A stretch of DNA of 64,000 bases from Candidatus Poribacteria bacterium (GTDB lineage Bacteria; Abyssobacteria; SURF-5): the NCBI GenBank assembly GCA_016215705.1, contig JACRIR010000074.1:1-64000 (forward strand), given 5' to 3'. This document shows positions 1 through 64,000 of this stretch, one piece after another. The notes under the pieces were generated by a model. It saw only the letters and a list, made by a program, of their open reading frames with translations, had not been told where the DNA came from and searched no databases. Position numbers and translations under genes: made by a program. Position 1 is the first letter of the stretch. Each line of letters begins with the position of its first letter.

Positions 1-308
1 GGTGGAACGATGGTTCGCCATGCTGACCGAAAAGAAAATTCGCCGTGGCAGCCACCGGACAACCAAAGAGCTTGAAGATGCCATACTAAATTACATCGCT
101 ACGTACAACGAGAATTCTAAACCCTTTGTCTGGACCAAAAGTGCTGATGCAATATTCAACAGCCTCAAACAACTTGTAAACGAATTAATGACTCAGGACA
201 CTAGTATGTTGACACCGAAACAGTAAAACATCACAAATGGCGCATGAGCTTTTGGAAATGGGAGCTTATTCGGCCTAATGTTTCGCAATTAGTGTGTCTC
301 GTTACTAG
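1..308 (+). mobile_element. 3' end of an IS630-type insertion sequence (truncated by window edge)
   Basis: The window opens inside an IS630-type transposase gene that ends at 226. The element appears to end at a CTAG (305-308), the classical IS630 target sequence. The DNA between the stop codon and that CTAG has no coding potential. The same CTAG is the left boundary of the adjacent 134-bp MITE. The right end is inferred from the CTAG and the abutting MITE, because the left end lies outside the window. Confidence 0.6.
2..226 (+). CDS. IS630-family transposase, C-terminal fragment
   Basis: This 74-residue tail contains WFAMLTEKKIRRGSHRTTKE and FVWTKSADAI, sequences typical of the C-terminal end of IS630-family DDE transposases, just after the last catalytic acidic residue. 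The gene is cut by the window start, so the apparent first codon (GTG at 2) is not a real start. It belongs to a different IS630 subgroup from the full-length transposase at 30824-31960, whose C-terminal sequence differs completely. Whether the complete gene is intact cannot be judged here. Confidence 0.8.
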   Translation: MERWFAMLTEKKIRRGSHRTTKELEDAILNYIATYNENSKPFVWTKSADAIFNSLKQLVNELMTQDTSMLTPKQ

Positions 309-438
309 TATGACATTTCCGAAATAACATAGCATAAGCATTTTGAGGATGAGCCTAACAATAACCGTCATTCTGAGCGAAGCGAAGAATCTCGTTCTTT
401 ATGGCTATTGCAACGCTACTTAGGAAGCGCTCTACTAG
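305..438. mobile_element. MITE-1 copy A (134 bp, IS630-related, CTAG-flanked)
   Basis: A non-coding 134-bp unit bounded by CTAG at both ends. Its terminal inverted repeats of about 37 bp are imperfect and share a TTCC-AAATA core. The unit is nearly identical to 15044-15177, which has the same length. The termini resemble those of the full IS630 element at 30742-31995 (shared stretch AAATAACATAGCA), suggesting that element or a relative mobilises it. Its centre holds the short repeat TCATTCTGAGCGAAGCGAAG, found alone at several other sites in the window. Confidence 0.8.
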
Positions 439-462
439 TGCGCTGCCACGATGAAACTCTTA

Positions 463-484
463 GTAGTGGGTCGCGACCCACTAC
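463..484. repeat. perfect 22-nt palindrome
   Basis: The arm GTAGTGGGTCG is followed directly by its exact reverse complement with no spacer. It lies between MITE-1 copy A and other inverted repeats in a 470-bp gene-free stretch. No function can be assigned. Confidence 0.6.
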
Positions 485-509
485 CAACATAAACCGAGAG
501 ATTCCGTAG

Positions 510-529
510 GGGCGCGATTCATCGCGCCC
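510..529. repeat. GGGCGCGAT inverted repeat
   Basis: GGGCGCGAT, a 2-nt spacer and ATCGCGCCC form a small perfect hairpin. The same design occurs at 30515-30534, 36966-36985 (one base pair changed) and 37048-37065, always intergenic. It belongs to a dispersed palindromic repeat family. Confidence 0.6.
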
Positions 530-574
530 GATATGTGTTGTTTGGTTGCGACCATACCGCGCTGCGACACACCC

Positions 575-619
575 AAAAAAATCGGGGACACAATTCAGCA
601 TCGTGTCCCCGATTTTTTT
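575..619. terminator. bidirectional terminator-like hairpin (GGGGACAC family)
   Basis: Two perfect 17-bp arms (575-591 and 603-619) enclose an 11-nt loop. Each arm carries a run of seven A or T, so on either strand a G/C-rich stem is followed by a T tract. It sits 82 nt beyond the stop of the minus-strand SGNH hydrolase gene and could terminate it. The stem core GGGGACAC recurs in hairpins at 13092, 21450 and 37003. Confidence 0.6.
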
Positions 620-644
620 GAGCCCTATTCCCAGTTCCGGCGAC

Positions 645-700
645 CATGAACCATGAACTAGGAATCATGAATCATAAGCCATAAACCATAAACCAGAGAC
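645..700. repeat. degenerate heptamer repeats (CCATRAA)
   Basis: A run of ACCATGA, ACCATAA and related heptamers immediately after the SGNH hydrolase gene. The same degenerate heptamer tract, in either orientation, recurs around 14085, 16842, 17655, 21197, 35689 and 35786, always intergenic. Confidence 0.55.
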
Positions 701-1621
701 CTAACTCCCTCCCTGGTATGCTTTGAACGGACCGGCGTTCCATGACTCGCGTGAAAGCGTCTTCTGTCCCTGACCCGACGGATGGAAGCAGTCGAGCGAG
801 GAGATGTCGCCTTCAACAAATGGATAAACAAACGGCAGGTTCGTAAAATAGTAGTGATGATGCGAGTCATTTGCCTGATATTCGTTTGTCACCCTTTCAA
901 GAATACTATTGAAAGCGATATTGCGGCTGCGAGTATATTCCCGGTCCGCTTCGGTGTTCAGCGGGTTAAGCATCGTTCCGCATGGGAACAAACCGATAAG
1001 TGAGGTCGCCCAGAGCACTTCGCAATCGACAATTCCGAGAGCCTTTTTGTTCTGCCCTATGTCATACAGGTGCCTGATATCGACAATTGCCAGAACGTAT
1101 ACTGTTGCGCCGTTGGGAAGGCCGTTCTTGAGGTTTTGCATTCCGGCCCGGAAATTAGCCTCGAATGTTGCGTCCGACGGGATTTCCCACGCATGGTTCT
1201 GGCACACGTCGTTGTGACCCATGAAAACGGTCACATACTGCGCCGTTTGGCTCACAGCCTGGGCCGTTTGGCCGGGCAAATCAAAACTGTCGGCGCCACT
1301 GACGGCGTCCATATAGTTCTTGCGGCCGGAACTGCCCCAATTAGCAGTGATCCTCTGGTTGTGGCTCTTGACATTCGTGTATCCGAAAAGCCATTCCCAA
1401 AAACCATAATAGCCGTTCACCCAACTTGCATTGGCGTTTTGGCCGTAGTACTCGACGTCGATACCGGCGCTGATGCTGTCGCCTGTAGAGCTCAGGCGCT
1501 TGGGCACAAGTTGAGGGTCCTTCGCGTACGCGGCCGTCGCGAGCGCCAGCACCATCACGACGGTCAACGCCGAAAGGACGAATATACCCCTGCTCGTCTT
1601 TCTCATGTCACAAAGCGTCAT
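701..1621 (-). CDS. secreted SGNH/GDSL-type hydrolase
   Basis: A predicted exported 306-residue esterase or lipase-like hydrolase. A hydrophobic signal segment (about residues 12-33, ending in ATAAYA) is followed by the SGNH blocks: GDSISAG near residue 47 carries the nucleophilic Ser, GHND the block III Asn, and DCFHPSG near the C-terminus the Asp-x-x-His pair. These motifs define the superfamily but not the substrate. A good ribosome-binding site (AAAGGAG, 8 nt before the ATG) supports the start at 1621. It is the last gene of the minus-strand run in this part of the window and is followed by heptamer repeats and a terminator-like hairpin. Confidence 0.8.
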   Translation of the reverse strand: MTLCDMRKTSRGIFVLSALTVVMVLALATAAYAKDPQLVPKRLSSTGDSISAGIDVEYYGQNANASWVNGYYGFWEWLFGYTNVKSHNQRITANWGSSGRKNYMDAVSGADSFDLPGQTAQAVSQTAQYVTVFMGHNDVCQNHAWEIPSDATFEANFRAGMQNLKNGLPNGATVYVLAIVDIRHLYDIGQNKKALGIVDCEVLWATSLIGLFPCGTMLNPLNTEADREYTRSRNIAFNSILERVTNEYQANDSHHHYYFTNLPFVYPFVEGDISSLDCFHPSGQGQKTLSRESWNAGPFKAYQGGS

Positions 1622-1801
1622 GGGAAGGTCTCCTTTCGTTGTTCCTTGAGGGTGGATCTAAGAAACGGAACAAACGGCGTGAAACAAGAATATTTTCCTG
1701 CTTCCACCTCCTTTCTTTTATGTGCGGCGGCAAACACGGCCGCACGGCGAACGCTCGAACCCTTCCGTTGAATCTGTTCTGCAATTTCGATAAATCTTGA
1801 G

Positions 1802-2863
1802 CTAAGGCAGCGTTGCCTCTCTTTTGCCCGCCGCCTGACTTTCCGCTCGCAGTTCTTCCTCAACCATTTCTTTCAGCTTTTCGTACGAGAAAGTTCCGCT
1901 GACCTGGCGGCCGTTTATGAAGATCGTCGGCACGCCCGTCACTCCCGCTGCGACTCCATCCTCGATGTCGTGTTTTATCTCGAGTATGTAATTGGCGCTC
2001 TTTCCGGAACTGCCGTATTCGGACTGGGCGACGCCGATGTCCTTGAGCGCTCCGCCGAGGTCCTCCTGCTTGAAGTCGCCTGAGAGTGAGTAGATGCGGT
2101 CGTGGAATTCCCAAAACTTGCCGTGCGCATAGGCCGCTTCGGCTGCTTCCGCCGCCGCGAGGCCGCGCTCGTCGAACATGTTCAGGAAATCACGATGCAC
2201 CCACCGAATAGCGCCGGGGAATTCATCGAATAGCTTCTGAATCTTTTGAGCGCTTTCCGCGCAGTGCTCGCACGAGAAGCTGGCGAAATGTATTATCGTG
2301 ATGGACGCATCAGGGCTACCGCGTACAGGATCATCATCAACGCTGACATTTGCGCGCGGGCGCTGCGGAGGCTCGAGCAGGAACTGGAAATCCGATTTCT
2401 TTAGCAACTCTTCAAGAAGGTCCAGCTTTCTTTGGATCGACGCTCGCTCGGTGAGGTACATGACGATGCGGCTCCGCATATCCCCATCGGTTCCAGCCGC
2501 AATGTGATTCTCGCGAATATAGGAATCCACTTCTTCGTCGGCCGGCGCCTGCGCCTTCTTTCTCACTTCCGTTTGCAGCAACTCTTCGACGCTTATCTCT
2601 CGGCGCTTTGCCTCCGACTCCAGGAGCCGCTCATTTGCGAGAGCCTCTGCCTCGGTTTTGAGCGTGTCGTATATCTCCCATTTCAGGCGGTACAGCTTCG
2701 TGGCCGCGCGGCTCTCAATCTCTCCGCGCGTAATCGGCTCGCCGTTCAGACTTGCGATGACGTCTTGCTGGGCCCATGCCCGGCTTTCAGGGCGGACTGA
2801 CGGCAGCCCTAACGTCGCGCTAAGGCTTATGATCAGAAAGATACTCGGTGACAACCTCATCAT
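1802..2863 (-). CDS. DsbA-like thioredoxin-fold protein with N-terminal SurA-type region
   Basis: An exported 353-residue protein. Residues 1-32 form a signal peptide. Residues 33-160 resemble the N-terminal helical region of SurA-type chaperones (IASLNGEPITRGEIESRA). A DsbA-like domain follows, with redox motif FSCEHC (C198, C201) and cis-proline segment GVTGVPTIFING. It probably catalyses disulfide exchange or acts as a periplasmic folding factor. The longer frame opens at 2977, but the MMRLSPS start at 2863 has an AGGGGA site and a proper signal peptide. The start overlaps the 3' end of the upstream gene by 44 bp, implying translational coupling. The partner oxidase or reductase is not identifiable here. 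Confidence 0.75.
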   Translation of the reverse strand: MMRLSPSIFLIISLSATLGLPSVRPESRAWAQQDVIASLNGEPITRGEIESRAATKLYRLKWEIYDTLKTEAEALANERLLESEAKRREISVEELLQTEVRKKAQAPADEEVDSYIRENHIAAGTDGDMRSRIVMYLTERASIQRKLDLLEELLKKSDFQFLLEPPQRPRANVSVDDDPVRGSPDASITIIHFASFSCEHCAESAQKIQKLFDEFPGAIRWVHRDFLNMFDERGLAAAEAAEAAYAHGKFWEFHDRIYSLSGDFKQEDLGGALKDIGVAQSEYGSSGKSANYILEIKHDIEDGVAAGVTGVPTIFINGRQVSGTFSYEKLKEMVEEELRAESQAAGKREATLP

Positions 2864-3488
2864 TATTCCCCTGGGCTTGCCGGTCGTTTCCGAATTGGAC
2901 GGGTGAAGCGCCTCGCATGAAAAACTCTCCCGGCGCCATGCCCGTAATCTTTCTGAATTCTGTTGACGATTCGGCAACGTCTTCGAGTGCTTGCTGGAAT
3001 ACGGCCGAATTGGCGCTTGTCCTCTCAGTTGAACGCATCTTCATATTGGCGTCGCGAAACGTCTTTAGCGATTTTGCCAGTCGCTCATAATCTGCATCCG
3101 ACAGTTTGAGATTCGGGTGGTTTCGGGTCACGTGGTCTCGCAGTAGGCGCTCGACTTCCGCTGCGTCGACAGCGACGCCTTCAGCCGGCTGACCCGACAG
3201 GAACATTTCTCTCAGCGATGGCGCTCTCTGCTTTTCTGACGTCTGGGCAGCGGGCCCGGCACTTGTTGCCTTTTGCTTTGAAGGACTCGTTTGGCCGACG
3301 TCGGTGGGTGAAGGCAGAGGAGACGGATTCGGCGAAGGCGGTCTCTCGGGTTTTGCGGCCGCAGGCTTTGGTTCGGGCACAGGCGCGGCTGAATGGTTTG
3401 AAGACACCAGGGACTGTCCGGCCACAATGAATATGGCGAAAACGACGCCGAACGCCCCAAGAATAAGTATTCTCTTGCCTACGTTCAT
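2820..3488 (-). CDS. membrane-anchored proline-rich hypothetical protein
   Basis: I do not recognise this 222-residue protein. It has one N-terminal membrane segment (residues 6-28) and a Pro/Ala/Lys-rich linker (about 35-90), then a predicted helical domain with PSLREMFLSGQ and HPNLKLSDADYERLAKSLKT. The arrangement suggests an inner-membrane anchor with an extended periplasmic spacer. Its 3' end overlaps the DsbA-like gene by 44 bp, so the two are probably co-translated and may act together in envelope redox or folding. No clear ribosome-binding site precedes the ATG. Confidence 0.6.
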   Translation of the reverse strand: MNVGKRILILGAFGVVFAIFIVAGQSLVSSNHSAAPVPEPKPAAAKPERPPSPNPSPLPSPTDVGQTSPSKQKATSAGPAAQTSEKQRAPSLREMFLSGQPAEGVAVDAAEVERLLRDHVTRNHPNLKLSDADYERLAKSLKTFRDANMKMRSTERTSANSAVFQQALEDVAESSTEFRKITGMAPGEFFMRGASPVQFGNDRQAQGNNDEVVTEYLSDHKP

Positions 3489-3556
3489 CTTGTTCTAGCA
3501 GGGTGATGTCTGGAATGCCGAGTTTGCAGGACTAACAGAAGTTGCCGGCGCTCAAC

Positions 3557-3724
3557 GGCGTGTTGCCCAAATGGTAATAGCCGTTTGTCAGTCTGAGCGA
3601 AGCGAAGAATCTCTGTCTATAGGTGGCAAATTTGAAGGAAAACGAGAGGTTCTTCGTCGCTTCGCTCCTCAGAATGACAATCCTGACAGCACTACGAAGC
3701 GCAATTTCTTTTGGGCAACAGGCC
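3557..3724. mobile_element. MITE-2 copy A (168 bp, GGCSTGTTGCCCAAA inverted ends)
   Basis: A 168-bp non-coding unit whose ends are a 15-bp inverted repeat, GGCSTGTTGCCCAAA, with one mismatch. A closely similar copy of exactly the same length lies at 60245-60412. Internally it holds a second inverted pair built on CTGAGCGAAGCGAAGAATCT, so the whole unit could fold into a long hairpin. There is no transposase. It occupies most of the 395-bp gap between the proline-rich protein gene and the DUF6786-like gene; the rest of the gap shows nothing recognisable. Confidence 0.75.
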
Positions 3725-3883
3725 GTCAAGATGTGAAGACCGGCGCTATAATACCTTCCCGAAGTTCGCGCAAAGTATATCATCCGATGAATTAACTGTC
3801 AAGAGTGTTGACTATCGAGTGCGTCTGCAAGCGTGTCTATTGGATGTCTGTAGGGGCAAACCTTGTGCTTGCTCAAGTTCCAC

Positions 3884-5023
3884 TCAGCACAGCCCGCCCC
3901 GATCTATCCTTCGTCTGAACAACTTGTCCGCGAGGCTGTGAAGCGTTTCGCCGCTTCCTCGGTAATGATGGATCTCGAGCGGAAAACTGAATCGCTCACC
4001 CGGTTTCAAGGCGAGCGCGTGCGATGAGCATTCGAGCTCATAGAAATTTCCGAACTTCCCGTCGTCATTGTAGGAATTGCTCACGTCACCCGCATAGGGC
4101 CGTTTCTGTTGTTCCCAAAGCGAATTCACGTATGGCATGCTGCGCCGAATGGGAAATCGCCACACGGTAAGAAGATTTCTTGAAACGTCCATGCTGCCGA
4201 TCACGCTCGAGGCACTCGAGCGCGAGAGCCCTATCTTTGAACGCTCCTTCGCATCGGCGCGAAAGAGAAGATATCCGCTCTTTTCGTTTACAATAAGCCT
4301 GTTGCCGCCTATGCCGCCTGCGTTGAAATACGTGTCGGTGACAATTCTGCCGATTCCTCTGCGTTCAAACGGAGCAATTACATATGTGCGCTGGCCCGCC
4401 ACATACATCCCCAGCATCCAAATACTCAGTAGCCCTGTCTCTTTTCGCATCGGCTCGCTTGACAGATTCTCAAATGTTGTTTCTGAGAGATAGCCGAGAT
4501 GCTTCAGGCGGGGTTGTCTGTTCTTGTTCTTGCTTCGCGAGTTCATCAAGGAATTCCCGATCAGACTGATCCTGCTCGTAACCCCGATATTAAACCGCGT
4601 GCCGATTGTGTTTCGAACCGAGAATTCCGTGCCCATGAGCGCCGAAGTCCCGGCTTCTTGCTGCGGATAGGCGACCGCAAACGGCTTGCCGTTATACTCC
4701 TCTGAGATATACCATGAGTTCAGGTCGAAATTTTCGGTTCCCGGCGGGAAAGCGACACCATACTGCCCGCCTTCCGGTCCGACCCACCATCTAAGCGCGC
4801 CGCCGTATGCATTGAATTGCGGGTCTTTGCCGCGATTGGCTATCGCCTCCGGCTTCACAAAACCGAAATTCTCGTCCGCTGCGCCGTCCATCGAGACCGC
4901 CATGATCCGGGCCGAGAGGTCCGGCGCAATCAGCAAACACCCCTCGGATGCCTCGCGCTTTAGTGTAATTGTCCTCAGCCCGGCAGACGCAAGGAATTGC
5001 TTTGTTTGTTCGAATGTTGCCAT
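3884..5023 (-). CDS. DUF6786-like protein of unknown function
   Basis: A 379-residue protein without signal peptide or membrane segments. The stretch YGGALRWWVGPEGGQYGVAF and the repeated beta-rich pattern recall the DUF6786 family, a group of uncharacterised proteins that look like sugar-binding or mutarotase-type beta-sandwich folds. That assignment is from memory and tentative. The start at 5023 (MATFEQ) is preferred over 5041 because GGGAGA, which overlaps the upstream ATG, is well spaced for it. It follows the TPR glycosyltransferase-like gene on the same strand, so a link to carbohydrate processing is possible but unproven. Confidence 0.55.
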   Translation of the reverse strand: MATFEQTKQFLASAGLRTITLKREASEGCLLIAPDLSARIMAVSMDGAADENFGFVKPEAIANRGKDPQFNAYGGALRWWVGPEGGQYGVAFPPGTENFDLNSWYISEEYNGKPFAVAYPQQEAGTSALMGTEFSVRNTIGTRFNIGVTSRISLIGNSLMNSRSKNKNRQPRLKHLGYLSETTFENLSSEPMRKETGLLSIWMLGMYVAGQRTYVIAPFERRGIGRIVTDTYFNAGGIGGNRLIVNEKSGYLLFRADAKERSKIGLSRSSASSVIGSMDVSRNLLTVWRFPIRRSMPYVNSLWEQQKRPYAGDVSNSYNDDGKFGNFYELECSSHALALKPGERFSFPLEIHHYRGSGETLHSLADKLFRRRIDRGGLC

Positions 5024-5109
5024 GTTCGCGTGCTCTCCCATAGCATGCCGCTTTCATGGGCGTGCCTTAGAGGGCGAAAGAGTCGCCTACTATGTCGCAT
5101 ACCCGGTTC

Positions 5110-7269
5110 TCATTCCGGCTCTCGGTGTCTTCCGGCTTTCTTCAGAATCCGTGCAAGCTCGCTCCGCGCCGGGGCATTTTCGGGATCAAAGCGAATCGCT
5201 ATCTCAAGTTGCTCAATAGCTTCGCTTTGCCGGCCGGTCTTCTCAAGCGCCGAAGCAAGCGAAACCCTGTGTGCAACGCTTGCAGGATACCTCGCGAGGA
5301 TATTCCTATAGAGGGGGATTGCTTTCTCGTATGCGCCGTGTTCCGCATGCAGATTTGCAAGGCGGGTAATAGCGCTCACGTCCGCAGGGTTCAGCGCGAG
5401 TGCGCGCAAGTATGCTTCGACTGTCCTGTCATAGTCTCCGAGACCGGCATATGCCTGGCCGAGAAGTATTAGTATGTCGCCGTCATTTGGTTGAGTTGGC
5501 AAACGACTTTCTATGAACCTGACGGCATCTGCGAATCTCTCGAGTCTAAGCAGAGCCAAGGCCGTGTTGTAGGCGGCTTCCCTGTTATCGGACTTTGCGT
5601 CGAGCGCCCTCGCGAAGTATTCCAGCGACAAAACGACTTCGCCTTTTTGCAGCAGGACGCTCCCCACGTTGTTCAGGATTTCAGATACCACCGGATGCTC
5701 CTTGAGTGCGGCCTGAAACGCTGTCAGCGCTTCGTCGAGTCTTCCCTGTTCTCTATAGATGATACCCAGGCTGTTGTTCGCGTCGCCGCTCAGCGGGTCG
5801 AGAGTGAGAGCGATCTTGAACTCCTCTTCCGCCGGTTTCAGAAGCCCTCTTTTGAAATAAACGCTGCCGAGCAGGATGTGGCCTTCCGAGCTATAGGGAT
5901 TGGCCCGGATGCCCGCGGCGCCATGCTCCAGCGCGGCGTCATAGTCCTCACGCAGGAAATACTCTTTCGCCAGCGCTATGCGCGCGCGAGGACTGTCAGG
6001 CGCAACCCTTGCAGCAGAGCTGAACAGCGCAAAATCGTCTCTCCAGTCGATGCTGCGGGCGATTGTTTTTACGGAAAAGAGGAGAACCAGCAGCCCGATT
6101 GCGCCTGCCGCAAGCGCGGAGCGTCTTCGCAAAAACGCCGGCTGCGACGACACGAGGATGTTGAAAAATGCCCCCGCAACCACAAAAAAGCCCAAGGATG
6201 GAATATAGATGAATCTGTCGCCCACGATTGCCTTAATGGGAACGATGTTTGAGACCGGCAAAAGAAGAACAAAGAACAGGACAATACCGAGCGTAGCATA
6301 GGGATATCTGCGACGTCCGACAAAAGCCCCCGCGAGCAACCCGATTACCAGCATGGCGGCAAACAAGGTTTCGGGATTCCGGACGGAGACGTGTGTCGCG
6401 TCAACGAACGGGAACACGGTAAGCTTGAACGGAAACAGCAAGAGTCGAATGTAATACGCGATGCCCTTCGCCATGATTCCGGCTGTTGCGAGCGGGGTTG
6501 CTCCCCACGGCTGCCTCTGCGCGAATTGGCTCATGATAGTAGACCTGAACACCAGATATACAAGTGTGACAACAGCAAATGGAATGTACCCCTGCCACCT
6601 TCTTACCCATTGACGCGAGAAACCGTCGTGCCACAGGTCGATCACGATGATCGCCCCGACCAGTGTGACTCCCATCTCCTTCGAGAAGAGCGACAGAATC
6701 GTTGCCGCGAGCGAGGCGATAATAAGGATTGTTTTCTTGAAGCCCATTTCTTGATGCGAACGGAGGTAACATAATATCGCGGTCAGATAGAAAAGCATGC
6801 AGAGCAGGTCGGATCGGCTGCACACCCAACACACATTCTCGGTAAGAGCCGGATGCGACACAAAAAGAAGGCTCGAGGCAAAGGCGGGGGCCTTTGCGCC
6901 CATGATACTGGAGAGGAAGATGAATACAAGGCCGGCATTTATCGCATGGATTATGATATTGACGGCGTGGTATCCAACGGGGTTATGGCCCCAAATCTGA
7001 TACTCGACCGCGAAGAAAATTGAGCGCAACGGCCGGTAGATTTCCCTGAAAATCATGGAGCCGGAAGTCTGTTCCGGCTTGAGAAAGAAAAGCGGTATGT
7101 TTCGGAGGCTGCGCAGAGCCACGTTTTCGACAAGCTGCGTGTGGTCATCATATATAAACCGGGACCGAAGCGTCCCCGCATACACTATCAGCGTTAATCC
7201 CGCCAGGAATAAGAACGGCAGCGCGCCCGAAAGTATATTGCCACGTTTAGTCTGAGTCACTGTTCCCAT
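5110..7269 (-). CDS. TMTC-like polytopic membrane protein with C-terminal TPR repeats
   Basis: This 719-residue protein has about ten transmembrane helices in residues 1-410, then roughly eight tetratricopeptide repeats to the end (for example AEEEFKIALTLDPLSGDANN and YLRALALNPADVSAITRLAN). The membrane half contains FIYDDHTQLVEN and EIYRPLRSIFFAVEYQIWG, the pattern of the TMTC/GT-C group, where the early acidic pair is the presumed catalytic site and polyprenyl-phosphate sugar the donor. A role in O-glycosylation or glycan polymerisation is inferred. It lies downstream of a glycosyltransferase fusion whose first domain looks like a dolichyl-phosphate-mannose synthase, which would supply such a donor. 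Confidence 0.75.
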   Translation of the reverse strand: MGTVTQTKRGNILSGALPFLFLAGLTLIVYAGTLRSRFIYDDHTQLVENVALRSLRNIPLFFLKPEQTSGSMIFREIYRPLRSIFFAVEYQIWGHNPVGYHAVNIIIHAINAGLVFIFLSSIMGAKAPAFASSLLFVSHPALTENVCWVCSRSDLLCMLFYLTAILCYLRSHQEMGFKKTILIIASLAATILSLFSKEMGVTLVGAIIVIDLWHDGFSRQWVRRWQGYIPFAVVTLVYLVFRSTIMSQFAQRQPWGATPLATAGIMAKGIAYYIRLLLFPFKLTVFPFVDATHVSVRNPETLFAAMLVIGLLAGAFVGRRRYPYATLGIVLFFVLLLPVSNIVPIKAIVGDRFIYIPSLGFFVVAGAFFNILVSSQPAFLRRRSALAAGAIGLLVLLFSVKTIARSIDWRDDFALFSSAARVAPDSPRARIALAKEYFLREDYDAALEHGAAGIRANPYSSEGHILLGSVYFKRGLLKPAEEEFKIALTLDPLSGDANNSLGIIYREQGRLDEALTAFQAALKEHPVVSEILNNVGSVLLQKGEVVLSLEYFARALDAKSDNREAAYNTALALLRLERFADAVRFIESRLPTQPNDGDILILLGQAYAGLGDYDRTVEAYLRALALNPADVSAITRLANLHAEHGAYEKAIPLYRNILARYPASVAHRVSLASALEKTGRQSEAIEQLEIAIRFDPENAPARSELARILKKAGRHREPE

Positions 7270-7349
7270 ATGACCCTGGTGATGCTCTCTCTTTCTCGCT
7301 GTGCGATCAATTGAATGGATTGTAAACTACCCTGCTCCCCGGCTGTCCA

Positions 7350-9398
7350 CTATATCACATTTCCGTTTTTGCGATAAAGCGTGCCTCTCTGTTGCCAGTG
7401 AGCTATGCGCGGCAACGAAACGCCCATGTAATATGCGGCTATCGTCGCCTGGTTAATGAGCGTTGTCCGCCACAAGCCGAGAGCAATCCAGCGCCGCGCC
7501 GAAGTGAGCGCCGGAGCGGTGATAATCTCGATCTTGCCCCTTTGGCGCAAGCGCCTGACAAACTCGAAATCTTCCATGATCGGTATTTCCGGAAATCCAC
7601 CCATGGAGTGGAACGTGTCCGCCCACATGAAAATGGCCTGGTCGCCATAGGGCATTCCGAGGCGCCTCGACCTCCAATTGACCATCTTCTCGACAACGCG
7701 GAGACTGCTTCGGATCGAGTCTATACGCAGTTCGAACGCTCCGGCGACTGTGCCGCTTTGCGATAAAGCGTCGCGGACCATCCGGCTAAAACCTTTCGGC
7801 AGGCTCGTATCAGCATGGAGGAAAATGAGGATATCACCTGTCGCCTCCGCGGCCCCCGCATTCATTTGGCGACCGCGCCCTTGCGACGATTGGACGATCT
7901 GAGCGCCATAGGAGCTTGCCAGACTGACCGTGCCGTCGGAGCTTCCTGCATCCACGACGATCGTTTCAATAGACGGCTCGTCCCTTAGACTTGCGAGAGT
8001 GTTGGCAATAAGGGCTTCCTCGTTGAGAGCAGGAATTATGACGGAAATGCGCCGCGCCAATGAGGCCGTTGCTGTTCCGCTCTCTTCTTTTTCCCAAACA
8101 TGCAAGTCCTCCACCCTGTCCACGTCATCGAGTTTACTCACAAACGCCGTCGAGAGGCCGAGATCATTCGCGGTTTTCAAGGTCTGCTCCAGAACCTCCG
8201 TGGCGCCCCACGAGATGCCATCAAACAATTGAGGCGTCACGCGCTTCAACCCGATCAAGTAATAGCCTCCGTCGCTTGCCGGACCGAGCACGACGTCACT
8301 GTGGCGCAACGCCCGAAACGCTTCCTCCGCGATTGAGACATTCAGGCCGGGGCAGTCCGTGCCGACGAGAACAACCTTCTCCGCGCCTTCAGCAAATGCT
8401 TCGGAAAACGCCCCGGCCATGCGTTCGCCAAGGCCGCTGCCAATCTGGGGCCGAAAAATGACGCCGGGTCCCAGCCATTCTTTCATAAGTTGCTCGCTCC
8501 CTCCGTCGTAGGAGATTTCAATTGAAACACGTCGATGTGGTTTCAGTCGCTTCAAGCGGCTCAGCGCATGCTCCGTCATCCGGCGATGCAGGTCGGCGGC
8601 CCCTTGCGCGCCAACGGCAGGAATAAGACGAGTCTTCGTATTTCCCGGCGCCGGATAGCGGGTGAAAATGATGAGCCGTTCGCTGAATGAACTTTCGCTT
8701 TCGTCGCGGGTGCGACTCGACATAAAACGGAAGATTGTGAGTAGTATCTTTGCGCCGGCGCCCACTACTCCCTTGACGGTTCCTGACACCTTGGACTTTC
8801 CTATTCGCCTGCGGTAGCTGACCGGTATCTCGCGAATTCGCGCTCCGGCGCGCGCGGCCTTGATCTGCATCTCTACTGTCCATCCGTAATCGCGGTCTTG
8901 CATGTTCAGGCTGTTCAGAATGTCATATCGAATGGCGCGGAATGGGCCGAGGTCGGTATAGCTCACCTTCCAGAACAAGCGAATGAGCGCGCACGCAAGC
9001 CAATTGCCGAAGCGCGCCTGCGGCGTGAGTGCACCCGGTTCCCTTTGACCACCCACGCGCGAGCCGATAACCATGTCGGCAAAACCGTCCGCTATTGGGT
9101 CAACCAGGATGTCCATCTCTTCGGGGTAATCGCTGTAGTCGCCGTCAAGAAACACGACCACGTCCGGCGACTTGAGAGCTTCGATGCCCGCCAAGCACGC
9201 GGAGCCATAGCCGCGTTCCGGCGCCGGAACAACTCGAGCGCCGTGTGAACGCGCAACTTCGGCAGTCCTGTCGGTGGAGCCATTGTCAACAACGATGAAA
9301 TCGTCAACCCAACGCGGAATTGCCGACAGAACGTTGCCTATTGACAGTTCCTCATTGAGAGCGGGAATGATGACTGCGACAATCGCCCCTTGCTTCAT
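7350..9398 (-). CDS. three-domain glycosyltransferase fusion (DPM1-like + TIGR04282-like + TIGR04283-like)
   Basis: A 682-residue fusion. Residues 1-230 are a GT2 domain of the polyprenyl-phosphate-mannose synthase type (IIPALNEELSIGNVL, FLDGDYSDYPEE, IPVSYRRRIGKSKVSGT). Residues 240-440 match the rSAM/selenodomain-associated transferase 1 type (RLIIFTRYPAPGNTKTRLIP, GTDCPGL, LGPASDGGYYLIGL). Residues 449-682 match transferase 2 (ISVIIPALNEEALIANTLAS, LHADTSLPKGF, GMPYGDQAIF). The latter two are normally separate neighbouring genes named for arsenosugar biosynthesis. The frame opens at 9614, but the ATG at 9398 begins the GT2 fold directly and has GGGAG 9 nt upstream. It lies between the mannosyltransferase and TMTC-like genes on the same strand. 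Confidence 0.85.
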   Translation of the reverse strand: MKQGAIVAVIIPALNEELSIGNVLSAIPRWVDDFIVVDNGSTDRTAEVARSHGARVVPAPERGYGSACLAGIEALKSPDVVVFLDGDYSDYPEEMDILVDPIADGFADMVIGSRVGGQREPGALTPQARFGNWLACALIRLFWKVSYTDLGPFRAIRYDILNSLNMQDRDYGWTVEMQIKAARAGARIREIPVSYRRRIGKSKVSGTVKGVVGAGAKILLTIFRFMSSRTRDESESSFSERLIIFTRYPAPGNTKTRLIPAVGAQGAADLHRRMTEHALSRLKRLKPHRRVSIEISYDGGSEQLMKEWLGPGVIFRPQIGSGLGERMAGAFSEAFAEGAEKVVLVGTDCPGLNVSIAEEAFRALRHSDVVLGPASDGGYYLIGLKRVTPQLFDGISWGATEVLEQTLKTANDLGLSTAFVSKLDDVDRVEDLHVWEKEESGTATASLARRISVIIPALNEEALIANTLASLRDEPSIETIVVDAGSSDGTVSLASSYGAQIVQSSQGRGRQMNAGAAEATGDILIFLHADTSLPKGFSRMVRDALSQSGTVAGAFELRIDSIRSSLRVVEKMVNWRSRRLGMPYGDQAIFMWADTFHSMGGFPEIPIMEDFEFVRRLRQRGKIEIITAPALTSARRWIALGLWRTTLINQATIAAYYMGVSLPRIAHWQQRGTLYRKNGNVI

Positions 9399-9508
9399 TT
9401 CAAACCACTCCCATTCAATCTGCCTCCCGCCCGGCGAAGTAGGTAGTCCGCTGTCGCGATGAAACTCTTGGGTATCGGCGCTTGGTTTTTCGTTGGGGCG
9501 GGTCGCCC

Positions 9509-10999
9509 CTACAAAAGCAAGAACGCGCCAATTGCGGGAGAGATTCGCGAGCCGCGACTTTCCCGATACCATTCCACAACCAACAAAAACCAGACGGGTA
9601 TATATTCCAACCAAACTATCCCGTAGTCAAACACACTTGCTTCATCACGAGCCACGAAATGGAACCGCAAATAATACAAAGGAAGCAGCGCGGTCAACAG
9701 CAGGAGGGATGTCCGTGGCCGAATTGCCAGGAACGGAACCATCCACGTGTAGTACCATGGAAACTGAACGGGGCTGAGCAGAAATATTGCCGCAACGACG
9801 AGCAGACATCTTTCAAAGAGTTCGACGGATTCGCCAATCTTCTTGCGGGCCAGCCATGCAACCCATGTCGCCAGCATAAGAGCGACAACGATTCTCGCAA
9901 CAAGTTTTCCATCGAGCGCGGTGATTCCCATAACTTTCAGAATGAATGCCGACATCCACGCAAACAGCATGAACAATGCATCGTTCATCTCCCACTGTTG
10001 TCCGTAGGCAATGAAGCCGGATTCCGTGTTGAGGCCCGCTATATATATGGGGAGGAACATGGCGCAGCCGGCTAGTGCGAAAAAGAAAAGAGAAAGAAGC
10101 AGCCGCCGCAAATCGCCCAGTATAGGCCGAAGCACAATCGGCAAGAATACGACGGGCCAAACCTTCACTCCCATAGCTGCGGCAAGGCTGATGGCCGCCC
10201 ATTCGTATTTCCGCCGGGCGGCCAGAAACACCGCGCCCAATACGAACGGGAGAACAACAACATCCATGTGGCCGGAGTTGAATATTTCCTTGAGCAGAAC
10301 TGGGTTCAGGTAGTAGACAGACACCCAACAAAGCGGCAGTCCCAGAGTCCGAAGAATCATTATGAGGATTACCAGCGTGGCCGAGTCAAACAGAAACAGT
10401 GTCAGTCGCCACGCCACGATGCTCCAGGGTTGAAGCCAGTAAGCCGACGCAAAGGCTATCTGGGCCACGGGCGGATAAATGGTTCTGAGGTTGGGGTGAT
10501 TGACGCGCTGAATTACTGTCCCCGATTCGACAGCAAGATTCCTGAGAACATGAGGAACTTTGCTCGACGGTGTGTCCTCCATTGCCTGGTCTGGGGCATA
10601 CGCATAAGGGTTTATTCCGTTCGCTGTGACCGCCCCGTCCCACAAGTAGCGATAGTAGTCATCCTCGAGCGCAGGCGTCGAGTTCAGCAACGCTGCACGC
10701 ACGATAAGGCCGACGGAGATTATGAAAAGGAGAGAAGCTTTGTCGCGTGGCTTGTTCCGGATAGTATGAATTGCCGCCAGATAAAGCGCGCCGGCAAGAA
10801 GTTCAATGGAAGCTAAGAGGAGGGTTGGTTTTTCGGCAAGGTTCCGCTCGTATGCAAAGTGCAAAGAGGTGAAAACGAATAAGAGGTGGAGACTGATGAA
10901 CGATAGTCCTATCAGCCCCCACCTCAAATACTCTTGAAACAACCATAAAGAATGAAGATTTGTGTCCGCTATTTTGTGGTTACCCCGGATACCGGACAC
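9509..10999 (-). CDS. GT-C/GT87-type polytopic mannosyltransferase
   Basis: A 496-residue protein with about 12 hydrophobic helices. It carries LEDDYYRYLWDGAVTANGIN in its first large loop, the acidic motif region of GT-C/DUF2029-type mannosyltransferases that use polyprenyl-phosphate sugar donors, and further conserved-looking loops HPNLRTIYPPVAQ and FNSGHMDVVVLPF. It probably transfers a hexose on the outer face of the membrane. The next gene encodes a domain that could make the lipid-linked donor, and the two are about 110 bp apart on the same strand. The acceptor is unknown. The start at 10999 is the first in frame and has no strong ribosome-binding site. Confidence 0.75.
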   Translation of the reverse strand: MSGIRGNHKIADTNLHSLWLFQEYLRWGLIGLSFISLHLLFVFTSLHFAYERNLAEKPTLLLASIELLAGALYLAAIHTIRNKPRDKASLLFIISVGLIVRAALLNSTPALEDDYYRYLWDGAVTANGINPYAYAPDQAMEDTPSSKVPHVLRNLAVESGTVIQRVNHPNLRTIYPPVAQIAFASAYWLQPWSIVAWRLTLFLFDSATLVILIMILRTLGLPLCWVSVYYLNPVLLKEIFNSGHMDVVVLPFVLGAVFLAARRKYEWAAISLAAAMGVKVWPVVFLPIVLRPILGDLRRLLLSLFFFALAGCAMFLPIYIAGLNTESGFIAYGQQWEMNDALFMLFAWMSAFILKVMGITALDGKLVARIVVALMLATWVAWLARKKIGESVELFERCLLVVAAIFLLSPVQFPWYYTWMVPFLAIRPRTSLLLLTALLPLYYLRFHFVARDEASVFDYGIVWLEYIPVWFLLVVEWYRESRGSRISPAIGAFLLL

Positions 11000-11026
11000 A
11001 AGGTATTACCTTGTTCCTGAAGAGGT

Positions 11027-11266
11027 TTAGTGCGCAGTGCCTTCGGGCGCTGGAGCAGCTTCCGGCGCTGCGGCTTCCGGCGCTGCGGCGGTGCCTTCGG
11101 CCGGCATCCCTGCTTCGGGCGCTGGGGCCTCGGCGGGCGGCATCACTGTTTCAGCCGGAGCGGCGGGCATTTCGGGAGCTACCGGCTCCTCAGCCTTCTT
11201 CTGACATCCCATGAACGAAACACACAGTACCAGCGCCAACAAGAGCGCTATGATCGACTTATTCAT
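11027..11266 (-). CDS. small Ala/Pro/Glu-rich lipoprotein
   Basis: A 79-residue product with a lipoprotein signal peptide (hydrophobic residues 5-17, lipobox FMGC with the modified Cys at 21). The mature part is almost entirely repeats of Pro-Ala-Glu (AEAPAPEAGMPAEG, APEAAAPEAAPAPEG), so it is likely an extended, unstructured envelope peptide. A strong AAAGGAG precedes the ATG. It ends 28 bp before the mannosyltransferase start, suggesting cotranscription. Function unknown. Confidence 0.65.
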   Translation of the reverse strand: MNKSIIALLLALVLCVSFMGCQKKAEEPVAPEMPAAPAETVMPPAEAPAPEAGMPAEGTAAAPEAAAPEAAPAPEGTAH

Positions 11267-11533
11267 GCTAGTAAGCTCCTTTCACGAAAACCAAGTGTGT
11301 AACGCACGAATCCCACTGACCGTACTCACACGAACGTTCTGGTCTCCCACCTCCTCTCATTTTTCATACAAATTGTTAGGGAAAACCGAAGCAAGAAAAG
11401 AAAATTACCTCACAAGCTGTGTTTATCGAGTCGGTCTTCCGTACATCCAAATGTAGTGCAGCCGTGAGGCTGACACACTATACACAAAACCTCATAAAAA
11501 TTCAAGCTGCAACGCCTATTTGGGCCAAGAGTC

Positions 11534-13054
11534 TCACCGCTGCCATGCAAGCAGACGGGCGAATAAGCCTTTTATGATGGGTGTCAGGCGCGTGCGGTTG
11601 TAGGCGTCAGCCACATGCTTTATGGCTTCTGCCTGCGTTGGATACGGGTGGACAACATTCGCAATGGCGCCAAGTCCGAGGTGTGTCGCCATCGCCAGAG
11701 TGATCTCGCTGATTATTTCTCCCGCGTGCCTCGCAACAACCGTCGCCCCCAGGATTGTGTCAGTCCCTTTCCTGACGTGAACCTTGACAAACCCCCGTTC
11801 TTCGCCATCCGTGATAGCGCGGTCTACTTCGTTCAACCGTCTCGTGAACGTCTCTATCCGAATGCCCCTGTCGCTTGCTTCTTTCTCATACATCCCGACA
11901 TGGGCGACTTCCGGATCCGTGTAGGTGCACCAAGGTATCGACAGGGCGCTCAGTTTCTTGCGTCCCCAAAAAAGCGCGTTCCGGATAACTATTCGCGCAG
12001 CGGCATCGGCGGCATGAGTAAACTTGTAGCTCGAACAGACATCGCCCGCTGCATAGATACCCGGGCCTGTGGATCGAAGGGTGTCATCCACAAGAACCCC
12101 CTGCCGTCTATCATATTCCACTCCGGCAGCCTCGAGATTCAAGTTTTCCACGTTGGGCGCCCGGCCTGCGCCGACCAGTATTTCATCCACCGTGATAGAC
12201 CCGGGCACGCCGCTACTCTCGAAGTGGACTACCTTCCCTTGAGGACTGATTATAACCCTTTTGACCGAGGAATTCAACATTACTTTGATTCCGTCCTCAA
12301 GAAATGCCTCAGCGACGATGTCCGCTGCTTCAGGGTCTTCGCGTATCAGTATTTGGCGCGCCAGGTCGATCAGGTAGACTTCGCTGCCAAGTCGCCTAAA
12401 TGCTTGCGCCAGTTCGCAGCCCAAAGGGCCCGCTCCGAGCACGGCAAGACGCGGTGGCCGCTCCGTCAGTGAGAAGACATTTTCGTTCGTAAGATATCCG
12501 GCTTCAACAAGGCCCTCGATGGGAGGCCTGACCGCGCGAGCACCCGTAGCGATGACGGCCTTTTTGAACCGCAAGGTCCTTCCGGCAACCTCGACGGTAT
12601 GTGGACCGGAGAATCGGCCCTCGCCCAGGAATACGTCCACTCCCATGTCCCGGAATCGCTTCACCGAATCATGATGACTGATGTGGGCGCGCCGGCGTCT
12701 TACGCGCTCCATCACGGCGGAGAAATCAACCGTTGCGCTTCCGTGCACAGTCACGCCGAACTGATGCGCATTCCGCACGTCGGCATAGGCCCTCGACGAA
12801 CGAATAAGACATTTTGACGGCACGCAGCCCACGTTCAAACAATCGCCGCCAAGCAGATGTTTTTCCACAAGCGCAACCTTAGCCCCCAGACCTGCCGCGC
12901 CGGCGGCCGTAACCAGTCCCGCCGTCCCGGCGCCGATGACCACAAGATTATATCTCTGTGCCGGCTCGGGATTTACCCAATCCTGCGGATGGACGTTGGC
13001 GATGAGTTCGGCATTGTATTCATCCCTCGGCGACACTTCAACAACTTCGGTCAT
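11534..13054 (-). CDS. MerA-like FAD/NAD(P)-dependent disulfide oxidoreductase
   Basis: A 506-residue class I pyridine-nucleotide-disulfide oxidoreductase. An N-terminal FAD-binding motif (VVIGAGTAGLVTAAGAAGLG) precedes the redox-active GGDCLNVGCVPSK. The second nucleotide-binding motif is LGAGPLGCELAQAFRRLG, the second FAD contact is IYAAGDV, and the dimerisation domain ends HPYPTQAEAIKHVAD. It lacks the C-terminal cysteine pair and the N-terminal metal-binding domain of true mercuric reductases. It matches the type often found beside TVP38/TMEM64 proteins and rSAM/selenodomain genes. The start is placed at 13054 because GGAGAGGAGA precedes that ATG; the longer frame to 13120 runs into a palindromic repeat. 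Confidence 0.85.
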   Translation of the reverse strand: MTEVVEVSPRDEYNAELIANVHPQDWVNPEPAQRYNLVVIGAGTAGLVTAAGAAGLGAKVALVEKHLLGGDCLNVGCVPSKCLIRSSRAYADVRNAHQFGVTVHGSATVDFSAVMERVRRRRAHISHHDSVKRFRDMGVDVFLGEGRFSGPHTVEVAGRTLRFKKAVIATGARAVRPPIEGLVEAGYLTNENVFSLTERPPRLAVLGAGPLGCELAQAFRRLGSEVYLIDLARQILIREDPEAADIVAEAFLEDGIKVMLNSSVKRVIISPQGKVVHFESSGVPGSITVDEILVGAGRAPNVENLNLEAAGVEYDRRQGVLVDDTLRSTGPGIYAAGDVCSSYKFTHAADAAARIVIRNALFWGRKKLSALSIPWCTYTDPEVAHVGMYEKEASDRGIRIETFTRRLNEVDRAITDGEERGFVKVHVRKGTDTILGATVVARHAGEIISEITLAMATHLGLGAIANVVHPYPTQAEAIKHVADAYNRTRLTPIIKGLFARLLAWQR

Positions 13055-13091
13055 TACATGGTTCTCCTCTCCTAAGAAGCCGGCGAGTGTT

Positions 13092-13140
13092 TCCCATAAT
13101 TCGGGAGCGCGATGCGGCATCGTGTCCCCGAATTATGGGA
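13092..13140. repeat. GGGGACAC-family hairpin
   Basis: A 49-nt imperfect inverted repeat with outer arms CCCATAATTCGGG and CCCCGAATTATGGG and inner arms CGATGC/GCATCG. A few substitutions in the left arm show decay relative to the copy at 21450-21497. It sits between the TVP38-like and MerA-like genes, and part of it again follows (CATCATGTTCTGG), so it may act as an intercistronic hairpin. Confidence 0.65.
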
Positions 13141-13233
13141 TGCATCATGTTCTGGAAGTGTGGGCCGCATCACTTCCCCGAACTAAGGCGCATTTCTTTC
13201 TCGGTTAACCGCGTCCGCCGGGGTCCGCCGCTC

Positions 13234-13923
13234 CTAAGTCCGCAACCGTCGGCGGGCATACCGGATCAACAGTGCAAGTATTGCCGCAACTACGGCCAGG
13301 ACTCCGATCAACTCCCATGGGGCGCGTCCCTGTGCGATACTTTTTGCGAGAGCATCGGCCCCGACCACATAAAGAATCGTGCCCGGCAGCATACACAGCC
13401 AAGACCAAAACACGTAAGTCCAGAACGGAACCCTTGTGAGGCCGAATCCATAATTAAGCAGGTTGAAAGGAAAGAGCGGCACCAGTCGCGTCAAAGCCAC
13501 GATTATGGCGCCCCGTTCCTCCGTGAGACGATCGAGACGGCTGAAAGTCTCTTTTGATGAAATCCAGTGAACAACGGCCTCGCGAGCAAAATACCGGGCA
13601 ATCAGGAAGGAGAGGCTCGCGCCAAGTGTTGACGCAACGCTCACAACAATGACTCCGACGACCGACCCAAAGAGCGCGCCGGCCGCAATCGTGAGCGCCG
13701 AACCCGGCAAGGCCGCCGCCACCGCTGCGGCGTAAAAAAGAATGAAAACCGCCGGACCCCATGGCCCTAATCCTTGAATCCAATCGCGTAGAGCGCCCAG
13801 ACGTTCGCCCAGTCCCAGAGCTTTTGCCGCCACTATGATGGCGAGGATTGCCGCCAGCAGAACTATTGGCCGCCATAGGCCTCGCGAGCTTCCCCTGGTT
13901 TTGGGAGGGCTGTTAGTAGTCAT
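13234..13923 (-). CDS. TVP38/TMEM64 (DedA-like) membrane protein
   Basis: A 229-residue polytopic protein with about six hydrophobic segments. It contains the SNARE-associated/DedA signature region GSALTIAAGALFGSVVGVIV and FLIARYFAREAV, then LVPLFPFNLLNYGFGLTRVPF, all characteristic of TVP38/TMEM64 proteins. Family members influence membrane lipid distribution; the exact substrate here is unknown. It is cotranscribed with the MerA-like flavoprotein downstream and the DUF547 protein upstream, a recurrent trio around rSAM/selenodomain systems. Confidence 0.8.
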   Translation of the reverse strand: MTTNSPPKTRGSSRGLWRPIVLLAAILAIIVAAKALGLGERLGALRDWIQGLGPWGPAVFILFYAAAVAAALPGSALTIAAGALFGSVVGVIVVSVASTLGASLSFLIARYFAREAVVHWISSKETFSRLDRLTEERGAIIVALTRLVPLFPFNLLNYGFGLTRVPFWTYVFWSWLCMLPGTILYVVGADALAKSIAQGRAPWELIGVLAVVAAILALLIRYARRRLRT

Positions 13924-14012
13924 TACTCTTGACCATAATCGGCATCTTGTCTTGAGCCTTGGTTTGTAGATTCCGGATCAGAATCAGACCGCAAAGGCGC
14001 AAAGAGCGCAAA

Positions 14013-14040
14013 GGATATTCTTGGCTTCGCTCAGAATGAC
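14013..14040. repeat. short dispersed repeat (GAATCT/TCGCTTCGCTCAG type)
   Basis: Reverse-orientation copy of the motif GTCATTCTGAGCGAAGC that forms the core of MITE-1 and MITE-2. Just upstream (13988-14012) is a run of CGCAAAG-type octamers. Confidence 0.5.
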
Positions 14041-14118
14041 GGCATTGATCACAGTTCGCGGTTCACAATTAGCATTCCACGGTCATAACTGATAACCGTA
14101 AACCATAAGCCCCAAACC

Positions 14119-15006
14119 CTACCTATCTTTTTCCCCTTGCTTGTCGTCCTTCTGCTCATTCAACGACCAATCGTAACTCAGATACAGGAGGGCGTATCCG
14201 CCCGCTGCCAGATATTCAGACTCTCTCTCATCCAGGTACTTGCGGATGAAGTTTATGATGGCCGACTGGACGTCGGTCTGTCTGTGGGCCTTTGTCTCGG
14301 TTTTGTATGCCCGGGCGAAGTCGCCGCCAAACCATTTGAAGATAGGCGAAAGATAGACGAGCCCCTCGGCCTGGTCAATTCGGAACTTCAGCGGATCACT
14401 CAAGAACCGACGAGCCTGGTCGTCAAGCTGCGTGTCGAGTCTTTCAGCGGTATAGGGCTCTCTGCGGAGCGGCGGACATCCCATCGCGGCGCAAACAAGC
14501 GCCATATGTATGCGCGGCTCCTTGAAATTCTTGCGAAGAGTCTGGTGCTCGATCTCGTCCAGGGTCACAGATTGGCCCATAACAGGGAATCTCAGTTTGT
14601 CCCACACACCCGGAATTTGGCGGATGCTGCTTTCAGGAAAGAAGATGGATGTCAAAGGCGAAGCGTCTATGGGATAATGATCGATGATTGCCTTGAGCGT
14701 GAGCGCGTTGTAGGCGTTGATCCAGAATGCGATCTTCTCTTTCTCCGTCCATTGCTCGTAATTCTTCACATCGAGCGCTGCGAATTCCACGACAAACGAA
14801 TCAAGTTTTCGCCGATCAGCCTTCAGCGCCTTGTAGTCAACCATTCCTTCATTATCAACGTACGCTGACAAGACAGCGGCGTACTTGCCATAGCTCGGGG
14901 CTTGGCCCGCGTTTGCTCCAGTTGTCAGAACGCTTGACGACCCGATGAACGCTATCACGACCGCCCATGCGGCAATTCTTAACTTCGCTTCTCTGTTTCC
15001 TTCCAT
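14119..15006 (-). CDS. exported DUF547-family protein
   Basis: A 295-residue protein with an N-terminal signal segment (about residues 9-32, ANA then Q) and the DUF547 core. Visible landmarks are YVDNEGMVDYKALKADRRKL, EKIAFWINAYNALTLKAIIDHYP and IEHQTLRKNFKEPRIHMALV, followed by CAAMGCPPLRREPY. The conserved Cys-containing CAAMGCPP and the WINAYNA segment are the family's hallmarks. Its biochemical function is not established. It is the first gene of the minus-strand set leading into TVP38-like and MerA-like genes, and a MITE-1 copy lies 38 bp upstream of the start, in its promoter region. Confidence 0.8.
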   Translation of the reverse strand: MEGNREAKLRIAAWAVVIAFIGSSSVLTTGANAGQAPSYGKYAAVLSAYVDNEGMVDYKALKADRRKLDSFVVEFAALDVKNYEQWTEKEKIAFWINAYNALTLKAIIDHYPIDASPLTSIFFPESSIRQIPGVWDKLRFPVMGQSVTLDEIEHQTLRKNFKEPRIHMALVCAAMGCPPLRREPYTAERLDTQLDDQARRFLSDPLKFRIDQAEGLVYLSPIFKWFGGDFARAYKTETKAHRQTDVQSAIINFIRKYLDERESEYLAAGGYALLYLSYDWSLNEQKDDKQGEKDR

Positions 15007-15043
15007 TTCCCCGCCCTCTCTATTCTACTCACGTTTGAGATAT

Positions 15044-15177
15044 CTAGTATGACGTTTCCGAAATAACATAGCATAAGCATTTTGAGGATGAGCCTAACAA
15101 TAACCGTCATTCTGAGCGAAGCGAAGAATCTCGTTCTTTATGGCTATTGCAACGTTACTTAGGAAGCGCTCTACTAG
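15044..15177. mobile_element. MITE-1 copy B (134 bp)
   Basis: Nearly identical to 305-438 and bounded by CTAG at 15044-15047 and 15174-15177. Only a couple of substitutions are seen, so the two copies moved recently or are kept alike. It lies just upstream of the DUF547 gene. The remaining DNA to 15566 holds CGCAGAG-type octamer repeats and nothing else I can name. Confidence 0.8.
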
Positions 15178-15566
15178 TTCCTGTCACTGCCGTCCAAGAA
15201 GAAGCATCCGAACCGCAGAGGGCGCAGAGGTTCGCGGAGGAAAAGCAAGAAAAGGGAATTCCTCTGCGCTTCTCTGTGGGTCTGCGGTTGATGATTCGTG
15301 CGGCATATTTCATTCTTATTGTCCTTCACAAAGAGGTCCCCTTTGGAGGAAAAGTCGTCCTCACTCAGCAGCATCAGGCTTTTTCGGTGATTCCATTCTG
15401 TTATCCGGGACAAGAGTGAATTCCTGTCGTGATTTTGTCCGTAACTTTCGACCTTCGACCTTTGACCGGCCTGCCATGTTTAGCGCGGACAAAGCTATGA
15501 TACAATGATGCCTCTTTCATCCTCAGCAGTGCTAGCGCCCCGATTTTCGGAAATTGTTGGAAACGC

Positions 15567-16460
15567 TCAACACATTGATTGATGAGGCGTCTGAGAATAT
15601 TTTTCGAGAAATTCATCGCACCAAAGGCAGCAACTGCCGAGTTCTTCGATTCGTGCTTTTGCGAACTCGACGGATATCCCCTGCTCGACGCCCATCGTCT
15701 CCGGCCGCCCTCGATTCAGAGCCTCATACACATGATTGCCACGGTGCTCGTCAAGGATGTCAAGCAAAGACTTCTCTCTCAGGTCCCCAAGCGGAATTTT
15801 TGTCGCCGGACAACATGGATAGGCATGGCTCAGGCGGACATTGATCTCTTGCTGTGGCGAATCGTTGTCCAGAAAACCGAGAGCGCCGGACCAAATGCCG
15901 CAGAAGTTATGGGAAGGATTTCTCTTCCAGAGCCCGTTCTCGAGCGCTCGTCCGCGTGGCCACACTCCTCCGAGCCATAAGTCCGGAGTTGAGCCCCAAA
16001 AAGAATATGCGGCAAGCGGAATATTTCCGTCTTCATCAACAAATCTTGGAAATTCCAGGTATCTCACGGCCTTTGAATTCATGATTTCATTGAGGTGGCC
16101 CAGACTCTTTCGGTTGTTATGAAAGGCATCAATGCTCGAGATGTCGATTCGAGAAACATTATGACCCAAAAGCTCTTCGACCGTGCGCTCATCCAGTAGG
16201 TCGCCGTTTGTCTGAATCATATATCTTGTGTTCTTGCCGAACCTCGAATATAGAGTATCAAGAGCCTTATAAAGGAGCGACTTCACGAGTAGTACTTCAC
16301 CGCCTGCAAGTATGATCTGGCTCGCTTTTTCCGGAAAGTTCCGGACGATTTGCTCAACTTCCGGTTCCGAAAGGCTTTCCTCATCCGGACCGGCGCTGAT
16401 GTAGCAATGAGCGCACTTTTGAGTGCAGGCTCGTGTTATGACCCAGTATATGGATTGCAT
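15567..16460 (-). CDS. radical SAM protein with C-terminal cysteine cluster
   Basis: A 297-residue radical SAM enzyme. The cluster motif CTQKCAHC (C12, C16, C19) is near the N-terminus, followed by LAGGEVLL in place of the usual GGEP loop and an internal IQTNG motif. Two C-terminal cysteine groups, AYPCCPATK and SCCLWCDEF, suggest an auxiliary iron-sulfur cluster of the SPASM/twitch type. Substrate unknown; peptide modification is typical of this architecture. The frame is open to 16706 but the upstream part is translated repeat DNA. ATG 16460, preceded by GCGAGGCAAAAGG, is the better start. There is no obvious peptide substrate gene adjacent. Confidence 0.75.
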   Translation of the reverse strand: MQSIYWVITRACTQKCAHCYISAGPDEESLSEPEVEQIVRNFPEKASQIILAGGEVLLVKSLLYKALDTLYSRFGKNTRYMIQTNGDLLDERTVEELLGHNVSRIDISSIDAFHNNRKSLGHLNEIMNSKAVRYLEFPRFVDEDGNIPLAAYSFWGSTPDLWLGGVWPRGRALENGLWKRNPSHNFCGIWSGALGFLDNDSPQQEINVRLSHAYPCCPATKIPLGDLREKSLLDILDEHRGNHVYEALNRGRPETMGVEQGISVEFAKARIEELGSCCLWCDEFLEKYSQTPHQSMC

Positions 16461-18657
16461 CCTTTTGCCTCGCAATTCCTTGGAATTCTTGGGAGACGCC
16501 AGGGGAGAATCGTGCAAGAAAGCATAGCACGATTGAAGTACACGCGCCAACGCCGGCCGCGCAAAACGCGGAGTTCCGAGTTCCGAGTCGAAAAAGAACC
16601 CGAGGAAAGCGAGCGCTGCGAAACGCGGTACGAAAGAGACGAATGAAGACTTTCTGAACCACACATGAGGGCTACAGATCCGCGAAGTTCTCCAAATATT
16701 CTGCAAAGTTGTTTACCATATATAGTCATCCGTAACTCCTTGTCGCTCATGGATATGACACAAAATGACACAAGGCCAGAAGCAAGAACAAACAGGGGAA
16801 AGGCGAAAGGGACCGCGCGAAGCGCGCGGGGTTCGTAGTTCCGGGCTCATGGTTTATGGTTGAGAAGCATGAACTGTGAAAACGATGACCGGTTTTGAAA
16901 CCACGGGGACACGGGGAGAAAAGTAGGCGAAAGGGGAAAGGCGAAAGGCGAAAGGGGAGCCGACAGGCAATGATGAATGATGAATAACGCAACAATCGGT
17001 GACGCGAGGTGACGCGTGGGTGACGCGAGGCCCCGATAAAGGCGGGGCAGGTGAAAGGAGCAAGGAGTAAGGTGCAAGGGGATGCGCAAGTAATTGACCA
17101 GCAATAAGTTGCGAAGTCCAAGAGTGAACGACTTCGGGCGCTCTTTGTGGGGATTGGTGACGCGGGTGACGCGGTGACGCGAGAAAACGTGTTTTGTTTC
17201 ATAAATTTTTGGACTGGAATGGTCCAAGAGAGAGTGGGAACACAAATGGCGCGAATCGCGAAACGCGGGACAAATGGCATCACGAATACATGCATTTGGA
17301 GTTGGAGAAGAAGAGGCGAACCGCGAAGAGGTTCGAGACCCGAGGGACAAAGAACCCAAAGAAAAAGCAAGACTATCCTCCTGGGCCATCGAGGGCTCAG
17401 AGTTCACCGAGAACTCCTCCTCCTTTTGCCGACGAGCAGACGTGACTCGGCGATGCTGAGAAGCAGCCCGTGTTGGGGTCGGATTGAATTTGAAGGGGGT
17501 CGTTGCACCGGTCATTTTCTGTGTCAGCATATGTTCCTTTCGTTTATGAGCGTGGCAAGAAGCTTTCTTCTCCGACATCCAGCTTATAGTGTACGGGTAG
17601 CGGGGATGTCGGTCAACGAACTTTTTGTTAATTTTAGGGCGAATGACAGAAGTGGTTCATGGTTTAGGGTTTAGGGTTTAGGGTTTAGGGTTCATAACGC
17701 AAAGATGATGATTTCGGGAGTATGAATGGGTTACGGATGAAACGAATGGAGAAGAAGAGGCTCTGGGGAACGCGAATTATACGAATTTCACGGATGCATA
17801 CTCCTGAGCAAACCGTGGGGGGCGCAGAGGGGCACAGCGCGGCGTAGCCGCAACCAAAACCGGAGAAGAAAAAGAAACAGGGAATCCGCAGATTGCGCAG
17901 ATTGCGCGGATTTTTGAAAAAGAAGAAGGGGAAAAGCATTCTCAGCCACAGATGCAGAGCGGATGGACACAGCGCGGCAGAGCCGCAACCAAACAAAAGA
18001 AGAAACAAAGGGAACCACGGATTTCACGGATTCCACGGATTTGGGGAGAAGAAGAAAAAGAAGCATCTTAGCCACAGATGCACGCGGATGGACACGGATT
18101 TTACGAAAAAGAAGAAGAGGAAATTGCGACACGAATTCATGATTTCGAACGTGAGTAGTACAGACTCCAAGAAAAGGAAAAAGAGGACATGCCCCGCTGA
18201 TTTGGGCTGATTTTCGCGGATTCTTAGAAGAAGAGGAAAAGAAATCAACCGGAATTCACGATTTTCAACGTGAGTAGTGCAGATGAACGCGGACAAAGGA
18301 CAAGCATCTGACCATCAAGGCTCGAAGGCAAAGAGATGATTTACGAAAGGGAAAATCTCACCACCAAGATCACCAAGTCACCAAGAAGAATTGAGACACG
18401 AAGGGGCTTTGCGGGGGTGCTTGATAGTCTGAACCACATTCTTTCGCAACGCATCAGATTCCTCCGCATGTATGGTTGCGAGGGTGGGAGAACCACTACA
18501 TAACATCGCAGATCAGCGGCGGCTGTAAGCCGTCCGCGATTATTTTGTTCGTCTTCTTTCCTTAACTGGTTTCTCCATAAGTATATGGATTGCTTTCTCC
18601 AATGCGTGGTTGAATTCTTTCGGACGATCCATCATTAAGAAATGATCCGATTTCTCG
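16461..18657. repeat. 2.2-kb repeat-rich, purine-skewed stretch without genes
   Basis: I find no credible gene here. The plus strand is strongly purine-rich (runs such as GGAAAGGCGAAAGGCGAAAG and AGAAGAAGAGG). It contains two clusters of GGTGACGCG (16998-17027 and 17156-17181), heptamer repeats near 16842 and a (GGTTTAG)n tract at 17661-17693. Degenerate ACGGATTTCACGGATT and CAGATGCACGCGGATGG units fill 17880-18300. Long open frames here encode only low-complexity Ser/Pro/Arg peptides and are artefacts of the repeats. Confidence 0.6.
17661..17693. repeat. (GGTTTAG)n telomere-like heptamer array
   Basis: About four and a half perfect copies of GGTTTAG, flanked by the related heptamers GGTTCAT. 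It is the most regular member of the dispersed heptamer family in this window. Confidence 0.8.
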
Positions 18658-19221
18658 TTATTCTGTGTACGTCACGCACAACATCGGCCGCAACAACGGA
18701 TTGACCGCTTCTCCCGAATAGAACCCGATCCAGTCGTCCGCGTCGTTATCGTTGTCATCTGTCGCGAAATAGACGCGCAACTGAGTGGAGCCCGTTTTGT
18801 CTATTGCTGCAAGGCCGGACCCGTCGAGAGAACCCTGCGAGATAATGTCGCCGGCAATTGGGGGAGCTCCCATGACTGCAACTCGCTCTGCGGTGGCAGC
18901 CGCCTGAAAATCAGTCTTTTGAATTCTGGGTCCCGCGCCGAAGAAACCCGTGGCAATATCCACATAGCACATTCCATGAGTTGTGAACGGGTTCATTCCG
19001 CAAAGCCCGCTTGCAGCCAGCATCAGTTTCGCGGACTGAATTGTGGCAGCATCGGGGAGCGTCGAGGTGTCGAACGAGAGTATCACCTTGTACTGCATCT
19101 CGCCCTGACCCCCTGCGCTGTAATCATCTCCCAGACGGAGGGCATGGAGTCCCGCAAAGTTTGAATTGAACGCGCCGCCCACATTCGAGTTCTCGTTCGA
19201 CTCGCGGATCGCGTCAAGCAC
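18658..19221 (-). CDS. DNRLRE-domain protein fragment
   Basis: A 187-residue frame that resembles a DNRLRE-type beta-sandwich module: VILSFDTSTLPDAATIQSAK in the middle and LRVYFATDDNDNDADDWIGF near the end. Such modules normally sit in large secreted proteins. Here the domain begins abruptly: in-frame homology extends about nine codons upstream of the GTG (ADVV before LDAIRES) and then meets a stop in a 17-bp tandem duplication. There is no signal peptide or good ribosome-binding site. It is best read as a truncated remnant, though a short expressed protein is not excluded. Confidence 0.5.
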   Translation of the reverse strand: MLDAIRESNENSNVGGAFNSNFAGLHALRLGDDYSAGGQGEMQYKVILSFDTSTLPDAATIQSAKLMLAASGLCGMNPFTTHGMCYVDIATGFFGAGPRIQKTDFQAAATAERVAVMGAPPIAGDIISQGSLDGSGLAAIDKTGSTQLRVYFATDDNDNDADDWIGFYSGEAVNPLLRPMLCVTYTE

Positions 19222-19234
19222 AACATCGGCCTTT

Positions 19235-19269
19235 GGAAGCCTAAAGGGTCAAGGAAGCCTAAAGGGTCA
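19235..19269. repeat. 17-bp tandem duplication
   Basis: GGAAGCCTAAAGGGTCA occurs twice, at 19235-19251 and 19253-19269. It marks the point where the DNRLRE reading frame is interrupted. Confidence 0.8.
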
Positions 19270-19333
19270 TACACATTGACAAGGCACTTTCCTCATGGTT
19301 GTGTGAATGTGTAGACCTGACCCCTTCGGTTTT

Positions 19334-20287
19334 CTAAACGAGTGCGCCACCGCAGGAGGAGCCGGCGCCGGCGGTGCAGCCGAAGCAGTGGTCGCCGGTG
19401 ACGATTCGGCGCCGTTTCAAAAGCGAGGGATCAAATCGTGTGATGTGGTCGGGAGCTCCGTGGTTTACGGCACGGCCGAGCGCAAGGTTGAAGTCGCAGT
19501 CGAAGAGGGTCCCATCCCATCCGACACTGAGTTGCCGCCTGCACATCAAACCTTCGAGTGTCTGCGGATTGAAGGATTCCTGCAAAAGCTTCAGATATTC
19601 TTTCTCGCAACTCTGACGGCTCAACTCCGCCTGGAATCGGCCGATCGGCATGTTAGTGATTGTCAGAAGGCGGGAGAATGTGATGCCGAAGCGTTCGGCC
19701 AACTCGCGGCGATAATCGGCCTCGAGCGAGGTCTGTTCGGGCGGCAGAAATGGTCCTCCCGGGTTGTACACGAGGTCAAGCTGAAGGTCATCGGAGACAC
19801 CGTAGCCTACGGCGTTCAGGCGTTTGATGGCCGCGACGCTTTTCTCATAGACTCCGCGGCCGCGTTGAGCGCGGACGTTTTCCTCGAGGTAGCAGGGGAG
19901 GGAAGCGACGAGACAAACCTCGTTCTCTCGATACCATTCGGGCATATTCTCCATACCCGGTTCGAGAAGGACAGTCAAGTTCGTGCGCACTTGCACGGGC
20001 AGTCCGTGACGGCGCAAGGCTTCCACGAAGCGGTGGAAATGGGGGTTGAGTTCAGGCGCGCCGCCGGTGAGGTCTACGAGCTTGTATTGCAGGTTCTCGG
20101 CTGTGTCGAGCACTAGCCGAATCGTGGGCCATTCCATCATTTCTGTCCGGCGAGGTGAGGCGGACACATGACAATGCCTGCACTGTTGATTGCATCGCAG
20201 GCCGAGGTTGACTTGCAGGGTTTCGATTTTATTGCTATAGAGTGGATTGCCGGTTAGGGTCTCGATGCGTGTTTCGAAATCGTTCAT
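19334..20287 (-). CDS. arsS: radical SAM/selenodomain protein (ArsS-type), cysteine form
   Basis: A 317-residue radical SAM enzyme of the rSAM/selenodomain family (TIGR04167 type, named ArsS where linked to arsenosugar biosynthesis). The cluster motif is CNQQCRHC (C32, C36, C39), with LVDLTGGAPELNPHF as the substrate loop. CRRQLSVGWDGTLFDCDFN is a SPASM-like region, and the tail is CFGCTAGAGSSCGG. In some relatives the third cysteine of that tail is selenocysteine; here it is a TGC codon at C312. It starts 6 bp after the stop of the fatty-acid-hydroxylase-family gene, so the two form an operon. The matching glycosyltransferases lie at 7350-9398. Confidence 0.85.
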   Translation of the reverse strand: MNDFETRIETLTGNPLYSNKIETLQVNLGLRCNQQCRHCHVSASPRRTEMMEWPTIRLVLDTAENLQYKLVDLTGGAPELNPHFHRFVEALRRHGLPVQVRTNLTVLLEPGMENMPEWYRENEVCLVASLPCYLEENVRAQRGRGVYEKSVAAIKRLNAVGYGVSDDLQLDLVYNPGGPFLPPEQTSLEADYRRELAERFGITFSRLLTITNMPIGRFQAELSRQSCEKEYLKLLQESFNPQTLEGLMCRRQLSVGWDGTLFDCDFNLALGRAVNHGAPDHITRFDPSLLKRRRIVTGDHCFGCTAGAGSSCGGALV

Positions 20288-20293
20288 AGATGT

Positions 20294-21157
20294 TCACTCC
20301 ATCAGAAGTCGCTTGTTGTCCGTGCTCGACGTGTCTTCTCGAACCGAAAGGTGGCCGTCGGGCAACCGCCAGTATTCTCGCTGCTTCCGGAATGGAAGGC
20401 CGAGTAGATTCCAGAAAGTGTTGTCGGCCGGGGCTTGATAGGCCGCCACACCTATAGTAATGTTTGTGTGAGGTATATTCAAGCGCAAGCTCCCGTGGAT
20501 GAAGTCCCACCAACGGAAGACGACCGAATAGTTGGAGTTTGTCTCATCTTCAACTATGGAGTGGTGAATGCCATGCATTCGGGGCGTCACAATAACCTTG
20601 TTCAAGAATCTCTCGATCGGGATTGGAATCCTGATATTGCTGTGATGAAACACAGTCCCGCACTGAAAGATAATCTCATATGCGGTCAGTATGATCGGTG
20701 ACACGCCGAGTAGGGAAACCTGAGCCGCCCGAAAGATCGTCGAGTAGAGAACCTCGCCGAAATGAAACCGAAAAGAGGTCGATACATCGAGGTCGGGATC
20801 GATATGGTGAACGTTGTGGAAGCGCCATAAGAGAGGCAACGCGTGGTTGGCGCGGTGCCAGTAGTAGAAGGTGAGGTCGAGCAGCAGGAATCCGGCGACC
20901 AGTCGAGCCGCAAAAGGTAGTTCGACCAAATGCAGCAGGCCGAACTGGCGGGCGGATGCCCGAGTCGAAAGGCCGAGCGCAATGGGTTTCACGACCAGCG
21001 CGCCCATGAGGAGAGCTAATCCCGATACGCAAAGATTTATTGTGAAACGACGCGCTCGCGGCCGCTTGCGATTACGGAGCGGAGACACGCTCTCAAGGAT
21101 CAGCAGGACCGCGAAAATGACTGCCACCAATAACGCAGCGCTGTGTTCGACTTTCAA
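20294..21157 (-). CDS. sterol desaturase / fatty acid hydroxylase superfamily protein
   Basis: A 287-residue di-iron membrane protein. The histidine boxes are HRANH, HNVHH, HHSN and HGIHHS, set among about four hydrophobic segments, as expected for the superfamily. It probably hydroxylates or desaturates a lipid in the membrane using oxygen. The frame opens with an ATG at 21205, but those 16 codons are translated CTTTCGC repeats. The TTG at 21157 (KVEHSAALL follows) has AGGAG 7 nt upstream and is preferred. It is directly followed by the ArsS-type gene, which suggests lipid modification linked to that pathway; this is inference. Confidence 0.75.
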   Translation of the reverse strand: MKVEHSAALLVAVIFAVLLILESVSPLRNRKRPRARRFTINLCVSGLALLMGALVVKPIALGLSTRASARQFGLLHLVELPFAARLVAGFLLLDLTFYYWHRANHALPLLWRFHNVHHIDPDLDVSTSFRFHFGEVLYSTIFRAAQVSLLGVSPIILTAYEIIFQCGTVFHHSNIRIPIPIERFLNKVIVTPRMHGIHHSIVEDETNSNYSVVFRWWDFIHGSLRLNIPHTNITIGVAAYQAPADNTFWNLLGLPFRKQREYWRLPDGHLSVREDTSSTDNKRLLME

Positions 21158-21196
21158 GAATGAGCTCCTAGGAAAGAGGCGAAAGGCGAAAGGAGC

Positions 21197-21253
21197 AAGG
21201 TTCATAGTTCATGGTTCATAGTTTATGGTTCATAGTTTATGGTTCATGGTTAA
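21197..21253. repeat. heptamer repeats (GTTCATG/GTTTATG)
   Basis: Eight or so alternating heptamers of the type GGTTCAT and AGTTTAT. The same family occurs at six other intergenic sites. The gap 21254-21605 also carries a short dispersed repeat (21303-21327) and a hairpin (21450-21497). Confidence 0.6.
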
Positions 21254-21302
21254 AGGCAAAACGAAAAGGCCAAAGAAACAGAGGGATTATTCTCCCTTCG
21301 CT

Positions 21303-21327
21303 GATCCTTCGCTTCGCTCAGGATGAC
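21303..21327. repeat. short dispersed repeat (TCGCTTCGCTCAG type)
   Basis: A diverged reverse copy of the CTGAGCGAAGCGAAG core found inside MITE-1 and MITE-2. Confidence 0.45.
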
Positions 21328-21449
21328 GTCACGGGCAGTTTGCTACGGGTGGATGCAGCAAACGGTTCGATTATAATATTGGCCTTGCGGGCGGGAAGGC
21401 GCAAATGGAAGCTTGCAAGAAGTCGAACGTCAAAGAACCTTGCTTGTTT

Positions 21450-21497
21450 CTCATAATTCGGGGACACGATGAAGCATCATGTCCCCGAATTATGGAG
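21450..21497. repeat. GGGGACAC-family hairpin
   Basis: CTCATAATTCGGGGAC and GTCCCCGAATTATGGAG form near-perfect arms, with inner ACGATG/CATCAT pairing, over 48 nt. It lies downstream of the minus-strand MFS gene and could serve as its terminator. Confidence 0.65.
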
Positions 21498-21605
21498 CGG
21501 TTCCCGCATGGTTGGCCACACCGAAAGTGGAGTCGAATGCTCAGAATTACAACAATGGGCTCAGAATGGCATTCTGGTCTGGCCGTTTGAAGACGACAGG
21601 AGGGC

Positions 21606-23009
21606 TCAACCTTCCGACGGGTTCAAGCCCGTTGTCTCGCTGCTCTTGCGTTCGCGAATCAGGCGGCGGATTTCGTCGTGCTTCTGTTTCGTGATGGGGA
21701 ACGTTGTGAACACGAGCGCCGCGGTGAGGAGCATAAGGGCGGAGGCGGGGCCAAAGAGAAACTTGAGCCCCAATAGAGTGGAGGGTGTCTGTGCGGGCAA
21801 ATCGGCGTCGAAGTGGATAACCTTGAGCGCGAAGCCGACGAACATCAGGGCCATGCCGACGCCTGCCTTATATACGAAAGTCCAGACTCCGGAATATACT
21901 CCCTCGCGCCGCTTGCCTGTATGGTATTCGTCCCATTCGATGATGTCGGGCGATATGGCGCCTGAGAGAATCCACATACCGACGTTGAACATGCCCGCAA
22001 AGAACATGAAAACTGTGACGAGGGTGTGTGCCGTTCGAGGAATGATGAATATGCCCGCGAGTAACAGACCGTAACCGGTCAAATTCATAATGAAAGACCA
22101 TTTCTTGCCAAGGGCATTTGAAATCCACATCCAGAAAGGAACCGAGCATACGGCGCCGATAAAAAAGACTGTGAAGAATTTGGTGGCGAGCGATTCGTCG
22201 AGGAACCAGTATTTCGTAATGAAGAGCACCAGATATGTGACGATGTTGTTGCTGATGGTGGCCAGAGTCCCCGTGAATATGAAGATCAGGTAGGGTCGGT
22301 TGCGGGCGACTGCTTTGAAAGATTCCTTAACGCTTACGGCGGCCTGACGGGCATGATTCGGTTTCTCGAAAGTGCCCCACCGCGTGAGCGCGGACAGCGC
22401 GATCATCATCGCGCATCCTATGAGCCCATACACGAAATGGGCGGTGCGCCTCTGCTCATGCAAGACGCTGAACAAAACGAGCGGCAATATCGCGCCTTGC
22501 GCATCGCCCAGCGTTCCCAGGAGTTGTTTGTATCCCGAAAGCTTTGTGCGCTCATTGTAGTCGAGCGTCAACTCGGGCGCCAGCGCCAGGTACGGCGTTT
22601 CGAACACCGTCCGACCCGTGTAGAAGATGAGCGTAGTTATGGTCAGATAAACGAATATCGTCGAAGAAGACCCCAGCGGAGGCGGAGAGAAAATCAGGAA
22701 GAACATGATGCCGGTCGGTATGCTTCCGAGAAGGAAATATGGGCGACGTCTCCCGCTTTTCCACTGAGTGTTGTCGGAGATGTAACCCATCATCGGGTCG
22801 CTGAAAGCGTCCCACACCTGACCGATAAGCATCACGATTCCGAATAGCGCCGTGTCAAACTTCAGGATCGTCGTGTAGAAGAACAACAGGTTGATTCCGT
22901 ATGCGGTGCCGATGCAGTTCAACCCGAACTGCGAGGCCCCATAGCTGAGATGAGTCTTCAGACTGAGTTTTTCGCTTTGGTGGGATTCAGCGGTGTCAAG
23001 TTGTTTCAT
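21606..23009 (-). CDS. MelB-type (GPH) MFS sugar transporter
   Basis: A 467-residue, 12-helix transporter of the glycoside-pentoside-hexuronide:cation symporter family. Family landmarks are LSYGASQFGLNCIGTAYGIN at the start, GQVWDAFSDPMMGYISDNTQ with KSGRRRPYFLLG in the first helix pair and loop, and DIIEWDEYHTGKRREGVYSG in the second half. It probably imports a glycoside, uronide or similar substrate with a cation. The start lies 18 bp after the stop of the upstream zinc-dependent dehydrogenase, so import and oxidation of the same substrate by one operon is likely. Confidence 0.85.
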   Translation of the reverse strand: MKQLDTAESHQSEKLSLKTHLSYGASQFGLNCIGTAYGINLLFFYTTILKFDTALFGIVMLIGQVWDAFSDPMMGYISDNTQWKSGRRRPYFLLGSIPTGIMFFLIFSPPPLGSSSTIFVYLTITTLIFYTGRTVFETPYLALAPELTLDYNERTKLSGYKQLLGTLGDAQGAILPLVLFSVLHEQRRTAHFVYGLIGCAMMIALSALTRWGTFEKPNHARQAAVSVKESFKAVARNRPYLIFIFTGTLATISNNIVTYLVLFITKYWFLDESLATKFFTVFFIGAVCSVPFWMWISNALGKKWSFIMNLTGYGLLLAGIFIIPRTAHTLVTVFMFFAGMFNVGMWILSGAISPDIIEWDEYHTGKRREGVYSGVWTFVYKAGVGMALMFVGFALKVIHFDADLPAQTPSTLLGLKFLFGPASALMLLTAALVFTTFPITKQKHDEIRRLIRERKSSETTGLNPSEG

Positions 23010-23027
23010 GAATATCTGATGTGTTTC

Positions 23028-24026
23028 TCACGGTTGGACTAAGACCTTGATCTCATCGTTTGGGCCGAAGAGCTTCTTCATCATTGCCGGCAGATCATCG
23101 AGCGGGATCACGTTCGTGATAACGTCCTCCGCCCGGACGGTCCCGTCGCGCAGCATCTCGACCGCTATGGGCAACTGGCTCGTGGTTCCGAATGCAGCCT
23201 GAACGTCCACTTGTTTCATCACCCACAGCAGTGTGCTGAACTGAAAGAACTCCATGTGGATGCCCAGGAGGATGACCTGCCCGCCGCATCGCGCGTATTG
23301 AATCGCTTCCTGTAGCGTGCCCGCTCCGCCCGCGCAATCATAGACGACGTCGGCGCCGCACTCTTTGACTTCCGTGCATGCGCCCATCACGTCGTCCTCG
23401 ATCGGATTGAGCACCCGGAGCGCTCCGAGTTTCAGGGCTGCTGCCGCTCTTTTGGGTTGTATCTCGGTGACGAGTATCGGGAACGCGCCCGCTCGTTTGG
23501 CTGCCGCGATCGTCAATAGTCCGATTGGACCCGCGCCCAGCGCCACAACGAAGTCGGCCATCTTCTGTCTCGATAGCTGGACACCGTGGATCGCATTGGT
23601 CAGCGGATTCCAGAGGGCGGCCGCCTGAAGTGATAATTCGTCAGGCAATGGATAGAGGTGTTCGGTCGTACAGGTCACATACTCGGCGTACTCTCCGTTG
23701 CTGGTCCAGAGTTTGGTTGTGCACATTTGGGGCAGGCCGTTCCGGCAGTGCCAGCACTTGTCGCAACGCCGTGTGCGACGGACGATGACGCGATCGCCCT
23801 CACGCCAACCTTCAACCCTTTTGCCGATCTCGGCGACAATCCCGGTTCCCTCGTGTCCCATCATCATATCGCCCGGCTCTTCCATGCCGTACTGCACCTG
23901 ATGTATGTCTGAGCCGCAGATGCCGCAATAGGATATCTTGACGAGAACCTCGTTCTCCTTCGGTCTCGGCGTGGGGATTTCGCGTATTTCCATCACGCCG
24001 GTGTCCACATAGACGGCAATTTTCAC
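23028..24026 (-). CDS. zinc-dependent medium-chain alcohol/polyol dehydrogenase
   Basis: A 332-residue MDR dehydrogenase. The catalytic-zinc site includes CGICGSD and GHEGTG, the structural-zinc loop is CDKCWHCRNGLPQMC, and the NAD(P) motif is GAGPIGL. It most resembles sorbitol/threonine-type dehydrogenases. The GTG at 24026 is preferred to the TTG at 24032, since AGGAG lies 6 nt before it. It is followed at once by a GPH-type sugar transporter, consistent with catabolism of a sugar, polyol or uronate; the substrate cannot be told from sequence. Confidence 0.85.
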   Translation of the reverse strand: MKIAVYVDTGVMEIREIPTPRPKENEVLVKISYCGICGSDIHQVQYGMEEPGDMMMGHEGTGIVAEIGKRVEGWREGDRVIVRRTRRCDKCWHCRNGLPQMCTTKLWTSNGEYAEYVTCTTEHLYPLPDELSLQAAALWNPLTNAIHGVQLSRQKMADFVVALGAGPIGLLTIAAAKRAGAFPILVTEIQPKRAAAALKLGALRVLNPIEDDVMGACTEVKECGADVVYDCAGGAGTLQEAIQYARCGGQVILLGIHMEFFQFSTLLWVMKQVDVQAAFGTTSQLPIAVEMLRDGTVRAEDVITNVIPLDDLPAMMKKLFGPNDEIKVLVQP

Positions 24027-24150
24027 AGTCAACTCCTCTCATGCTTTTGGGCTCAGGGCTTCTCTAGACTATCCCACGCTTCTTCTGATTGTCAATAGTA
24101 AACGCCCGCCGGGTGTGCGACATAAAAATTGGTCAAGGCCAAAGAATTCT

Positions 24151-24180
24151 TGTAGGGGCACGGCGCGCCGTGCCCCTACA
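24151..24180. repeat. perfect 30-nt palindrome (GTAGGGGC family)
   Basis: The arm TGTAGGGGCACGGCG is followed by its exact reverse complement. A near-identical copy lies at 30565-30587 and a looser one at 9492-9512. The rest of the 24033-24637 gap shows no other recognisable element. Confidence 0.7.
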
Positions 24181-24637
24181 AAAGCGCGGCGGACGCATTT
24201 CCAGTCGCATTATGAATCCTTTGGCAGCAGTATTCGCTACCGTCACAAGATACGACGCCAACGGAAGAAGTTACCATCAACCACCTTTCCTGAACCGCCT
24301 TTCATGTCGCACACCAACACCCGCGCTTCTTGACAAGCAAGACAGTTAAGTATAAGATTAAGTAAGTTTAGCATTCACATAATCTCGCCGTCTATGCCCA
24401 CCCTCTGATCGGATTGCGCCGAACAATTCGCCAAGACATACTACAATAGTTAATTTGTGCGTGCGTCCCCGGAGACAATGCATACTGAATAGTCAAGGTT
24501 CTTTCTCAAGGACATCCGCCCACCGTCCGGCGTAGCTTCTGACGTCTGATTGTCCGCGAATGCTTGTCCGCACCTTTTGGGTCCCCCGGAAATCTTATGG
24601 AAGGAAATGGGTTCCCCTTGTTTATGAGGCGCCGACA

Positions 24638-26302
24638 ATGAGAAACTCAAGAAGAATCAAAGTCCATTCTCTCTTTGAGCTCGAGGCTCTCGTCGAGGAG
24701 CGCACTGCCGAACTTACGATCGTCAACCAACAGCTTCAGCGGGAGATATCCGAGCGCAAACATGTGGAGAAGGCTCTGCGAGAGGAGAGGGATAGGGCGA
24801 AGAAATATCTCGATATAGCCGGAGTAATACTCATTTGTATAGACCGCAGCCAGAAAGTGACTCTCATCAACAAGAAAGGCTGTGAGGTGCTCGGCTACGA
24901 GGAACACGAAATCATCGGAAAGAATTGGTTTGACAATTTTGTTCCGGAAAGGCAACGGGATGAGCGCAGGTCGTCTTTCGACGGCTATGTGAAAGAAAAT
25001 CTGAGGCACGAAGAGGAGAGTCATGAAGGTTCGGTGTTGACGCGAGATGGAAAAGAAAGGCTTATTGCCTGGCACAACACGGCCATCATAGATGCCGCAG
25101 GCAATGTCATTGGCACCCTCGGCTCGGGCATGGACATAACCGAGCGCAAGCAGGCGGAGGAAGCCCTGCGTGGAAGGGAGGAACAATACAGAGGTCTCTT
25201 TGAAAACTCCGTCACCGGAATTTTCACCGTTAATCTGGAAGGCAACTATACGTCGTGCAATCCCGCCGGCCTCAATGTATTAGGATATCCGCTCGAAGAG
25301 GTCATCAACGTAAACTACCGGAAACATGTGGCCCCCGAATCTTGGCAGATGGTGCAGGCGGAATATAACCGGCTGTTCAGGACAGGGGCGCCTATCCGCA
25401 ATATCCGGTATGACGTTGTCACAAAGAGAGGCGGGCGGAGGACGATCGAGGGCAACGTCAGCCTCGTTCGGGAAGGTGACCGTATCGTGGGCTTTCAGGG
25501 AACGGCCATCGACATTACGGAGCGAAAACGCGCAGAGGAGGCGCTGCTCGAATCCGAGGCTCGCTATCGTCAACTTTGTGAGAGCCTGGAGGACACGGTC
25601 AGGAAGAAAGTTGCCGAACTCGAGCAGGCGCAGCGCCTGGCGGCAATCGGGAAAGTGGTAGCCGTCGTTGCGCACGAGTTGAGGAGCCCGCTCCAGAACA
25701 TGGTACTCGGGGTCGAATCTTTGCGACAGGAACTCACAGGGGACAAGGAAAAGGCCGAGGTTCTCGACGAAATCGAAGGGGGAGTAGACTCCCTGAACAG
25801 CATTATCAAGGACCTCTTGCAGTATTCGAAACCCGTCAGTCCGGCATACTCCTTGTGCTCGATCCGTGACATGGTTCGTAAAGCGCTGAGCTTTCTTACA
25901 AGAAGGCTCGATACGATATCGGTTAAGCTCGATATGGAGCAGGAAGACAGACCGATACTTGTTGACGCCGAGAAGATGACAAGGGTCCTTGTGAACGTCA
26001 TCTCGAATGCCGCCGAAGCAATGCCGGATGGAGGCGCGCTCACGATAAGTTCTCGATTCTTCGAGTCCACAGACAGCGGCGACATCCTGAAACTCTCCAT
26101 CGCGGACACGGGATGCGGAATCGATGAGGAAAGTTTGAAACGAATCTACGAGCCTTTCTTCACAACGAAGGCCGGGGGTACAGGGTTGGGTGTTTCCATT
26201 TGCAAGAAGATTGTCGAGGCGCACGGCGGCGAGTTCAATATCAAGAGCAAAGCAGACGCGGGAACGACTGTCGAAATCACGCTGCCGGTGTCGCCCAAAT
26301 AG
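24638..26302 (+). CDS. PAS-PAS sensor histidine kinase
   Basis: A predicted cytoplasmic 554-residue kinase. A short coiled coil (LEALVEERTAELTIVNQQL) is followed by two PAS domains, each ending in the DITERK(Q/R)AEEAL linker. Next come a HisKA domain with the phospho-acceptor in VVAHELRSPLQN (His346 in this numbering) and a HATPase domain with N-box NVISNAAEAMPDGG, ADTGCGI, EPFFTTKAGGTGLG. There is no membrane segment, so the signal is intracellular. The frame extends to 24560, but MRNSRR at 24638 has a slightly better context; neither start has a strong ribosome-binding site. No response regulator is adjacent, so the partner is unknown. Confidence 0.85.
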   Translation: MRNSRRIKVHSLFELEALVEERTAELTIVNQQLQREISERKHVEKALREERDRAKKYLDIAGVILICIDRSQKVTLINKKGCEVLGYEEHEIIGKNWFDNFVPERQRDERRSSFDGYVKENLRHEEESHEGSVLTRDGKERLIAWHNTAIIDAAGNVIGTLGSGMDITERKQAEEALRGREEQYRGLFENSVTGIFTVNLEGNYTSCNPAGLNVLGYPLEEVINVNYRKHVAPESWQMVQAEYNRLFRTGAPIRNIRYDVVTKRGGRRTIEGNVSLVREGDRIVGFQGTAIDITERKRAEEALLESEARYRQLCESLEDTVRKKVAELEQAQRLAAIGKVVAVVAHELRSPLQNMVLGVESLRQELTGDKEKAEVLDEIEGGVDSLNSIIKDLLQYSKPVSPAYSLCSIRDMVRKALSFLTRRLDTISVKLDMEQEDRPILVDAEKMTRVLVNVISNAAEAMPDGGALTISSRFFESTDSGDILKLSIADTGCGIDEESLKRIYEPFFTTKAGGTGLGVSICKKIVEAHGGEFNIKSKADAGTTVEITLPVSPK

Positions 26303-26424
26303 GGGAAAGGTCAAGACGAAAGACGAAAGGGAATACACATAGGGGGAAAAGGGGAAAGAGAAGAGATGGATGACACGAATTTGACGAATGGCACGAATGA
26401 AGAAGTAGGGTTTTGAAGTCAGTT

Positions 26425-26450
26425 GTCATTCTGACCGCAGCGAAGAATCT
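26425..26450. repeat. short dispersed repeat (GTCATTCTGAGCG type)
   Basis: GTCATTCTGACCGCAGCGAA, a diverged copy of the core of the MITEs. The rest of the 26303-26576 gap is purine-rich and holds CGCAAAG-type octamers. Confidence 0.45.
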
Positions 26451-26576
26451 CAATCAAAATCAATGCTCTCCAAAACAGTCCTTTTCACCGCAAAGGCGCG
26501 AAGATCGCAAAGAAAAAAAGTTGGAACACGAATGAGACAAATGGGGACGAATGACACGAGCAAATTGCGTCAACCC

Positions 26577-27158
26577 CTACTTGTGCGGCGCATGAATAAC
26601 GGCGAGGATTCGCGTTTCCTTGTTGCCGAGGCACTCGACACGGTGGCGGAGATGGGAGTCGAAGTAGATGCAGTCACCGGGTTTGAGCACGTCGGTGTGG
26701 TCTTCGAGCGTGACTTCCATTTCGCCCTCGAGCACAAAGATGAACTCCTCACCTTCGTGTGAATAAGCGTTGCGGTCTTTCTTGGTGGCCGGCTCGAGCG
26801 TGACGAGGAACGGTTCCATGAACCTGTTCTTCTTGTCCTGCGCGAGCGATTCGTAAGAGTATCCGAACTTCACGCCTTCCTTCGAGGCCACGCGTGAAAC
26901 ATGCTTACGCTCTGCTCCCCGGACTATCACGAAAGGCGCGTCGGATTTGTCCTCGAAGAAGTGGCCGATGGAAACGTCCATCGCTTGTCCGAGCTTGATG
27001 AGTGTGCCGAGCGGCGGCGAGATCATGTGGTTCTCTATTTGTGACAGCAGCGCGGAGGAGAAGCCCGATTTCTCGGCCAGTTCCGCGAGCGACATCCCTT
27101 TTTCTTCGCGCAGTTTCTTTATCTTCTCGCCAACGTGCATTTCTTCTCTATCAGGCAT
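26577..27158 (-). CDS. XRE-cupin transcriptional regulator
   Basis: A 193-residue regulator. Residues 8-65 form an XRE-type helix-turn-helix (IKKLREEKGMSLAELAEKSG, LLSQIENHMISPPLGTLIKL), and residues 105-190 a cupin domain (HEGEEFIFVLEGEMEVTLED, LKPGDCIYFDSHLRHRV) that probably binds a small effector. AAGGAG lies 6 nt before the ATG. It lies downstream of the four-subunit 2-oxoacid oxidoreductase genes on the same strand, an arrangement common for regulators of phenylacetate, indolepyruvate or amino-acid-derived acyl-CoA metabolism, and it may control that operon. Confidence 0.8.
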   Translation of the reverse strand: MPDREEMHVGEKIKKLREEKGMSLAELAEKSGFSSALLSQIENHMISPPLGTLIKLGQAMDVSIGHFFEDKSDAPFVIVRGAERKHVSRVASKEGVKFGYSYESLAQDKKNRFMEPFLVTLEPATKKDRNAYSHEGEEFIFVLEGEMEVTLEDHTDVLKPGDCIYFDSHLRHRVECLGNKETRILAVIHAPHK

Positions 27159-27428
27159 GTTATCTCCTTAGAAAGATGGTTTGGGAGTTTGGCAGTTTGA
27201 GGGTTTGACGAGATTGCTTCATTCCGTTCGCAATGACGATGCTGAACACGCTCTTTCTGTCACAATTCTCCCCCGGATGGATCCGGCGCTCCATAAAAGT
27301 ACAGCGGAAAAGGGAAAACGGAAAACGGGGAAAAGGCGAAAAGGGAACAAAACAGGTCTACGGTTTTCAGTTTGCGGTTTGTAGTTAAAGAAGACACCTT
27401 TTCTCCTTCGCCTTCTTCTTACTAGTTA

Positions 27429-27974
27429 TTATCCTCTTCTTGCGAGTTGAGCGCCGGTTTCGATTGCCTTTATGTTGATGGGGAGCGTCTTGTGATATCG
27501 TTCTGCAATCGCCTTCGGCAGAGTCTTCTTGATACTTTCGAGTGAGACCACTTGCGTTCTCTCGACGTAGCCGCCGAGCGCGACCATATTCGCAATCTTG
27601 CCGTTGCCGAGTTCGAGCGCGATGTCGTTCGCAGGCAGGAGCAAGGTGTCGATATCGGCGCGGGTGACCGCTGTGGCCTCGACAAGCGACGTGTTCACGA
27701 GCAGGAATCCGCCCGGCCTGACTTTCGGCTGAAACTTCACGAGCGACGGCCCGTTCATCACGATTACGGAATACGGGTGGCCCGTCATCGGAGAGCCTAT
27801 CTCTTCGTCCGAGATCATGATTGTGCAGTTGGCAGTGCCGCCGCGCATCTCGACGCCGTACGTCGGCATATACGTGACGCGCTTGTTCTCGTGCATGGCG
27901 GCATACGTGAGGATATCGCCAATAAGCATTATCCCCTGTCCGCCGAACCCAGCCATTATAACGTCGGTGTACAT
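27429..27974 (-). CDS. 2-oxoacid:acceptor oxidoreductase, gamma subunit
   Basis: A 181-residue gamma subunit of the pyruvate/2-oxoglutarate/2-ketoisovalerate:ferredoxin oxidoreductase superfamily. Family features are MAGFGGQGIMLIGDILTYAA at the N-terminus and PTYGVEMRGGTANCTIMIS. It is the last of four genes (ferredoxin, alpha, beta, gamma order) that together encode a complete 2-oxoacid:ferredoxin oxidoreductase. The four-gene split matches KorDABC-type enzymes, but the keto-acid specificity cannot be decided from this subunit. Confidence 0.85.
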   Translation of the reverse strand: MYTDVIMAGFGGQGIMLIGDILTYAAMHENKRVTYMPTYGVEMRGGTANCTIMISDEEIGSPMTGHPYSVIVMNGPSLVKFQPKVRPGGFLLVNTSLVEATAVTRADIDTLLLPANDIALELGNGKIANMVALGGYVERTQVVSLESIKKTLPKAIAERYHKTLPINIKAIETGAQLARRG

Positions 27975-28046
27975 AACTCTCTCTTTCTACTATTCATATG
28001 TCTCATATGTCCCGGATGTGGCGCACATCGAGATTGCGACCCAGCC

Positions 28047-28072
28047 GTCATTCTGAGCGTAGCGAAGAATCT
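28047..28072. repeat. short dispersed repeat (GTCATTCTGAGCG type)
   Basis: GTCATTCTGAGCGTAGCGAA between the beta and gamma subunit genes, a solitary copy of the MITE core. It interrupts an otherwise compact operon. Confidence 0.5.
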
Positions 28073-28121
28073 CCGTTTCAAACAGATGCAGTCCTTCGTT
28101 TTGCTCAGGTTGGCGTTTCCT

Positions 28122-28877
28122 TTACAAGAAATCCTTCCCGGTGCGTTCTTTGAATACGCCGAGGGGGAAGTACGGGATCATTTCTTCTTCGACTTTTTTC
28201 TGGCCTTCGAGAGGGGAAACGCGCCAGTTGGTGTGGCAGGCTGAAAGCACTTCCACAAGCGAGAATCCCATCTCGTTCACTTGCATCTCGAACGCTTTGC
28301 GGATTGCTTTTTTGGCATTCAGCACGGCTTTGGCGTTGTGGAGCGAGACGCGGGCCGAATATGCTACGCCTTCGAGCGTCGCGAGCATTTCTGCCATGCG
28401 AATCGGGTAGCCGTCGGTGCGGAAATCGCGGCCGTAAGGCGTAGTGGTGGTCTGTTGGCCAAGCATCGTTGTCGGGGCCATCTGCCCGCCAGTCATTCCA
28501 TAGACTGTGTTGTTCACGAAAACGACCGTGATGTTCTCGCCACGGTTCGCGGTGTGGATGATTTCCGAAGTGCCGATGGCCGCGAGATCGCCGTCGCCCT
28601 GATAAGTGAACACGATACGGTCGGGCCGTGCGCGTTTCACGCCGGTGGCGACTGCCGGCGCTCTTCCGTGTGGAGCCTCGATAACGTCCACATTGAAATA
28701 GTCATACATGAACACTGCGCATCCGACGCACGCCACGCCGATGGTTTTTTCCTGCACGCCGAAGTGGTCGATAGCCTCGGCAACGAGCCGGTGCGCGGTG
28801 CCGTGAGTGCAGCCCGGGCAGAAATGCGTCGGCTTATCCGACAGAGTTCTTGGACGCTTGAATACCTGCTGTGGCAT
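28122..28877 (-). CDS. 2-oxoacid:acceptor oxidoreductase, beta (TPP-binding) subunit
   Basis: A 251-residue thiamine-diphosphate-binding subunit. HFCPGCTHG and ACVGCAVF provide cysteines, and the TPP/Mg motif is [20 protein letters not shown] with [18 protein letters not shown]. It decarboxylates a 2-oxoacid with CoA to give acyl-CoA and reduced ferredoxin. The frame is open to 28985, but [10 protein letters not shown] at 28877 matches the usual family start. It overlaps the alpha subunit gene by 44 bp, indicating coupled translation. Confidence 0.88.
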
Positions 28878-29925
28878 GTAGACTCCTTTTGATCTCGACA
28901 AGCACTTCTTCGGGCGTGGGAACTCCACCGCCCGGCCTGCCGTAAAAAAATATTCCCGCGCTCTTGTGAGCGGACACTTGCACATCGATGAGCATCTGAC
29001 CCGTGTTCATCTCAACCACGAGCACTTTCGGTATTTGTTCCGAAGCCTCGAGGATGGCCTTTGATGGGAATGGGAACAATGTTATCGGCCGGATCAGTCC
29101 GATACGGATGCCCTCTTCTCTCGCCATGTTCATGGCTGTCTTGACGATTCGGGATGCGGTCCCGAAGGCGACAACGAGGAGTTCCGCACCCTCGAGGTTT
29201 TTGGCTTCGCAGAGCACTTCCTTGTCACGGATTACGTCGTATTTCCTCATGAGTTCGAGGTTATGCGCTTCTTGTTCGCCATCGCTGAGGTAGAGTGTCT
29301 TCAGATACTGTGGTTTGCGGTCTGCCGCGCCGGTTATTGCCCACGGTTTGGCCGAAGTCCTCACCGGCTCGCGTGGCTCAAGTATCGCGGGCTCCTTCAT
29401 CTGGCCGAGAATCGCGTCGGCCAGAATCATGGCGGGATTGCGATATTTATCGGCCAGATCGAAAGCTTTCATTGTGAGGTCGAACATCTCCTGGACCGAG
29501 GCAGGGGCGAGCACTATATTGTAATAGTCGCCGTGGCCGCCGCCTCGAGTGGCCTGGAAGTAGTCACCTTGCGTCGGAGATATTCCGCCGAGGCCTGGCC
29601 CGCAGCGCATGACGTTGACCACGAGGCACGGAATCTCGCTGCCGGCCATGTACGACATTGCCTCTTGCATGAGCGAGATGCCCGGACCGGAGGAGGATGT
29701 CATTGCGCGGGCGCCCGTGGCTGCCGCGCCCATGACCATGTTGATAGACGCGATTTCGCTCTCGGCCTGGATGAATACGCCGCTCTGTTTGGGCAGATGT
29801 TCCGAAAGATATTCCGGAATATCATTTTGCGGGGTAATGGGATAGCCGAAATAATAGCGGCAACCCGCCTGTATGGCGGCTTCGGCCAGCGCTACATTGC
29901 CTTTAACGAGTTGCGATTCTTTCAT
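28834..29925 (-). CDS. 2-oxoacid:acceptor oxidoreductase, alpha subunit
   Basis: A 363-residue alpha subunit. Typical segments are [20 protein letters not shown] and [13 protein letters not shown] at the N-terminus, [40 protein letters not shown] and the [19 protein letters not shown] loop. GAGGT precedes the ATG. It follows a ferredoxin-type delta subunit and overlaps the beta gene. The sequence looks closest to KorA/VorB-type enzymes of anaerobes, feeding acyl-CoA production and low-potential electrons; which 2-oxoacid is used is not determinable by eye. Confidence 0.88.
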
Positions 29926-30067
29926 TTATGTACCTCGTAGAAGAAGGGGAAAGGAGCAAGGCGAAAGGGAAAACCCATCCTCTGCATTGCATCCATATTG
30001 TTTTCAACTTCACCTTCCCCAGAATCCGTGTTAATCTGTGGTTGGAGATGCCTTGCAAATGTTGCGG

Positions 30068-30304
30068 CTACTTGAAGACCTCGATGGCCGTATCGGGACA
30101 AACCTCTGCGCACAGACAGCAGCCCGTGCACTTGCCCATGCCCTCGAATTTCGCGGGATGGTATCCCTGCGCGTTTATTTTGGTGTCAATGACAATGCAT
30201 TCGCGCGGGCACGTTTCCACACAAAACCGGCAACTCTTGCACCGTTCCTCAAGGATTATTATGTAAGCTTCCGTCTGTTTTCTTTCTGAAGTTACAGATG
30301 ACAT
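30068..30304 (-). CDS. 2-oxoacid:acceptor oxidoreductase, delta (2x[4Fe-4S] ferredoxin) subunit
   Basis: A 78-residue ferredoxin-type subunit with two four-cysteine motifs, CKSCRFCVETCP and CTGCCLCAEVCP, each suited to a [4Fe-4S] cluster. It passes electrons from the alpha/beta/gamma core to free ferredoxin. AAGGTGG precedes the ATG. It is the promoter-proximal gene of the operon that continues into alpha, beta and gamma subunits. Confidence 0.88.
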   Translation of the reverse strand: MSSVTSERKQTEAYIIILEERCKSCRFCVETCPRECIVIDTKINAQGYHPAKFEGMGKCTGCCLCAEVCPDTAIEVFK

Positions 30305-30514
30305 GCAACCACCTTTGAAGCCGGCTCCCAGATGTTTCGTTTCACCAACGACAAGTAATTGAAAGATAACTAATTATAGCTTTCATACCCCTCAAAGTCA
30401 AATGGGGGAAGCGCTGAAAAGCACCCTCTGAAACAGCATTTCAGGCTTCGGGGACAGTCTCTATTTTACGGCCTAGAGAACCCGGCCCGCAAATAGGGAC
30501 AAACAACTCGCATC

Positions 30515-30534
30515 GGGCGCGATGAATCGCGCCC
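30515..30534. repeat. GGGCGCGAT inverted repeat
   Basis: Same hairpin as at 510-529. Together with 30565-30587 and 30680-30699 it fills the gap between the oxidoreductase operon and the IS630 element with palindromes. Confidence 0.6.
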
Positions 30535-30564
30535 CTACGAGAAATGCTGATTTTGCAGGGTGTT

Positions 30565-30587
30565 AGGGCACGGCGCGCCGTGCCCCT
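30565..30587. repeat. GTAGGGGC-family palindrome
   Basis: A slightly shortened copy of the 30-nt palindrome at 24151-24180, sharing the core GGGCACGGCGCGCCGTGCCC. Confidence 0.65.
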
Positions 30588-30679
30588 ACGGTTGATCCAC
30601 AATTACGGGACAGTCTCCAAAGGGGGATTTAGGAGGTCGTGGGAGTCCTTGGGGACAAAAGTTTTAAATCCCCCCTTAC

Positions 30680-30699
30680 CCCCCCTTTGCAAAGGGGGG
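30680..30699. repeat. perfect 20-nt palindrome (C6-TTTG/CAAA-G6)
   Basis: CCCCCCTTTG is followed by its exact reverse complement. Upstream, at 30617-30640, the plus strand reads AAAGGGGGATTTAGGAGG, which can pair with TAAATCCCCCC at 30664-30675, making a nested inverted repeat. Confidence 0.65.
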
Positions 30700-30715
30700 A
30701 ACGTCGCCGAATCAA

Positions 30716-30745
30716 TGCTATGTTATTTAGGAGAGGTCATGCTAG
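30716..30745. mobile_element. solo right end of an IS630/MITE-type element
   Basis: TGCTATGTTATTTAGGA followed by ATGCTAG closely matches the true right end of the neighbouring IS630 element (31966-31995). No matching left end is found upstream. It shares the CTAG at 30742-30745 with that element's left end. Confidence 0.6.
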
Positions 30746-31995
30746 CAGTGTGATTCCAAAATAACATTGCAATATAAACTAGTTTATGGCATACCTACTC
30801 TGTACCCAACAAAGGAGGTAGGTATGCCGTTTGCTCGAAAAAGGTCTGAGTTGGCCATGACACTGGAAGTCAGAAGGAAATTGGAACAAATAGCAAAATC
30901 GCGCACCGAAAGTGCTAGTCGGATCGAGCGAGCAACCGCGTTGCTTGCATACTCCCAAGGAATCTCAGTCTCTGACATTGCGCGACAGATCTCAACGAAT
31001 CGGCCCAAGATTGAACGGTGCATTGATAAAGCCCTTCAGTTGGGAGTCCTTACCGCGCTTAAGGATTTGCCAAGAACTGGAAAGCCATCTGTTATTACCC
31101 CCGAAGCCCGTACATGGCTTGTAAATCTTGCCTGCAAGAAACCAAAGGAACTCGGGTATTCCTATGAACTGTGGACCAATAGGCTTTTGGCCAAACATGC
31201 CCGCCAGTACTGTGAAGAGGCTGGGCATCCTTCTTTGGCGAACATCAACCGGGGGACCGTTTCCAAAATATTGCGGAGGAGCAATGTTCGTCCCCACAAA
31301 ATCGTCTATTACCTTGAGCGCCGTGATCCGGAGTTCGACCGGAAGATGGCCCAAGTTCTTCATGTTTATAAAGATGTTCAACTCCTGAAGCAAAAGGATG
31401 GAGATGCTCCGCCGATAGCCGTAATCTCATATGATGAAAAACCTGGCATTCAGGCAATTTCAACCACAGCCCCTGATCTTCCTCCTGTTCCTGGCGTCCA
31501 TTCCAGCATTGCGCGAGATCATGAATACAAGCGTCTTGGCACTGTGAGTTTCTTAGCCGGCATTGACCTTGTGACAGGACATGTCCATGTCGTTGTTTCT
31601 GACCGGCATCGCAGCCGTGAATTTATTCAGTATTTGACGACGATCCACGCTTATTATCCGCAGGACATCACCATTCGCCTGATTTTGGATAATCATTCCG
31701 CTCATATTTCCAAGGAGACTCGGGTTTTCTTGTCTACCGTTCCGGGTCGATTTGAATTCGTTTTTACACCTACTCATGGATCATGGTTAAATATCATTGA
31801 AAGCCTCTTCGCAAAGATGGCGAAGACCTTCCTCCGCAAAATTCGGGTGGAAACCAAGAACGAACTCAAACAAAGAATCCTAACATGGCTCGCGGAAATT
31901 AACGAATCTCCCGTAGTCTTCCGCTGGAAATACAAAATCGACTCAGGATCAGTCGTATGAACATTGCTATGTTATTTAGGAATCGATCTGACTAG
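30742..31995 (+). mobile_element. complete IS630-family insertion sequence
   Basis: A roughly 1.25-kb element bounded by CTAG at 30742-30745 and 31992-31995, with inverted termini sharing ATTCC-AAATAACAT-GCAAT. It encodes one intact transposase. The CTAG boundaries fit IS630's known TA duplication within CTAG. The right end lies 1 bp beyond the stop codon of the adjacent radical SAM gene, which is therefore undamaged. Confidence 0.85.
30824..31960 (+). CDS. IS630-family transposase
   Basis: A 378-residue DDE transposase. An N-terminal helix-turn-helix region (GISVSDIARQISTNRPKIER, SKILRRSNVRPHK) is followed by the catalytic triad segments ISYDEKPGIQAI, LILDNHSAHIS and HGSWLNIIESLFA (D, D, E). 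AAAGGAGGT, 4 nt before the ATG, supports the start over the longer frame from 30767. The gene is intact, so the element may be active. It probably also recognises the MITE-1 copies, whose ends resemble its own. Confidence 0.92.
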   Translation: MPFARKRSELAMTLEVRRKLEQIAKSRTESASRIERATALLAYSQGISVSDIARQISTNRPKIERCIDKALQLGVLTALKDLPRTGKPSVITPEARTWLVNLACKKPKELGYSYELWTNRLLAKHARQYCEEAGHPSLANINRGTVSKILRRSNVRPHKIVYYLERRDPEFDRKMAQVLHVYKDVQLLKQKDGDAPPIAVISYDEKPGIQAISTTAPDLPPVPGVHSSIARDHEYKRLGTVSFLAGIDLVTGHVHVVVSDRHRSREFIQYLTTIHAYYPQDITIRLILDNHSAHISKETRVFLSTVPGRFEFVFTPTHGSWLNIIESLFAKMAKTFLRKIRVETKNELKQRILTWLAEINESPVVFRWKYKIDSGSVV

Positions 31996-31996
31996 C

Positions 31997-33754
31997 CTAT
32001 ACAGTAAATGCGCCACCCATGTCTTCCGTCTTTCTCACAACTTCGTAAGGCGTGGCAGGCTCCGGTCCGCGTCCTCTCTTGACGAGTGGCTCGGGCGCAT
32101 GTCCCTGATTGTAATAAGCGGTGCGAAGCGGCGGATCAGTGAACTGGCGCTCTGCCTCTTCCTTCATGCGTTCGGCTTCGACGCCTACGACGTCGCAGAA
32201 CACTTGCGAGAACATCTTCTGCTCTTCAGTAGGCTCGCCGATGAGCCTGCGATACTTTTCGATGACCATTTCGGCTTTCGCACGGACCATTTCGGTCGGA
32301 GAGTGTTTCTTGCAGGCCTCGAGCACCGGGAACATTTTCTCACACGAGTCCTTGAACATCGGCGCTTTTTGTTCGCGCAGCAGTTTGCGCCTCGAGTTTG
32401 CGCAAGTCTCGTAGCCGTTCAAGTGAATGTCCACGTTCCTCATGATCGAGGGGCCATTCTGCTCGAAGAGTTTTCGATGTGTAAGGTCATATAGGGGTTT
32501 GAGTTCGCCCGGCTGGAAGTTCTTGGATTTGAACGTCCCGTCATTCCACACCTGGACGTCGGTATAGTTGTAGTTCGGGGAAATTCTGCCGGTTCCCTTC
32601 ATCCTATTGTACAGGTCTGTGCCGGGACACGCCGTAAGGAATGCGATTTGGTATGTAGCCGGCGCAAGATTGACGAAATAATCGATGTCCTTCACGACGT
32701 TTTGAGGCGTATGGAAGTCCCAACCGAGAACGAATGAGCCGGTGGTGACGATGCCATACTGATGGAGGGCGTCAAAGGTGGTTTTGATGTCATCGCAGCC
32801 CCTCTTCGCAATGGCGTGCTCCGAAGTTATGACCTCATCAAGGCTTGATTCGACGCCGATCCAGACCACGGCGAGCCCGCATTCGAGCAACTCCTCGAAG
32901 CTGTACTGAGTCATCGAGCGGAGGCTCGAGAATGCGAAATACCCCATCTTGCGCAAGCCATACTCCTTGTCTTCTTGTATGAGCTTGCCAAGCGTCCTCA
33001 CGTAGTTAGCGTCAATCAGAAAGTCCTCATCGTATATGCTGCAGATTGTCGTGTTGCCGTTGTTCCGGTAGCAGTTGTGCTTCATTATCTCGAAGCACTC
33101 TTGCGGCGTTGCGACATAGATTTTCTTTTTCTTGAAGAAGGCCGACGTGTTGCAGAACTCGCACCCGTTCGGGCATCCGAGCGCAACAAGGATGTTCGCC
33201 ATAGGCGCGTTCACAACGTGCTCGAGCCCGCGTAAGGACATTCCTCCCAGTGGAAGATATTTTTGGGTGATTGGCCGCTCGACTGGTTCGTCACCAATCA
33301 GGCGGCGGAAGAAACGGACGCCCTCTTCCTGGCACACGTAGTCCGCGTTCCGGAAAATTTCTTGCGCGTCTCCTGCATGGTCGCCGGGGAAAGGATCATA
33401 CAAATTGATCACGCCATATCCGCCGACTGCGACCTTTGTTTTCGGTGATATCCTCTTGACCGACCGAATCATATCAGCGACCTTCTTGGTCATTATGCTG
33501 ATGAGCTGAATGCCGACGTAGTCATAGCCCTTCTTGAGCTCAGCCTCGAATTCATCCATATGAGGATGTTCGAGAACGGTTACTTCGGCGTTCAAGTTTT
33601 CGGCAATCAGGTAGAGGGCAGTGCAGTGGGCGTGCCCCTTGAGCATGAACGGCCCCTGCCCGCGCTGGAGCCGGGACGCATAGACATCCAGCGTGTCCTC
33701 ACCCCACGAAAGTGAATACGGCGAGCATGCGTTTGAGAGTAATATGCGCGTCAT
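31997..33754 (-). CDS. B12-binding-domain-type radical SAM protein
   Basis: A 585-residue BchE/P-methyltransferase-class radical SAM enzyme. Residues 40-160 look like the cobalamin-binding Rossmann fold (GYDYVGIQLISIMTKKVADM, VAVGGYG), but the canonical DxHxxG is not visible, so cobalamin may not be bound. The cluster motif is CPNGCEFC (C194, C198, C201). IGVESSLDEVI and GSFVLGWDFHTPQNV follow the usual barrel pattern. The C-terminal 200 residues are helical, without known motifs. GGGGGAGG precedes the ATG. The stop codon lies at the edge of an IS630 element. Substrate unknown; the neighbours offer no firm hint. Confidence 0.78.
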   Translation of the reverse strand: MTRILLSNACSPYSLSWGEDTLDVYASRLQRGQGPFMLKGHAHCTALYLIAENLNAEVTVLEHPHMDEFEAELKKGYDYVGIQLISIMTKKVADMIRSVKRISPKTKVAVGGYGVINLYDPFPGDHAGDAQEIFRNADYVCQEEGVRFFRRLIGDEPVERPITQKYLPLGGMSLRGLEHVVNAPMANILVALGCPNGCEFCNTSAFFKKKKIYVATPQECFEIMKHNCYRNNGNTTICSIYDEDFLIDANYVRTLGKLIQEDKEYGLRKMGYFAFSSLRSMTQYSFEELLECGLAVVWIGVESSLDEVITSEHAIAKRGCDDIKTTFDALHQYGIVTTGSFVLGWDFHTPQNVVKDIDYFVNLAPATYQIAFLTACPGTDLYNRMKGTGRISPNYNYTDVQVWNDGTFKSKNFQPGELKPLYDLTHRKLFEQNGPSIMRNVDIHLNGYETCANSRRKLLREQKAPMFKDSCEKMFPVLEACKKHSPTEMVRAKAEMVIEKYRRLIGEPTEEQKMFSQVFCDVVGVEAERMKEEAERQFTDPPLRTAYYNQGHAPEPLVKRGRGPEPATPYEVVRKTEDMGGAFTV

Positions 33755-33856
33755 TAATGTTCCTCCCCCTTTGACCTCTTTGGTCTATTTTGGGCCGCGT
33801 AGCTCATGCAGGACCGAACAGCCATATCATAAGCACCGTGACCGAGCAAAACCGTC

Positions 33857-35629
33857 CTATTCGGCGGATGACAATATCTGCGCTCGCATCGCCAACAGTG
33901 TGGAATCCGAGGGCGCCACCTTCAAACCTTCCTCCACTATTTCCAAAGATTCTGCCTTTCTTCCCTGCGATTCGCACAGAACCGCATAAGTGGCGTATCC
34001 TTGCGTAAAACCCGGGTTTTCGGCAAGCAGCCGTTTCAGTTGATCTTCGCCGAGAGCGGTCTCCCCTTTTGTCAGGAATGCAATCGCCGTATTGTGCCTC
34101 GCCATCGATTCGTAATAAGCCAGATACGAGGCCGGATAGAGGTAGTTGATATTCCGGCTCCGCGTCAGCGTCAGCAGAACAATCGCCGATACAATGAGCG
34201 CGGTGGCGCGAATGTGTCGGCGGCTGGATATGGAGCCCCATATCTTTTGCCCCGCCAGCGCGCTAAACAGAATCAGAATGGGCACGATGGTCAGCCGATA
34301 ACGAGAAAGCACAAAGAAAACGAACACCGAAAGAAAGCTTCCCAACGCCATCAGGTATAACAGCATAAATCTTCTTCTATCTTTCATAGATGCGCACATT
34401 CCCAACAATCCCATTGCCGAAACGAATCCGAACGACGGCAATGGGAGTCTCAGGAGAGCAGAGAATTCCCTGGACACGTGGTAGCTCACATTGTCATTAG
34501 GCTCGAAGCCTATCCAGAAGGCAAGGAATTTTCTGGCCTCCGCAAATAACCATTGAGAGGGATGATCGGATATAGCTTTGGCCAACTCCAGCAATCCCCG
34601 GATGTAACTGCCTTCCGAAGCCGCGAACATCTCTTTTGCAGAAACCCGGGAATGGAAAAAGATACCAGTCGAATCGTACGTGTTCCCGACAAGGAATCCA
34701 TATAGGCCGAGAGAAGCACTGGGATTGGCTCCATATCCGAAGAGCATGCCTCGCGAAAGCCAAAGCGCCATAACCACCACCGCAGATATCAACAAGATGC
34801 CTGCATCAGTCGTTCCTCGTTTGAGAGAATCGTTCTCCGCCAACACCCATAAGAGCAGAAGCGGGAGCACAATGACGTTGTTGGGTCTCGCAACCACGCA
34901 GAGGGCGAGCGTTATTCCGGCAAATATGAGAAGCGCGTACGTGTGCGACTGTTTGTACTTCGCCAGCAAAAGAAGCGCAAGAACGTAGAGAAACACTATG
35001 ACCGTTTCCGGGAGAAGCAGTCCGGAATAGAACACATATGCGCCATAAAAAGCCATAAGAAGTCCGGAGGCAATGGCAAAAGCTTGCGGCATGAAACAAA
35101 GCGCCGCAAGATACAGCAGGACAGCGCTTAAAGAAGAAATGACCGCCTGAGACAATCTCACGGAATGGCGGCTGCCACCGGAAATACTATAAGCAAACGC
35201 AAGGAAATAAGGATAGAAAGCGGATGTTTGCAGGCTGTCCCTCACACTGAAACCAAAATTCCCCTTGAGGAATTCTCTGGCGGTAATGTCATGCTGATAC
35301 ATGTCCTCGGCGGGCAAGAGGACCGAGTAGCCAGGGTCGTTCCGCTCAGCCTGCCAGATGTAAACAACTCTGAGGGCCAACGCTATAACGAACAAGAACA
35401 AAGGGACGCTTAGTGAAGAGAGTCTTATGTTCGCGACCCGGCCTAGAGCATTCTGTTTAGGAACCAATATCATTGGCGTGGGAAAAGATTCCTTCAAGGA
35501 CACCCTCATATGACGGCGGTTAAGCATTGGGCAGCGTTTCTGAATAGCGCTCATTATTTGAACCAAAGCCATAAACGCGCGCACAGCTATTATATCAGCC
35601 CGTTGAAATTTGTCAATTCCATTGGTCAC
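33857..35629 (-). CDS. ArnT/PMT-like glycosyltransferase membrane protein with C-terminal TPRs
   Basis: A protein of up to 590 residues with about ten membrane helices. An early loop contains LLPAEDMYQHDITAREFLKG, the acidic motif region of GT-C enzymes of the ArnT/PMT_2 type. The C-terminal 100 residues form TPR-like helices (KGETALGEDQLKRLLAENPG, EIVEEGLKVAPSDSTLLAMR). It probably transfers a sugar from a polyprenyl carrier. The first 70 codons are hydrophilic and lack a clear ribosome-binding site, so the real start may lie at one of the internal ATGs. It resembles the TMTC-like protein at 5110-7269 in overall plan. Confidence 0.7.
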   Translation of the reverse strand: MTNGIDKFQRADIIAVRAFMALVQIMSAIQKRCPMLNRRHMRVSLKESFPTPMILVPKQNALGRVANIRLSSLSVPLFLFVIALALRVVYIWQAERNDPGYSVLLPAEDMYQHDITAREFLKGNFGFSVRDSLQTSAFYPYFLAFAYSISGGSRHSVRLSQAVISSLSAVLLYLAALCFMPQAFAIASGLLMAFYGAYVFYSGLLLPETVIVFLYVLALLLLAKYKQSHTYALLIFAGITLALCVVARPNNVIVLPLLLLWVLAENDSLKRGTTDAGILLISAVVVMALWLSRGMLFGYGANPSASLGLYGFLVGNTYDSTGIFFHSRVSAKEMFAASEGSYIRGLLELAKAISDHPSQWLFAEARKFLAFWIGFEPNDNVSYHVSREFSALLRLPLPSFGFVSAMGLLGMCASMKDRRRFMLLYLMALGSFLSVFVFFVLSRYRLTIVPILILFSALAGQKIWGSISSRRHIRATALIVSAIVLLTLTRSRNINYLYPASYLAYYESMARHNTAIAFLTKGETALGEDQLKRLLAENPGFTQGYATYAVLCESQGRKAESLEIVEEGLKVAPSDSTLLAMRAQILSSAE

Positions 35630-35688
35630 GTATTATAATCGTGGACGCCGCGGAAAGAGACAAAAGGGAATCGCCCGAAACGCACGCG

Positions 35689-35828
35689 GGTCATAGTTCA
35701 TGGTCTACTGTTCATGGTTGAACAGAAACGAAAAGAGCGGAAATGCGCCGAAAAGGAAGGCCTTCGGTTAAGCAAGTCAAGATGCCAACCATAAACTGTG
35801 AACCAAAGGCCATGAACCATTAACCATG
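35689..35828. repeat. heptamer repeats flanking the 5' end of the dehydrogenase gene
   Basis: GTTCATGGTC at 35695 and ACCATAAACTGTGAACC to ACCATTAACCATGG at 35786-35828 belong to the dispersed heptamer family. Nothing else is recognisable between 35630 and 35852. Confidence 0.5.
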
Positions 35829-35852
35829 GACTACTCTTTGAGGAGATGAAAC

Positions 35853-36911
35853 ATGCAAACGATGAAAGCGATGGTGTTCCGGGGTGTTGGGAGGATCGTG
35901 CTTGAGGATGTCCCACGTCCTGTGATGAGCGAGCCGACCGATGCCATTGTCCGCGTCACCTCGACTGCCATTTGCGGGTCCGACCTGCACATATTGCGAG
36001 GTGACTATGGCGTGGATGAGGGCACGATCATAGGCCACGAGTTCCTTGGTGTTATTGACAAAGTCGGAGAGCACGTAACCGACTTCAAATGGGGCGAAAG
36101 GGTTTTGGTGCATCCCGGTTTCCGGTGCGGCACATGCGAATCGTGCCTCAAGGGAAACCCGTTGGGCTGCCAAAAGGGAGGAGTCTTCGGAAACCCGACG
36201 GCCTTCGGAAGCCTGAACGGAGGCCAAGCGGAATATGTGCGCGTTCCGCTGGCGCAGAAGATCATGCACAGGATTCCCGAGGGCATGACCGATGAGGATG
36301 TGATGCTCGTGACCGATATGCTGCCGACCGGCTATTTCGCCGCTGAGAACGGGGACATTAAGCCTGGCGACACCGTTGCCGTGTTCGGCTGCGGCCCCGT
36401 CGGGCTCTGCGCGCAGATGTGCGCGCAGTTATTCGGTCCATCGAAGGTGTTCGCAGTTGACCTTGTTGAATACCGGCTCAAAATGGCGGAGCGACTCGGC
36501 GCGATACCCGTCGACTCCTCGAAAGTCGATCCAGTTACGCGCATCCACGAGCTTACTGATGGATTGGGGGTAAACGTCGCAATCGAAGCGATAGGCACTC
36601 CCGCGACATTTTATGGTTGTCTCCAGGCGGCCCGGCTCACGAGCAACATCTCGATAGTGGGAATATTCTCGGAACCCGTCGAACTCTTGATGCCCGTTCT
36701 CTGTCTGACAAACAAAAGGATTACAATGGGTCTGCCGCACAAGCTTCCCGAATACATTCCCAAACTGCTCGACCTGATCAAGGCGGGAAGAATAGACGCT
36801 CGCCCGATAATCACCCACATACTCCCGCTCAGCAAGGGAGAATACGCCTACGATATTTTTGACAAGAAACTGGATGGCGCGTTGAAGGTTGTGCTTAAAC
36901 CGGGGGCATGA
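35853..36911 (+). CDS. zinc-dependent medium-chain alcohol dehydrogenase
   Basis: A 352-residue MDR dehydrogenase. Its catalytic zinc site has AICGSDLHILRGDYG and GHEFLG, the structural zinc loop is CGTCESCLKGNPLGC, and the cofactor motif is VFGCGPVGLCA. It resembles the threonine dehydrogenase-like/formaldehyde-type branch. GAGGAG, 8 nt before the ATG, fixes the start, though MKAMVF three codons later is possible. It shares little with the dehydrogenase at 23028-24026 outside the family motifs. It precedes the nucleotide-sugar genes by 400 bp, so membership of that operon is doubtful. Confidence 0.85.
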   Translation: MQTMKAMVFRGVGRIVLEDVPRPVMSEPTDAIVRVTSTAICGSDLHILRGDYGVDEGTIIGHEFLGVIDKVGEHVTDFKWGERVLVHPGFRCGTCESCLKGNPLGCQKGGVFGNPTAFGSLNGGQAEYVRVPLAQKIMHRIPEGMTDEDVMLVTDMLPTGYFAAENGDIKPGDTVAVFGCGPVGLCAQMCAQLFGPSKVFAVDLVEYRLKMAERLGAIPVDSSKVDPVTRIHELTDGLGVNVAIEAIGTPATFYGCLQAARLTSNISIVGIFSEPVELLMPVLCLTNKRITMGLPHKLPEYIPKLLDLIKAGRIDARPIITHILPLSKGEYAYDIFDKKLDGALKVVLKPGA

Positions 36912-36965
36912 CTTCCGACCGGCCCCAGCCGCTTTCTGGTTTTCTTGCGCCATGCCGCACTGCGC

Positions 36966-36985
36966 GGGCGCAATGAATTGCGCCC
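36966..36985. repeat. GGGCGCAAT inverted repeat
   Basis: GGGCGCAAT, GA, ATTGCGCCC: a compensated variant of the GGGCGCGAT hairpin, with the base change matched in both arms. A further copy is at 37048-37065. Confidence 0.6.
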
Positions 36986-37002
36986 CTACAGACGAGAATG
37001 AA

Positions 37003-37043
37003 GAAAATCGGGGACACGATGCGGCATCGTGTCCCCGATTTTC
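37003..37043. terminator. 41-nt near-perfect palindrome (GGGGACAC family)
   Basis: Two perfect 20-bp arms (37003-37022 and 37024-37043) with a single central base. The arm begins GAAAATCGGGGACACGATGC. It is 90 bp downstream of the dehydrogenase gene and may terminate transcription, although the T run after it is short. It is the best-preserved member of its family in this window. Confidence 0.6.
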
Positions 37044-37081
37044 TGAGGCGCGATTCATCGCGCCCAATGTGTGTTGTTTGG

Positions 37082-37203
37082 ATGCGGCCATACCGCACTG
37101 TGCAATCTGTTGGTTGTGTCTTGGTTGGATGTGGCCATACCGCACTGTGCAATCTGTTGGTTGTGTCTTGGTTGATTGCAGCCATGCCGCACTGCACAAT
37201 CTG
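37082..37203. repeat. 47-bp tandem repeat, about 2.6 copies
   Basis: Units start at 37082 and 37129, with a truncated third at about 37175. Each reads ATG(C/T)GGCCATACCGCACTG and on to TTGGTTGTGTCTTGGTTG. The first two differ at a single position, whereas the third is diverged. A single related sequence occurs at 530-566 beside another GGGCGCGAT hairpin. Confidence 0.8.
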
Positions 37204-37315
37204 CGAGCATAGAGAGATTGTTCCCTCCGCCCTTTGCGCTTTTGAGGTTGAGGCGTTTCCTTTTTGACTTTGTTCTCGCGAGATGTTAAGATTTAAATTT
37301 AGTTGAAGGTTGGCA

Positions 37316-38512
37316 ATGTCCCGCCGCGTTTTCGGCCATGCTGGAGAAAAGGTGAAGAAGACGAAAGCGAAACCTGCTGTCGCGCCTGTCCGGATTCCAC
37401 TGACCAAGCCCTACACTTCGGAGGAAGAAGAACGGGCAGTCATTGACGTGCTTCGGTCCGGTTGGTTGATGCAGGGCGAAAAAGTCGCCGAGTTCGAGAG
37501 ACTGATTGCCGACTACGTTGGCGTCAAACATGCCGTCGCCGTCAACTCGGGCACTTCAGCGCTGACGCTCGCGGTCAGGGCGGTGGGTTTGAGAGAAGGC
37601 GACGGTGTGATTGTGCCGTCGCATTCGTTCGTGGCCACGGCGAATTGCGCAGTCCATTGGGGCCTCAAGCCGGCCTTTGTTGACATCGGTCGCCTCACTT
37701 ATAACATGAACCCCTTTCTGGTCAGGCGCGCATTGGATTCCAATACCCGCGCAATAATGGTGGTTCATCAGTTCGGGTTTGCCGCCGACATCTACCCGAT
37801 AGGATCAATCGCGGAGAAGCACAAACTCGCCCTTATAGAGGATGCCGCCTGCTCGCTGGGAACAACTTATAGAAACCGCAAGACCGGCAGCTTCGGGAAC
37901 GCGGCCTGTCTCAGTTTTCATCCGAGGAAAATCATCACGACCGGCGAAGGCGGCATGGTAGTTACAGATGACGATGAAATAGCCAATGAGATTCGCAGTC
38001 TGCGTAATCACGGCATAGCGCCATCGGGAAGAACGAGAAAGTCCCGTTGTGAGGCAGCCGGCTTCAATTATCGTATGACTGACATCCAGGCCGCAATAGG
38101 AATCACCCAGTTCAAGAAGCTCGAGGAAATAATCCGATTGAGGACCCGGCTGGCGGACCGATACACTGAAGAAGTAGCCAGTTGTTTTGTCCTCGACCTG
38201 CCGTTCTGGCCCGACGATTCCGTTCCGAACTATCAGAGTTTTGTTGTGCAGTTTGCCGATGATACCATCAACAGGGAAGTTTTCCTTTCTCACATGATAA
38301 GACACGGAATCGAATGCAAGCCTGGCATCCAGCCAATCCATCTGGAGCCGGCATACGAAAAGGATCATTCGGAAGCAGACCTTCCCGAGACAATTCGCGC
38401 GGCCGAGCGTTCGTTCTTCCTGCCTCTCTATCCTTCCATGACTGACGAGGAACAGGAGTACGTTATAGATAATCTCCACAAGGCGCTCAGTTCAAAAGAT
38501 ATTCGAGACTGA
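37316..38512 (+). CDS. DegT/DnrJ/EryC1/StrS-family PLP aminotransferase
   Basis: A 398-residue sugar aminotransferase. The PLP-binding lysine is in [15 protein letters not shown] (K205) and the ring-pairing aspartate in [10 protein letters not shown] (D176). [17 protein letters not shown] and [19 protein letters not shown] are typical of the family. It installs an amino group on a keto-sugar nucleotide. GAAGG, 7 nt before the ATG at 37316, is preferred to the TTG two codons earlier. It heads the nucleotide-sugar operon and is followed 10 bp later by Gmd, so a GDP-4-keto-6-deoxymannose substrate (perosamine-synthase-like role) is plausible but unproven. Confidence 0.82.
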
Positions 38513-38522
38513 AGGAGGCATA

Positions 38523-39494
38523 TTGAAAGCGCTAATCACTGGTATAACGGGACAAGACGGGTCATATCTCGCAGATTTCCTGCTGGATAAGGGCTGCGAA
38601 GTTTTCGGCATGGTGCGCCGATCGAGCACGGAAAACTTCGAGCGGATAAATCACCTCCGCGACAGGATAACACTCGTGCAGGCCGATCTCATGGACCAGG
38701 TTTCAATGATCAAGGTCATTGACGAAATCCGGCCGGCCGAGGTTTACAACCTGGCGGCGATGTCGTTCGTGCCCACCTCGTGGGATCAGCCCGTGCTCAC
38801 CGGCGAGGTGACCGCCCTAGGCGCGACGCGCGTGCTCGAGGCCATAAAGGTTGTCGATCCCAAAATCAAGTTCTATCAGGCTTCGAGCAGCGAGATGTTC
38901 GGGAAAGTGGTTGAAGTCCCACAAACCGAGAAGACCCCATTCTACCCTCGCAGTCCGTACGGCGTCGCGAAGGTGTATGCCCACTGGATTACCGTGAACT
39001 ATCGTGAGAGCTACAACATGTTCGCGGTCTCGGGTATTCTGTTCAATCACGAATCGCCGAGGCGCGGGCTCGAGTTTGTGACCCGAAAGGTTACGTACGG
39101 GGCGGCGAAAATAAAGCTGGGGCTCGCCTCGGAACTGAGAATGGGCAACCTGGACGCCAGCCGGGATTGGGGCTATGCCAAGGATTATGTGCAAGCGATG
39201 TGGCTCATGCTTCAGCAGGAAAAACCGCTTGATTACGTTATAAGCTCGGAGCGCACGCATACGGTGCGCCAACTTGTCGAGGCAGCCTTCTCGTGCCTTG
39301 ACCTTGACTGGAAAAAGCACATAAAGATTGACCGCCGCCTTGTTCGGCCGGCCGAAGTCGATCAACTCCTCGGGAACTCGGCAAAAGCGCACAAGGAGCT
39401 GGGCTGGTATCCCACAACGTCGTTTGAGGAGCTTGTTCGAATCATGGTTGACGCGGATATGAAGCTTTTGAAGAAACAGAACAATATCGCATGA
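38523..39494 (+). CDS. gmd: GDP-mannose 4,6-dehydratase
   Basis: A 323-residue extended short-chain dehydrogenase. The NADP motif is GITGQDGSY and the catalytic region is SSSEMFGKV with YGVAK (Y146, K150). [16 protein letters not shown] and [16 protein letters not shown] are hallmarks of GDP-mannose 4,6-dehydratases. It makes GDP-4-keto-6-deoxy-D-mannose. The start is a TTG, supported by AAGGAGG 4 nt upstream. No fucose synthase (Fcl) gene follows, so with the upstream aminotransferase the product may be an aminosugar such as perosamine. The stop overlaps the next gene by 4 bp. Confidence 0.92.
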
Positions 39495-40105
39495 GGAAAC
39501 CAAAGGGCAAATACTTCGTTCACGAGACCGCGATTGTCGATGAGCCCGCCGCCATAGGCGAAGGCACAAGAATATGGCATTTCTCGCACGTCATGCCCGG
39601 CGCGCGAATCGGCGACAAATGCAATATCGGCCAGAACGTCTATATCGGCTCGGGAGTCGAAATAGGCAATAATGTGAAAATCCAGAACAATGTCTCGGTT
39701 TACGAGGGCGTAGCAATAGAGGACAACGTATTCTGCGGGCCATCGTGCGTCTTCACAAACGTTATCAGGCCGCGGTCGGCGTTCCCGCGAAAGGACCGGA
39801 AGTTCGACGCGACGGTCATCAAGCAAGGCGCGACAATAGGCGCAAACGCCACCATTGTATGTGGGATAACCGTTGGAGAGAATTCCTTCGTCGGCGCGGG
39901 CTCGGTTGTAACAAAGGACGTCCCGGCCAACGCGCTTTTTTTCGGGAATCCGGCAAGACACCGTGGCTGGATGTGCGAATGCGGCGAGAAACTCGGGCAG
40001 CGAACTGGCCGCTCGAAAATCCTGACCTGCCCCACATGCGGAAGAAAATACCGCAAGAGCAGAAGCGATATCAGACTACTTCCCCCTTTAGCGAAGGGGA
40101 AGTGA
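39491..40105 (+). CDS. wbpD: WbpD/WlbB-like sugar N-acetyltransferase with zinc-ribbon tail
   Basis: A 204-residue left-handed beta-helix acyltransferase. Hexapeptide repeats run from residue 15 to 150 ([40 protein letters not shown]), with [21 protein letters not shown] and [10 protein letters not shown] as in UDP-2-acetamido-3-amino-2,3-dideoxyglucuronate N-acetyltransferases. The C-terminus adds CECG and CPTCG, a small zinc-ribbon-like extension often seen in this group. Its partners for the same pathway (WbpA, WbpB and WbpE types) lie downstream at 41249-45009. It overlaps gmd by 4 bp. Confidence 0.82.
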
Positions 40106-40164
40106 GAGATGGAGGGAATTCATCCAATGAATGATTTTTTGAGAGCAAGGGAGAGCCAGACACG

Positions 40165-41202
40165 ATGAGAATACTCGTAACGGGCGGCGCAGGGTTCATA
40201 GGGTCGAACTTCGTTCGCTACATGCTGGACAAGCATGCCCACTGCCGGATCATCAATCTCGACAAACTGACCTATGCAGGGAATCCGGACAATCTGCGCG
40301 ACATTGAGAATGACCCCCGTTACCGGTTCGTCAAAGGCGACATTGCGGATGTGAGCATTGTTGGAAGCCTCATGGCGAACGTCGACATAGTGGTAAATTT
40401 CGCCGCCGAAACGCACGTGGACAGAAGCATTCACGAGCCCGGCGGCTTCATACAGACCGACGTCGTGGGCATTTACGTTATCCTTGAGGAGGCGCGCAAA
40501 CACAAGACAAGGAAGATCGTACTCGTCTCCACCGACGAAGTGTATGGCAGCATCGAAAAGGGCTCGTTCACAGAACAAGACAGGCTCAGCCCGAGCAGCC
40601 CATACTCGGCAAGCAAAGCCGGAGGTGAACTTCTCGCGCTCGCATATTACAGGACCTTCGGACTACCTGTGTGCATCACCCGTGGCTCGAACACATACGG
40701 CCCTTACCAATATCCGGAGAAAGTAATCCCGCTCTTTGTCACTAATGCGCTGGACGATATTCCTCTTCCGCTTTACGGTGACGGTCTGAACGTGCGCGAT
40801 TGGCTCCATGCGCTCGATCATTGCAGCGCGATTGACCTTGTTCTCCACGAGGGCGTTCCCGGAGAGGTCTATAACGTGGGCGGAGGCAACGAGCGGACCA
40901 ACATCCAGATTACTCACATGATTCTTGATCTATTGAACAAGCCGAGAACACTGATCAAAGCGGTTCCCGACAGGCTGGGCCATGACCGCCGCTATTCGAT
41001 AGACTGCGCAAAGATCAAGCGATTGGGCTGGCGGCCGGAGCAGACTTTTGAAGAAGGCATGCGGGCAACAGTGGACTGGTATGCGAAGAACGAGTGGTGG
41101 TGGCGAAAACTCAAATCGGGCGAATACCTTGACTACTACAAGAAACAGTATGCCACCGGATTGGAATCCGACAGCGAGCGACAGCAGCGGGAGAACGAAT
41201 AA
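40165..41202 (+). CDS. rfbB: dTDP-glucose 4,6-dehydratase
   Basis: A 345-residue RmlB-type enzyme. It shows GGAGFIGSNF, the active-site VSTDEVYGSI (T123, D124, E125), YSASK (Y147, K151) and TRGSNTYGPYQYPEK followed by PLPLYGDGLNVRDWL. It converts dTDP-glucose to the 4-keto-6-deoxy intermediate of rhamnose or dTDP-aminosugar synthesis. The usual partners RmlA, RmlC and RmlD are not in the window. GGGAGAG precedes the ATG. It lies within the plus-strand nucleotide-sugar run. Confidence 0.9.
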   Translation: MRILVTGGAGFIGSNFVRYMLDKHAHCRIINLDKLTYAGNPDNLRDIENDPRYRFVKGDIADVSIVGSLMANVDIVVNFAAETHVDRSIHEPGGFIQTDVVGIYVILEEARKHKTRKIVLVSTDEVYGSIEKGSFTEQDRLSPSSPYSASKAGGELLALAYYRTFGLPVCITRGSNTYGPYQYPEKVIPLFVTNALDDIPLPLYGDGLNVRDWLHALDHCSAIDLVLHEGVPGEVYNVGGGNERTNIQITHMILDLLNKPRTLIKAVPDRLGHDRRYSIDCAKIKRLGWRPEQTFEEGMRATVDWYAKNEWWWRKLKSGEYLDYYKKQYATGLESDSERQQRENE

Positions 41203-41248
41203 TCATGAAGAATCCTCCGCATAAGGCTCCGGTCAAGGAGCGACGGCA

Positions 41249-42259
41249 ATGCTGAAGGTCGGAGTTGTCGGGGCCGGCGATTGGGGCAAGAACCTCGTGC
41301 GAATTTTTTCGCAATTGCGAGAAGTGGAGCTTGCGTACTGCTGCGACGCAGACCCGGTCCGGCAGAAGGCGGTTGCTCAGAATCATCCCGGCGTGAAACT
41401 GACGAAGCACTTCGAGGACATAGTGGCCGACCCTTCCGTGCGCGCGCTTATAGTCGCCTCTTCGGCGGTCTCTCATTATCCGATTGCGAAGGCGGCCCTC
41501 GGAGCGGGGAAGCACGTGTACGTGGAAAAGCCGCTTGCGCTCAGTTCTTCACACGCCGATGAGATGGTAGCGCTCGCGCGTGCGAACAACCTGAAGCTGA
41601 TGGTGGGACATTTGCTCCTTTATCATTCCGCCGTGGGCCACATCAAGAGACTTGTTGACTCCGGCGAGTTGGGGGACGTATTCTACGTGTATTCGCAGCG
41701 CGTGAACCTCGGCAGAATCAGGCACGACGAGAACGCGCTTTGGAGCTTCGCGCCGCACGATATCTCGGTGATTCTCCACCTGTTAGGCGAGTTCCCCGTG
41801 AGCGTGAGCGCGCGCGGAGAATCGTACTTGCAGCAGGGGATCGAGGACGTCGTCTTTGTGAACATGAAGTTCCCCAATCGCAAAATGGCGCAGCTTCAGG
41901 TAAGCTGGTTGGACCCCCACAAAGTGCGCAGGATCACGATCGTCGGAAGCAGAAAAATGGTCGTGTTCGATGACGTTGAGAGCACGGAGAAAGTGAAGAT
42001 ATTCGATAAAGGCGTGACCGGCGTGAGTTATGACAGTTACGGCGACTCAATAACCCTACGGTTCGGCGACATAAGCATTCCTCATATACAAATGACGGAG
42101 CCTCTGCGAGCGGAGTGCCAGCACTTCGTCGACTGCATCATGAAAGATACGCGGCCGCTGACCGACGGCGTGGACGGCGCGCGCGTCGTTCGCATACTCG
42201 AAGCCGCGCAGCGCTCGATGAAGCTGGAAGGCGAACCCGTCACGTTGTCCGAATCATAG
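41249..42259 (+). CDS. wbpB: Gfo/Idh/MocA-family oxidoreductase, WbpB-like
   Basis: A 336-residue NAD-dependent sugar oxidoreductase. The N-terminal Rossmann motif is GVVGAGDWGKNLVRIFSQL, then VYVEKPLALSSSHADEM (the EKP motif with the catalytic Lys) and MVGHLLLYHSAVGHIKRL. These resemble WbpB/WlbA, which oxidises UDP-N-acetylglucosaminuronate at C3. Adjacent WbpE-, WbpA- and WbpD-type genes support that role. The gap of 241 bp to the next gene contains a GGAATGATAAG/CCCGCGAAGGCGGG repeat and nothing else evident. Confidence 0.8.
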   Translation: MLKVGVVGAGDWGKNLVRIFSQLREVELAYCCDADPVRQKAVAQNHPGVKLTKHFEDIVADPSVRALIVASSAVSHYPIAKAALGAGKHVYVEKPLALSSSHADEMVALARANNLKLMVGHLLLYHSAVGHIKRLVDSGELGDVFYVYSQRVNLGRIRHDENALWSFAPHDISVILHLLGEFPVSVSARGESYLQQGIEDVVFVNMKFPNRKMAQLQVSWLDPHKVRRITIVGSRKMVVFDDVESTEKVKIFDKGVTGVSYDSYGDSITLRFGDISIPHIQMTEPLRAECQHFVDCIMKDTRPLTDGVDGARVVRILEAAQRSMKLEGEPVTLSES

Positions 42260-42500
42260 GGGATGGAGTAAGCAAGGAGAAGCCAAAGAAAGAGGAAACT
42301 CTGGGATCACGAATGTCACCCCGCGGAACGCGGGACAAGGCGCGAGACGAATTACACGAATGAACACCTTCTTTCTTATCATTCCCGCGAAGGCGGGAAT
42401 CCATTTATGAACAAAGAGTTACACAAATATGTTCTGCAAAATCACGACAAGAGTTCAAGATTCTGCAACTGAATGGTACAGGGAGTAGCACAGGGCAATA

Positions 42501-43661
42501 ATGAAAATACCGGTCCTGGACCTCAAACCCCAGATTGCGGCGCACCGCGCGGAGATAATGGAAGCGCTAGACTCCGTTATCGACGCCACGCACTTCGTTC
42601 TGGGCCCGGAAGTGGCTGAACTCGAAAAGGCGGTCGCTTCCTACACGGGCTCGAAGCACGCGATAGGCGTCGCGTCCGGAAGCGACGCGCTCCTGATTGC
42701 GCTCATGGCCCTGGGAGTGGGCAGCGATGACGCTGTAATTACGACGCCATATACTTTTTTCGCCACCGTGGGCGCAATCTGCCGGCTGGGGGCGCTGCCG
42801 ATTTTCGTGGATATCAGGCCGAGTTCTTTCAACATCGATGTGGACCTGGTTGCGGAACGCCTAAAGAAGGGGTGCGAGCCTGACCCATCGAGCGGGTTGC
42901 TGCGTGACAAGGTATCGGGACGGCTCGTGCGAACGATGATTCCGGTTCATCTCTACGGCCAGTGCGCGGACATGAACGCCATAATGGCGCTTGCGCAGCA
43001 ACATAATATTTCAGTAGTTGAGGATGCAGCGCAGGCGCTGGGGGCGCAGTGCAACGGTATGCGAGCCGGCTCCATAGGCCATATCGGATGCCTGAGTTTC
43101 TATCCGACGAAGAACCTGGGCGGTTTCGGCGACGGCGGGATGATAACGACCTCCGACGACGCTCTTGCCGAAAAATGCCGTATTATTCGGGTTCATGGCA
43201 GCAAGCCCAAGTACTACCACGCCATTGTCGGAATAAACAGCCGCCTCGACGCGATTCAGGCCGCCGTGTTGCGGGTGGGCTTGAAATACCTCGACCAATG
43301 GGCCTCGATGCGGCGTGAACACGCAAGGGCCTACACGGAATCCTTGAAAGAAACTCGCGACATCTCAGTTCCCGTGGCATTGCCGGGACAGCACCACGTG
43401 TTCAACCAGTACGTTATCCGCTCAAACCGCCGCGACGCGCTCCGAAAGTTCCTGACCGACAAAGGAATCGGAACCGAAATATATTATCCGCTTCCGCTCC
43501 ATATGCAGCAATGTTTTGCGCACATCGGCCACAATAAAGGGGATTTCCCGGAGGCAGAGCGGGCCGCCTCCGAATCATTGGCAATCCCCATGTTCCCTTA
43601 CTTAACCATTGAACAAAGGACGACGGTGACGAATGCAATCAAAGAGTTCCAAGAAGGCTAA
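42501..43661 (+). CDS. wbpE: DegT-family aminotransferase, WbpE-like
   Basis: A 386-residue PLP enzyme. K204 lies in SFYPTKNLGGFGDGGM and D175 in VVEDAAQALGAQ; VASGSDALLIALMALGVG and PVHLYGQCADMNA are typical of UDP-3-keto-sugar aminotransferases such as WbpE/WlbC. It would transaminate the 3-keto product of the WbpB-like enzyme using glutamate. It overlaps the WbpA-like gene by 29 bp, so translation is coupled. It differs from the aminotransferase at 37316 in the PLP-lysine context and clearly serves another sugar. Confidence 0.82.
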   Translation: MKIPVLDLKPQIAAHRAEIMEALDSVIDATHFVLGPEVAELEKAVASYTGSKHAIGVASGSDALLIALMALGVGSDDAVITTPYTFFATVGAICRLGALPIFVDIRPSSFNIDVDLVAERLKKGCEPDPSSGLLRDKVSGRLVRTMIPVHLYGQCADMNAIMALAQQHNISVVEDAAQALGAQCNGMRAGSIGHIGCLSFYPTKNLGGFGDGGMITTSDDALAEKCRIIRVHGSKPKYYHAIVGINSRLDAIQAAVLRVGLKYLDQWASMRREHARAYTESLKETRDISVPVALPGQHHVFNQYVIRSNRRDALRKFLTDKGIGTEIYYPLPLHMQQCFAHIGHNKGDFPEAERAASESLAIPMFPYLTIEQRTTVTNAIKEFQEG

Positions 43662-45009
43662 CGCGCAACCCAAAACTTCAACCCGCGGATCGCTTGCCCG
43701 AAAAGTGGGCGCGCTCATAGACGGGAAGAAAGCGCTCGTCGGCGTGATTGGCATGGGATACGTCGGTCTGCCTCTTGCGCTCGAGTTCTGCCGCAGCGGT
43801 TTTCGCGTGCTCGGCTTCGACACGGACCAGACCAAGGTCGACGCCCTCAACGCCGGGAGAAGTTATATCGGGCACATCCCCTCCGAGAAAGTGAAATCGT
43901 TCTCGGGCGAGGGCCGTTTTTCGGCCACGTCCGATTTTTCGCGGCTCGCCGAGCCGGATTGTATCACCGTATGCGTGCCGACTCCATTGAATGAGCAAAA
44001 AGAGCCTGACCTCAAATATGTGGCGCAGACGGCCTCAGACATTGGTAAGACGCTTCGCAGGGGTCAACTCGTTATCCTCGAGAGCACGACTTATCCGGGC
44101 ACAACCGAGGAGCTCGTCCTTCCGATGCTCGACCGGAACAGGCTATCGGTCGGCCGCGATTTCTTTGTGGCATATTCCCCCGAGCGCGAAGACCCGGGCA
44201 ATCGCAAGTTCCCGATAGAAAAAATCCCGAAAGTCGTCGGCGGCGTGACCGCCGACTGCGGCGGGCTGGCGGATAAGCTATACTCGAAGATATTCCAGAG
44301 GGTCGTCCGCGTGTCGTCGCCTCGCGCGGCGGAGATGACCAAGCTTCTAGAGAACATTTTCCGCTGCGTCAATATTGCTCTCGTGAACGAGCTCAAGATG
44401 CTTTCGGAGCGGATGGAGATCGATATATGGGAAGTCATAGAGGCGGCCTCCACCAAACCTTTCGGCTTCATGCCGTTTTACCCGGGCCCGGGCCTCGGCG
44501 GACATTGCATTCCGATAGACCCGTTCTATCTTTCCTGGAAGGCGAAGGAATACGATTTTCACACGCGCTTCATCGAGCTTGCGGGCGAGTTGAACACTGC
44601 GGCGCCTTACCACGTGGTTCAGCGAATAACTGAAGCGCTGAACGCAAGGAAGAAGACGCTGAGCGGCTCGCGCATTCTTATCCTGGGCGTCGCCTACAAA
44701 CCCGACGTTGACGACATGCGCGAATCGCCCGCGATCAAGATAATCGAGCTTTTGCTCGAGCGGAGCGCGAGCGTGTACTATAACGACCCACACATACCGA
44801 AATTTCCGAAGCTTCGCAAGGGTGATTTCAGGCTGAAGTCCGCCGAGCTGACTGCGGAATTTCTGAAATCGGTCGACTGCGCGGTGATTGTGACTAATCA
44901 CTCGGGCTATGACTATGATCATATCGTCAAACACTCGAAGCTGGTAGTCGATACACGGAACGCAACACGCAACGTAAAGAACGGGAGAAGTAAAATCATA
45001 AAGGCCTGA
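43633..45009 (+). CDS. wbpA: UDP-N-acetylglucosamine 6-dehydrogenase, WbpA-like
   Basis: A 458-residue nucleotide-sugar dehydrogenase. The NAD motif GVIGMGYVGLPLALEF lies after a 35-residue polar N-terminal extension. The middle domain has the catalytic cysteine in GLGGHCIPIDPFYLSWKA (C292), and the UDP-binding domain contains LGVAYKPDVDDMRESP. The GGHCIPIDP signature marks the WbpA/WecC class acting on N-acetylated UDP-hexoses rather than UDP-glucose. With the WbpB, WbpE and WbpD types it completes the route to UDP-GlcNAc(3NAc)A, the precursor of di-N-acetylated uronic acid residues in O-antigen-like polymers. Confidence 0.85.
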   Translation: MQSKSSKKANAQPKTSTRGSLARKVGALIDGKKALVGVIGMGYVGLPLALEFCRSGFRVLGFDTDQTKVDALNAGRSYIGHIPSEKVKSFSGEGRFSATSDFSRLAEPDCITVCVPTPLNEQKEPDLKYVAQTASDIGKTLRRGQLVILESTTYPGTTEELVLPMLDRNRLSVGRDFFVAYSPEREDPGNRKFPIEKIPKVVGGVTADCGGLADKLYSKIFQRVVRVSSPRAAEMTKLLENIFRCVNIALVNELKMLSERMEIDIWEVIEAASTKPFGFMPFYPGPGLGGHCIPIDPFYLSWKAKEYDFHTRFIELAGELNTAAPYHVVQRITEALNARKKTLSGSRILILGVAYKPDVDDMRESPAIKIIELLLERSASVYYNDPHIPKFPKLRKGDFRLKSAELTAEFLKSVDCAVIVTNHSGYDYDHIVKHSKLVVDTRNATRNVKNGRSKIIKA

Positions 45010-45036
45010 TTTCCCGGGAGAACCAAGGGAGAAGCG

Positions 45037-46335
45037 ATGGACATAAGCGTAATAGGCACAGGTTACGTCGGTCTTGTCACGGGAACGTGCTTTGCCGAGA
45101 TGGGGAACGACGTCGCTTGCATCGACGTAGATGCTCGCAAAATCGAATTGCTCAGGCGCGGTCGCTCACCCATCTACGAACCCGGCCTGGAGGAGCTCAT
45201 CCGGCGCAACGTTCGCGAGCAACGCCTGACGTTTACAACTGATATCGCGGACGCGGTCCGCAAGTCGCACGTGGTCTTCATCGCGGTCGGCACACCCTGC
45301 CGCGACGATGGGGCATGCGACCTCTCCCAGGTTTTTGGGGTCGCGGGCGAGATTGCGGCAGCCATGAACGGCTATAAGATCATTGTCATCAAGAGCACCG
45401 TCCAGGTCGGGACCGCCGATAGGGTTCGCGAGTTGATTCAGCAGAAGACCAGTCACAGATTCGACGTCGTATCGAATCCCGAGTTCTTGAAGGAAGGCGC
45501 CGCGATAGACGACTTCATGAGGCCGAACCGCGTGGTAATCGGGACCGATAGCGAACGGGTGGCAGAAACCATGAAGGAGCTTTACCGCCCATGCGTCCGC
45601 ACGAGCAGGCCGATAATCATCATGGATAATCGAAGCGCCGAGCTCACCAAATATGCTGCAAACGCGATGCTGGCCACGCGCATTTCATTCATCAACGAGA
45701 TCGCGAACCTCTGTGAGCATATCGGCGCCAACGTGAGCAGCGTGCGCGAGGGAATCGGCTCCGATGAGCGAATCGGATTCACGTTTCTTTTTCCGGGAGT
45801 CGGCTACGGCGGCTCGTGCTTCCCGAAAGATGTGAAGGCGCTCGCCATGACGGCAAGAAACTGCGGCTATGAGATGAACATCCTCGAGGCCGTCGACACA
45901 GTCAACACGAGACAGAAGGGCGTTCTTGTTCCAAAAATCAAGCGGCACTTTAACGGACAACTCAAGGGGAAGACGGTTGCCCTATGGGGGCTGTCGTTCA
46001 AGCCGCGCACCGACGATATGCGAGAGGCGCCCTCGATAGTGATTGCGAGTCAGCTCCTGGCCGACGGTGTAAAATTGCAGGTTCACGACCCGGTGGCTCT
46101 CAAGGAAGCCCGCAAAGTGTTCGGGAACAAGTTGAAATATTGCGAGCATCATTACGATGCCCTTGTGGGAGCGCACGCGCTGGTGCTTGTGACGGAATGG
46201 GCGGAGTTCCGAAATCCCGATTTCAGACGCATGAAAGAGCTAATGGCCGGGCACGTTATTTTTGACGGACGCAATATTTATAATCCGAAGATTCTTCGTG
46301 AGATGGGTTTTACTTACTATGGCATCGGGCAATGA
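45037..46335 (+). CDS. ugd: UDP-glucose 6-dehydrogenase
   Basis: A 432-residue enzyme with GTGYVGLVTGTCFAEMG at the start, catalytic cysteine C261 in GVGYGGSCFPKDVKAL, and WGLSFKPRTDDMREAPS in the C-terminal domain. The GGSCFPKD form is typical of UDP-glucose dehydrogenases, in contrast to the upstream WbpA-like protein. It makes UDP-glucuronate from UDP-glucose. GGGAGAAG precedes the ATG. The next gene is a UDP-sugar epimerase, so UDP-galacturonate synthesis is a plausible combined outcome. Confidence 0.88.
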   Translation: MDISVIGTGYVGLVTGTCFAEMGNDVACIDVDARKIELLRRGRSPIYEPGLEELIRRNVREQRLTFTTDIADAVRKSHVVFIAVGTPCRDDGACDLSQVFGVAGEIAAAMNGYKIIVIKSTVQVGTADRVRELIQQKTSHRFDVVSNPEFLKEGAAIDDFMRPNRVVIGTDSERVAETMKELYRPCVRTSRPIIIMDNRSAELTKYAANAMLATRISFINEIANLCEHIGANVSSVREGIGSDERIGFTFLFPGVGYGGSCFPKDVKALAMTARNCGYEMNILEAVDTVNTRQKGVLVPKIKRHFNGQLKGKTVALWGLSFKPRTDDMREAPSIVIASQLLADGVKLQVHDPVALKEARKVFGNKLKYCEHHYDALVGAHALVLVTEWAEFRNPDFRRMKELMAGHVIFDGRNIYNPKILREMGFTYYGIGQ

Positions 46336-46416
46336 GCCATTCCGTCCTTTAGATTCCCCGGGGATTCTGAGAATAGAATACTTGGGCGATAGCTCATACA
46401 AGGAACCACTCGCAAG

Positions 46417-47358
46417 ATGCGTATTCTTGTAACGGGCGCAGCAGGCTTCATCGGATCGTGGCTCTCGGAGAGACTACTCGCTCTTGGGCATGAAGTCACA
46501 GGCATCGATTGCCTGACAGATTACTACCCTCCTCAAATCAAGCGCCGGAATATCGAAACCTCGGTTCGGAATCCGCTTTTCAAATTCCTCGAACAAGACC
46601 TTCTCAACACAGACCTGACCCGCTTGCTCGATGGTTGCGAAGTGGTTTTCCATCAGGCGGCGCAGGCGGGAGTACGCGCAAGCTGGGGAACTGATTTCGG
46701 CATATACGTCAACAATAACATTCTGGCGACACAGCGCCTGCTGGAGGCAGCCAAGGGACCGGCTCTGAAGCGTTTTGTCTTCGCGTCGTCCTCATCCGTA
46801 TACGGCAATGCGCAGAAAATGCCTGTCTCTGAAGATGATCCCACGCATCCGATGTCGCCCTACGGCGTCACCAAACTTTCCGCCGAGAATTTGTGTCAAC
46901 TCTACCATAAGAACTTCGGGATTCCCACGGTTTCGCTCCGCTACTTTACGGTATTCGGCCCGCGCCAGCGGCCTGACATGGCGTTTCACAAGTTCATAAG
47001 AGCCATGCTCGGCGGAGACGCTTTGCCTATCTTCGGCAACGGTGAACAGACACGCGATTTCACGTTCGTCGAGGACGCCGTGAACGCGAATATCCTCGCG
47101 ATGGAGAAGGGCAGGAATGGGGCAATCTACAATATCGGCGGCGGCTCGCGCATTTCACTCAACCGCGCAATCGAATTGCTCGAAGGCGTCACAGGGAAAG
47201 AAGCGAAACGCAGCCAGTCCGAATCGCAAAAGGGCGATGTCCTTCACACGTGGGCCGACACCACGCGCGCCCGGAACGAGTTGGGGTTTGCCCCCAAATA
47301 CGATTTTGAACAAGGTCTTAGAAGAGAGTTCGAGTGGATGGCCTCTTTGCGCCTCTGA
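46417..47358 (+). CDS. NAD-dependent UDP-sugar epimerase (GalE/GAE-like)
   Basis: A 313-residue extended short-chain dehydrogenase. GAAGFIGSWLSERLLALG binds NAD; SSSSVYG and YGVTK (Y149, K153) form the active site. HQAAQAGVRASWG and FGPRQRPDMAFHKFIRAMLG are features of UDP-glucuronate or UDP-glucose 4-epimerases. It follows a UDP-glucose dehydrogenase, which favours the uronate as substrate. It is the last gene of the plus-strand nucleotide-sugar run, and the next genes are convergent. No glycosyltransferase, Wzx or Wzy gene accompanies the run inside this window. Confidence 0.8.
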   Translation: MRILVTGAAGFIGSWLSERLLALGHEVTGIDCLTDYYPPQIKRRNIETSVRNPLFKFLEQDLLNTDLTRLLDGCEVVFHQAAQAGVRASWGTDFGIYVNNNILATQRLLEAAKGPALKRFVFASSSSVYGNAQKMPVSEDDPTHPMSPYGVTKLSAENLCQLYHKNFGIPTVSLRYFTVFGPRQRPDMAFHKFIRAMLGGDALPIFGNGEQTRDFTFVEDAVNANILAMEKGRNGAIYNIGGGSRISLNRAIELLEGVTGKEAKRSQSESQKGDVLHTWADTTRARNELGFAPKYDFEQGLRREFEWMASLRL

Positions 47359-47428
47359 TTACGCTACCGGCGATAACACTCCCTGCCGGAACGCGCAACA
47401 AAGAAGATGTTCCCTTTAGAAGAACTTC

Positions 47429-47968
47429 TTACTTAGTCTTGACAATCAAAGCGGGCTTGGCCCATGAGCAGTCCGGTAGATGAACAACGCGACCTGCAAT
47501 GCCCGGTCTTTTCGATAACTCGTCGAAAGGGCCGAAATCAAGCGCGCGCATAGGGCACGCCGCGACGCAGATTGGCGGCTCTTTTCCCGCGAGGCGGTCA
47601 TTGCAAAAGGTGCACTTTTCGGCTTTTGAATCGTTGCCCGGACGGAACTGGATTGCCGCGTATGGGCAGGCGTCCTCGCAGGCGTGGCATCCGATGCACT
47701 TCTTCTCATCGATCAACACGACTCCGTCGTCCGGCCGCTTATGGATGGCATTCTCGGGACAGGATTCTATACATGGGGGATGCTGGCAGTGATTGCAGGA
47801 AAACGAAATATGTGAAACGCTGACATCCGGAAATCTGCCTTCCTCATACGTGATTACTCGTCTCCAGTTAACCGATCCAGCCGGTAAGTCGTGCCAGTCC
47901 GTGCACGCTACGGCGCAAGTATGACAACCCGTACACCTCGTTTGGTCGAAATAGAACGCAAATTGCAA
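47429..47968 (-). CDS. DmsB-like four-cluster ferredoxin subunit
   Basis: A 179-residue iron-sulfur protein with four cysteine groups: CTGCHTCAVAC, CNHCQHPPCIESCP, CIGCHACEDACP and CTFCNDRLAGKEPPICVAAC. This is the 16-cysteine arrangement of DmsB/NrfC/PhsB-type electron-transfer subunits. It has no signal peptide or membrane helix. It starts 29 bp after the molybdopterin subunit gene and is surely its partner. No DmsC-type quinol anchor follows, so electrons may be exchanged with a soluble carrier. Confidence 0.88.
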   Translation of the reverse strand: MQFAFYFDQTRCTGCHTCAVACTDWHDLPAGSVNWRRVITYEEGRFPDVSVSHISFSCNHCQHPPCIESCPENAIHKRPDDGVVLIDEKKCIGCHACEDACPYAAIQFRPGNDSKAEKCTFCNDRLAGKEPPICVAACPMRALDFGPFDELSKRPGIAGRVVHLPDCSWAKPALIVKTK

Positions 47969-47997
47969 AATCTCATCCTCCTGCGATTATTCTGACT

Positions 47998-50130
47998 TTA
48001 TGGTTTCTTTATGCAAACGCGCGTGGAGTTATACGGTGTTATAGCCGTGGACGTGTGACCGTCGGGGCAGACGGCGTTCGAGCATCCCTTCACGTCCACG
48101 CCATCGGAGTCCATCTCGAATTCGATTCCCTGGTCTATGTTCACTGTGCCGGGAACGATGCGTTCGGTGACGAGCGCCGGCAGCGTCGTCGCGCCGACGG
48201 CGCTCGTCACTTTCACCATATCGCCATTGCTTATTCCTCTCTTCTCAGCATCGCCAGAGTTGATCCAGACTGCTTGCGCTTCTACATCTCTGAGCCACGG
48301 CAAGTTGTAGAACATTGAGTTGCTGCTTTTCTTGCCGTGACCGGTCACAAGACAAAGGTCAAATTCGGAAGCTTCTGTCGCCGGCTTGGGCGGGATATAT
48401 TTTGGAATCGGCGGCACATCCGGTTTCTGCAGGTCTGCAATGGATTGCGAAAAGATTTCTATCTTTCCGCTTGGAGTGGCGAATGGGTTGTTCTCGATGT
48501 CTTCAATCTGATCCCGGAACGCAACGTGCGAACGTTCGAGCTCATATTTGAGAAAGCCGCGCTCTTTGAATTTATCTCTATCGGAAATGCCGGCATTGCC
48601 GGTCAGGTATTCGAGCCATTCTTGTTCCGACGTCTCGTTGTATTTCTCGATGCCAAGGTGATTGGCCAACTGAGCGCATATGTCGATATCGTTGCGGCAC
48701 TCGCCATATGGCTTGATGGCTTGATTCGAGGAGACAATGTAGTGCCCCAAGAGCCATGGCGTGAACACATCGTTCCGCTCGAACTGGGTGGTGACAGGAA
48801 GAATATAGTCTGCGTAACGGGCGGTGGCGGTCATAAACTGCTCATGAACCACCATGAAATCGAGCGTCTTCAAAGCGCGATCCGCTTTGCGGACGTTTCC
48901 CAGTTGGTTCGCCGTATTGCCTGCGACGGAATAGACCATCTTTATGTCCGACGGATACCCGCCCGCCCGGCCCTTGATGATGGCATCGGCCCAGTTATTG
49001 AAATGAACCGAGACGTTGTCGGGACAATATCCGCCAGGAAACTGCATCACTTTTGTCATGATCGGATATCCGAAAATCTGGATGCCGGCGTCGCCACCGG
49101 CAACGCCGACGTTGCCGGTCATCGCTGCCAATGTTGCGGCTGCCCGGCTGAACTGTTCGCCGTGCTCCACTCTGCACGGGCCATAACCTGCAACAAGCGC
49201 CGCCGGTTTTGTCGTGGCGTATTCGACCGCCAATTCCGCAATTCTTCCCGCCGGAACTCCCGTGATCTCTTCCGCCCACCGGGGAGTTTTCGGGACGCCG
49301 TCTTCAGCGCCGGTAACGTAGTCTCTGAACTTGTCAAAGCCCAAGGAATATTTATCGAGGAAGGCGTGATCGTAGAGATTTTCGGAAATAAGCACATACG
49401 CCATTGCGATCAGCATGGCGGCATCCGTAGCAGGGCGGATAGGTATCCATCTGCTTGCGAGGACCGCGGCCGAGTTGGTAAGACGCGGATCGACAGCGAC
49501 AACTCGAGTGCCCCTCTCACGGGCGAGCGCAACATGGTAACTTGAGTTGGTGCTCCATATCGAATCCGCCGGATTCCATCCCCACATGATGATCATCTTC
49601 GAGTTCAGGAGATCCTCACGCTCATTGGCGGTAAAAACAGTCCCGTAGGTATGGAACGCCGCGAAGACTGCGCCGTCGTTTGAGACATATGATTCCAAGG
49701 TGGTTTGGCCGCCAAACATGTTTAGGAGGCGGTTCAGGCACGCAGCGTTGTAGTAGGCGTGACAGTTCGTGGCCGAGTGAGAGATATTCATGATCGCTGT
49801 CGGGCCATGTTTCTCTTTGATGTCGAGCATCTTCTGAGCGATCGCATCGAGAGCTTCATCCCAGCCAACTCGTTCGAACTGTCCGGCTCCTCGCTCTCCG
49901 ATTCTCTTCACGGGGAACTTCAGCCTGTCGGGATGGTATATCCGCTGCCGATATGATCGGCCTTTGAGACATGCGCGGAGCTGCGGCCCTTCGATGCTAT
50001 CCGGAAGCGACTCATCCGTAGTAATCCGCTTTATAACGCCGTCCTCAACGTGGGCAATCAGCAAACAGGCCCCGCCACAATTGTGGCCGCAACCCACTGG
50101 TACTTTTTTGACATCTCCGCTCATTCTCAT
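47998..50130 (-). CDS. DMSO-reductase-family molybdopterin oxidoreductase, cytoplasmic
   Basis: A 710-residue bis-MGD enzyme. The N-terminal [4Fe-4S] motif has C14, C18, C22 and C54 (GCGHNCGGACLL, LRACLKG). By alignment to DmsA, Ser150 in ESYVSNDG is the likely molybdenum ligand. MWGWNPADS, VAVDPRLTNSA and PSGKIEIFS are cofactor-binding segments. No twin-arginine signal is present, unlike respiratory DmsA proteins, so it should act in the cytoplasm. Either ATG (50130 or 50124) could be the start. It lies 251 bp after a glycyl radical enzyme gene and before a DmsB-like subunit. The substrate may be the product or precursor of the glycyl radical reaction; that is inference. Confidence 0.85.
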   Translation of the reverse strand: MRMSGDVKKVPVGCGHNCGGACLLIAHVEDGVIKRITTDESLPDSIEGPQLRACLKGRSYRQRIYHPDRLKFPVKRIGERGAGQFERVGWDEALDAIAQKMLDIKEKHGPTAIMNISHSATNCHAYYNAACLNRLLNMFGGQTTLESYVSNDGAVFAAFHTYGTVFTANEREDLLNSKMIIMWGWNPADSIWSTNSSYHVALARERGTRVVAVDPRLTNSAAVLASRWIPIRPATDAAMLIAMAYVLISENLYDHAFLDKYSLGFDKFRDYVTGAEDGVPKTPRWAEEITGVPAGRIAELAVEYATTKPAALVAGYGPCRVEHGEQFSRAAATLAAMTGNVGVAGGDAGIQIFGYPIMTKVMQFPGGYCPDNVSVHFNNWADAIIKGRAGGYPSDIKMVYSVAGNTANQLGNVRKADRALKTLDFMVVHEQFMTATARYADYILPVTTQFERNDVFTPWLLGHYIVSSNQAIKPYGECRNDIDICAQLANHLGIEKYNETSEQEWLEYLTGNAGISDRDKFKERGFLKYELERSHVAFRDQIEDIENNPFATPSGKIEIFSQSIADLQKPDVPPIPKYIPPKPATEASEFDLCLVTGHGKKSSNSMFYNLPWLRDVEAQAVWINSGDAEKRGISNGDMVKVTSAVGATTLPALVTERIVPGTVNIDQGIEFEMDSDGVDVKGCSNAVCPDGHTSTAITPYNSTRVCIKKP

Positions 50131-50381
50131 CCTTCTCCTGTTCCTTGCCGTATGGCTCGGGCACTTTCGTTTACGGCTGTTGAATTGCCCGGTCAGGAGC
50201 CTTTCCTGAATGACTCGCCTGAAGGCCGCCAGGATGCTCCGGGCTCAGCTCTCATATCGTATCATGTCTTCCTCTGCGATTTTGTCCTGACCCGAACAAT
50301 CCACCGTGTATCCACGGGCAGAGTCACGGGCTGCAACATTCGCTGCGCGCCTTCCCTCGCCGGGAGATTGCCGCGTCTCGT

Positions 50382-52775
50382 CTACCCACAAACACACTGT
50401 TCGGTTCGCCGGATGATCTCCTCCTGTGTGCCCGGTGACAATTCAACAAACCGCGCGCTGTAGCCGGTTACACGAACGATAAGGTCCTCGTACTTTTGCG
50501 GGTTCTTCTGGGCGGCGCGAAGCGCTTCGGCATCGGCCACCGTGATTTGGAGATGCTGCCCGCCGAGCTTGAAGTATGCTTTGAGCAAAGAAGAAAAGCG
50601 CTCGACCTGGTCGCCGGTGCGAAACAGGGATGGATTGAATCGCATATTGAGAGATCCGCCTCCGGCCACCTTAGTGTAGTCGATGCCGGCGACCGAACGC
50701 AACATGGCAGTCGGACCCTCGCGATCCATGCCCGAGGTGGGACCGCAACCGGGGCTGAGCATTTCTCCCGCGTGCCGGCCGTCAGGCGTGGCTGCAACCA
50801 TTGAGCCCTGATACACGTGATGCGCTTCGCTGTGCAGGCCAAGCAGGTGAGGACCGTCTCGGTAGCTGCGCTGCTTCACCAGGATTTCGTCCATGAAGTC
50901 CACAAGGTTTTTGGCGATTTCATCGGCCTTCGGGTCTCCGTTTCCGAACTTCGGCGTGTGGTTCAGCAGCATCTGACGCTCTTCTTCATTCTCTTCAAAA
51001 TCGGTCTTGATCCAGTTTATGACTTCCTCCAGCGAATGCGTTTTCTTATCGAAGACCACATCTCTGATGGCCGCCAATGAATCAACTGCGGTACCCAGGC
51101 CGATGAGGCTAACTCCAAGTTCGTTGTAACGGGCTCCGCCCGCTTTGACATCCTTGCCCGATTCCATGGTCCCTTCGGACAAGGCGGATATCAGCGGATT
51201 AGGAAGGCGCTGATGATGAACTTCGCCGACGACTTTCATTGCTGTGACAATATTTTCGGCGACCATTTGGAGCGTTTTCTTGTACGCTTCCCATAGGTCC
51301 TCGTAGGAATTGAACTCCGGAACAGGCAAATCGTCTTCGTCACCCATAATCGAGATGATCGGCTTCCCTCCGTTGAGGGTCAATTCCAGGACCTTGGGCG
51401 CATTCAAGAAAGCCGAGCAGTTCGGGCCATACATACCTGCGGCAACCGGCTGGACACAACCGCCAATAAGGTAGTCGCGAGCAGATGCGATATCGACACC
51501 GACCCTTGTAAAGCCCGGAATGATGGTCTCGTCGTTGAATGTTTCAACAACGTTGCCGCCGTTCGTCATCATTTCCGAAAGCGCCCTGACGAAGGACCCA
51601 GGGGATTCATGGTGCAGACGAACGGCCAGGTTGGGGCTCACAAGTCGCAGTTTGTCCATTGCCTCCATAAACAGGTACGAAAGGTCATTTGTGGCATCCT
51701 TGCCGTTTCTGTCCAAACCACCAATCGTGATCGTGAATCTTGTGGCATTTCCGTCGTTAACTTTCGTAACCGCATATTCCACGAGATAGGGTGTTTGCGC
51801 GAACTTGATGAAGAACTCCTCGATCAACTCAAGCGCTTCCTCGCGAGTCATCAGCCCTTCATCGATATCACGCTGGTAGTAAGGGTAAAGCAACTGATCG
51901 GCCCGACCCAACGGGATTTCCATACCCGCGTCGAGCTGCATTAAAGCAACAAAGGTAAACCAGTACGCCTGCAACGCTTCCCGGAAGGTGCGCGCTGGTT
52001 TGGCCGGAACATGCGTCGTAATCCTGGCGATTTCTGCCAATCTGTTTCTGTTTTGTTCCGAGGGGGATTTGACCGCAAGATACTGCGCCAACTGTGAGTA
52101 CCGGGTCGCGAGGAGGGTTACGGCTTCCGCCGCGGTAATCACCGACTTGTAGAAAATCCTTTTTGCCTCTGCGTCGGGATCGTTGTCCGGAACACCGGAC
52201 ATGGCCGCCTCTGCCTGCTCCACTATTCCGTCAAAACCTTTCTCGAGCACCCTTCCGTATCCGATGTAACCCAGTTGGTTAGCGCCGGCGAAATCGTTTT
52301 CGACTACCATGCCTATGTTTCGCATTAGAAACTCGGTCTCTTCGCCCAGCGGCGACCTCGTGAAACAGTCGTCCCATGCGCTATGGTCGTCCCAGAAGTG
52401 AAATATGCTCTCGCGCAGTTCTTCTTTTTCCGAGTCGGAGATAGAAAAACGAAGGTAGGGCCGTTCGGTGAAATTGTCGAGTTCCTTTATCAAAGACGAA
52501 CTCTTGATTTCAGGATAAATCACGGCGCCTTTGAGTTTTTCAGTGACCCTGCCTACGATATGCTCGTCATCCGATATTGAGAGAGGCAGTTTGCGGAATG
52601 TCTCCTTGACACCGAGCGCAAGTTGCAGGGCTCGCGGCAAGTCCGGATTGCTCTTGATAACGTTTGTCATCTCGCGAGCCCGGGCAATTCCAATCTCGCG
52701 CGGAGCGTTTATCACTCGTTCGCGCATAGCCCGGAGCCTTGAAGAAAGTGCGCCGGTTTCAGTCGTTGTTGTCAT
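50382..52775 (-). CDS. glycyl radical enzyme of unassigned substrate
   Basis: A 797-residue member of the pyruvate formate-lyase-like glycyl radical family. The radical site is RVTGYSARF (Gly771) and the thiyl cysteine C440 lies in LIGGCVQPVAAG. In dehydratase- and lyase-type relatives the residue two after the cysteine is usually glutamate (GCVE); here it is Gln442, so the usual acid/base group is missing. LHHESPGSFVRALSEMM and PDGRHAGEMLSPGCGPTSGM are ordinary family segments. AAGGAG precedes the ATG. A TPR gene ends 45 bp upstream. No activating radical SAM enzyme is adjacent, so activation must come from elsewhere. Choline, glycerol or hydroxyproline specificity cannot be assumed. Confidence 0.88.
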   Translation of the reverse strand: MTTTTETGALSSRLRAMRERVINAPREIGIARAREMTNVIKSNPDLPRALQLALGVKETFRKLPLSISDDEHIVGRVTEKLKGAVIYPEIKSSSLIKELDNFTERPYLRFSISDSEKEELRESIFHFWDDHSAWDDCFTRSPLGEETEFLMRNIGMVVENDFAGANQLGYIGYGRVLEKGFDGIVEQAEAAMSGVPDNDPDAEAKRIFYKSVITAAEAVTLLATRYSQLAQYLAVKSPSEQNRNRLAEIARITTHVPAKPARTFREALQAYWFTFVALMQLDAGMEIPLGRADQLLYPYYQRDIDEGLMTREEALELIEEFFIKFAQTPYLVEYAVTKVNDGNATRFTITIGGLDRNGKDATNDLSYLFMEAMDKLRLVSPNLAVRLHHESPGSFVRALSEMMTNGGNVVETFNDETIIPGFTRVGVDIASARDYLIGGCVQPVAAGMYGPNCSAFLNAPKVLELTLNGGKPIISIMGDEDDLPVPEFNSYEDLWEAYKKTLQMVAENIVTAMKVVGEVHHQRLPNPLISALSEGTMESGKDVKAGGARYNELGVSLIGLGTAVDSLAAIRDVVFDKKTHSLEEVINWIKTDFEENEEERQMLLNHTPKFGNGDPKADEIAKNLVDFMDEILVKQRSYRDGPHLLGLHSEAHHVYQGSMVAATPDGRHAGEMLSPGCGPTSGMDREGPTAMLRSVAGIDYTKVAGGGSLNMRFNPSLFRTGDQVERFSSLLKAYFKLGGQHLQITVADAEALRAAQKNPQKYEDLIVRVTGYSARFVELSPGTQEEIIRRTEQCVCG

Positions 52776-52820
52776 ACAATGGTCTCCTTGGGTTGCTTGC
52801 TATGAGCAATCATGCGTGTC

Positions 52821-53534
52821 CTAGAGCCGTTCCAAGAGTTCTTTGGCCTTTTCTTTCTGTTTGGACGCAAAGACGGGCCCATGCTCCACGATGTCGAACT
52901 CCAGCACAAACCGGATTTCCTTTCGCGCTTCTTCCTTCTTGCGCCTGGCAAGTTGAAGTTCGGCCAATGAGAGAGCAGCCACGGGGCACGTCGGAGCAAG
53001 GTTTCTCGCGCGAGACAAATGCTCGAGGGATTTTTTCTTGCTGCCTACGCCGATAGGTTTCGGAGGTGAAAGCCGGTAGAGGTTGCCGAGAATCTGGTGC
53101 GGCATGGCATTGTTATAAGATTCGTCAAGTTCGAGAGCGCGCTTCGCATATGCTTCGATTTTGGGAATGTAGTGAAGAATGCTCAATATGCCCTCCTCCT
53201 GACCATAGATACCGAGCATTGCCGCCGCCCACGCGTTGGCATACACATTGCCATCGTCAAGGTCCGCTGCCCTTTGAGCCAGATCGGCCCCTTTCCTGGC
53301 TATGGCCATCCGTTCCTTGCTTCCCTCTTCCGCGTAGTTGTAACGCCAGAACTCGACTGCCGCCAACATGGCGTACATCCGCGACTGCAAAGTTGGGTTC
53401 GACATCTGCTCCAAGCTCTCTTTTAGCAGCGCTTCGGCCTTGTCGAGGTTGTTGTCCTCCTCGCATTTGTCGATATAATGGTCGATCTTCTCGAAGATGT
53501 CGTCGAGTTCTGATTCTGTTGCTTGATTCTTCAT
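52821..53534 (-). CDS. TPR-repeat protein
   Basis: A 237-residue soluble, all-helical protein with about four tetratricopeptide-like repeats (DKAEALLKESLEQMSNPTLQ, KGADLAQRAADLDDGNVYAN, EAYAKRALELDESYNNAMPH, LEHLSRARNLAPTCPVAALS). The segment GNLYRLSPPKPIGVGSKKKS resembles the conserved part of TatT/RMD-type TPR proteins. It is the first gene of the operon with the glycyl radical enzyme and molybdoenzyme, and it might be a chaperone or scaffold for them. AGGAGAAG precedes the ATG. Confidence 0.7.
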   Translation of the reverse strand: MKNQATESELDDIFEKIDHYIDKCEEDNNLDKAEALLKESLEQMSNPTLQSRMYAMLAAVEFWRYNYAEEGSKERMAIARKGADLAQRAADLDDGNVYANAWAAAMLGIYGQEEGILSILHYIPKIEAYAKRALELDESYNNAMPHQILGNLYRLSPPKPIGVGSKKKSLEHLSRARNLAPTCPVAALSLAELQLARRKKEEARKEIRFVLEFDIVEHGPVFASKQKEKAKELLERL

Positions 53535-53749
53535 GGTTACTTCTCCTCTTTTCTTTGATGCATGTGCGTCGCCATTTTGTTTCGGACTAAGGTTCCCTGC
53601 TCGAAGAACCGGGCCTGTCGCGCTATTACCATGTCATATGCCCATTTGATCCGACTCCCCTTTTATGAACTCAAACACTGATTCGTATTATGTTCCGGAT
53701 TCGCTTGAATCCAAACAGCGGGCTATTTTATTTATATCATACATTCAAC

Positions 53750-53778
53750 ATCATAACATACGATTTCTTATTTGTCAA
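53750..53778 (-). promoter_or_regulatory. sigma-70 promoter for the TPR/glycyl-radical operon
   Basis: On the minus strand TTGACA (53778-53773), a 17-bp spacer and TATGAT (53755-53750) form a near-consensus promoter. The predicted transcript start is about 210 nt before the TPR gene's ATG, leaving a long AT-rich leader. The direct repeats ATCATACAT and ATCATAACAT around the -10 could be regulator contacts. Confidence 0.6.
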
Positions 53779-53916
53779 GTCCCGATAATAGCTCGTGTCG
53801 TCGATCTGAGAAAGAAGTTAATATATGACCTAATTATATTTAAATATTGGACTTACATTTATTCTTGCTCGTACTACACCCAACCTCGACCGAAGCAAGA
53901 CGCCAAGTGCAGACAG

Positions 53917-53945
53917 TTGATTTTATGTCATGCATATGGTATAAT
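53917..53945 (+). promoter_or_regulatory. sigma-70 promoter for the TetR-family gene
   Basis: TTGATT (53917-53922), a 17-bp spacer and a perfect TATAAT (53940-53945). Transcription would begin around 53951, only some 14 nt before the ATG, with the ribosome-binding site TAGGAGGTG just after it. Confidence 0.6.
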
Positions 53946-53964
53946 ACTGCAATTAGGAGGTGTA

Positions 53965-54561
53965 ATGATGCCAAAGATTGTCGATCATGACGCGCGACGT
54001 GAAGAGGTCGCCGAGGCAACATGGAGGGTCATCGCCAGACAAGGCATAGAAGCGACTACCGTCAAGGAAATAGCGAAGGAAACCGGTTTTTCGACCGGCA
54101 TCTTTGCGCATTACTTCAAGAATAAGAACGACCTTCTGTTGTATGCGCTCCAACTTGCCTCGATTCGCATAGGAGCGCGGATGTGGAAGAAGGGGGAGGA
54201 AGCGAGCGGAGGCGAGGTATTGGGGAGTGTACTCCTTGAGGCGCTGCCCCTGGACCGGGAGCGTCGGCTGGAATGGCAGATATGGGTTACTTTCTGGGGC
54301 CAGGCGGCAAGCGATACTGCTCTGACTGAAGAACAGAAACACTGGTACGTCGAATACCGAAGCCTCGTAAGAGGCTTGATTCTTGATGGTCAGAGAAGCG
54401 GCCACTTTCGAACCGACATTGATGCGGGGGAAGAGGCTGATTCGATGGTCGCTTTCGTGGACGGCATTGGGTTACAGGCTACTCTCGACCCCAGACGGTT
54501 CCCGCCGGAATATCAGATCAAGCTTTTAGAGCAGCGCCTCTCGTCCTTGCGTGGCAAATGA
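53965..54561 (+). CDS. TetR-family transcriptional regulator
   Basis: A 198-residue regulator. Residues 8-60 are the TetR helix-turn-helix (RREEVAEATWRVIARQGIEA, TVKEIAKETGFSTGIFAHYF, KNKNDLLLYAL), followed by a helical ligand-binding domain with a BetI-like flavour (GQAASDTALTEEQKHWYVEY). The frame is open upstream to 53665, but the ATG at 53965 has an ideal TAGGAGGTG and a promoter just before it. It diverges from the glycyl radical enzyme operon across an AT-rich 430-bp gap and is the obvious candidate to control it. Confidence 0.85.
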   Translation: MMPKIVDHDARREEVAEATWRVIARQGIEATTVKEIAKETGFSTGIFAHYFKNKNDLLLYALQLASIRIGARMWKKGEEASGGEVLGSVLLEALPLDRERRLEWQIWVTFWGQAASDTALTEEQKHWYVEYRSLVRGLILDGQRSGHFRTDIDAGEEADSMVAFVDGIGLQATLDPRRFPPEYQIKLLEQRLSSLRGK

Positions 54562-54643
54562 TAATGCGCGCCTGCTCGTTCCTCTGACAAGAACGCCGCC
54601 AATGTCTGTGTCGCCATGAGGTGGGTCGTGGCAGGGCTCTTAT

Positions 54644-56812
54644 CTATTGATTCAAGGTGGGTGTTCTTCTTTCCAGTTCATACGCTGCGGGGCGCCAGTC
54701 GCGGTATCTGCGGTCGTGGGTGAATAGAATTATCTGGCGCGACTCGGAAAGCACGTCGAGCATCCGGAGGGTGGCTTTCAGGCGGGGCTCATCAAAGTTG
54801 ACGAAGGGGTCATCGAGCAGAACGGGCAGGCGGATGTCGCCGCAGACCTCATCGATCGCCGCAAGTCTCAGCGCAAAGTACAGTTGGTCGCGGGCGCCGT
54901 GGCTCAAACAGGCAGGCTCAAGGCGCAATTGCCCCTCCTGAACTTCAAGCGGGGCCAGTTCCTGATCAAGTTTGACCTTGCGCTCCGAGCCGGTTATCCG
55001 GCTGAGATACTCGGAGGTCTTTTTTTCGATTCGCGCGAGATGCGCCGAGCCGAACTCGGAAATGGCGTCATCGAGGACTTTGATTGCGAGCAGATGAGCT
55101 TCCCGGCTGTGCTTGAGCCGATTTAGTTCTGATTGCTTTTCAGAAATCTCTTCCTCAAGCTTCTCCTCGGAAAAGGTCTCTCTTGCTTCGGCTGCAGCGA
55201 GCTTGAGTTTGAGGGCATCCCTCTCCCCCACCATCTCACCCATCCGTTTTTCAAGCCGAACTGTTTGCGCCCTTGCCTCTTCGAGAGCTTTTCCGATTTG
55301 ACCGCCTCGCTCGAGATCGTCAAGACGCGGACGCCGTGACTTAAGCTCATCGATCTTCTTGCCCGCAACAAAAAGATCGTTGGCAAAGCGGTCGCATTTC
55401 GCGTTTAGCGCGTCCAGCTTCATATGCTGTCTTATCGCTTCTTCGGTCTTTTCCTTTTCCTGAAACAATGATTTCAGCTCACGCAGTTTCGAGAGCATCT
55501 CCTCCGGATTCACGCGCTCTGATATGCGATATTTCGACGCGATAGCGTCGGCCTGCATTTCGAGATGCTGTAACTGTTCACGGAGCACGGCCAGTCTTCC
55601 TTGTCTGGCCGATTCATGCTCGCGCATGTGAAGAACAAGGTTGATCAAAGGCCATGCCGCGACGGCAATTCCGCAGATGATCGCAATGATCCTGACAACG
55701 CCGAGCAGGAACGCTACTCCCGAACCGGCGATGAGCAAACCTGTGACGATAAATATGACGGCGAACCTGACGCGCGCGGTACTAACAACCTCGACGGGAG
55801 CGCCTGATTCCGTTTGCCGAAGTTTTCCTTCCAGTTCACGCTCGTTTTGCCTGAGACGAAGGAGATCAGCCAACTCTGTTTCCGCCTGTTCCGGTAAAGA
55901 GAGGTAGCTGGAATACTCCGTTTCGATTTTGTCTCCGCACTTTTTCAAGTCTTTGGCGAGCTTTTCGACCGCACGTATTTCATTGCGGCATTCATTGACC
56001 TGTTCCGCCAGGCGCCTCTTCTCATAGAAAACGCCGGCGAAAGCCGCGATGTCTCTCTCCATGTCTTTCTGTTGTTCAATCTCTTCCGCCGTCGTCGCCG
56101 TTTGCGATTCCAGCAAAGACAGACGGCCCCTCGCCTCTTCCACGGTGGCCACAGCTTGAGAAGTTTCTGAGAGCTCGCTCCTCTTTTGGCGAAGCTCGTT
56201 TTCGAGAATCTCGATTTTCCGCAGCTTTCTCTTTTTTGGCGTCCCCCACGGAACCGCCACGGTCAATGCTTCGCAATTTTCTTTGAGGTTATCACGCACA
56301 ATCGAGTAATCGGCCGACGCTGCGCCGCTTGCAATACGTCTCACAATATCCTTCATGTCGGGCTGCATGCAATCCTGCTCGACAAGCACCGAATTCTTGA
56401 ACAGGTCGAGCCTTTCAAGCCCGAGAAGATTTCGCAATAATTCGGAATAAGCTTCTTTTTCGTCAGTGCGCCCCCTCGGTTTAGCGCTCCCGTCAAACAT
56501 GACTCGACTTGCAGGCGGGAGGAGTTCGACTTTGGCGCGGTTGGACGCAAAGTCGCGGGAGAACCTGTAGCGCTTGCCGTCTGTTTCGACCTCAAGACTG
56601 CCGCAGCGGGGACTCGGGGCGCCATAAGGCGCAAAAGCCATCCTCTCGCTTTCAGTTTCAAATCCGAATAGAATTGCGCCGACGGCCCCAACCAGAGTGG
56701 ACTTGCCGGTTTCGTTGTCGCCTATGATGAGAGCTGTCTTCTCGGGAAGATCGAGTTCGAACTGCCCATCAAAGAGGCCAAATCCGTCAATCGAGAGTTT
56801 GCTGATTCTCAT
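54644..56812 (-). CDS. YhaN/SbcC-like ATPase with membrane hairpin
   Basis: A 722-residue ABC-type ATPase. The Walker A is IIGDNETGKSTLV near the N-terminus. A long coiled coil follows, interrupted by two adjacent hydrophobic helices (FAVIFIVTGLLIAGSGVAFL, IIAIICGIAVAAWPLINLVL). The C-terminus has the signature region SHGARDQLYFALRLAAIDEV, Walker B LPVLLDDPFVNFD and the switch FTHDRRY. It probably pairs with the SbcD-like nuclease encoded just upstream; the genes overlap by 26 bp. Start 56812 (MRISKLSIDGFGLF) is the usual family start; the frame to 56875 is an artefact of the overlap. Role: DNA repair or end processing at the membrane, inferred. Confidence 0.82.
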   Translation of the reverse strand: MRISKLSIDGFGLFDGQFELDLPEKTALIIGDNETGKSTLVGAVGAILFGFETESERMAFAPYGAPSPRCGSLEVETDGKRYRFSRDFASNRAKVELLPPASRVMFDGSAKPRGRTDEKEAYSELLRNLLGLERLDLFKNSVLVEQDCMQPDMKDIVRRIASGAASADYSIVRDNLKENCEALTVAVPWGTPKKRKLRKIEILENELRQKRSELSETSQAVATVEEARGRLSLLESQTATTAEEIEQQKDMERDIAAFAGVFYEKRRLAEQVNECRNEIRAVEKLAKDLKKCGDKIETEYSSYLSLPEQAETELADLLRLRQNERELEGKLRQTESGAPVEVVSTARVRFAVIFIVTGLLIAGSGVAFLLGVVRIIAIICGIAVAAWPLINLVLHMREHESARQGRLAVLREQLQHLEMQADAIASKYRISERVNPEEMLSKLRELKSLFQEKEKTEEAIRQHMKLDALNAKCDRFANDLFVAGKKIDELKSRRPRLDDLERGGQIGKALEEARAQTVRLEKRMGEMVGERDALKLKLAAAEARETFSEEKLEEEISEKQSELNRLKHSREAHLLAIKVLDDAISEFGSAHLARIEKKTSEYLSRITGSERKVKLDQELAPLEVQEGQLRLEPACLSHGARDQLYFALRLAAIDEVCGDIRLPVLLDDPFVNFDEPRLKATLRMLDVLSESRQIILFTHDRRYRDWRPAAYELERRTPTLNQ

Positions 56813-57923
56813 TGCCGACTCGCGTGAATTGTTCCATGCCGAGACGCAGCGCCAGTTCCGTGGCGGGCCTGTCATCGTCTGTGCCGTGTTTTATTCTCTC
56901 CAACATTTTCCGTATGAAAATCCCGCGCACGGTGTTCTCATTCATGGCGGAGCGAATGGTTTCGCTTTCATGAACAGTGGTCTCATCCTCTATCTGCAGG
57001 TGAAAGAAGCTGTTTGCGACGCGAGCCTCAATTGCCTGCACATCGGGAAGAAAATCCGCCAAACCTGAAAGGGAAACCTTGATAATTCCGTCGAGATCAC
57101 TGAACTTAAGGAGACGCGTCGCGAGTTCTTCGGCGGATCGAATGTCAGACGCCGAAAGATCGATCCTGATCTCGGAGAGGGTCCTCCGGTTGTGTTTGAT
57201 TCTTTCGAGGGTGGTCCCCCTTTCATCAATCTCGGCTATTATCAGGTGACGATCTCCGTTTTCTCCGAATTTGATGCCTTCCAGCGTGCCCGGATAGACT
57301 GCCAGGAGATTATCTTCTCGATATTCTTTGAAGTTGTGGTGGTGGCCGAGGGCGACATATTGAAAACCCGAAAGGCGCAGGTCTTCGGGGCGGAGTGAGA
57401 AGTCCCTTGTCCCCTGCGACCAATGCGTCCCATCGCTTAGCGAGCCATGAACGAGCGCTATATGAAGACCTCCGTCCGGACTTCGACGAAACGGAGATGC
57501 GCCTTGATTGCTGCAGCCGCCCGAGAAGCCGTAGAAATATGCGGGATGCCCGTTCAGTTCTCTCCGCACGGGTTTTCCGGCATCAAGCAGGATATCCACT
57601 CCTGGAAATGATTCACGAGTGTACACGCATCGGGCATAGCGGTGACTGTCGTGTGTTCCGGGAATAAGAATGACGGGCGTGCCATTCGCGATGGCTCTCG
57701 CAAGGGCGACCTTCAGGCGTTGAACCAGTTCAGGCGGCGGGTTAAAGGTGTCGAACAGGTCGCCCGCAATTACGATTGCATGGACGTTCTTTTCGGGGGC
57801 AAGCTCGAGGGCGCGAAAGAACGCCGACTCGAGGTCCTTTGCTCTTTGTTCCGCTTTGGGACCAAGATAGGAGAGCGGGGCGCCGAGATGCAAATCGGCC
57901 AGATGCATGAGGCGTATGCTCAT
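56787..57923 (-). CDS. SbcD/YhaO-like DNA exonuclease
   Basis: A 378-residue calcineurin-like phosphoesterase. Metal-binding motifs are HLADLHLG, AGDLFDTFNPP, PGTHDSHRY, LVHGSL and ALGHHHNF. The third motif has GTHD instead of the usual GNHD, a change also tolerated in some YhaO-like proteins but worth noting because that Asn is normally a metal ligand. The C-terminal 140 residues would contact the ATPase partner. It overlaps that partner's gene and begins 29 bp after the tRNA-Arg gene. Confidence 0.82.
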   Translation of the reverse strand: MSIRLMHLADLHLGAPLSYLGPKAEQRAKDLESAFFRALELAPEKNVHAIVIAGDLFDTFNPPPELVQRLKVALARAIANGTPVILIPGTHDSHRYARCVYTRESFPGVDILLDAGKPVRRELNGHPAYFYGFSGGCSNQGASPFRRSPDGGLHIALVHGSLSDGTHWSQGTRDFSLRPEDLRLSGFQYVALGHHHNFKEYREDNLLAVYPGTLEGIKFGENGDRHLIIAEIDERGTTLERIKHNRRTLSEIRIDLSASDIRSAEELATRLLKFSDLDGIIKVSLSGLADFLPDVQAIEARVANSFFHLQIEDETTVHESETIRSAMNENTVRGIFIRKMLERIKHGTDDDRPATELALRLGMEQFTRVGNENQQTLD

Positions 57924-57952
57924 TCGATACCCCGTGGGCGTGTCATAAGGAA

Positions 57953-58031
57953 TGGCGCGCCATGAGGGATTTGAACCCCCGACAACCAGGCTCCGGAGGC
58001 CTGTGCTCTATCCAGGCTGAGCTAATGGCGC
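57953..58031 (-). tRNA. tRNA-Arg (anticodon CCG)
   Basis: A complete tRNA on the minus strand. The acceptor arms are GCGCCAT and ATGGCGC, the D arm AGCTC...GAGC, and the anticodon stem CAGGC/GCCTG with loop CTCCGGA, giving anticodon CCG (reads CGG, Arg). The T arm is GGGGGTTCAAATCCCTC, and CCA is encoded at 57955-57953. Confidence 0.93.
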
Positions 58032-58051
58032 GTAACTTCAATAATATTTTA

Positions 58052-58669
58052 CTAGAGAAATGTAAGAGTGTCAATCGAAATCACCTCGAACACGCGGGCA
58101 TCGGTGTCCAGTAGCGCGCAGAACGAGTCTTCAAGAGCGCCGCAGGTGAGGACGTATCGAGAGCCCTGCTCCAATACGAAGGATTTCCCGACACTGAACC
58201 TCACGTCCTCGACCACACCGTCCGAAAGGCGATATATGCGGGGATCGTGCGAGTGGCCGTTTACCAGAATGGGCCACGTCGAGTTGAGCAGCGTCGCCTC
58301 ATAACTGTAGTCGTCGGTCGAAGCAAACAGGCCGTTGACGCCGCCGAAGGGGGAGAAATGGGTAAAGCACATGTCGAACCGTTCGAGCCGCTGGGGCAAG
58401 GCGCTCACATAGGTCTTGGCGGCTTCCGAAAACCTGGACGGGTATCTCTTGAAATGGTGCATCACGAGAGAGTATTCGTGATTACCCATGACACCGGCGA
58501 CATCGCTCCGGATGAGGGTCCCGATGCATTCGTCGACCGTTTCCAGCCGGAGGGTGTCGGCCATATCCCCCAGATGGATAAGCGTTTCGGCGCCTCGATT
58601 TCTCAGCGCTTCAATGCCGCTTCTGAGTTTGGACACGTTGCCGTGTGCGTCCGCCAGTATTCCCAACAT
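58052..58669 (-). CDS. YfcE/MJ0936-like metallophosphoesterase
   Basis: A 205-residue calcineurin-like phosphoesterase. Its metal motifs are ILADAHGN, HLGDMAD, GVMGNHEYSL, CFTHFSP and LVNGHSHDP, in the order expected for small YfcE-type phosphodiesterases. Substrate unknown. The start at 58669 (ATG) follows an in-frame GTG; neither has a strong ribosome-binding site. It lies next to the tRNA gene, and the 300-bp gap on its other side is a G/A-rich stretch with no gene. Confidence 0.78.
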   Translation of the reverse strand: MLGILADAHGNVSKLRSGIEALRNRGAETLIHLGDMADTLRLETVDECIGTLIRSDVAGVMGNHEYSLVMHHFKRYPSRFSEAAKTYVSALPQRLERFDMCFTHFSPFGGVNGLFASTDDYSYEATLLNSTWPILVNGHSHDPRIYRLSDGVVEDVRFSVGKSFVLEQGSRYVLTCGALEDSFCALLDTDARVFEVISIDTLTFL

Positions 58670-58978
58670 CACAGTTCACAAGCCAACCTTTCCAAGGACT
58701 TGATGATACTCCAGATTCTAACGCCGTTATGGCGTCTTGTCAAAAGGAATTAGCGATGCGTCGTGAAGGGAGGCAGGGCGGCAACGGCGGAGAAAGGAGA
58801 AGGGGAGAGGCGCGAAGCGTCCAATGTTTCAGGTTTCGAGGTCCGGAAAACAGGCTGCTATTTACATCAGAGGGTTTAGAATCCAGAATGATTGTGGATA
58901 GAGTGATGGAGAAAGCTCGAGCGGGATAATTCCCAAATTGGTCAATGTGGCATTGCACGCCAAGTGCGGAGGCCGGCG

Positions 58979-59227
58979 ATGGAAGTATTGGACCCCATCA
59001 CAAGAATGAGGTTGTTGTTTATTACGGGACTGATTAACCTTGTCCTTTTGACGCTTATCTTTCTCTCGTGCAGATTGACGCTGAGATCGAGGCTGTTGAA
59101 TAGAATGGCGAGAACCAAGTGGTTCAAGGCATTTTATGCCGCGCACACATATTTTTGGTGGGTATTATATGCCTCATTGCTTGTTCACATTATTCTTGCG
59201 TTCTGGACTTTCGGCTATCCATTCTAG
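58979..59227 (+). CDS. small two-helix membrane protein
   Basis: I do not recognise this 82-residue protein. Two hydrophobic helices (LLFITGLINLVLLTLIFLSC and WWVLYASLLVHIILAFW) enclose a basic loop. His residues at the start of and within the second helix (AAHTYFWW, LLVHIIL) could be haem ligands, since they are spaced as in small cytochrome b-like proteins; this is speculation. GGAGG, 6 nt before the ATG, selects the start. Its TAG stop coincides with the CTAG boundary of the next repeat element. Confidence 0.6.
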   Translation: MEVLDPITRMRLLFITGLINLVLLTLIFLSCRLTLRSRLLNRMARTKWFKAFYAAHTYFWWVLYASLLVHIILAFWTFGYPF

Positions 59228-59344
59228 TGTCTCAGAAATAACTTGAAGCGCTGCGAAGGGGACCATCCCAGATTGACGGGCGCTTTGCGCCGTAGAATCG
59301 GGACTGTCCCCGAAGATCAAGAAGCGTTGGAGACACTACACTAG
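59224..59344. mobile_element. 121-bp CTAG-flanked MITE-like element
   Basis: Bounded by CTAG at 59224-59227 and 59341-59344. The left end reads CTAGTGTCTCAGAAATAAC, similar to MITE-1's, and the right end in reverse reads CTAGTGTAGTGTCTCC. The inverted repeat is imperfect. The rest of the gap to 59510 contains the solo IS end at 59341-59372 and nothing else identifiable. Confidence 0.5.
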
Positions 59345-59372
59345 CAATGAGCTTTCCAAATAATGTTGCAAT
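59341..59372. mobile_element. solo IS630-type left end
   Basis: CTAGCAATGAGCTTTCCAAA and the following TAATGTTGCAAT align with the left terminus of the IS at 30742 (CTAGCAGTGTGATTCCAAAA, then TAACATTGCAAT). No transposase or right end follows. Confidence 0.5.
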
Positions 59373-59510
59373 TCAGCTTCTCTCATCCCCCAACCATGGA
59401 TAATTCCCCTGAACTTGAGAGCACGTCGGCTGACAGAGATTAGTTGCCGAGACTATCTGAGAATGTCATAGTTGTAATTGAACCATATCTAGTCCCCTGA
59501 GGTCTAGAAA

Positions 59511-60236
59511 ATGGCCGCCAACAAAAGACTCGCAGATACATTATCCTTTCCCCTATCGATCTTCGCGCTTCTCCTCTCATGTGCCTTTGCCGCTGAACTG
59601 AAGGCGTCCTCTGAGGATGGGTCAGTCAGTCGGGGCAAGTCGATATTTGAGAAAGGATGTTCCTTTTGTCACACCATCGGTGAGGGACGCAAAGTAGGAG
59701 CCGACTTGAAAGATGTTACCAAAAGAAGGCCGAGAGAGTGGCTTATCAGCTTTATTTCTGACCCGGAGAGAATGTACAAAGAAGGAGACCCGGCAACAAA
59801 GAAGTTGGTGCAGCGGCATGGGGGCATAAGGATGTCGAGCGAAGGACTTTCGGGGCAGGAGGTATCCGATGTCCTTGCTTATCTGGAATCCAAGGGTGGG
59901 CCAAGTCGAACATCCGCTGAATGGGGCAAATCGACGTTTGAGCGGAAATGCTCCATTTGTCATACGATTGGCAGCGGGAACAAGATCGGACCGGACTTGA
60001 AAGAGGTTACCAAGAGAAGGCCGAGAGAGTGGCTTATCAGCTTCATCTCGGACCCGGAGAAGATGTTCAAAGAAGGAGACCTCACCGCCGTGAAATTGCG
60101 GGAGCAATACAGAGGCGCGAAGATGCCCACTCTCAAGCTCACGGAGCAAGAGTTGTCCAACATTCTCTCGTATTTGAAATTCAGAGATGCACAGAGCAAC
60201 CCGCCGGCAAAAGAGAAGAATGAGGCTGTCCCATAA
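59511..60236 (+). CDS. exported dihaem cytochrome c made of two tandem domains
   Basis: A 241-residue exported protein. The signal peptide ends near residue 28 (CAFAAE). Two class I-like cytochrome c domains follow, with haem motifs CSFCH (C50, C53, H54) and CSICH (C147, C150, H151) and likely axial methionines M108 and M205. The two halves are duplicates offset by exactly 97 residues, with near-identical KRRPREWLISFISDPE blocks. It probably carries electrons in the periplasm. GAGG lies 8 nt before the ATG. The gene stands alone between mobile-element fragments. Confidence 0.85.
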   Translation: MAANKRLADTLSFPLSIFALLLSCAFAAELKASSEDGSVSRGKSIFEKGCSFCHTIGEGRKVGADLKDVTKRRPREWLISFISDPERMYKEGDPATKKLVQRHGGIRMSSEGLSGQEVSDVLAYLESKGGPSRTSAEWGKSTFERKCSICHTIGSGNKIGPDLKEVTKRRPREWLISFISDPEKMFKEGDLTAVKLREQYRGAKMPTLKLTEQELSNILSYLKFRDAQSNPPAKEKNEAVP

Positions 60237-60244
60237 TTCTGTGC

Positions 60245-60412
60245 GGCGTGTTGCCCAAATGGTAGTAGCCGTTTGTCATTCTGAGCGAAGCGAAGAATCT
60301 CTGTCTACAGGCCTTAAATTTGCAGGAAAACGAGAGATTCTTTGTCGCTTCGCTCCTCAGAATGACAATCCTGAAAGCACCATGAAACGCAATTTCATTT
60401 GGGCAACAGGCC
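60245..60412. mobile_element. MITE-2 copy B (168 bp)
   Basis: Same length and ends as 3557-3724 (GGCSTGTTGCCCAAA), with scattered substitutions. It starts 9 bp after the cytochrome gene. The stretch to 60668 beyond it contains only a GGAATGACAG/CCCCTGCTTTCGCCGG-type repeat near 60540 and no gene. Confidence 0.75.
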
Positions 60413-60668
60413 GTGTAGTTGCGAATCTATTCGCATGCGTGACACGGAAGGAGACAGTTTCCGGCATTGATCAATCGAAGGCCCTGGACCGTGAAGAGCA
60501 AAGGGTGCGTTGCCAAAATATCTCAGCGGCAAGAAAAATGGAAACCCCTGCTTTCGCCGGAATGACAGAAACACAAGGAATGTCGCAAATATCGCGTGCC
60601 CTGCTGGAATTCCGCACGAATTCACTCGAGCAACAGACCCTAGACAGCGGAGTTGGCCGCAGCTCTGC

Positions 60669-61076
60669 CTATTTCTTCTTGTGTTCTTTCTTCTTCGTCT
60701 GTCCGGGCGGGTAGTTCTTCTTGTGAGTCTCGAATTCGGTGTAAGGCTTGTCGGATTCCGACTCGATTGTCACGTAGCCCCCGAGGTTCACGCTCAAGCT
60801 GACAGGCAAGGTGGCAGAAACTTGCCATGCGCCGCCCTCCGGATAATAGTACATTCCGGTTACAATATCGAAATACACATACGCATCCGGATAATAGTGA
60901 TAAGAATGTTTTGCCCGGTATCCATGCGCCGGAGCATGCGGCGGGGGCCCAGCCTTTGGCGCCGGCTGAGCGCCCACATAGACACCTGCGCCGGTGGAAC
61001 TGCACGAGGAAAGAGAATAGAGAAACAGAACACAACTCATGACGAGTAATAGCTTTGCGAGATTCGCATGTTTCAT
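60669..61076 (-). CDS. Tyr/Pro/His-rich lipoprotein
   Basis: A 135-residue lipoprotein (signal residues 8-22, lipobox SLSSC with Cys 25). The mature part has a proline- and histidine-rich stretch (GPPPHAPAHGYRAKHSYHYY), a short conserved-looking YVYFDIVTGMYYYPEGGAW block, then VSATLPVSLSVNLGGYVTIE and a lysine-rich tail. The YFD...G.YYY...G.W pattern is seen in many small envelope proteins of unknown function. AAGGAGG precedes the ATG strongly. The 314-bp gap to the next gene, 61077-61390, shows no gene or element I can name. Confidence 0.7.
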   Translation of the reverse strand: MKHANLAKLLLVMSCVLFLYSLSSCSSTGAGVYVGAQPAPKAGPPPHAPAHGYRAKHSYHYYPDAYVYFDIVTGMYYYPEGGAWQVSATLPVSLSVNLGGYVTIESESDKPYTEFETHKKNYPPGQTKKKEHKKK

Positions 61077-61390
61077 TCGAAGCCTCCTTGCAAGAGTTTT
61101 GGAGAACCGCAGATCACCGTTGCGCCTGCCGGACAGCGATTCTGTTTGACTCGAAACGGTGTGGCGCTCGATGAAGAATCATAACACCATTTCTATGGGA
61201 AGAGCAAGCAGTGTGCCACTGGCCAACAAGAAAACTGAGGACATGATGATACTGATGGGAATCACGGCGCGGCAAAGCCTTAACAGATTCTTGCAGATCA
61301 TAACAAAATCTGATAACCTGCTCAAAGTCAGTGATCCTCCCGGCAAGATGAAATTCAGAGTAAACGGTTGCCAAAGAAGGGAGAAGGATT

Positions 61391-62026
61391 ATGCCTACAA
61401 GCGCCGCTCAGGAAGCCATGAGAATCTTGCGTGATGGAAGACAGTTTCAATGGTATGTCATACCGCTTTTTGCCCTGGTTACATATGTCTATGCGGTGGA
61501 AGTGGAGAGAAGGAACTGGAGCCTGGTGTTCGCGGGCTTGGCCCTGTGGGGTATGGACTGGTTCAATGAAATTTGGAACGCGCTCGTACTTCACTTCACC
61601 AACTACGCGCCGGTATGGGGAACTCCGGGCAAATCGGCCTACGTGATCCTTGCAGGCCTCAATATCGAAATATGTTTCATGTTCGCTATCCTGGCGATAA
61701 ATTTCGGCAAAATGTTGCCTGCGGACAAAAACGCAAAGGTCTTCGGCATTCCGAATCGTCTCTTCTTTGCATGTTTTGACTCTGCCGTGTGCGTATTCGT
61801 CGAGATACTGCTGAATGCCATAGGCGCGCTCACATGGGACTACACATGGTGGAATCTCCGGGCGCCGTGGCTCATCTTCTTGGTCGGTTATCTTCCGTTC
61901 TTTCTGGTGGCGTTCTGGGTGCACGATATGGAGAGCGTCCGGAGAAAAGCGGTGACGGTCGGGAGCATCCTCGGCTTCGATCTGATTGCCCTTGTCGTTT
62001 TCATTGGCGTGCTCGGGTGGATATAA
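61391..62026 (+). CDS. six-helix membrane protein of unknown function
   Basis: I do not recognise the family. The 211-residue protein has about six transmembrane helices (for example VIPLFALVTYVYAVEVE, LIFLVGYLPFFLVAFWV, ILGFDLIALVVFIGVLGWI) and a conserved-looking WGMDWFNEIWNALVLHFTNY segment rich in Trp, Asp, Glu and His. That composition would suit a metal or cofactor site at the membrane surface. AAGGAGAAGG precedes the ATG. The selenocysteine rhodanese gene starts 84 bp downstream, and the two may form an operon. Confidence 0.65.
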   Translation: MPTSAAQEAMRILRDGRQFQWYVIPLFALVTYVYAVEVERRNWSLVFAGLALWGMDWFNEIWNALVLHFTNYAPVWGTPGKSAYVILAGLNIEICFMFAILAINFGKMLPADKNAKVFGIPNRLFFACFDSAVCVFVEILLNAIGALTWDYTWWNLRAPWLIFLVGYLPFFLVAFWVHDMESVRRKAVTVGSILGFDLIALVVFIGVLGWI

Positions 62027-62110
62027 GAAGATAGCCACCGGTGATTTGGCGTGACATGATGGGGCATCTGATACCGCCATTCGCTGAGGGAATGTTACAG
62101 GGAAACTCTG

Positions 62111-62551
62111 GTGAGTAAAGCCTGGAGATGGATGCCTGTCTTCTGCGCGTTGGTCATCTCAATCTTCGCGTTCGGATGCGCAACAAAAGCCCCGGAACCG
62201 GGATGGGAACAGGTAACGTTACTTCCCGAGGAAATTAGCGCTGTGCCGCGTGTGCCACCGGAAGAAGCATACCAGAAAGTGAAATCAGGCAAGGCGATCC
62301 TCGTATGTGCGTACACTGACGAGGACAGATGCTCGACGATGCATCTCGGGGGGGCAATCTTTCTGAAGGAGTTCGAGTCAAAGCTGCCAAGCTTATCGAA
62401 GAACCAGGAAATCATATTCTATTGCGCTTGACCGAACGAGAGAACGTCTGCCGGTCGGGCAGAGCAATATCTTGAAAAAGGATATACGAATGTGAAGGCG
62501 CTCGGTGGCGGTGTTGAGGCGTGGAAGAAGGCCGGGTATCCGCTGCAGTAA
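62111..62551 (+). CDS. selenocysteine-containing rhodanese-domain lipoprotein (TGA readthrough)
   Basis: A 146-residue lipoprotein if the in-frame TGA at 62429-62431 is read as selenocysteine. The signal ends in lipobox AFGC (Cys23). The rhodanese domain spans residues 45-146, with HLGGAI, the active-site loop IIFYCAUPNE (C105, U107) and the C-terminal VKALGGGVEAWKKAGYP that every rhodanese needs. Stopping at the TGA would remove the last third of the domain. Cysteine homologues typically have YCACP here. A hairpin with a GGTC loop begins 15 nt after the TGA. The start is GTG. Read through, the gene ends 31 bp from the convergent GMC gene. It may relay persulfide or redox equivalents in the envelope. 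Confidence 0.82.
62429..62463 (+). promoter_or_regulatory. UGA selenocysteine codon with bacterial SECIS-like hairpin
   Basis: After the TGA (62429-62431), TCTGCC (62447-62452) pairs perfectly with GGCAGA (62458-62463) around the loop GGTCG. The loop begins 22 nt after the TGA, and its GGTC matches the SelB-contacting loop of the E. coli fdhF element, both in sequence and in distance range. Confidence 0.75.
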
Positions 62552-62582
62552 GCGAAACGGAATACAACGATAAATTGCATTC

Positions 62583-63923
62583 CTACACTCGAGAGACAGA
62601 TGCGGAGTTTCTGTCCCCCGCCGCGAGGATGTGGCGGCTGAGGCGTTTCCCAAGGCCGAGGATAGTCAGCACGGTGGGACGATCGAGCGCTTCGGGGAAC
62701 ACGCTGGCGTCGCAGGCATAAAGATTCTTGATCCCGGTCTCGAGGTCTTTGGTGACGGCGTGGCCGATCCTGCATGTGCCGCTCGGGTGAGCGCCTTTGG
62801 CTTCGCTGACAATCAGCGTCCTCTCCGGGCATCCGACGGCGCGGAGAATCTCTTTTGCCACACCTATGCCCTTGTTCAGGCGCGCCCACTCCTGCTCGCC
62901 GAGCCCCTTCGAGACACTGCCGTCCGGATAGACGCGACCGGAAAGATCGTCCTTCACTTTTACGAGGATGCCGACCATTTTTCTATAGTTAAACGCAAGA
63001 GGGAGATTGCGGGGTGACCGTTTGATGAGATTGAGTGCGAAAAGCCATTTCGGCTCCATGATGACACCGAGACGGATGCCGTCAGAGTCGTAGAATTCCC
63101 ATGTTACAACCGAGACAGGCGGGTCTGCCCAGGTTCCCTCAAAGGGCGCCTGGCCATAGACAACTACCGTTGGGTCCGAGAAACAGCCGTCGCCGACGGT
63201 GTCTATTCCCGCTCGCATGAGGAGGAGAGGCGTGCTCAGTCCTCCGGCGGATAGGATGATCCTTTCCGCCCGGAACTCTTTCTTGCGCCCGTCGCTGGTC
63301 CGAACGCGGACGCCGACGGCGGCGCCGTTCTCGACAATCACTTGCTCGCATTCGGTCTCGACAAGGAGTTGAGCGCCCGCGCTAACGGCGTCCTTGAGGT
63401 ATTCGCGGGCCGTCCACTTCGCACCGCATTTGCACCCGAGATGTGTGTCGGCGCCGCAACAATATCCCCGGGTGTACTTGGCGGGATCGAGAAATTTCGC
63501 CATTGGCTCCCAATGATAGCCGAGTTTGTTGGCGGTTTCCATCACCTTTATGGAAGCTTTGCCGAGCAGATTCTCGGGCAGCACGCCCGCTTTGGTCTCT
63601 CGCTTGATTTCCTCGAGCCAGGGCGAGAGGTCAATGCCATAGCGGGTTGCAAGCCAAGGCGGGGGGTCTGCGGCGCTTGCGCTGTAGAACACGCTGGCGC
63701 CGCCTGTAATACTGGCGCGAAGCATGGGCAGCCCTTCCCTGGAAGGGTTCATGTCGAGGACTCGCAAAGCGGTCATGTAGCTGCCGAGCTTCTGAATGTC
63801 CTTGCCGCGCTCGAGGACAAGCGTCTTCTTGCCGTTGCGAGATAGCTCTCTCGCAACGGTCGAGCCACCCGGGCCTGAGCCCACGACGATCGCATCGTAT
63901 TCGTGGAGCTTCTCTCCAGCCAT
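62583..63923 (-). CDS. GMC-family flavin oxidoreductase with cysteine-rich insert
   Basis: A 446-residue glucose-methanol-choline oxidoreductase. The FAD motif is VVGSGPGGSTVARELSRNG, and the C-terminal segments are GAHPSGTCRIG and YACDASVFPEALDRPTVLTI. In the middle a cluster of four cysteines, YCCGADTHLGCKCGAKWTAR, could bind an iron-sulfur cluster or zinc, as in the anaerobe-type GMC proteins. It probably oxidises an alcohol with an acceptor other than oxygen. The start at 63923 has AGGGG 7 nt upstream. It converges on the rhodanese gene. The last 77 bp of the window show nothing. Confidence 0.83.
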   Translation of the reverse strand: MAGEKLHEYDAIVVGSGPGGSTVARELSRNGKKTLVLERGKDIQKLGSYMTALRVLDMNPSREGLPMLRASITGGASVFYSASAADPPPWLATRYGIDLSPWLEEIKRETKAGVLPENLLGKASIKVMETANKLGYHWEPMAKFLDPAKYTRGYCCGADTHLGCKCGAKWTAREYLKDAVSAGAQLLVETECEQVIVENGAAVGVRVRTSDGRKKEFRAERIILSAGGLSTPLLLMRAGIDTVGDGCFSDPTVVVYGQAPFEGTWADPPVSVVTWEFYDSDGIRLGVIMEPKWLFALNLIKRSPRNLPLAFNYRKMVGILVKVKDDLSGRVYPDGSVSKGLGEQEWARLNKGIGVAKEILRAVGCPERTLIVSEAKGAHPSGTCRIGHAVTKDLETGIKNLYACDASVFPEALDRPTVLTILGLGKRLSRHILAAGDRNSASVSRV

Positions 63924-64000
63924 GTTCACACCCCTTCCTCATATTTGTGGAGCGAGATGAATCGTTCCGATCTTCCCTGAATACGCCTTAAACAGCCTGT

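Follow-up and report, generated by a model that had tools for sequence, protein, structure and literature searches.

The single-domain rhodanese GlpE and the rhodanese domain of YgaP are without selenocysteine (Sec) and carry a canonical motif of the Asp-x-Arg type. A rhodanese with a Cys-x-Sec (CxU) pair at the active site is already a known kind of predicted selenoprotein, since it is listed both by the NCBIfam model NF041203 ('rhodanese_LYCAU', described as a 'rhodanese-related (seleno)protein') and by two reviews. One of these (2026) equates NF041203 with 'rhodanese-like form 3', CxU with one Sec, and cites a 2005 paper on bacterial SECIS elements (PMC13188914); the other (2022) lists the CxU rhodanese form as well (PMC9312934). 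Sec is also found in the rhodanese-related protein TsoB (NF045694), a rhodanese/DsbD fusion with the spacing UxxxxU.

The window (the whole stretch of 64,000 nucleotides analysed here) contains a gene whose product has the CxU active site YC-A-U-PNERTSAG. Its best NCBIfam model is NF041203, with 71.8 bits against a curated cut-off of 115. The protein shares the CxU pair and the single rhodanese domain with form 3, but differs in its sub-cut-off score, in a VCAY motif in place of Asp-x-Arg and in a lipoprotein-like N-terminus. The fold and the active-site Cys loop are common to GlpE, YgaP and the window protein. The match to TsoB is weak (19.6 bits, far under the cut-off of 805), and TsoB has its own Sec spacing and a DsbD-like fusion part. 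That the window gene is a new member of the listed CxU family, and not a new kind, is well supported; the preliminary description, which expected a lipid-anchored Cys-x-Sec rhodanese to be an unusual envelope catalyst, did not mention the listed family.

Gene, reading frame and domain

The GTG-started frame at 62111-62431 (forward strand) is preceded by a Shine-Dalgarno-like AGGG and ends, as had been reported, at a TGA immediately after ...EIIFYCA (Table 1). When this TGA is read as a residue, the frame runs on for exactly 39 further residues, PNERTSAGRAEQYLEKGYTNVKALGGGVEAWKKAGYPLQ, up to a TAA at 62549-62551. The claim that read-through completes the domain was borne out: residues 51-141 of the read-through protein match the Pfam Rhodanese profile (PF00581) from position 3 to its end (3-102 of 102; E 3.4e-9), and the score of 37.5 bits, for the whole domain, lies above the gathering cut-off of 22.2. 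The AlphaFold model has a pLDDT above 90 across most of the rhodanese domain, and its structural neighbours in the PDB are rhodaneses, including GlpE and YgaP. In the model the strand of residues 62-66 ends at Cys66 and that of residues 100-104 just before Cys105; from this fold the two cysteines are predicted to lie close together.

Table 1. Features of the Sec rhodanese gene in the window
Feature	Position	Strand	Remarks
Predicted selenoprotein gene, rhodanese	62111..62551	+	146 residues, Sec at 107, GTG start, TAA stop; translation with TGA=U
Putative signal peptide, lipobox-like FAFG-C, then AT	62111..62185	+	Cys23 at 62177-62179; from sequence
VCAY motif (Val65-Tyr68)	62303..62314	+	replaces the usual rhodanese Asp-x-Arg; alignment A1 and wider set
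Catalytic Cys105 (TGC)	62423..62425	+	within the rhodanese active-site loop; UxU relatives have TGA instead of Cys
TGA codon for Sec107	62429..62431	+	TGA in 19/19 clade rows of the tree
bSECIS hairpin UCUGCC - GGUCG - GGCAGA	62447..62463	+	covariation, pairing and recoding energy across relatives

The lipobox of the window protein (A-F-G-C) is loose and off the strict consensus. Better lipobox-like N-termini are found at L005 (LFLAAC), L007 (LALTAC), L009 (LALAAC), L059 (FISAC), L017 (VIAGC) and L083 (LAAAC), and the members of the clade that holds the window protein (see below) are mixed, some with a lipoprotein-like N-terminus and others starting directly at the domain. Judged by the lipobox-like motif, the window protein is probably anchored in the envelope through a lipid on Cys23.

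Conservation of the TGA codon in relatives

Relatives were gathered via protein similarity, a criterion that gives no preference to a stop codon at the Sec column. A second rhodanese paralogue of the window genome, on contig 56, has a TGA at the same codon. The phylum was sampled by the window genome and two other genomes, both of the same family; these three yielded five rhodanese matches, each with one TGA. The protein of L056, a locus in one of the other two genomes, shows no difference in the aligned domain from its counterpart in Candidatus Abyssobacteria SURF_17 (L004), so that this little-known group is the most likely origin of the window. The TGA also occurs in relatives from the Thermodesulfobacteriota, the Acidobacteriota and other groups, and searches in the classes around genomes G139 and G074 added little to the set. 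In the nearer relatives the Sec column, which the preliminary description had proposed to align, holds either Sec (TGA) or Cys; Cys occurs in a few homologues, e.g. L075 and the copy that accompanies L062. None of the refuting outcomes named there, among them homologues that end naturally at this position, was observed; one relative, L016, would end there, but solely through a loss of sequence. At this locus (L016:3001-3283) some 35 nt covering the tail of the TGA and the hairpin are absent and the frame is shifted, through either decay or an assembly error.

The hairpin behind the TGA

The 6-bp hairpin with a GGUC loop that had been noted 22 nt downstream is present as described: 62447-62452 pair with 62458-62463 around the loop GGUCG, the first G of which lies 22 nt past the UGA. 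For 62423-62480 the structure of lowest energy is not this hairpin but a longer helix that takes in the UGA, whereas the fold from 62429 on, with the UGA entering the ribosome, consists of this hairpin and a lower stem (-15.7 kcal/mol), so that the folding check proposed earlier gave the expected structure from 62429 on. On the window sequence by itself the hairpin is not significant: when the peptide was recoded synonymously 20000 times, 1007 of the variants (5%) had an equally stable hairpin, and comparative data were therefore used instead.

Alignment A3 comprises 32 distinct related sites over 48 gap-free nucleotides from the UGA. Its sites were chosen by their TGA, which is thus no evidence within this alignment; the hairpin is. 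The 6-bp stem was paired in 89.6% of the cells, versus 29.7-52.6% when the partner was slid. The covariation score was 0.335 against a shuffled mean of 0.143, and was reached in none of 500 shuffles. The pair of columns 21-33 is U-A in 19 sites, C-G in 11, G-C in one and U-G in one (31 of 32 Watson-Crick); it is hardly constrained by the protein, since both of its bases are third codon positions, one in a Ser/Ala codon and the other in an Ala codon. Over all rows the mean hairpin energy was -7.7, compared to -1.1 (sd 0.4) after synonymous recoding. Although the relatedness of the sequences inflates these statistics, the effect is so large, and the sliding control so clear, that the conservation is unlikely to have arisen by chance. 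With a G in the apical loop, a downstream position and maintenance by covariation, the element has the properties of a bSECIS hairpin. At L014, which falls outside the A3 register, the hairpin appears by eye to be shifted by about one base. The earlier presentation of the window hairpin as an independent SECIS signal holds by comparison over 32 sites, but not for the window sequence taken alone.

Selenocysteine machinery

The window genome (5.47 Mb in 270 contigs, 92% complete) contains all four of selA, selB, selC and selD, the genes that the preliminary description had suggested looking for. The first two are found together on contig 228, where selB scores 371 bits against a cut-off of 242, and the tRNA-Sec lies on contig 59 (68 bits; cut-off 47). 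The selD gene (contig 134:6943-7869) has one TGA in frame, from which SelD is probably a selenoprotein itself.

Readings of the TGA

Recoding is supported by a UGA in frame with conserved sequence on both sides. The standard code would end the frame at the TGA, and if the codon were a true stop we would be looking at a nonsense-mutated or truncated rhodanese pseudogene with a relic frame downstream; L016, with the loss of about 35 nt over the TGA tail and the hairpin, would indeed end there. Such a relic is hard to reconcile with the recurrence of the TGA at this codon in different phyla, with a peptide behind it that is conserved just as the preceding one is, and with compensatory synonymous changes that keep the hairpin. 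We consider this reading very improbable, and it was rejected because of the conservation past the TGA and the covariation of the hairpin. Even more remote is a genome-wide assignment of TGA to Trp or another residue, for which no support was found. It would leave the conserved hairpin without a role beside a complete Sec machinery, the alternative residue at the column is Cys and not Trp in the nearer Cys homologues, and in L004, a relative from the Abyssobacteria, the stop codon of the gene copy is itself a TGA; this reading too was rejected. The domain, the TGA in the relatives, the covariation of the hairpin and the Sec genes all agree with the selenocysteine reading proposed in the preliminary description, and we are highly confident that the TGA of the window gene encodes selenocysteine and that the predicted product is a complete rhodanese.

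Placement in the family and UxU relatives

Seven further Sec members were scanned against NF041203 and only L063 passes its cut-off (118 bits), while all 14 members of alignment A1 match the model at E <= 0.001. The tree, which has 44 rows, places the window protein in a clade of 19 rows (support 99/96), all of which are CxU or UxU. VCAY or VCGY occupies the Asp-x-Arg site in every row of this clade except L062, which is likewise the only one in which Cys66 is not kept. The sister groups have a canonical sequence of the Asp-x-Arg type. In other parts of the family, at L064, L068 and L071, the CxU domain appears, by eye, to be fused behind a DedA-like membrane region.

Six loci have a TGA both at the catalytic Cys and at the position two residues further: L062, L066, L073, L074, L088 and the second copy of L012 (L012:4043-4339). 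The hairpin is present behind the TGA at all six. Five of them are included in the tree, where UxU involves three label changes that are forced by well-supported branches. The genomes of the UxU loci have a tRNA-Sec above the cut-off; selB was above the cut-off in G344, G033 and G018 (in the last as a partial match, positions 1-347) and was not found above it in G074 or in the genome of L012. The UxU copy of L012 may be decaying, as it has Asn in place of an otherwise conserved Tyr. A rhodanese combined with UxU was not found in the literature searched, a limited collection that does not prove it to be undescribed. A separate clade of lipid-anchored redox enzymes with Cys66, Cys105 and Sec107, together with repeated UxU diselenide rhodaneses in the wider family, is a picture that we put forward tentatively, with slightly less than even confidence.

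Proposed function and gene neighbourhood

The comparisons support a gene in which SelB with Sec-tRNA reads the UGA at 62429 as selenocysteine, guided by the hairpin 22 nt downstream. According to the catalytic mechanism that we propose, Cys105 would accept sulfane sulfur (or become oxidised), and the selenolate of Sec107 could resolve the resulting persulfide or sulfenate to a selenenylsulfide, which a cellular thiol/disulfide reductase would reduce. Cys66, at the usual site of Asp-x-Arg, may be a third redox thiol. We lean slightly towards such a redox catalyst, resembling a persulfide/polysulfide (or peroxide) reductase, over a plain sulfurtransferase.

It is somewhat less probable, yet a serious alternative, that this genuine selenoprotein is an ordinary sulfurtransferase in which Sec107 only tunes the active-site loop and takes no part in redox catalysis; the rhodanese fold and the active-site Cys are, after all, intact. 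What speaks for redox catalysis instead is that a CxU pair is akin to the thiol/selenol sites of redox proteins, that some relatives have Sec at the catalytic Cys too, and that Asp-x-Arg is lost in the window clade.

At L005 and L007 the Sec rhodanese gene is immediately followed by a gene for a pyridine nucleotide-disulphide oxidoreductase (L005:3530-5338 and L007:3433-5037); the L005 oxidoreductase also matches a STAS domain. This arrangement fits a redox role, and the oxidoreductase is a possible reductase partner of the Sec rhodanese. Apart from this gene no constant neighbour was seen across the loci inspected. Among the neighbours in the window no partner gene was seen: upstream lies an ORF of 211 aa without a Pfam match, and downstream, in opposite orientation, a GMC-type oxidoreductase. 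Further upstream of the rhodanese gene, at 59511-60236, the window encodes a protein with two tandem cytochrome c domains.

Implications

Sec rhodanese genes of the window type are truncated, and then lost, by standard gene calling, and the under-annotated clade to which they belong sits below the cut-off of NF041203. Through the synonymous covariation of the hairpin, the comparison of relatives strongly supports recoding in a phylum that has been little studied. If the redox reading is true, it would tie selenium to the handling of persulfide or polysulfide in the envelope of uncultured anaerobes.
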